This document shows positions 1-10,045 of a stretch of 10,045 nt of DNA, piece by piece. The notes below the pieces were generated by a model. The model saw only the letters and a list, made by a program, of their open reading frames with translations, searched no databases and was not told the DNA's origin. Source of the DNA: Burkholderiales bacterium (lineage in GTDB: Bacteria > Pseudomonadota > Gammaproteobacteria > Burkholderiales > Burkholderiaceae); the NCBI GenBank assembly GCA_903643055.1, contig CAHJWV010000006.1:1-10045 (forward strand), read 5' to 3'. The position numbers were made by a program, and so were the translations under genes. Positions within the stretch are counted from its first letter, which is position 1. The number at the start of each line of letters is the position of its first letter.

Positions 1-112
1 CGGCCGGCCCGCGCTCGATGCGCAGTTCGAGCGCCATGGCGGCGCGGCGCGTGCGGCGCAAGGCGCGGAACTGCTGGCGCATTTGCGTGCGGCGGCACGG
101 CGTGCGGCATGA
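1..112 (+). CDS. C-terminal end of an unidentified protein (partial, 5' end outside window)
   Basis: An open frame enters from the left edge (codons from base 2) and ends at TGA 110-112, giving 36 residues. Third codon positions are mostly G or C, as in the real genes here. The peptide is a charged, Ala/Arg-rich helical tail (...AELLAHLRAAARRAA), typical of the end of a cytosolic enzyme, but there is no motif to name a family. The gene lies upstream of the TolC operon on the same strand with a gap of about 139 bases, so it may or may not belong to the same functional cluster. The other two plus-strand frames are less gene-like over this stretch. Confidence 0.5.
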   Translation, partial: GRPALDAQFERHGGAARAAQGAELLAHLRAAARRAA

Positions 113-251
113 GTTGCGCTGCAGGTAGGCCAGGGCCTGCGGCGGCTGCACCGTTCGCCCTCCAACGATCGGCGCAGGCGCTCAGTCATCACGATGAGCT
201 TTAACGAACACACCGAGATGTCCATCGATCACCCGTCAGAGGAGAGATGAT

Positions 252-1787
252 TTGAATACCAACGCTTCGACTCGTTCCCGCCAGCGTGATGCGGCGCCTC
301 GCCGCCTTTTGCTGGCGTCGCTGGTAGCTTTGGGGCTGGCCGGCTGCGCCGTGCAGCCGCAAAGCCTGAGCCTCGCCGAGCGCGAGGCCACATGGCGCAG
401 CGACCGCGAAGCGATGTTCACGCAGCAAGAGCCGGTGCAAGGCGCGGTGACGCTGGATGAAGCGATGGCGCGGGCCATCAAATACAACCTCGATCACCGG
501 CTGAAGCTGATGGAAGAGGCGGTGGCCCAACGCCAACTCGACCTGTCGAACACCGAACTGCTGCCCAAGCTGGTGGCGTCGGCGGGCTACACCGGGCGCG
601 ATAACGAGCTGGCTTCGTCATCGCGCGATGTCGCCACGCGCACGCAGTCGCTGGTGCCGTCGACATCGACCGACAGCAACCGCCGCACCGCCGACCTCGC
701 GCTGTCATGGAATGTGCTGGACTTCGGCGTCAGCTACTACGGCGCACGGCAGCAGGCCGACCGCTGGCTGGTCGCGCAAGAGCGGCGCCGCAAGGTGCTG
801 CACATGCTGATGCAGCAGACGCGGCAGGCGTATTGGCAAGCGGTGGGCGCGCAGCAGCTCGAAGAGAAGATCGGCCCGGTGATCGAGCTGGCGCGCAAGG
901 CGCTGGCCGATGCGCGCAAGGTCGAGAATGAAAAGCTGCGCCAGCCTTTGGAGTCATTGAACTACCAGCGCCAGTTGCTCGACATCGTGCGCCAGCTCGA
1001 AGGCCTGCAGGATGAGCTGGCGCAGGCCAAGCCCAAGCTCGCGTCGGTGATGAACCTGTCGCCCGGCCAGCGCTTCAGCGTGGTCGTGCCGGCCGACACG
1101 GCGCTGCCGCCGATCGGCATCAGCACCGAGCAGATGGAACAGGCGGCGATGCTGAACCGGCCGGAGCTGATCGAGGCGCAATACAACGAGCGCATCGGCC
1201 TGCTCGAAACGCGCAAGGCGCTGGCGCGCCTCTTCCCCGGCATCGAGCTGAGCCTGGGCGGGCATTACGACAGCAACAGCTATCTCGTCAGCAACGAATG
1301 GAGCGAGGTCGGCCTGCGCGTCAGCTGGAACCTGTTCAACCTGTTGAATGCCCGCCAGATCCGCGGGCTGGCGCAGCTGCAGCTCGATGTCGCGAAGCAG
1401 CAGCGGCTCGCGCTGAGCATGGCGGTGCTGACGCAGGTGCATGTGGCGCACCTCGAATACCTCGGCCGTGCCCGCCAATACGAACGCACGCAGGAGCTGA
1501 ATACCGTCGAGCAGCGCATCTTGACGCAGACGCGCAATGCCGCGACCGCCAATGCCCAAGGCAAGCTCGACGAGGTGCGCGCCGCCGCCTCGGCGATGAT
1601 GGCCGAGCTGCGGCTGTATCAAAACTATGGCGCGGTGCAGGGCGCCTACGGCCAGATGATCGCAACGTTGGGCCTCGACCCGCTGCCCGACTCGGTGCCC
1701 TCGCATGACCTGAAGACCTTGGGCAACGCGGTGCATGCGTCGGAGATCGGCTGGCTCAAGACCGTCAATCCGCAGGGCGGGACATGA
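252..1787 (+). CDS. TolC-family outer-membrane efflux/secretion channel, lipoprotein
   Basis: A 511-residue protein of the TolC/OEP family, which forms trimeric channels across the outer membrane and periplasm for tripartite pumps and type I secretion. A lipoprotein signal is visible: Arg-rich start, hydrophobic stretch, then lipobox LAGC with Cys32 as the predicted lipidated residue. Two OEP repeats follow. The first contains the strand-turn motif LSWNVLDFGVSYYGARQQAD and long coiled-coil helices (about 150-270). The second has the matching LRVSWNLFNLLNARQIRGLA motif and helices (about 365-480). The start is TTG at 252, chosen because GAGGAG at about 238-244 is well spaced and the signal peptide follows directly. 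An ATG at 247 in another frame gives only ATG-ATT-TGA. The stop overlaps the next start (ATGA), so it leads an operon with two HlyD adaptors and an M50 protein. No convincing -35/-10 pair was found in 113-251. The family is secure; the substrate is unknown. Confidence 0.93.
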   Translation: MNTNASTRSRQRDAAPRRLLLASLVALGLAGCAVQPQSLSLAEREATWRSDREAMFTQQEPVQGAVTLDEAMARAIKYNLDHRLKLMEEAVAQRQLDLSNTELLPKLVASAGYTGRDNELASSSRDVATRTQSLVPSTSTDSNRRTADLALSWNVLDFGVSYYGARQQADRWLVAQERRRKVLHMLMQQTRQAYWQAVGAQQLEEKIGPVIELARKALADARKVENEKLRQPLESLNYQRQLLDIVRQLEGLQDELAQAKPKLASVMNLSPGQRFSVVVPADTALPPIGISTEQMEQAAMLNRPELIEAQYNERIGLLETRKALARLFPGIELSLGGHYDSNSYLVSNEWSEVGLRVSWNLFNLLNARQIRGLAQLQLDVAKQQRLALSMAVLTQVHVAHLEYLGRARQYERTQELNTVEQRILTQTRNAATANAQGKLDEVRAAASAMMAELRLYQNYGAVQGAYGQMIATLGLDPLPDSVPSHDLKTLGNAVHASEIGWLKTVNPQGGT

Positions 1788-2650
1788 GAGCAGCGAGGCA
1801 CGATGTCGACCTCACGTCGACGGCCTGGCGGATGAATCGGCCTCTGTGGAGCGCATGGGCCATGTTGATAACGCTTCAAATGAGCGGTACGGTATTGGCG
1901 CAAAAAAGCATGCTGGTGCCGGTGGTTCAGGCTTCGGGCCAGTCGTCGACCCAATCATCCGCCTCCAGCCTGGCGATCGACCGCGAGGGCCGCATCCGCA
2001 CGCAATTGGGCTCGCGCAATTCGGTGACCTTGTCGGCCGAGCTGGCCGCGCGCATCTCCAGCCTGCCACTGCGCGATGGCGATTCGTTTCGCACCGGCCA
2101 GGCGCTGGTCGGCTTTGATTGCGCGCTCTACCAAAGCCAGCTGCACAAGGCCGAAGCGGCGACCGAAGCGGCGACCGCGATGGTCCGCTCGAACCAGCGC
2201 CTGCTGGAGCTGAACTCGATCGGTGCTTATGAGCTGGAGCAGGCGCAGGCGCGATTGAAGGAGGCGCAGGCCGAGGTGGCGAGTTCACGCATCCTGGTCA
2301 GCCGCTGCACGATTGCTGCGCCGTTCACCGGCCGGGTGGCGAAGCGCCATGTCGCGGCCCATCAATACGTGACGCCGGGCAATGCCTTGCTCGACATCAT
2401 CGAGACCAGCCAGCTGGAGCTGCAGATGATCGTGCCGTCGAAATGGCTGGCGTGGCTGAAGCCGGGTGCCGTGCTGACGGTGCAGGTCGATGAATTGGGC
2501 AAGAGCTATCCGGCCAAGGTGCAGCGTCTGGGCGCGCAGATCGACCCGGTGAGCCAGTCGATCGCGGTGGTCGGCGTGATCGATGGCAACCAGCCGGGCC
2601 TGCTCGCCGGCATGAGCGGCTGGGCGGTGTTTGCCGAGCCGAGGCCCTGA
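1784..2650 (+). CDS. Periplasmic adaptor (membrane fusion protein) of HlyD/RND type, secreted
   Basis: A 288-residue adaptor that would bridge an inner-membrane component to the TolC-type channel encoded just upstream. A signal peptide is visible (residues about 17-40, ending VLA before QKS), so the protein is periplasmic rather than membrane-anchored. Module order is typical: first lipoyl half with the AARISSLPLRDGDSFRTGQ pattern, a short alpha-hairpin (about residues 120-168), second lipoyl half (IAAPFTGRVAKRHVAAHQYV), then a beta-barrel/membrane-proximal part (SQLELQMIVPSKWLAWLKPG onward). The ATG at 1784 overlaps the tolC-like stop as ATGA, suggesting translational coupling. An internal ATG at 1832 gives a more usual short n-region for the signal peptide and could be the true start. 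The hairpin contains a 12-bp tandem duplication. It is shorter than most RND adaptors (about 350-400 residues), consistent with a simplified hairpin. No RND pump lies beside it. Confidence 0.9.
   Translation: MRAARHDVDLTSTAWRMNRPLWSAWAMLITLQMSGTVLAQKSMLVPVVQASGQSSTQSSASSLAIDREGRIRTQLGSRNSVTLSAELAARISSLPLRDGDSFRTGQALVGFDCALYQSQLHKAEAATEAATAMVRSNQRLLELNSIGAYELEQAQARLKEAQAEVASSRILVSRCTIAAPFTGRVAKRHVAAHQYVTPGNALLDIIETSQLELQMIVPSKWLAWLKPGAVLTVQVDELGKSYPAKVQRLGAQIDPVSQSIAVVGVIDGNQPGLLAGMSGWAVFAEPRP
2153..2176. repeat. Two perfect tandem copies of a 12-bp unit inside the adaptor gene
   Basis: GAAGCGGCGACC occurs twice head to tail and encodes EAATEAAT in the alpha-hairpin of the adaptor. The unit is a multiple of three, so the frame is kept. 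It lengthens the helix by four residues and is probably a slippage duplication tolerated in a coiled-coil helix. Confidence 0.85.
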
Positions 2651-2655
2651 CCGCG

Positions 2656-4038
2656 ATGGTGCGCGAACCCCTTCCTCTGAACGAACCGCTGAATGGGCCA
2701 CCGATCGAGCCCCAGGGCGACGCGATGTTGCCACTGGTGGCCTTGCTGCAGCTGGGCCGCCGCGCGCGCGAAGCACCCTCGCCCGAGGTGCTGGGCTTTG
2801 TGATCGTCAACGAGAGCTTGCAGTTGCTGGCCTATCGGCAGGCCGCGCTGTGGACCGAGCTCGGCATCGGCCAGGTGGCTGCGCTGTCGGGCCTGCCGCA
2901 GGTCGAGCCCACCGCGCCTTATGTGCAATGGCTTTCGGCCTTGTGCCGGCATCTGCGGCGTGTGCAGCCGCAGGCTGGTGGTGTGGATGCGGCGGCTTTG
3001 CCCGCTGCCTTGCGCGAGGAATGGGCGCATTGGCTGCCGCCGCAGGCGCTGTGGCTGCCGTTGGGGCGCGAAGGGGAAGCGGCGGTCGGCGGCCTGCTGC
3101 TCGCGCGTGACGAGGCGGGGTCCGACCATGAGCTGGCGCTGCTGAAAGAGCTGGGCCATGTCTACGGCCATGCGCTGGCCGGCTTCGTGCCACGCCGGCC
3201 CTGGCATCAACAGTTGCTCGGCTGGCTGCGCAGCGCGAAGGCCCGGCGCCGGCTCGCGCTGGCGGCTTTGCTGCTGTGCGTGCTGCCGGTGCGGCTGACG
3301 GTGCTGGCGCCGGCCGAGGTGTCGCCGGTCGAGCCGTTCATGGTGCGCGCGCCGCTCGATGGCGTGATCGACCGTTTCGATGTGCGGCCGAACGAGGCCG
3401 TGCAGGCCGGCACGCCGCTGTTCAATCTCGATACGACGATGCTGCGCGCTCGCATGGAGTTAGCTCGGCGCGCGGTCGACACCGCGCAAGAGGAATACCG
3501 CCAGTCGGCCCAGCTGGCCGTCACCAGCGAAAAGAGCCGCGCCGAGACGGCGCTGCGCCGCGGCAAGCTGCAGGAAAAGGCGGTCGAGATGGACTACACC
3601 GCGGCGCAGTTCGAGCGCGTGCAGGTCAAGGCCGACCGCAGCGGCATCGCGGTGTTCGCCGACACCAACGATTGGGTTGGCAAGGCGGTGACGCTGGGCG
3701 AGCGCGTGCTGTTGGTGGCCGACCCGGCGAAGGTGGAACTCACGGCCTGGATGCCCGCAGCCGATCAACTGCCGGTCGCACCCGGCGACACCTTGATGCT
3801 GTACCCGCAAGGCTCACCGCTCAGCGGCTTCGAGGCGCGCATCACCAGCGTGGCTTATCGCGCCGAAGTCACGCGCGAAGGCTATCTGGCTTATCGCTTG
3901 AAGGCGGCCTTCGTGCCCGGCCCGGCGATGCCACGCATTGGCCAGCTCGGCACGGCGCGGCTGAACGGCGGCTGGGCGCCGTTGATCTATGTGGCACTTC
4001 GCCGCCCGCTCGCGGTGGTGCGGCAATGGGTCGGATAA
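2656..4038 (+). CDS. HlyD-family adaptor with GAF-like cytosolic N-terminal domain
   Basis: A 460-residue protein in three parts. Residues about 24-180 resemble a GAF-type sensor fold: an early strand GFVIVNESLQLLAYRQAALW, a later PLGREGEAAVGGLLLARD, and a closing helix LLKELGHVYGHALAG. One transmembrane helix follows at about 199-217, with flanking Arg/Lys (AKARRR) that place the N-terminus in the cytosol. The periplasmic remainder is HlyD-like: first lipoyl half (VRAPLDGVIDRFDVRPNEAV), alpha-hairpin about 262-320, second lipoyl half (VKADRSGIAVFADTNDWVGK), and beta-barrel domain to about 440. The ATG at 2656 lies 5 bases after the previous stop, so the genes are probably coupled; the Shine-Dalgarno is weak and an internal ATG (codon 24) is possible. 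HlyD assignment is firm; the GAF call rests on pattern only. It may sense a cytosolic ligand or dock another protein to the export complex. Confidence 0.9.
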   Translation: MVREPLPLNEPLNGPPIEPQGDAMLPLVALLQLGRRAREAPSPEVLGFVIVNESLQLLAYRQAALWTELGIGQVAALSGLPQVEPTAPYVQWLSALCRHLRRVQPQAGGVDAAALPAALREEWAHWLPPQALWLPLGREGEAAVGGLLLARDEAGSDHELALLKELGHVYGHALAGFVPRRPWHQQLLGWLRSAKARRRLALAALLLCVLPVRLTVLAPAEVSPVEPFMVRAPLDGVIDRFDVRPNEAVQAGTPLFNLDTTMLRARMELARRAVDTAQEEYRQSAQLAVTSEKSRAETALRRGKLQEKAVEMDYTAAQFERVQVKADRSGIAVFADTNDWVGKAVTLGERVLLVADPAKVELTAWMPAADQLPVAPGDTLMLYPQGSPLSGFEARITSVAYRAEVTREGYLAYRLKAAFVPGPAMPRIGQLGTARLNGGWAPLIYVALRRPLAVVRQWVG

Positions 4039-4075
4039 GGGCCTGGTTGAAGGCCGCGGTGTGGGCCGCAAGCTC

Positions 4076-6211
4076 ATGTCGATGACGCAACATCCCTTGC
4101 TGCCGTCGCTGCGCCAAGACCTGGCGCTGCACCCCGGCGCGGCCGCCGCCGATGGCTCGCCGACCTGGACGCTGCACGACCCGGCCAGCAACCGCTTCTA
4201 TGCATTGAGCTGGCCGGCCTTCGAGCTGCTGTCGCGTTGGGCGCTGGGCACGGCCGAGGCGGTGATCGCGGCGGTCAACCGCGAGACCACCTTGCGTGTG
4301 CAGGCTGCCGACCTGGAAGGGCTGCTGCGCATGCTGGTGGGCAGCCACCTGCTGGTGGCTCGCAGTGCGCAAGACACACAGCACTTTGCCGCGCAGGCGC
4401 GGGCGCGACTGCTGACGCCCTCGCAATGGCTGCTGAAGAACTACCTCTTTTTCCGGGTGCCCTTGCTGCGGCCGATGCGTTGGCTGCAGCAGTCCAGCCG
4501 CTGGGTGGACTGGGCGTTTCACCCGGCGTTTTGGGTCGGCATCCTGCTGTTGTCGCTGCTCGGGCTGGTGATGGCTTCGCGCCATTGGGATGAATTCACC
4601 CACACCTTCACTTCGTATGCGAGTTGGGAAGGCGTGCTGGCGATCAGCCTCGCGTTGAGCGTTGCCAAGGTCTTGCACGAGCTCGGGCATGCCTTCACGG
4701 CAACGCGGTATGGCTGCCGCGTGCCGACGATGGGCATCGCCTTTCTGGTGATGTGGCCGGTGCTCTACACCGACACCAACGAAGCCTGGAAACTGACTTC
4801 GCGCCGGCAGCGCCTGGCCATCGGCGCGGCTGGCATGCTGAGCGAGCTGGCCCTGGCGGCCGTGGCGCTGACTGCGTGGAGCCTGATGCCCGACACGCCG
4901 GCCTTCGGCCCGCTGCGTTCGGGGGCGTTTTTGCTTGCCACCACCACCTGGCTGCTGACCTTGGCGATCAACGCCAGCCCGTTCATGCGCTTCGATGGCT
5001 ACTTCCTGTTGTCGGATGCACTGAACCTGCCGAACTTGCATGAGCGCGCGTTTGCACAAGGCCGCTGGTGGCTGCGCGAGCGCCTGTTCGGCTGGAGCGA
5101 CGCGCCGCCCGAGCACTTCTCGCCGGGCCGGCGCCGCTTTCTGATCGGCTTTGCCTTGGCGACCTGGGTTTACCGGCTGGTGCTGTTCTTCGGCATCGCG
5201 CTGGTCGTCTATCACCTGTTCTTCAAGGCGCTCGGCTTGCTGCTGATGGCGGTGGAACTGGGCTGGTTCATTGCCCGGCCTGCGTGGCGCGAGGCGCGGG
5301 TGTGGTGGGCGCGCAGGGGCGATGGCGCCTGGAAGGGGGCTGCGGGGCGCACGCTGTTCATCGCGGGCGCGGTGCTGGCCCTGCTGTGCTGGCCCTGGCC
5401 CGCCACGGTGCGTGCGCCGGCGGTGTGGGGCGCGCAGCAGTCGCAGGCCGTGTATGTGCCATATGCCGGGCGCATCGAGACCGAATTGCCGCGTGCCGGG
5501 CAAAGGGTGCGCGCGGGTGATGAGTTAGCTCGGCTGGCTTCGCCCGATCTGGCTTACCGGCTGGCCGTGGCTCAGGCCCGCGAGCAGCAATTGCAATGGC
5601 AATTGACGCAGCAGCCGTTTGATGGGGAGCTGATGTCGGCCGGCCCTGCGCTGAGAAAGCATTGGGAATCGGCGGTCGAAGAGGTCGCGGGCCTGGCGCT
5701 GGAGCAGCAGCGGCTGGTCTTGCGCGCGCCGTTCGATGGCACGGTGGTCGATGTGGCCGACGACGCAGGCATCGGCAGCTGGCTGCCGGCCGGGGAGCGG
5801 CTGCTGCAGGTCGTCGGGCCCCACGGCACCAAGGCCGATGCCTTCATCGACGAAGCTTCGATGCAGCGCCTGGATGCCCAAGGCATGACGGCTCGATTCG
5901 TGCCACAGGCGCTGGATGCTGCGCGCGTGAACTGCAATGTGATCCGACTCGATGCGGTGCCGCTTGCGCAACTTGATCAGCCGAGCGTCGCCAGCCCCTA
6001 TGGCGGTGAGATCGCCGCCAAGCTGGGCGCCGATCACCGCCTGGTGCCGATGGAATCGACCTTCCGCGTCAGGCTCGAAGGCTGCGACCTGACCCAGGCG
6101 CCGCGCAGCGAAATTCCCGGTACCGCGTTGCTGCAAGGCGCGAGCCGCTCGTGGGCGATGCAGGGCGCTCGTTGGCTGGCGAACCTGGCGCGGCGGGAGA
6201 TGGCGTGGTGA
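4076..6211 (+). CDS. M50 (site-2 protease type) membrane protein with PqqD/RRE-like N-terminus and HlyD-like C-terminus
   Basis: A 711-residue multidomain inner-membrane protein. Residues about 14-95 look like a PqqD-like winged-helix/RRE domain (WTLHDPASNRFYALSWPAFE, then GLLRMLVGSHLL). The membrane part (about 150-442, roughly eight hydrophobic segments) carries the zinc motif HELGH at 201-205 and the second-ligand motif FDGYFLLSD with Asp307, as in M50 'putative peptide zinc metalloproteases'; the catalytic residues look intact. From about 458 a HlyD-type module follows: lipoyl half (YVPYAGRIETELPRAGQRV), short hairpin, second half (LRAPFDGTVVDVADDAGIG), then beta-barrel. The frame is open from 3989, but that start overlaps the previous gene by 50 bases. 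ATG 4076 leaves a 37-base gap and begins just before the folded domain, though its Shine-Dalgarno is weak; ATG 4082 is an alternative. It is last in the operon. It may cleave a substrate, or be the membrane core of the exporter; neither is shown. Confidence 0.9.
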   Translation: MSMTQHPLLPSLRQDLALHPGAAAADGSPTWTLHDPASNRFYALSWPAFELLSRWALGTAEAVIAAVNRETTLRVQAADLEGLLRMLVGSHLLVARSAQDTQHFAAQARARLLTPSQWLLKNYLFFRVPLLRPMRWLQQSSRWVDWAFHPAFWVGILLLSLLGLVMASRHWDEFTHTFTSYASWEGVLAISLALSVAKVLHELGHAFTATRYGCRVPTMGIAFLVMWPVLYTDTNEAWKLTSRRQRLAIGAAGMLSELALAAVALTAWSLMPDTPAFGPLRSGAFLLATTTWLLTLAINASPFMRFDGYFLLSDALNLPNLHERAFAQGRWWLRERLFGWSDAPPEHFSPGRRRFLIGFALATWVYRLVLFFGIALVVYHLFFKALGLLLMAVELGWFIARPAWREARVWWARRGDGAWKGAAGRTLFIAGAVLALLCWPWPATVRAPAVWGAQQSQAVYVPYAGRIETELPRAGQRVRAGDELARLASPDLAYRLAVAQAREQQLQWQLTQQPFDGELMSAGPALRKHWESAVEEVAGLALEQQRLVLRAPFDGTVVDVADDAGIGSWLPAGERLLQVVGPHGTKADAFIDEASMQRLDAQGMTARFVPQALDAARVNCNVIRLDAVPLAQLDQPSVASPYGGEIAAKLGADHRLVPMESTFRVRLEGCDLTQAPRSEIPGTALLQGASRSWAMQGARWLANLARREMAW

Positions 6212-6345
6212 AGCGCGATCGCCCTCTGTGGCGCCATGGCCCGGGCTACCATGCAGTTCGTTGCCGGGGCGCGAAGAAAGGACCCCGCCTTCGCATCTGC
6301 TGCGTGACAAGCGGCTGAAGAGGCCGCTCGAAGAGCGACAGCGCC
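6212..6345. other. Convergent intergenic region with two mutually exclusive small hairpins
   Basis: The plus-strand operon and a minus-strand broken gene end head to head here. AGCGGC 6310-6315 pairs with GCCGCT 6323-6328 (7-base loop), and CGCTC 6325-6329 pairs with GAGCG 6333-6337 (3-base loop); the two overlap, so only one can form at a time. Neither is followed by a T-run on either strand, so a bidirectional intrinsic terminator is possible but weakly supported. Confidence 0.3.
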
Positions 6346-6897
6346 TTACTTCTTCTCGGAAGTGGAGGCCAGCGCTTCAACCGGCGCTGCGGCGGTGGCA
6401 GCCGCGTCTTCCGGGCGAGCCTTGGCGCCACGTGCCAGCCAGCCGGCGACGTCTTTGCCCAGCGTCACGGTGATCCGCTCGAAGATCGAGCAGCTGCCCT
6501 TGAAGCCCCCCAACGCACCGCCCCCTGAAGCCCTGTTCAACACCGTCGAGCTGGCCGTGCCATCGCTCTTTTCAGGTCGACCCGGATGCTCATGGACTTG
6601 CCGCCGCTCCAGGCGCCGCCGCCCAAACCGTGGGCCGACAGGATGGTGATTTGAACGAGGTTGCCGCCCTTCGCCTGGTCGGGCGTGGCGATCGATTGAA
6701 CGCTGTCACGGCGCCCGATCTCGGCCAAGGCGTAGTTCCCCAGCAGCATGTCGACGCTGCATTCTTTCTTTACCGCCGCCGGAAGGGCGCGGCAGGATCA
6801 ATTGGACCGGCAGCTGAAGGAAGTAGGTATCGGCGGCGAATGCGAATGCCGGAGCGAACAAGGCCACAACAATGGGGGCGAGGCAGGAAGGTTTCAT
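6346..6897 (-). pseudogene. Secreted protein of unknown function, broken by two frameshifts
   Basis: Three overlapping minus-strand frames join into one protein-like sequence of about 183 residues. The first part, from ATG at 6897, is a clean signal peptide (MKPSCLAPIVVALFAPAFAFA, cleavage before ADTYF). The middle part (VKKECSVDMLLGNYALAEIG ... GGGAWSGGKSMSIRVDLK) and the last part (GTASSTVLNRASGGGAL ... KDVAGWLARGAKA) read naturally only in their own frames. The first shift lies within about 6770-6797, with GGG 6785-6787 as a candidate extra base. The second fits a missing base in TTTT 6569-6572. The two shifts cancel in length, and the last part is back in the first frame. With them corrected, the product would be a small exported protein with cysteines near KKEC and GSCSI and a low-complexity Ala-rich tail. 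I recognise no family. Real decay and sequencing error both remain possible; a frameshift programmed at the AAAAG site is less likely, since it would not explain the first break. Confidence 0.6.
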
Positions 6898-7235
6898 GGA
6901 TGCAATTGCCGTATTGAAGGTGAGGCGGGCAGGGGCGATGCCCGAATGAAGAACAGACCTTGGGTGGTTCAATGAATCCGTTGGATGGGCGTGTTAGCCG
7001 CAGGCGCTGTCGCCAAGCAAGGAACGCAACGCATGTCGATCAGAGCGATCGCAGGTCGAGCCCGTTCAGCGCGCAGCGCGGATTGTGACGCGGGCTGGCT
7101 GCTTGTTCAGTGGACGCGAGGCGAAAAATCCGTCAGCAAAGGCGGCGGGCTTTTCGTGCTTCGGGCGTGGGCCCTCGCGCTATCGTTCGTGCATCGAAGC
7201 CGTTTCCATTTTGATCACCCGATCGGTACCAGCGC
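6898..7235. other. Intergenic region without a supported gene
   Basis: These 338 bases separate the stop of the glutaredoxin-like gene from the start of the broken secreted-protein gene, both on the minus strand. No frame here reads as a convincing protein. The visible structure is small: CGGGCA 6926-6931 pairs with TGCCCG 6939-6944 around a 7-base loop, about 30 bases upstream of the broken gene's ATG. I could not pick out a clear promoter or terminator. No repeat or RNA gene was recognised. Confidence 0.5.
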
Positions 7236-7778
7236 CTATTTGCGGTCGGTCAACAGCGCGTCATAGGCCGGGGGCGAGAAGCCCGAGACGCTTCGGCCGT
7301 TAGAGAACAGCAGTGGCACGCCGTGCGAGCCACCGGCGCGCGCATAGGCGAGGGCACCTTCCTTCGTGTCGATGTCGAATTCGCGATAAGCGATCTGCTT
7401 GTTGGCCAGATAAGACTTGGCCTTCTTGCAGTAGCCACACCACGCCGCAGAGAACAGCACCGTCTCTCGCGGCGGCGGGGCCGATAAGCGGGCGTCGGCT
7501 GACTTTTTCAGCTGCTCGATGTAGGCCAGCGTTTCGGCCGACAGCGGGCTGGCCGGCGCGCTGGTGAAGCTCAAGGTCTGGGCGTCGCGCGCCTGCAATG
7601 GCGGGCGGTCGCTGTAGACGGTTTTGCCATCGGGGCCGGTCGACTTGTAGAGCGTGGTCGAAGTCGGGCTGTCGGCGGCAAAGGAGCCGACGGCCATGGT
7701 CAGCATCCAGAGCAGCGGGATCGTGGCCCGCCAGGGCTTGGTGATGAGTCTTGTGAAGACATCTCGGCGGTCGCGCAT
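7236..7778 (-). CDS. Exported DUF4124 plus glutaredoxin-like thiol-disulfide protein
   Basis: A 180-residue protein with an Arg-rich start, a hydrophobic segment at about 18-33 and a likely signal-peptidase site near SFA/ADS, so it should work in the periplasm. Residues about 40-75 match the DUF4124 pattern (LYKSTGPDGKTVYSDRPP). Residues about 105-178 form a glutaredoxin/thioredoxin-like domain with the redox motif W113-CGYC (Cys114, Cys117) and the cis-proline loop GVP (Pro155). This pairing of domains is known in betaproteobacterial secreted proteins. The likely role is thiol-disulfide exchange on envelope proteins; the substrate is unknown. ATG 7778 was chosen because GAAGG sits 8 bases upstream; a TTG at 7793 would overlap that site and the previous stop. 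It starts 11 bases after the stop of the small cysteine-containing secreted protein upstream, so the two are probably co-transcribed. Confidence 0.88.
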   Translation of the reverse strand: MRDRRDVFTRLITKPWRATIPLLWMLTMAVGSFAADSPTSTTLYKSTGPDGKTVYSDRPPLQARDAQTLSFTSAPASPLSAETLAYIEQLKKSADARLSAPPPRETVLFSAAWCGYCKKAKSYLANKQIAYREFDIDTKEGALAYARAGGSHGVPLLFSNGRSVSGFSPPAYDALLTDRK

Positions 7779-7789
7779 TGCAGCGGCCT

Positions 7790-8218
7790 TCAATGGGGCT
7801 GTGCTTCCATCGACAGAACGCGTGCGCCGTCTTCACTGAGATAGCACGGGTAGACGCGATCGCCGGTGTAGCCGCCCGTGCTGTTCTTGGTATTGATGAC
7901 GAGATTGAACCGCTGAGCCACGACGGATTTGCCCGCGTACTGAATCACTTCGGTGCCCGATCGCTCGACGGCCCTCACACGCGTGCTTTCCGGATCGGGG
8001 AAGCCCAGGCGGCCGATGCCTTCGGTGATGCAGACTTCTTTGCCTCGGCTGACTGGCGCGGCGTCGGGCGCGGCGCCGGGCGAAATCTTCGATGGTGCCG
8101 CGTTCACATCACAAGGCGTCTGGCTGTATTGGTTGCCACAGCGGTAGAGCTGCTGTGCCGAACACAGGGCTGGAAAGGCCAGCAGGCCGGCAAGCGAGAA
8201 AAGAAGGGCTTTGAGCAT
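7790..8218 (-). CDS. Small secreted protein with four cysteines, DUF4124-like N-terminus
   Basis: A 142-residue protein starting at ATG 8218, chosen because a signal peptide begins there at once (MLKALLFSLAGLLAF, cleavage near CSA/QQ). The frame runs open further upstream to 8308, but that extension is polar, Pro/Ala-rich and would bury the signal. After cleavage four cysteines remain (27, 36, 63, 125). The mature start LYRCGNQYSQTPC resembles the short DUF4124-type motif with an added cysteine pair. The rest (EVCITEGIGRLGFPDPESTR; FNLVINTKNSTGGYTGDRVY) matches nothing I can name. It is followed after 11 bases by an exported glutaredoxin-like gene, suggesting that its disulfides could be that protein's target. 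The Shine-Dalgarno is weak. Function unknown. Confidence 0.78.
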   Translation of the reverse strand: MLKALLFSLAGLLAFPALCSAQQLYRCGNQYSQTPCDVNAAPSKISPGAAPDAAPVSRGKEVCITEGIGRLGFPDPESTRVRAVERSGTEVIQYAGKSVVAQRFNLVINTKNSTGGYTGDRVYPCYLSEDGARVLSMEAQPH

Positions 8219-8545
8219 GGCAAGAGATCGGTCGATGAATCGGTGGCGGCCCGCTGCGGGAAGGGAAGTGCGGCCGGAAGCGGCAGGTGCAGCCGTGGAC
8301 GGCGTCATGAAAATCCGGTCGATCGTCAGGTTAGATGTGCGCGTCCGGCGGTGCGCATTCTCTCTTCAGCCGAAGCAAACCGCGAGTCCATTCGATGCGG
8401 CAAAGCGACAGCCTGAAAACTAACCGGACATTTGATCGTTAATCGTGAGGATGACGATCCGGCATGGATCAACGGGCGACGGTGTTCACTCCGTTGCCGC
8501 GAGCGGGTGAGCCCGAATGATGCTTCGTCGCTCGCCATAGCTTGC
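8219..8545. other. Intergenic region between the frameshifted glpM-like gene and the secreted-protein gene
   Basis: About 327 bases with no convincing gene, although the shifted frame of the glpM-like gene runs into it as far as 8469. It should hold the promoter of the two-gene unit that starts at 8218, but I found no good -35/-10 pair. GCGAGCG 8499-8505 pairs with CGCTCGC 8529-8535 (7-bp stem, 23-base loop) just beyond the expected glpM stop. It lacks a U-run, so it is at best a weak terminator. Confidence 0.45.
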
Positions 8546-8894
8546 TCAACCCGCGGCGGGGTAGACCTTGAACCAAACCATTAGAAGAACAGCCGCACCC
8601 TGCCCAGGTCGCGGTGGCCAGCAGCAGCGTAGTGGCCAGCGCAAAGCGGACGCTCAGCCAATAGACGGCGAACAGATAGAGCGCATAGGGAATGAGCGAC
8701 CACAGGCCGAACAGCGCCGTGACGCGCAATGCAGCCACCGAGCGTTCGCTTCCGACGATGTAGTGGGCGATGAGCGCGAAGGTGGGGAACAGCGGAACCA
8801 GGCCAGCGATGAAGAAGCTCTTTGATTTGGACAGGAGCGCGATCACCAGCACGGCCAGTGCGCCCAGGGCGCATTTCAGGATCAATGAAAACAT
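8546..8894 (-). pseudogene. glpM: GlpM-family inner-membrane protein, frameshifted near the 3' end
   Basis: Residues 1-98 match the GlpM family closely: a first membrane helix (KCALGALAVLVIALL), then the signature SKSKSFFIAGLVPLFPTFAL, IAHYIVGSERSV and LFGLWSLIPYALYLFAVYWL. After ...LLLATATWA the frame changes to a Cys/Arg-rich tail that runs to 8469. Skipping one base in CCC 8598-8600 restores the hydrophobic ending AAVLLMVWFKVYPAAG and a stop at 8546-8548, giving about 115 residues, close to the family's usual length. The start is ATG 8894; no strong Shine-Dalgarno is visible. GlpM is a small polytopic protein. In Pseudomonas aeruginosa it lies in the glycerol-metabolism region and has been linked to alginate production; its biochemical role is unclear. 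A protein with a replaced last helix might be unstable. A single-base sequence error is an equally good explanation. Confidence 0.75.
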
Positions 8895-8926
8895 GGAAGG
8901 TCAGGGAGAGTGGCTTGCCACCTGAG

Positions 8927-8954
8927 TGCCCGCTGCCCGCTGCCCGCTGCCCGG
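8927..8954. repeat. Four tandem copies of a 7-bp unit upstream of the glpM-like gene
   Basis: TGCCCGC is repeated three times exactly, and a fourth time with a final G instead of C. The array lies 33 bases upstream of the glpM-like ATG on that gene's 5' side. Being 7 bp long and outside the coding region, changes in copy number would alter promoter or leader spacing, not reading frame. Confidence 0.9.
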
Positions 8955-8994
8955 TGATCGATGGCTCGGCTGATGTCATGTCGCGTGTCGGTTA

Positions 8995-9020
8995 GGCGCA
9001 GCAGAGAGGGTGGCTGCGCC
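8995..9020 (-). terminator. Hairpin downstream of the CsgG-family gene, possible terminator
   Basis: GGCGCAGC 8995-9002 and GCTGCGCC 9013-9020 form a perfect 8-bp GC-rich stem with a 10-base loop. It begins 11 bases past the CsgG-family stop in the direction of transcription. The sequence after it on the minus strand (TAACCGACAC) has no U-run, so intrinsic termination would be weak; it could instead protect the 3' end of the mRNA. Confidence 0.4.
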
Positions 9021-9030
9021 GCGTCATCGC

Positions 9031-9894
9031 TTATTTTTTCGGAGGCAGGCCGCCGTCCACGCCCAAGCGGCCGCCGGTGCCGAGGCCGCCCTTGACGGTT
9101 TGCGCCTTGTAGCTGCGCAGTGACTTGACCATCTGGTTGTAGGAGTCGGCGAATGCCGCGACCACGACCTTGCCTTGCGGCGTGTTGGCATAGCCCCCGC
9201 CGCCGCCGGCCAGGCCGCCGGTGAAGGCCCCGCCGAACATGCCGAAGTCGAAGTTGTTGGCCGTGCCTTCGGAGGCTGAAATCTGCACGCCCGAGCGGTT
9301 GTCGATCAGCAGCAAGGTGGTGGAGGCTTCGTTGCGGCTGATGTTGCCGGCCACCGCACCGAGAAAGCCCAACTTGCCGGTCAGCAAGCCGGCAGAGCCG
9401 CCGCCGGTCTTGCCGGAGAACTGGATCGCCGGGCTCAGCGTGTAGTCGGCCGAGACCATCTGGCCTTTGCCGAAGTTGCTGCCGGCGCGCATCTCGCCGG
9501 TTTTTTCCAGATCGCGCTCACCCATCATGTTATGCAACGCGCGGCCGCGTTCGACGATCACGAAGCAGTTGCTTTGTTGCACCATCAGCCGCAGTACCGG
9601 GATGGTCGAACCGAGCTGATGTTCCCGCAGCTGGTAGTACCAAGGCGCGTTGGTGTCTTCCTGCATCGTCAGCGTACCCAGCGTTTCACTGCATCGCTCG
9701 AGTTGGCTGTTATTGCCCTCGACCGCATTGCCGCTGGCTGAGCCAGACACCGTGCCTTTGTTGCCGCCCAGGCTCGGGGCGGTTGATCCGCAGGCCGCGA
9801 GCGCAATGCAGGCCACGCTGGCGATGGCGCTGCGGTAAATCCAGGCTGGGAGGGTGGTGCGCGGTGAGTTGATCGTGCTTTGATTCGTCTTCAT
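9031..9894 (-). CDS. CsgG/HfaB-family lipoprotein
   Basis: A 287-residue protein with a lipoprotein signal: hydrophobic stretch SAIASVACIALAAC with lipobox LAAC and predicted lipidated Cys35. The core fits the CsgG family: ETLGTLTMQED (70-80), the helix-strand TIPVLRLMVQQSNCFVIVER (97-116), GRALHNMMGERDLEKTGEMR, ADYTLSPAIQFS, and STTLLLIDNRSGVQISASEG. CsgG proteins form outer-membrane pores for curli subunits, but many CsgG-like lipoproteins occur without curli genes. No csgA/B/E/F-like gene is visible here. Unusual features are Gly-rich stretches (about 219-234 and 266-283) and a short KK end. ATG 9894 was chosen because AAAGGGGG lies just upstream; upstream in-frame codons (to 9933) lack such a site and lengthen the signal n-region. 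Its start lies 75 bases after the stop of the LivF-like gene on the same strand. Confidence 0.85.
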   Translation of the reverse strand: MKTNQSTINSPRTTLPAWIYRSAIASVACIALAACGSTAPSLGGNKGTVSGSASGNAVEGNNSQLERCSETLGTLTMQEDTNAPWYYQLREHQLGSTIPVLRLMVQQSNCFVIVERGRALHNMMGERDLEKTGEMRAGSNFGKGQMVSADYTLSPAIQFSGKTGGGSAGLLTGKLGFLGAVAGNISRNEASTTLLLIDNRSGVQISASEGTANNFDFGMFGGAFTGGLAGGGGGYANTPQGKVVVAAFADSYNQMVKSLRSYKAQTVKGGLGTGGRLGVDGGLPPKK

Positions 9895-9943
9895 GGGGCC
9901 CCCTTTGATCGGTGAGAGCATCATGCCCGCCACCGGGAAAAAC

Positions 9944-9949
9944 AGTATA
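9944..9949 (-). promoter_or_regulatory. Possible -10 box for the CsgG-family gene
   Basis: TATACT on the minus strand, in the gap after the LivF-like gene and about 50 bases before the CsgG-family ATG, matches the sigma-70 -10 consensus at five of six bases. No recognisable -35 lies 16-18 bases upstream, where the sequence overlaps the previous gene's stop, so support is weak. Confidence 0.3.
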
Positions 9950-9969
9950 GGTTTGCCCCTGAAGCGCCC

Positions 9970-10045
9970 TTACTCCCCCAGATAAGCGGCACGCACCTTG
10001 GGATCGCGCAGCAGATCTTGAGCGGCACCACTCATCGTGACCTCG
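9970..10045 (-). CDS. C-terminal end of a LivF-like branched-chain amino acid ABC transporter ATPase (partial)
   Basis: Only the last 24 codons and the TAA (9970-9972) are inside the window. The peptide ends GAAQDLLRDPKVRAAYLGE, the usual tail of LivF-type ATP-binding subunits (a DPxVRxAYLG ending). These subunits power the high-affinity uptake of branched-chain amino acids or similar substrates (amides, urea) with LivG, LivH, LivM and a binding protein. The rest of the cluster should lie to the right. UrtE-like urea transporter ATPases share this tail and cannot be excluded from so short a piece. Confidence 0.75.
   Translation of the reverse strand, partial: EVTMSGAAQDLLRDPKVRAAYLGE

Follow-up and report, generated by a model that had tools for sequence, protein, structure and literature searches.

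The closest described systems are the type I exporters of large adhesins, such as LapA with LapBCE and SiiE, in which a TolC-type channel and an HlyD-type adaptor serve a giant repeat substrate that lacks a Sec signal, as is typical of type I secretion. The locus described here has such parts, but the ABC transporter is neither in the operon nor regularly nearby, there are three adaptors, of which two are fused (to an RRE-M50 part or to GAF), and the class of the substrate's N-terminal leader tracks the class of the M50 protein. RREs are readers of leader peptides, to which they bind in RiPP pathways, and are known so far from peptide natural products; TbiB1, PqqD and CteB are examples. The N-terminal domain of the M50 protein resembles them in its predicted fold, and its presumed client likewise carries a conserved N-terminal leader, but here the RRE-like domain is fused to a membrane protease-adaptor, the client is no small peptide and can reach 16239 aa, and modification enzymes are not seen. 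The HExxH M50 membrane protease itself is like the daptide protease MpaP and YydH-type peptide proteases (NCBIfam matches below cut-offs), although these are distinguished from it by its HlyD extension, RRE-like domain, channel and adaptor partners and giant client.

The window, by which we mean the whole stretch of DNA analysed, comprises 10,045 nt from a Burkholderiales bacterium (GCA_903643055.1, contig CAHJWV010000006.1, positions 1 to 10,045, forward strand). Four ORFs occupy 252-6211 on the plus strand, with neighbours overlapping or separated by short gaps, and the gene for adaptor 1 is joined to that for the channel by an ATGA overlap (Table 1). The initial annotation had read these as a coupled set of a channel, two adaptors and an M50-HlyD protein, and all four ORFs are indeed present, with Pfam assigning OEP, HlyD_3 and Peptidase_M50 domains. 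By eye the channel carries a lipobox (LAGC) and is a probable lipoprotein; adaptor 1 has a hydrophobic, signal-like segment at its N-terminus by hydropathy. Adaptor 2 had been described as GAF-anchored. Of the aligned relatives, 16 of 53 match PF01590 in the N-domain (best 4.3e-7), and a single transmembrane segment follows, but the window's own N-domain has no match in the Pfam scan. A profile of this domain matched only nucleoporin coiled coils in the PDB (E 0.012), which we take to be chance.

Table 1. Features of the window and the basis on which each was assigned.
Feature	Position	Strand	Basis
Gene of giant protein (likely substrate), last 36 codons and stop, truncated at contig start	2..112	+	tail HMM
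TolC-family outer-membrane channel	252..1787	+	Pfam OEP 6.2e-27; TTG start
Adaptor 1, HlyD/CusB-type periplasmic adaptor	1784..2650	+	HlyD_3 1.6e-16; RND_mfp 6e-34, above cut-off
Adaptor 2: N-domain, TM segment, HlyD domain	2656..4038	+	HlyD_3 1.7e-11
Adaptor 2, GAF-like N-domain	about 2683-3255	+	GAF matches in relatives
Adaptor 2, single TM segment	about 3262-3300	+	hydropathy
RRE-M50-HlyD protein, whole gene	4076..6211 (start inferred; ORF 3989-6211)	+	Pfam; alignment of relatives
RRE-like (PqqD-like) N-terminal domain of M50 protein	4097..4360	+	predicted structure
HELGH zinc-site motif, M50 (site-2-type) protease	4676..4690	+	H230, E231, H234
Third zinc-ligand Asp, FDG motif, M50 protease	4994..4996	+	D336
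Periplasmic HlyD-type C-terminal part of M50 protein (predicted)	5426..6208	+	HlyD_3 2.5e-15

The fourth ORF combines Peptidase_M50 (6.1e-9) with the HlyD_3 match, and comparison with relatives makes the ATG at 4076 the more likely start rather than 3989. It has the HExxH motif and distant Asp, lying in membrane segments, of a site-2 protease. The protease looks intact, judged by its residues, because none of the 21 aligned relatives shows a substitution at H230, E231, H234 or D336 (numbered along the ORF), and hydropathy and charge place the C-terminal part in the periplasm. The N-terminal domain, which the initial annotation had overlooked, is probably cytosolic and is modelled as a β3-α3 PqqD-like winged helix; with this model as query, each of the first nine chains returned by Foldseek from the PDB belongs to an RRE protein, the E-values being modest. 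Pfam finds no PqqD match in 21 members, and a profile search against PDB sequences gives a best E of only 0.17, so that the assignment to the RRE fold stands on predicted structure. The earlier suggestion that the M50 protein serves as the core in the membrane, maturing a substrate or handing it over, would fit such a domain.

The window also preserves the end of a further gene, which had been passed over, directly upstream of the channel. The encoded tail is of the type GKP-x-L-xx-QF that is shared by giant proteins of relatives. A tail HMM built from giants of 54 relatives, with the window left out of training, scores it at 26.8 bits (E 9.4e-7), the top unrelated ORF tail among 2763 reaching 14.2 bits, and on this E-value we reject the view that the first 112 nt are the tail of an unrelated gene. 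By eye, 23 of 35 residues are identical to the giant tail of a relative assigned to Albitalea (L025). It is likely that the protein ending at nt 112 is the substrate of the four-gene set.

In relatives the giants bear the leader LExRxx(F/Y)D, DUF4347 (a caspase-like domain) and the common C-terminal tail. A C-terminal secretion signal is expected of type I substrates, and this tail may or may not be one. The identical four-gene order adjoins giant ORFs on named plasmids of B. anthina (3302 aa), A. brasilense (798 + 3383 aa), E. coli (4457 aa) and Variovorax (16239 aa); in the B. anthina giant, several Pfam matches outside DUF4347 are apparent low-complexity artefacts. A TolC gene was recognised at 62 loci; at 54 of them an ORF no shorter than 350 aa lies next to it on the same strand, and of the remaining eight, three nevertheless match the tail HMM and two have a giant downstream. 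The initial annotation had placed similar sets near genes for giant repeat adhesins, and these gene neighbourhoods bear out a linkage to giant repeat proteins. The set occurs in Proteobacteria and other groups, at no fewer than 582 loci in one scan, and the M50 gene is found in 23/150 sampled Burkholderiaceae genomes and 56/369 sampled Gammaproteobacteria genomes.

The leaders fall into classes that pair with those of the M50 protein. Beside a canonical M50 (at least 700 bits) the leader is of the (F/Y)(D/E) class in all 38 linked pairs, and beside a divergent M50 (at most 322 bits) it is of the S/A class in 16 of 17; the second sample alone, consisting of 17 linked pairs beyond G027 identified by eye, gives p 0.002. 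As a contrast we used 8 of the 11 DUF4347-bearing genomes that lack an M50 match, together with 8 unlinked proteins. The leader is absent from 7 of 8 DUF4347 proteins in the genomes without an M50 match, and four of these seven show a signal-like hydrophobic stretch. Among the unlinked DUF4347 proteins the leader is present in 5/8 of the contrast set, its class being that of the M50 in the same genome, and in 6/13 of the first sample. NCBIfam LEPR-XLL (NF012209) describes the same N-terminal motif on giant proteins and resembles the S-A-D class here, while the D-class leader falls below the cut-off of that model (12.8 vs 17).

Gene linkage, the common leader and tail, the predicted folds, the pairing of leader class with M50 class and the lack of a regular pump neighbour lead us to propose, with some confidence, that the four genes constitute a dedicated, ABC-independent system for export and surface display of the leader-bearing giant encoded directly upstream. 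The leader, the RRE, the caspase-like domain and the giant tail are new elements relative to the earlier reading. In this model the giant would be synthesised bearing LExRxx(F/Y)D(A/G) as its N-terminal leader, in place of a Sec signal, and by analogy with RiPP pathways the RRE domain of M50-HlyD, on the cytosolic side, would bind the leader and bring the giant to the inner membrane. There, M50-HlyD and GAF-HlyD would form a platform, and adaptor 1 and the TolC-type channel would complete a conduit through the envelope. The leader may be cleaved by the M50 protease, by the giant's own DUF4347 domain, or by both, and the common tail may act in secretion or in anchoring. Energy may come from the PMF, from folding outside the cell or from a shared host motor. 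Binding of the leader, its cleavage, export and the direction of transport are thus what we infer. More tentatively, and on balance we would not yet assume it, this could be a new type of secretion, ABC-independent, in which an RRE reads the leader of giants, the M50-adaptor is the inner-membrane gate, and two clades of machine are matched to two leader codes.

The main alternative is ordinary type I secretion, with the ABC transporter encoded elsewhere and the four genes providing channel, adaptors and an accessory protease. The TolC-type channel and HlyD-type adaptor of such a system are present, and a dedicated ABC is not: the scan of eight window proteins revealed neither a pump nor an ATPase, which agrees with the initial annotation. 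That annotation hinged on no ABC or RND gene being a constant neighbour and stands on this point, because in 80 loci none of the three pump types, ABC, RND and MFS, recurs regularly beside the set (9/80, 0/80 and 1/80 respectively), several of the ABC matches being of importer-ATPase length; the set and giant on E. coli plasmids likewise have no ABC gene within. It had also allowed for a motor encoded elsewhere. Of the 23 M50-bearing Burkholderiaceae genomes, fifteen do carry a type I secretion ABC (3 over the LssB cut-off and 12 more with a related full-length ABC at 450-620 bits), so that use in trans is possible in those, and an LssB-type ABC exceeds the cut-off in 20/40 genomes with the system in the other set. 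Moreover, the absence of a Sec signal suits type I secretion. PMC10868602 also records the LEPR-XLL motif on a giant whose C-terminal region is of the RTX type. However, the LssB and PrtD models detect no type I secretion ABC in 8/23 Burkholderiaceae genomes (assembly completeness unstated), their top LssB-model scores being at most about 357 bits and mostly lacking the N-terminal part, although in G108 a 314-bit match does cover it; the HlyB model was applied to six genomes, two of them among these eight. In the other set, 3/40 have no ABC over the LssB, PrtD or HlyB cut-offs. Overall, the earlier interpretation keeps its linkage to giants and its lack of a regular pump neighbour, its type I motor elsewhere is weakened, and we regard ordinary type I secretion as rather unlikely.

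It is less probable still, in our estimation, that the set governs retention and release of a giant exported by another route, much as LapD and LapG act on LapA, with GAF sensing and the proteases cutting. The GAF domain of adaptor 2, the two candidate proteases (M50 and DUF4347) and the motif at the giant's N-terminus would suit this, but a full channel and three adaptors exceed what release needs, no other exporter was found in some genomes, and the leader occupies the place of a targeting signal, four of the seven leaderless DUF4347 proteins from genomes without an M50 match having a signal-like stretch in its stead. Maturation and export of a small RiPP-type peptide, daptide-like and with giants as incidental neighbours, seems very improbable: daptide_HExxH of NCBIfam matches the M50 part (155.8 bits, cut-off 300) and the N-domain has a predicted RRE fold, but the linkage to giants and the leader/M50 pairing are too consistent, and the scan of the eight window proteins revealed neither an enzyme for peptide modification nor a small precursor peptide. 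We give least credence of all to the idea of a conventional drug- or metal-efflux set whose pump has been lost. That adaptor 1 exceeds the RND_mfp cut-off might speak for it; the RND, MFS or ABC partner of a tripartite pump is not a regular feature of the 80 loci, the M50 catalytic residues are intact, and the four genes are conserved together well beyond a single group.

We found no published description of the four-gene set, nor any link between the LEPR-XLL motif and an RRE-M50 set, in the open-licence literature searched, which included PMC6584795, PMC12322963, PMC10868602 and PMC8262886. Should the proposed export system be correct, it would add one more secretion route to those known, account for how certain of the largest bacterial proteins (here up to 16239 aa) may reach the surface with neither Sec signal nor adjacent ABC pump, and represent a RiPP-type leader reader working on entire proteins. 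The long unexplained LEPR motif and DUF4347 would become testable parts, as leader and caspase-like protease respectively.

DUF4347 is present in 37/40 genomes carrying the M50 gene and in 0/14 control genomes; as it is absent from the other 3/40 it is not an obligatory part. Of 51 matches, 38 have an M50 gene no more than 40 kb away, and in the 369 Gammaproteobacteria, where M50 occurs in 56 and DUF4347 in 45, the two occur together in 34 (p 8e-24). Its predicted fold resembles those of caspases, CHAT proteases and the P. aeruginosa type VI effector Tce1, with one dehydrogenase matching at a similar E; here, by contrast, it follows the leader in the N-terminal region of a giant surface-type protein. 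The caspase-like fold (clan CD) is marked by a His that follows strand 3 and a Cys that follows strand 4; the alignment has the Cys in 12/12 and the His in 10/12, and we regard DUF4347 as a candidate caspase-like protease. In a profile search of the PDB, Tce1 ranks fifth (E 0.0088); the top match, to designed TIM barrels, spans only 28 residues and was taken as chance. A single Cys, seen in 8 of 10 complete DUF4347-bearing proteins beside the set, is not a universal trait, two being present in L036 and three in L028.

The simplest account of the four-gene set is that it forms a putative leader-guided system for export and display of giant surface proteins. The RRE-M50-HlyD protein, named for the RiPP recognition element fold predicted for its N-domain, would act as docking and processing platform for the giant, the large repeat protein encoded beside the set. 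The plus-strand operon of channel, two HlyD-type adaptors and M50-HlyD protein proposed in the initial annotation is borne out by open reading frames spanning 252–6211, and, as it also claimed, no pump or ATPase is recognised among the proteins encoded in the window. The GAF-anchored character of the second adaptor is upheld only through relatives, 16 of 53 of which match PF01590. In the M50-HlyD protein the HExxH motif and the FDG Asp are invariant across all 21 aligned relatives. The remaining genes of the window are unrelated to the operon, and no description of the gene set was found in the openly licensed literature searched.

Genes encoded in the window
Feature	Coordinates	Strand	Remarks
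TolC-family channel	252–1787	+	
HlyD-type adaptor	1784–2650	+	
GAF-like/HlyD adaptor	2656–4038	+	
M50-HlyD protein	3989–6211 (ORF)	+	likely start 4076
Glutaredoxin fused to DUF4124	7239–7793	-	
GlpM-family membrane protein	8472–8894	-	PF06942, 1.3e-41
CsgG-like protein	9034–9933	-	Pfam CsgG 1.7e-8; lipobox-like N-region by eye; outside operon
Unnamed ORF		-	outside operon

A scan of bacterial genomes gave at least 582 relatives, with 80 loci retained for analysis, and these substantiate the link to giant repeat proteins that had been put forward initially. An ORF of 350 aa or more on the same strand adjoins the TolC gene at 54 of the 62 loci where that gene is recognised (6 plasmid, 56 genome), most of these ORFs running off the locus end, and on the named plasmids, those of B. 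anthina, A. brasilense, E. coli and Variovorax, a giant gene precedes the set in the gene order of the window. Among the other eight loci, the tail profile described below still matches at three (L015, L027, L034), a 48.7-kb gene is annotated at one (L007, Variovorax), a leader-bearing protein lies downstream at two (L079, L084) and no giant is seen at two (L059, L070). Gene order differs at L047. Proteins beside the set include a 3302-aa protein with the putatively caspase-like domain DUF4347 in B. anthina, a 798-aa DUF4347 protein and a 3383-aa Ig-like protein in A. brasilense, giants of 4457 aa on an E. coli IncF plasmid and 16239 aa in Variovorax, and a 492-aa ELWxxDGT repeat protein in Magnetospirillum; at a 1412-aa protein in Phyllobacterium no adjoining TolC gene is recognised.

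A profile built on the last 60 residues of the 54 adjoining giant ORFs matches the product of window nucleotides 2–112 at 26.8 bits (E 9.4e-7); the best unrelated tail among 2763 ORF tails scores 14.2 bits. The profile also matches giants outside its training set (e.g. L016, L027, L034, L009, L010), a few giants giving no match (Variovorax, 7.3 bits). In Albitalea (L025), the closest named relative, 23 of 35 tail residues are identical by eye to those of the window, and on such sequence similarity we take this segment to be the C-terminal tail of the likely substrate.

At their N-termini the giants carry a basic stretch followed by xALE(P/Q/S)Rxx(F/Y)D(A/G), for which the nearest curated motif, the NCBIfam LEPR-XLL model, scores 12.8 bits, below its cut-off of 17. 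Only 5 of 65 leader-bearing N-regions contain a charge-free 12-mer whose hydropathy averages at least 2.0, so most of these giants appear to lack a Sec-type signal. The 40 system-bearing genomes yield 51 DUF4347 matches, of which 38, from 34 genomes, fall within 40 kb of an M50 gene. Among 369 Gammaproteobacteria, 56 have M50, 45 have DUF4347 and 34 have the two together (p 8e-24). In a contrast sample of eight DUF4347 proteins, taken from 8 of the 11 sampled genomes that have DUF4347 but lack an M50 match, the leader is absent from seven, four with a hydrophobic signal-like stretch (12-mer at least 1.9) and three without; the eighth (G429) has the leader despite the lack of an M50 match. Signal-like N-termini take the place of the leader in L161, L162, L165 and L168, DUF4347 proteins from genomes without an M50 match.

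The leader class follows the M50 class. In 38 linked pairs of a first sample, canonical M50 proteins (at least 700 bits) go with the (F/Y)(D/E) leader in 34 of 34 and divergent ones (182–304 bits) with S-A-D in its place in 4 of 4. In a second sample, the linked DUF4347/M50 pairs among the 369 Gammaproteobacteria beyond G027, the D class accompanies canonical M50 in 4 of 4 and the S/A class divergent M50 (145–322 bits) in 12 of 13 (p 0.002 for this sample by itself), the S class having been broadened post hoc, with the second sample already seen, to include A in place of S and G in place of D. The sole exception, G240, has a D-class leader beside a split M50 match. With both samples pooled, the pairing holds for 38 of 38 pairs with canonical M50 and 16 of 17 with divergent M50 (Fisher p 6e-13), which supports leader and M50 protein as a functional pair. 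This falls short of proving contact, because common descent within two clades could yield the same pattern with no direct binding.

No pump lies regularly beside the operon: in the flanks of the 80 loci (median about 10 kb per side; K-12 MsbA, AcrB and EmrB as queries) ABC matches occur at 9 and MFS at 1, and the AcrB query finds RND at none. The initial suggestion of a motor encoded elsewhere is weakened as regards type I secretion ABC proteins. Genome-wide, 20 of the 40 system-bearing genomes have an LssB-model match above cut-off; among the six lowest scorers PrtD is above its cut-off in three and HlyB in none, and G006, G011 and G022 have no LssB, PrtD or HlyB match above cut-off. The M50 gene is present in 23 of 150 Burkholderiaceae genomes, and 15 of the 23 encode a related ABC elsewhere, whether LssB above cut-off (3: G010, G177, G179) or a full-length relative at 450–620 bits (12), but eight (G006, G022, G044, G103, G108, G117, G135, G155) have nothing above about 357 bits, and PrtD exceeds its cut-off in none of the 23. 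A dedicated type I ABC is thus not constant in the system, being absent from part of the genomes by the models used, and some other or housekeeping motor possibly powers it. The four-gene system resembles type I secretion in overall plan but, as far as tested, lacks its defining feature.

The E. coli IncF plasmids L006 and L091 carry the full set with the 4457-aa giant; in E. coli the M50 gene is found in 24 of 5426 complete genomes, 21 of its 25 places being plasmid. In B. anthina (L089, 1824–2438) and A. brasilense (L090, 20374–22240) the DUF4347 giant has genes with the annotation 'tail fiber protein' immediately upstream, and a type II secretion gene cluster immediately follows the M50 gene in Variovorax (L007, 20273–28903). 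In Nitrospira the leader-bearing proteins downstream of the M50 gene (L079, 10962–12023; L084, 12363–14807) have a DUF4347 without the conserved His.
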